NCBI GenBank assembly: GCA_021784375.1
Contig: JAJXSV010000137.1
Coordinates: 1 to 6,174, forward strand
Origin: Actinomycetes bacterium
Lineage (GTDB): Bacteria > Actinomycetota > Actinomycetes > S36-B12 > UBA5976
Length of the DNA stretch: 6,174 nt
Reading direction: 5' to 3'
The notes below the pieces were generated by a model. It did no database searches and was not told the DNA's origin. It saw nothing but the letters and a program-made list of their open reading frames with translations. This document shows, in pieces, positions 1 to 6,174 of the stretch. The first letter of the stretch is position 1. Each line of letters begins with the position of its first letter. Both the position numbers and the translations under genes were made by a program.

Positions 1-924
1 CGGGGTGGTGCCGGTGTTGGTGACCAGGTAGGTCCAGGTCACGGCGTCACCGGTGAGGATGGTCGGGCCGTCCGCGCCGTTGGTGAGCTTGTTGATGGAA
101 ACGGCAGGCGTCGGCGTGACGTTCGGGCTCTTGAGCGGGACGGTCTGGGCTCCGCTCGTCAGGTGGATCGGCATTGCCGCGGGCGCACCACTGGCCGCGA
201 TGATGTCACCGGACATCAACTGTGCGTACATGTTGCCTGTGGGACTGGAGTTCGGCAGGCAAGCGACGTGGACGTCTGTGCGGATCACCAGCGACTCACC
301 TGCGGTGAAGTGTTGGACGGTCACGGTGTCGAGCAGTTCGCTCTTCTGCACGAACACGGCGCCCGTGAGTGATGAGGCGTCGGACAAGGTGGCATCCATC
401 CCTGGATCGATCATGGCCGCGTCGGAAGTGTCCGACTCAAGCAGGTCAACGACCGGTGGGTTGTTCAGGCTCACCGAATGCACCTGATCCAGTGCCACAC
501 CCTCTTGGCCGGTTGCGTATGCGGTGAAGTCGTACTTCAACTGCAGGGTCTGGTCCCCGGCGAGAACAGTCGCGGTGGTGCTGTCCATCGTGACCTTGGT
601 GAGGAAGGTGACGATGTCATTGCACTTGTAATCGCCGGATTGCAGCGAGGTGACGATGTCGAGGTTGGTCTTGCCCGCGTCATAGGCGCCACCGCCGACG
701 TTGTGGTAGTAGGAGGTCGGCTCCGATGCCACGAACGTCTCGGAGTAGTCGGACGCCGTGGGATAGATGGTCGGCGCCGCCGAAGCCGCTGGCGCCGCGC
801 CCACCAGGACGCCCGATAGCAAGGTCAACGTCGCAGTGACCGAGGCGACGCCCGACTGCCAGCGCCGCGCGCCATTCCAGAAGGGACTTGCCTTGGAAAG
901 CATGTCGTTTCCGTGAATGCTCAT
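1..924 (-). CDS. Secreted surface protein, N-terminal part (signal peptide, unknown region, start of a DUF11/DUF7507-like repeat); cut by the window edge
   Basis: The minus-strand frame is open from ATG at 924 to base 1 (308 codons, no stop), so the C-terminus lies outside the window. The start is fixed by AGGAGG at 932-937, 7 nt upstream. Residues 1-49 look like a Sec signal peptide: a longish basic n-region (K11, R20, R21), a hydrophobic stretch around 26-41, and an AxA cleavage site near ASA (47-49). Residues 50-270 are Thr/Ser/Asp-rich, beta-like, and contain only two cysteines (C101, C222), which could form a disulfide outside the cell; I do not recognise this part. From about residue 275 the sequence (AVSINKLTNGADG, then VTWTYLVTNTGTTP at 295-308) resembles the opening of the Ig-like repeats (DUF11, DUF7507) common in large bacterial surface proteins. 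More repeats, and perhaps a wall anchor, would be expected beyond the edge. An adhesive or structural surface role is inference. The gene lies downstream of a LuxR-type regulator on the same strand. Confidence 0.8.
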   Translation of the reverse strand, partial: MSIHGNDMLSKASPFWNGARRWQSGVASVTATLTLLSGVLVGAAPAASAAPTIYPTASDYSETFVASEPTSYYHNVGGGAYDAGKTNLDIVTSLQSGDYKCNDIVTFLTKVTMDSTTATVLAGDQTLQLKYDFTAYATGQEGVALDQVHSVSLNNPPVVDLLESDTSDAAMIDPGMDATLSDASSLTGAVFVQKSELLDTVTVQHFTAGESLVIRTDVHVACLPNSSPTGNMYAQLMSGDIIAASGAPAAMPIHLTSGAQTVPLKSPNVTPTPAVSINKLTNGADGPTILTGDAVTWTYLVTNTGTTP

Positions 925-931
925 GACCCAA

Positions 932-937
932 CCTCCT
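932..937 (-). promoter_or_regulatory. Ribosome binding site of the secreted-protein gene
   Basis: AGGAGG lies 7 nt before ATG 924 on the minus strand, a near-consensus Shine-Dalgarno site. It selects this ATG over the in-frame ATG seven codons further in (901-903), which would remove only the first residues of the n-region. Confidence 0.75.
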
Positions 938-1045
938 AGAACGGCCGCGCGACCTGTGAACGTCGTCGCAACGCAGGCACGGGCTTTTGCCCCGCGCCGA
1001 CCTCCGCTGCAAGTCCACCGAGGACGCGCGGGCGACCGTGAGGGA

Positions 1046-1064
1046 TAGATGGTTGATTAGATGG
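1046..1064. repeat. Short direct repeat TAGATGG x2 in the leader of the secreted gene
   Basis: TAGATGG occurs at 1046-1052 and again at 1058-1064, a 12-bp period with TTGAT between (CCATCTA on the transcribed strand). It lies about 125 bp upstream of the secreted gene's start codon in an unusually AT-rich patch of this GC-rich gap. It could be a paired binding site or part of a promoter. It is short enough to be chance, and I see no convincing -35/-10 pair with it. Confidence 0.3.
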
Positions 1065-1081
1065 CCAAGGTACGGCTAGCC

Positions 1082-1121
1082 ACGGCATGCCGTCGGACTG
1101 CGCGGGAATATCGCCGATATT
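1082..1121. promoter_or_regulatory. Two perfect palindromes, candidate operator upstream of the secreted gene
   Basis: ACGGCATGCCGT at 1082-1093 is a perfect 12-bp palindrome. AATATCG-C-CGATATT at 1107-1121 has perfect 7-bp arms around one base. Their centres are about 26 bp apart. They lie between the LuxR-type gene and the start of the secreted gene, where a regulator of the latter would bind. LuxR/NarL-type regulators usually bind as dimers to short inverted repeats, so the local regulator is a reasonable candidate. No binding is shown by the sequence alone. The AT-rich palindrome stands out from its GC-rich surroundings and is the stronger candidate. Confidence 0.4.
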
Positions 1122-1157
1122 GCGCGCTTGGCCCGCCTCGCGGACGCCAGGGCGCGC
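1122..1157 (-). terminator. GC-rich hairpin after the LuxR-type gene, likely terminator
   Basis: The transcript can fold into a long interrupted stem: 1122-1127 pairs with 1152-1157 (GCGCGC), 1129-1132 with 1146-1149 (TGGC/GCCA) and 1133-1136 with 1140-1143 (CCGC/GCGG), around a 3-nt loop and with small bulges. This is 14 paired bases starting 2 nt past the stop codon at 1160-1162. No U-tract follows, which is common in high-GC actinobacteria. It probably ends the regulator transcript, so the secreted gene would need its own promoter in the remaining gap. Confidence 0.5.
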
Positions 1158-1159
1158 GG

Positions 1160-1972
1160 CTATTCAGTAGTGCCGAGGAGACCCGCAGCGCGTGCGGCGC
1201 TGATGGCGCCGTCGCGATCGTGCACGCCGAGTGCACGGTAGATCGCCAAGGAGTCCATGCGCACGGTGGAGTCCGAGTAGCCGATTCGAGCGGCAATCTG
1301 TCGCATGGTGAGGTTCTGTTCGAGCAGCTCCAGTACCTGACGTTGGCGAGTCGAGAAGTTCAATGCGCTATTGGCAGTCGACGCGGCATTGCCGTTGTTC
1401 CCATTGGCGGGATGGCCGTTGAGGAGGCTGGCGTTCCCGGCGAGGTACACAGACAACTGGTCCAGCGCGGGGCCGGCGAACTGCTGCAGGGCGGGGATGG
1501 AGACCGGGGCGGCCAGCATGAACACGACGTTCGCGAGCGGGCGAGCCGTGGAACCCAGCAGGCACCAGGCAGCGGCGGGGAGCCCGGTCGATTCGACGTC
1601 CGCGCACACCCTGAAGCGCCGGCCGTCGTTCTCGCCCAACTGCGCTTCGATCAGGTCCGCCCAGCGAGCGCGCTCGAGGGCGTCGGCCCAGAACTCCAGT
1701 TGCTCCGTGCACGCCGCGCCGGGAGCAAGGATGCTGGGGCGATTGCCGAAGAGCAGGAGCGCGCCCTTCACGCCGATCGGCCACGCGAGCATGGCGACGA
1801 GCATGCGCAGGCTGTCGTCCAGCTGGGGGCGCCCCGCGAGGAAGCCGGCATACACGGCAAGCGGTGGTTGTCGTCGGCGATCCACGGCGCGACGGTCCGG
1901 CGTGCCGACGTCTGCGCGCTCCGTTTCCAGAGGCATGGGGATTGACGTCGTATCGACTGGCATGCTGGTCAT
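1160..1972 (-). CDS. LuxR/NarL-type helix-turn-helix transcriptional regulator with a possible GAF-like N-terminal region
   Basis: A 270-residue DNA-binding protein. The C-terminal 206-267 is a clear LuxR-type HTH: the FSTRQRQVLELL opening, then LTMRQIAARIGYSDSTVRMDSLAIYRALGV (221-250) with the scaffold and recognition helices, then a final helix rich in alanine. Residues about 50-180 alternate hydrophobic strands and helices (GALLLFGNRPS, ANVVFMLAAPVSIPALQQF) in a way that suggests a GAF-like sensor domain; this is a weak structural guess. A low-complexity Asn/Ala linker (about 184-204) joins the two. There is no receiver domain with the usual phospho-acceptor pattern and no ATPase domain, so it looks like a stand-alone one-component regulator whose ligand is unknown. 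ATG 1972 is supported by GGAGG at 1981-1985, 8 nt upstream. It is divergent from the DUF3145 gene and lies upstream of the secreted-protein gene, which is its most likely target, together with itself. Confidence 0.85.
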   Translation of the reverse strand: MTSMPVDTTSIPMPLETERADVGTPDRRAVDRRRQPPLAVYAGFLAGRPQLDDSLRMLVAMLAWPIGVKGALLLFGNRPSILAPGAACTEQLEFWADALERARWADLIEAQLGENDGRRFRVCADVESTGLPAAAWCLLGSTARPLANVVFMLAAPVSIPALQQFAGPALDQLSVYLAGNASLLNGHPANGNNGNAASTANSALNFSTRQRQVLELLEQNLTMRQIAARIGYSDSTVRMDSLAIYRALGVHDRDGAISAARAAGLLGTTE

Positions 1973-1997
1973 CGACGCCCCCTCCGAGGTCCTTTGG

Positions 1998-2040
1998 CAT
2001 CTAGACGAATCCGTCTATTCGATGGTAGCGCCGCGGCGCT
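1998..2040. promoter_or_regulatory. Palindrome cluster in the divergent intergenic region, candidate operator
   Basis: TAGACG-AATC-CGTCTA (2002-2017) has perfect 6-bp arms and is flanked by CATC (1998-2001) and GATG (2021-2024). An overlapping pair CGAAT/ATTCG sits at 2006-2010 and 2017-2021. AGCGCCGCGGCGCT (2027-2040) is a perfect 14-bp palindrome. The cluster lies 26-68 bp upstream of the LuxR-type start codon, so autoregulation or a shared promoter is plausible. The second palindrome is pure GC apart from its end bases and could be a hairpin rather than an operator. A possible -10 for the plus-strand gene (TAGTCT, 2117-2122) has no matching -35. Confidence 0.35.
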
Positions 2041-2163
2041 CTCAGCGGCAGGGGCAATCCGCCGAAAGCATCAGATTCACCGCCGCGTGCGGGCATCATC
2101 GCGGGACCTTGTGCTGTAGTCTGGATCCGGTACCTCGCGAGCGCACTGGGGAAGGTGGAGCTC

Positions 2164-2170
2164 GAGGAGG
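2164..2170 (+). promoter_or_regulatory. Ribosome binding site of the DUF3145 gene
   Basis: GAGGAGG sits 5 nt before ATG 2176. It selects this start over the in-frame GTG at 2155, which has no such site, and over ATG 2194. Confidence 0.75.
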
Positions 2171-2175
2171 TTGCC

Positions 2176-2703
2176 ATGGCATCACCGATCTACATGACCC
2201 GTGCGCAGCGTGCCGCCACACGGGGGATTGTCTATGTCCACGACGCTGCCCGCGCCTTCTGCAAGCCCATTGAGTGGGCACTGACCGACGTGCTCGGCGT
2301 CGAGGTGTCGCTGCAGTGGACGGGTCAGCCCATCGCTCCGTCGCGCATGCGTGCCGAGTACTCGTGGGCCGCGAGTGCCGGCACCGGCGCTCGCATCGTC
2401 AATGCCCTCCGGCAGATCCCCGAACTGCGCTTCGAGGTCACTGAGGAACCCACGGCGAGTACCGAGGGCGAGCGCTTCTCGCACACCCCGAGTTTGGGCG
2501 TGTTCCGCGCGCAGATGAGTGCAAACGGCGATGTGCTCGTGAACGAGCAACGGCTGCGCAACGTGCTGGCGGCGGCAACGGAATTGGAGGCCGTGCGAGG
2601 CGCGCTCACGCTGCTGCTGGGCAGCGCATGGGACGCCGAACTCGAACCCTTCCGCATGGCGGGCGAAGGCACTGCGGTGCGTTGGCTGCACCGCGTGGGC
2701 TGA
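2176..2703 (+). CDS. DUF3145 family protein, function unknown
   Basis: A 175-residue protein that I recognise as DUF3145, a family confined to actinobacteria as far as I know. The family signature runs through its length: TRGIVYVHDAARAFCKPIEW (15-34), VSLQW (44-48), RAEYSW (59-64), LRFEVTEEP (84-92), GERFSHTPSLGVFRA (98-112) and a C-terminal block AWDAELEPFRMAGEG followed by WLH (151-172). There is no signal peptide or membrane segment, so it should be cytoplasmic. Length is normal for the family. It is convergent with accD6 with only 3 bp between the stop codons. Its placement beside the fatty acid synthase cluster suggests a lipid-related role, but no activity is known and no catalytic motif is visible. 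The start is set by the strong GAGGAGG at 2164-2170. Confidence 0.88.
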   Translation: MASPIYMTRAQRAATRGIVYVHDAARAFCKPIEWALTDVLGVEVSLQWTGQPIAPSRMRAEYSWAASAGTGARIVNALRQIPELRFEVTEEPTASTEGERFSHTPSLGVFRAQMSANGDVLVNEQRLRNVLAAATELEAVRGALTLLLGSAWDAELEPFRMAGEGTAVRWLHRVG

Positions 2704-2706
2704 GGC

Positions 2707-4092
2707 CTAGAGCGGGATGTTGCTGTGGTGCCCGCGCACCACGGGTGTCCGTCGGATCGCAGCGGCCACGGCCCGGCGTGTGAGCGCCGGCTCCACGAGG
2801 TCGTCGACCATCCCCAGATCCACGGCGCGCTGGATGCCGCCCGTGAGTTGCTCGTGCTCCGCCGCCAGTTCGAGTTCGACCTGCTCACGCGTCTCGGGCG
2901 GCACGTCGGCCAGCTTGCGACGGTGCAGGATGCGGATGGCCGCCACCGGTCCCATGACCGCCACCTGCGCCTCCGGCCAGGCGAAGACCTTTGTGGCGCC
3001 AAGGGATTTCGAGTTCATGGCGACGTACGCGCCACCGAAGGCCTTGCGCGTCACGACCGTCACGCGCGGCACCACGCACTCGGCGAAGGCGTGCAGCAGC
3101 TTGGCGCCACGACGGACCACGCCCTCCCACTCCTGGCCGACACCGGGAAGGTACCCGGGCACGTCGACGAGTACCACCAAGGGGATGGCAAAGGCATCGC
3201 ACATGCGCACGAAGCGTCCAGCCTTCTCGGCAGACGACGAGTCGAGGCAGCCACCGAGGCGCAGGGGATTGTTGGCAACGACGCCGACGGTGCGGCCACC
3301 AAGGCGACCGAAGGCGGTGACGATGTTCGGCGCCCACTTCTCGTGCAGTTCCAGCAGTGTGCCCGCGTCGAGGAAGTTCTCGACGAGCGGGTGCACGTCG
3401 TAGGCGCGACGCTTGTTCTCCGGCAGGTACTGCGCGAGGTCCACGTCCTTGATGTCGTCGACGTGAAGCGTGCCCTGCTTGCCGATGAGTGTGGTGAGCG
3501 TGCGCGCCTTGTCGTAGGCGTGCTGCTCGGAGTCGGCGACGATGTGCACCACGCCTGACCGACGTCCGTGTGGCTCGGCGCCGCCGAGGCGCTCCATATC
3601 CACGGCCTCGCCGGTGACCGAGCGCACGACCTCGGGGCCGGTGACGAAGATGCGCCCGTCGGGCGCCAGGATCACGATGTCGGTCAGCGCCGGACCATAG
3701 GCCGCCCCGCCGGCCGCAGGACCGACCACGACGGAGATCTGGGGGATGCGCCCGGAAGCGCGTGTCATGGCCGCGAACACGCGGCCCACGGCGTCCAGCG
3801 ACTCGACACCCTCTCGCAACCGCGCCCCGCCCGAGTGCCAGATCCCGACGACCGGGGAGGAGTCGGCGAGCGCGCGATCGTATGCGGCCTCGATGGCCCG
3901 GCAGCCTGCCGCGCCCATGGCGCCGCCCTGGACCGTGGGATCGCTGCAGAAGGTGACGACGTTGTATCCGTTGACCTCGCCGACCGCACTCAGGAAGCCG
4001 CTCGTATCCTCGGGCGTGATGGGAGTGAACACGCCGTTGTCGTAGAAGGCGGCCAGTCGCGCCTGCGGAGAACGCGGATCGAGTTCCGTCAC
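2707..4092 (-). CDS. accD6: Acyl-CoA carboxylase carboxyltransferase (beta) subunit, AccD6 type
   Basis: This subunit transfers CO2 from biotin on the alpha subunit to acetyl-CoA (and often propionyl-CoA), giving malonyl-CoA (methylmalonyl-CoA) for fatty acid synthesis. It is about 461 residues, matching the short AccD6 branch (mycobacterial AccD6 is 473) rather than the about 530-residue PccB/AccD5 type. Visible N-domain motifs are HSGGAR (86-91) and the oxyanion-hole loop GPAAGGAAYGPALTD (124-138). C-domain motifs are VDVPGYLPGVGQEW (309-322), TRKAFGGAYVAM (348-359), GPVAAIRILHRRK (381-393) and the typical NIPL end. Long stretches agree with mycobacterial AccD6 as I recall it. The residue after GGAY, which governs substrate choice in this family (Asp in PccB, Ile in AccB of Streptomyces), is Val357, which favours acetyl-CoA use (inference). 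It follows fabF in the same direction after 142 bp. Start: AGGGAG at 4101-4106 is 8 nt from GTG 4092 but only 2 nt from in-frame GTG 4098, so I prefer 4092. The biotin-bearing subunit is not in the window. Confidence 0.95.
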   Translation of the reverse strand: MTELDPRSPQARLAAFYDNGVFTPITPEDTSGFLSAVGEVNGYNVVTFCSDPTVQGGAMGAAGCRAIEAAYDRALADSSPVVGIWHSGGARLREGVESLDAVGRVFAAMTRASGRIPQISVVVGPAAGGAAYGPALTDIVILAPDGRIFVTGPEVVRSVTGEAVDMERLGGAEPHGRRSGVVHIVADSEQHAYDKARTLTTLIGKQGTLHVDDIKDVDLAQYLPENKRRAYDVHPLVENFLDAGTLLELHEKWAPNIVTAFGRLGGRTVGVVANNPLRLGGCLDSSSAEKAGRFVRMCDAFAIPLVVLVDVPGYLPGVGQEWEGVVRRGAKLLHAFAECVVPRVTVVTRKAFGGAYVAMNSKSLGATKVFAWPEAQVAVMGPVAAIRILHRRKLADVPPETREQVELELAAEHEQLTGGIQRAVDLGMVDDLVEPALTRRAVAAAIRRTPVVRGHHSNIPL

Positions 4093-4100
4093 CGTCACTG

Positions 4101-4106
4101 CTCCCT
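4101..4106 (-). promoter_or_regulatory. Ribosome binding site of accD6, deciding between two GTG starts
   Basis: AGGGAG lies 2 nt before GTG 4098 and 8 nt before the in-frame GTG 4092. The second spacing is normal, so 4092 is the better start; the other start would add only two residues. Confidence 0.5.
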
Positions 4107-4118
4107 ATCTGTAGCCAC

Positions 4119-4162
4119 GTTGTTCAGGATCCGCCCGCATTCCGGTGCATTCGTGAACAACG
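4119..4162. repeat. 44-bp inverted-repeat-bounded element, copy 1 (proximal to accD6)
   Basis: This is identical base for base to 4179-4222, exactly 60 bp away. The ends are 8-bp inverted repeats, GTTGTTCA (4119-4126) and TGAACAAC (4154-4161), extended to 9 bp in this copy by C4118/G4162. The 27-bp interior contains GCATTC twice with a 10-bp period (4137-4142, 4147-4152). It ends 13 nt upstream of the accD6 Shine-Dalgarno site. It could be a paired operator, an RNA hairpin in the fabF-accD6 message, or a small dispersed repeat. It does not encode protein. Confidence 0.85.
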
Positions 4163-4178
4163 CTGAAGCTCTCGCGCG

Positions 4179-4222
4179 GTTGTTCAGGATCCGCCCGCAT
4201 TCCGGTGCATTCGTGAACAACG
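4179..4222. repeat. 44-bp inverted-repeat-bounded element, copy 2 (proximal to fabF)
   Basis: This is the second exact copy, with arms at 4179-4186 and 4214-4221 and GCATTC at 4197-4202 and 4207-4212. It begins 18 nt after the fabF stop codon. The two copies are separated by 16 bp (4163-4178) of unrelated sequence, and identity stops within a base of the inverted-repeat ends on both sides. That suggests the bounded element is the unit, not a random tandem duplication. No target-site duplication flanks either copy. Confidence 0.85.
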
Positions 4223-4240
4223 GCTGCATGCGCGGGCAGG

Positions 4241-5476
4241 TTATGCGGTCGTGAAGATGACGGCGACGTCGTGACCGCCGAAGCCGAAGGAGTTGTTCAA
4301 GGCTGCCAGGTCACCCGTCGGCAAAGGCCGCGCAGTGTTCACGACGACGTCGATGCCGAGGCCGTCCTCGATGTCGGTGATGTTGATCGTCGGGGGAGCG
4401 ATGCGGTGGTGCAACGCGAGTATCGAGAAGATCGACTCCATGGCGCCGGCACCGCCGAGCATGTGCCCGGTCATGGACTTGGTGCCCGACACGATGACGT
4501 TGGCCGCGTGCGCTCCCAGCCCGGCGCGGATGGCCTTGGCCTCGGCCACGTCGCCCGCAGGTGTCGAGGTGGCGTGCGCATTCACGTGCACGATGTCGGA
4601 GGCCGACAGCGACGCATCCGCCAGTGCCGCCTGGATGGCACGCATAGCGCCGCGTCCCTCCGGCTCGGGCTGTGCGATGTCATGGCCATCGGACGTCATA
4701 CCGGCACCGGCATACACGCCGTAGATGCGGGCCCCGCGGGCCTTCGCGTGCTCCTCGGATTCGAGGACGAGCGAGGCCGCCCCCTCCGCCATGACGAAGC
4801 CGTCACGAGACTTGTCATAGGGCCGCGACGCCGTCGCCGGGTCGTCGTTGCGCGTCGACAGCGCGCGCATGACAGCGAAGGAGGCGATGGGCATGGGGTG
4901 GATCGGTGCCTCAGTGCCGCCGACGATGACCACGTCCGCGCGCCCGTCTGTGATCATGCGCGCGCCGACGACCACCGCCTCTGCGCCGGATGCGCAAGCG
5001 GAGACCGGGCAGTGCACACCCGCGCGCGCGCCGAACTCGAGCCCCACCCAGGCGGCCGGGCCATTGGGCATGAGTTGGGGTACCGCCATCACGGGGACGC
5101 GATTCCAGCCCCGTTCGCGCAGCGTGTCGTAGTTGTTGAGCAGGGATGTGACGCCGCCGATGCCCGTGGCATAGGAGACGCCCAGGCGATCGCGGTCGAA
5201 GTCGTCACCGAGCCCGGCGTCGGCCCAGGCCTCGCGTGAGGCGATGACCGCGAACTGCTGTGAGCGATCGAGGCGACGGGCCTTCTGCGGTTCCAGCCCC
5301 TGCTCGAGCGGCTCCACGACGGCTAGTCCGGCGAAGTGCACCGGGAGGTCCTGCACCCACTCGTAGGGGATGTTCCGGATGCCCGACTTGCCGGCGATCG
5401 CGTTCGCCCACGTCTCAGGCGCGGTGCCGCCAAGTGGCGACGTCGCACCGATACCGGTCACAACGACTCTCGTCAT
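4241..5476 (-). CDS. fabF: Beta-ketoacyl-ACP synthase II (KAS II)
   Basis: This enzyme elongates fatty acids by condensing acyl-ACP with malonyl-ACP, releasing CO2; it acts in the cytoplasm. It is a full-length 411-residue thiolase-fold protein. The catalytic set is intact: nucleophile Cys161 in SACASG, His301 in VNAHATSTP, Lys333 in GTKSMTGH and His338 in the same motif. The C-terminal NSFGFGGHDVAV carries the usual gatekeeper Phe399. Only one KAS of this type is present, unlike mycobacteria, where kasA and kasB are adjacent. ATG 5476 is preceded by AAGGTG at 5482-5487, 5 nt away. The gene lies 84 bp downstream of acpP and 142 bp upstream of accD6, all in one direction, and probably belongs to the same operon; the hairpin behind acpP may lower its expression relative to the carrier protein. 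The stop is TAA. Confidence 0.96.
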   Translation of the reverse strand: MTRVVVTGIGATSPLGGTAPETWANAIAGKSGIRNIPYEWVQDLPVHFAGLAVVEPLEQGLEPQKARRLDRSQQFAVIASREAWADAGLGDDFDRDRLGVSYATGIGGVTSLLNNYDTLRERGWNRVPVMAVPQLMPNGPAAWVGLEFGARAGVHCPVSACASGAEAVVVGARMITDGRADVVIVGGTEAPIHPMPIASFAVMRALSTRNDDPATASRPYDKSRDGFVMAEGAASLVLESEEHAKARGARIYGVYAGAGMTSDGHDIAQPEPEGRGAMRAIQAALADASLSASDIVHVNAHATSTPAGDVAEAKAIRAGLGAHAANVIVSGTKSMTGHMLGGAGAMESIFSILALHHRIAPPTINITDIEDGLGIDVVVNTARPLPTGDLAALNNSFGFGGHDVAVIFTTA

Positions 5477-5523
5477 GTCTTCACCTTTCTGCCCTGCAAT
5501 TGCGCGCCTGAGCGCACTTCTTG

Positions 5524-5550
5524 GGGGCCGTGGCTCGCGCGCACGGCCCC
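5524..5550 (-). terminator. Perfect 9-bp hairpin between acpP and fabF (attenuator or processing site)
   Basis: GGGGCCGTG (5524-5532) and CACGGCCCC (5542-5550) form a perfect 9-bp GC-rich stem around a 9-nt loop, starting 10 nt after the acpP stop codon. No U-run follows. Because fabF continues on the same strand with its own ribosome site, partial termination or protection of the acpP 3' end is more likely than a full stop. That would fit the usual need for more carrier protein than synthase (inference). Confidence 0.55.
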
Positions 5551-5560
5551 GCCAGGAGTA

Positions 5561-5800
5561 CTACGCGTTGGCCTTGACGAAGTTGACGACGTCAGCGACG
5601 GTCTTGAGGTTCTTGAGTTCCGCATCCGGGATCGAGACGCCGAACTTCTCCTCGGCGGCCATCGAGATTTCGACCATGGACAGTGAGTCGACGTCGAGGT
5701 CATCGACGAACGACTTGTCCAACTGGACGTCAGCCTCGGCGACGCCAGCGATCTCGTTCACGATCGATCGGAGGGTGTCAAGGATCTCCTGGTCGGTCAT
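5561..5800 (-). CDS. acpP: Acyl carrier protein
   Basis: A 79-residue acidic protein that carries the growing acyl chain on a phosphopantetheine arm. The attachment site is Ser39 in DLDVDSLSMVE (34-44), with the expected Asp-Ser-Leu; AcpS would add the arm. The helical layout is normal, with hydrophobic positions in helix I (residues 3-16), the recognition helix after Ser39, and the last helix VADVVNFVKAN. ATG 5800 is preceded by GGAAGGA at 5807-5813, 6 nt away. It lies between fabH (45-bp gap) and fabF (84-bp gap), the standard actinobacterial order. Hairpins stand on both sides of it in the transcript. Length is near that of common AcpP proteins, without the long C-terminal extension of mycobacterial AcpM. 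Confidence 0.97.
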   Translation of the reverse strand: MTDQEILDTLRSIVNEIAGVAEADVQLDKSFVDDLDVDSLSMVEISMAAEEKFGVSIPDAELKNLKTVADVVNFVKANA

Positions 5801-5822
5801 GGTGTTTCCTTCCGTGGTTGTA

Positions 5823-5842
5823 CCGGCTGCTCTTGCAGTCGG
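5823..5842 (-). other. Small hairpin between fabH and acpP
   Basis: CTGC (5827-5830) pairs with GCAG (5835-5838) around a 4-nt loop, and after one mismatch three more pairs follow (5823-5825 with 5840-5842). It sits in the 45-bp gap, 9 nt upstream of the acpP Shine-Dalgarno site. It might be an RNA-stability element, but it is short enough to be incidental. Confidence 0.3.
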
Positions 5843-5845
5843 GGG

Positions 5846-6174
5846 CTATGGGATGCGGATGACCTGCGCTGCGTATGCGAGGCCGGCTCCGAAGCCGACC
5901 GTCAGCGCGAGGTCCCCCGACTTCACCTGCCCGTCGCGCAGCAGCGTATCGAGCGCGAGCGGGATGGAGGCGGCAGATGTGTTGCCCGTCATGATGATGT
6001 CGCGCGCGACGACCACCGAGTCGGGGAACTTGAGGCCCCGCACCATGGCATCGGTGATGCGGTTGTTGGCCTGGTGCGGGATGAAGGCCTGGATGTCACC
6101 GGGCTGCAGACCCGCCGCAGCGAGGGCGCGGTAGCAGACGTCGACCATGCTGCCGACGGCCCACTTGAACACCT
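5846..6174 (-). CDS. fabH: Beta-ketoacyl-ACP synthase III (KAS III), C-terminal part
   Basis: Only the last 109 or so codons are present; the frame runs off the right edge, and the GTG at 6170-6172 is an internal valine, not a start. FabH begins fatty acid synthesis by condensing a short acyl-CoA with malonyl-ACP. The visible part holds two of the three catalytic residues: His in FIPHQANNRITDAM and Asn in TGNTSAASIPLAL. It ends with the typical GFGAGLAYAAQVIRIP. The active-site cysteine and the residues that choose straight or branched primers lie outside the window. The gene is upstream of acpP in the same direction, and fabD would be expected further right. The stop is TAG at 5846-5848. Confidence 0.95.
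   Translation of the reverse strand, partial: VFKWAVGSMVDVCYRALAAAGLQPGDIQAFIPHQANNRITDAMVRGLKFPDSVVVARDIIMTGNTSAASIPLALDTLLRDGQVKSGDLALTVGFGAGLAYAAQVIRIP

Follow-up and report, generated by a model that had tools for sequence, protein, structure and literature searches.

In its available part, PMC6006769 describes the REPtron as a set of extragenic palindromes, single and paired, that are dispersed in few to many copies and share their sequence with the palindromes flanking a nuclease-type gene. According to the same part of that source, Actinobacteridae carry only subclass 1.1 tnpAY1. The window analysed here, a stretch of 6,174 nt of actinobacterial DNA taken at its full length, contains two short palindromic repeats in the gap between fabF and accD6. 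Like REP/REPIN elements and their TnpAREP (RAYT) partner, the palindromes of the window family are short, extragenic, and dispersed, occur singly and in pairs, and flank a nuclease-type gene. However, the enzyme in the present case is an AbiEi-DUF559 protein and not an HUH Y1 protein; PF01797 matched neither of the two genomes of the genus (0/2, both drafts), with the control positive in 5/14, and a RAYT/IS200 origin was rejected. Unlike in REP sequences, no GTAG/GTGG or CGTC tag was seen at the hairpin foot when the flanks were inspected by eye, and the flanks had no tetranucleotide tag in common. The window copies are direct repeats and not inverted as in REPINs, and the pair orientation of the C57 and C114 copies in the genome G001, judged by eye, is uncertain since these copies are near-palindromic. 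MITEs resemble the present elements in having terminal inverted repeats at the unit ends and in their present/absent differences, but the unit here is 43 nt or a 104-bp pair, and no consistent target duplication was recognized when the flanks were compared by eye.

It appears, with a probability that we put at roughly 0.55, that the window repeats belong, as dispersed and non-autonomous copies, to a palindrome family living in a REP-like partnership, in which a nuclease-type gene is associated with its own palindromes.

The repeat pair between fabF and accD6

A repeat search of positions 3900-4500 returned exactly two direct repeats of 44 nt (4119-4162 and 4179-4222), 100% identical, separated by 16 bp, and with a period of 60. 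This exact 44-bp duplication is beyond chance. The earlier note had described two exact 44-bp inverted-repeat elements: the number of copies, their identity over 44 bp, the period, and the perfect 8-bp arms all hold, but the palindrome proper is 43 nt, GTTGTTCA-N27-TGAACAAC, with both arms perfect in both copies. The pair occupies most of the 142-bp gap between the two genes and ends 20 bp ahead of the accD6 frame (Table 1). A DUF3145 gene (2155-2703) lies convergent with accD6, their ends being a few bases apart.

Table 1. Positions of the repeat copies, their arms, and the neighbouring genes in the window
Feature	Position	Strand	Evidence
Element copy adjoining accD6, 43-nt palindrome	4119..4161	-	covariance model R1, 57.1 bits at 4117-4163 minus (copy in training set)
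Element copy adjoining fabF, identical 43-nt palindrome, orientation as other copy	4179..4221	-	R1, 60.8 bits at 4177-4223 minus (copy in training set)
Outer arm GTTGTTCA, copy 1	4119..4126	+	
Outer arm TGAACAAC, copy 1	4154..4161	+	
Outer arm GTTGTTCA, copy 2	4179..4186	+	
Outer arm TGAACAAC, copy 2	4214..4221	+	
17-nt spacer separating the 43-nt palindromes (18 nt in G001 pairs)	4162..4178	.	
Beta-ketoacyl synthase, fabF/kas type; upstream neighbour in transcript	4241..5476	-	Pfam ketoacyl-synt, 6e-49
Carboxyltransferase, accD6 type; downstream neighbour in transcript	2707..4098	-	Pfam Carboxyl_trans, 1.5e-122

A single window copy folds well both as RNA (z -4.2 and -4.1 for the two strands, with 0/200 dinucleotide shuffles as good) and as DNA (z -3.3 and -4.5 against shuffles), and a 136-nt stretch with both copies folds less strikingly (z -2.3; 5/200 shuffles). 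A misassembly of the window is unlikely, because pairs with an even spacing of 61 bp are present three times in an independent draft genome, G001. Rfam gave no match in the window up to an E-value of 1, and in five related loci it gave two tRNAs and two sub-threshold matches, none of which lay at the elements. The covariance model did not match a look-alike at window positions 460-490. A DnaA-box cluster was also considered and rejected: near dnaA, in what we take to be oriC, TTRTCCACA accounts for 6/9 of the TTRTNCA matches in G001 and 4/5 in the genome G002, and the arms of the element read TTGTTCA/TTGTGCA.

Distribution of the family in related genomes

From 109 AccD6 relatives, 80 loci were retained for comparison, and the pattern GTTGTNCA-N15..40-TGNACAAC was absent from all of them. 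The two closest relatives, L001 (91% identity, genome G001) and L002 (88%, genome G002), have short fabF-accD6 gaps without the repeats, so compared across the genus as the earlier note had proposed, the window pair reads as an insertion relative to the related AccD6 loci. Judging from the AccD6 identities and the common element, the window probably belongs to the same genus as G001 and G002, which are the two genomes of that genus in the collection, both drafts.

The search for the element in relatives, also proposed earlier, recovered eight copies in G001 and two in G002. All eight in G001 are perfect copies of arm-N27-arm (control 0), each with an interior of 27 nt although a spacer of 15-40 was permitted, and G001 alone among ten relatives matches exactly. 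The two copies in G002 have a matched change in the arms, GTTGTGCA/TGCACAAC, and again N27 although 18-38 was permitted. When position 6 was left free and N27 was fixed, 5/166 genomes of the order matched; G001 (eight) and G002 (two) had paired arms, and the other three had one match each with position 6 unpaired, so that no genome among the other 164 of the order had paired arms with N27. In 394 genomes of the class, a pattern with 9-bp arms, which recovers only 6/8 copies of G001, matched G001 and, unpaired, G307; G002 lay outside that sample. A covariance model built from 12 copies (every known one) returned the same copies in 43 genomes of the family, together with three weak matches. With two arm mismatches allowed, six of ten genomes matched (nine in G001, three each in G002, G003, and G004, two each in G005 and G010), the controls gave one match in G009 and three in G010, and only the eight G001 and two G002 copies were retained. 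Single matches in G025 and G033 have another interior length and each lies within an open frame, those in G003, G004, G092, and G307 have position 6 unpaired, and G039 and C62 of G001 are weak model matches, the latter within an open frame; none of these was kept in the family.

Therefore, since copies occur at other loci in G001 and G002 and none at the accD6 loci of relatives, the window repeats represent a repeat family and not an accD6 switch, and of the two explanations offered in the earlier note, the settling of a small repeat family at this place stands. The other, control of accD6 through a FasR/MabR-type regulator, has in its favour that the pair ends just ahead of the accD6 frame. 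It is largely refuted by the distribution, and we consider it barely credible: the same element lies beside unrelated genes and at two sites between convergent genes, none of the 80 AccD6 loci matches, and neither a sigma-70-like promoter nor an intrinsic terminator (a G+C stem with a U run after it) was found in window positions 4000-4400.

Several outside sources for the family were rejected. By blastn at an E-value of 0.1, no match was found in plasmids or phages. Viral contigs gave 19 N27 and nine N26 matches, and the N27 set looks like chance only as a set: of the 13 centred pairs, 1-6 are present per interior, and five interiors have 5 or 6, overlapping the 5-8 of the family. One N26 match (L087) has 11 centred pairs. 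A longer element with the arms as its ends was likewise rejected. In 1.11 Mb of G001, 22 and 13 occurrences of the two arms lie outside the elements (30 and 21 in total; about 9.5 expected for each), and in two cases the arms form a pair with a spacing within 3.5 kb. The frames there presumably encode NADH dehydrogenase subunits, a SpoIID-like, and an LCP-like protein, with no transposase among them.

Structure, conservation, and placement of the copies

Six of the eight copies in G001 form three pairs with a 61-bp period, and two are single. The 104-bp element pair is present twice in G001 with two differences, and the likeness stops within 2 bp of the arms, which bears out the earlier suggestion of a discrete unit. 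The copy between two pirin genes is common to G001 (C57P) and G002 and represents one orthologous site; between the two genomes its arms and length are conserved, one arm pair differs on both sides, and most of the interior and of the flanks has changed. Another G002 copy lies between ilvN and ilvC, where the gap of G001 can be aligned over the right half, without the arms. Sequences in this gap of G001 (L178) and at L115:1-57 resemble decayed element halves.

Across the window-family copies, which are related so that fold and pairing counts are not independent, 7/9 outer pairs are invariant. As a set, the interiors are more palindromic than shuffles (64/130 pairs against a mean of 36.0, sd 5.0; 0/2000), but singly just 3/10 beat shuffles by energy at 0.05, and no advantage in folding over shuffles is seen for the interiors of C57a, C57c, C57P (plus strand), C114a, and C114b. 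When whole copies were folded in the orientation of the alignment, seven of eight further copies (C57c and C57d left out) had z-scores of -3.6 to -5.7, and C114b had -1.1. Where the neighbours are co-directional (six copies), the interior taken by itself is stabler on the transcribed strand in five, a bias that is suggestive only; the whole pirin copy of G002 is equally stable on both strands. Covariation in the window family is thin: its score was reached by 24/500 shuffles and its number of paired cells by 92/500, and the RNAalifold covariation term is +0.08.

The neighbours of the window family include pirin, DinB, DUF559, MFS, ilvN-ilvC, and DUF5318 genes. With gene ends taken from open frames and the pirin starts set by hand, the nearest stop codon is 19 nt away in the window, 4 and 12 nt at C57ab (convergent genes), 9 nt at C57cd, 10 nt at C57P, 11 nt at the ilvN copy of G002, 47 nt at its pirin copy, and 72 and 113 nt at C114 (convergent genes). 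Overall, five of the seven assessable sites lie 4-19 nt after a stop codon, and seven of eight lie outside likely coding parts. C88 falls within an open frame, in its 5' part; the DUF5318 domain of this frame begins only at residue 110.

The invariant arms, the fixed interior of 27 bp, and the pair period of 60-61 would suit a double-stranded operator or nucleoid site bound by a dimeric regulator. We regard such a site as very improbable, given the two sites between convergent genes, the unrelated neighbours, and the longer near-perfect palindromes of the sister families described below.

Nuclease-type genes flanked by their own palindromes

In G001, the two copies of the 104-bp pair enclose a gene (L113:6661-7638) that encodes a two-domain protein, with an AbiEi-like DNA-binding part and a DUF559 nuclease-like part. 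It is the probable master gene of the window family. A relative in G002 (L155:810-1769), which adjoins ilvD, is 46.5% identical to it and is flanked by a second palindrome family (L155:714-761 and 1790-1888), a different 41-nt palindrome GTGTACGCAGATT...AATCTGCGTACAC present once to the left of the gene and as a tandem pair of period 51 to its right. With a profile built from 120 relatives, nine AbiEi-DUF559 genes were located in the searched DNA: L113, L155, L191, L242, L041, L005, L004, L276, and L270.

The association was assessed by comparing the left and right flanks (at least 250 bp per side) of frames of at least 450 nt, chosen greedily by length, with blastn at E<1e-4. Among the pieces of G001 and G002, 7/841 frames had a repeat shared by both flanks, and five of the seven were L113, L155, L191 (scored via an overlapping frame on the opposite strand), L242, and L276; all five testable AbiEi-DUF559 genes were therefore positive, against 2/836 other genes (Fisher p 6e-12, or 1e-7 for the three genes not used in forming the idea). 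The other two positives were L180, with a palindrome family of its own, and L116:6110. In the 80 AccD6 loci, 9/539 frames were positive including L004 and L005, which leaves 7/537 other genes (p 2.5e-4 for L004 and L005, which occupy a single site behind accD6 and do not count as independent). L041 was positive with bounds set by hand (4.7e-10) and was missed automatically, a longer frame covering it. Thus, as in a REPtron, 8/8 testable AbiEi-DUF559 genes, from G001, G002, and other Actinomycetota, are flanked on both sides, each by repeats of its own sequence. The ninth gene, L270, begins at a contig end, and a palindrome was seen by eye on its visible side. In this sample of draft genomes, with nine nuclease-type genes, eight of them testable and mostly from one genus, AbiEi-DUF559 genes are associated with their own flanking repeats; the association itself would fit movement of either by the other.

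The AlphaFold model of the L113 protein has a mean pLDDT of 87.3 and a pTM of 0.81. Its best Foldseek match in the PDB, and the sole one at E<=0.001, is an AbiEi antitoxin (6y8q, E 3.5e-5), and the PADLOC AbiEi models match six of six tested proteins. The N-terminal part resembles the antitoxin of the AbiE toxin-antitoxin system, but the protein here differs from it by its nuclease-like part. Matches of the C-terminal part to nucleases are statistically weak; they include the catalytic domain of the homing endonuclease I-Bth0305I (3r3p, E 0.14, probability 0.99, TM 0.68 by target), R2 retrotransposon proteins, and viral endonucleases. Residues E221, D253, E266, D268, and G269 (an E, D, E-x-D motif) are invariant in 48 aligned sequences and equally across seven of the flanked genes, drawn from both subgroups and without L041 and L004. 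In this acidic set and its predicted fold, the C-terminal part is like the Vsr/EDxHD homing endonucleases and may cleave DNA; unlike them, it is fused to an AbiEi-like part, and the gene is free-standing between palindromes, with no intron or split host gene seen. In Pfam, DUF559 is uneven among the proteins: L113 is over the cut-off (with AbiEi_4 under it), L276 and L191 are under it, and L270 and L041 have no match. L041 looks broken, because its frame enters the palindrome ahead of the E-x-D motif; in this Virgisporangium locus, the AbiEi-type frame (L041:7385-8243) lies behind accD6. The source records name the relatives only endonuclease-domain, AbiEi-type, or hypothetical proteins. In plasmids, the L113 and L155 proteins had no match and the L191 protein had one partial match (Tsukamurella); the L191 protein had no match in phages, and a viral scan with the L155 protein gave no locus.

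The main rival to such a partnership is that the gene homes into the palindromes. In that case, AbiEi-DUF559 would behave like the gene of a homing endonuclease, with palindromes that already exist and are spread by something else as its target sites, and insertion followed by repair would produce the copies on both sides. Besides the two-sided flanking itself, the resemblance to I-Bth0305I, weak as its E-value is, would fit homing, as would the position of the gene behind accD6 in L004 and L005 and the abundance in G001 of a 61-nt palindrome family without an adjoining AbiEi-DUF559 gene. We nevertheless hold homing to be unlikely, since each gene has its own palindrome sequence, which fits joint travel of gene and palindrome better, and since full element pairs lie on both sides of L113.

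Sister palindromes and dispersed copies

The flanking palindromes are mostly clear and 41-64 nt long (64 nt for L242, 61 nt for L191), and those of L005 and L004 are 35-58 nt. Upstream of L041 lies a 48-nt palindrome whose partner is decayed. L276 (4765-6307, G002) has four repeats of about 75-80 nt distributed on both sides of the gene, which are only loosely palindromic, with one relative at L273:3875. The layout seen in the window family, in which the outer arms stay invariant and the interior varies but remains complementary, recurs in the sister families.

Dispersed copies were searched by blastn at an E-value of 0.01 in 1.11 Mb of the about 2.0 Mb of G001 and in 0.25 Mb of G002. The L242 palindrome was found at five further sites, one of them truncated where a contig stops, that of L191 at three, that of L270 at four, and that of L276 at one, and a pattern search placed the window family at three G001 sites away from the L113 flanks (C57P, C88, and C114). 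The likeness to a REPtron may be partial here: the L155 palindrome had no dispersed copy in the 0.25 Mb of G002. In the same 0.25 Mb, no master gene was found for the GTTGTGCA copies. By rough frame calls, with exceptions and spurious overlaps, most of the dispersed copies examined lie near gene ends.

The flank-positive L180 of G001 is a small gene with a 61-nt near-perfect palindrome, GCCGACGGCTCC..., on both sides (277-337 and 664-724), and this family is present at ten other loci. Its outer arms are nearly invariant in seven aligned copies, and two-sided changes keep pairing at 6/26 pairs (0/500 shuffles); for the L242 palindrome, such changes are less clear (10/500 shuffles). No AbiEi-DUF559 gene adjoins the L180 family in the searched DNA. 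Therefore, palindromes of this kind also occur without an AbiEi-DUF559 neighbour.

The pairing changes of the L180 family, the frequent position of the window family shortly after stop codons, and the pirin copy retained in place in two species with its arms and length conserved would all agree with independent stem-loops at 3' ends, that is, REP-like mRNA ends or weak terminators, where nuclease-type genes were merely acquired and parked. Such an origin seems quite improbable to us, more so than homing, since gene-specific repeats are shared by the flanks of nuclease-type genes and almost never by the flanks of other genes.

Possible mechanism and significance

A possible course of events in the REP-like partnership can be described as follows. 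The N-terminal part may recognise the invariant outer arms, and the nuclease part may cut at the palindrome. Through repair or recombination, new sites would then receive a copy of the palindrome, and sometimes of the gene. Most of these sites would lie close behind genes, where a stem-loop past the stop codon would do little harm. One such pair would have settled between fabF and accD6 in the window. Once transcribed, it would form two stem-loops behind fabF, and it may shift the FabF:AccD6 ratio. Both the copying by the nuclease and any effect on the fabF-accD6 mRNA are what we infer from the arrangement of genes and repeats.

A more general proposal, to which we give somewhat less than even odds, is that proteins with an AbiEi-type DNA-binding domain and a Vsr/EDxHD-type nuclease copy their own palindromes of 41-64 nt, with lineage-specific arms, and so leave dispersed hairpins behind actinobacterial genes. 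REP/RAYT would then have been reinvented with an unrelated enzyme, and the arms would shift with the specificity of the protein (from GTTGTTCA to GTTGTGCA).

Among the matches listed in a literature search, which covered few subscription papers, there was no window palindrome family and no link between DUF559 and palindromes. For a group with no TnpAREP reported in the available part of PMC6006769, the association offers an enzyme that can be tested as the partner of short palindromic repeats, and it offers a possible role for AbiEi-DUF559 proteins. If the nuclease moves the palindromes, the mobility of such repeats has arisen with a second enzyme unrelated to the first. The gene-specific flanking repeats hint at a new route by which small repeats spread in bacterial genomes. 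The window repeats themselves need no explanation specific to accD6.

Repeats were also observed at other accD6 loci. By eye, tandem or palindromic repeats lie directly behind accD6 in L002, L003, and L019, and in a Geodermatophilus locus (L029:5908-7371) one repeat is common to both flanks of accD6.
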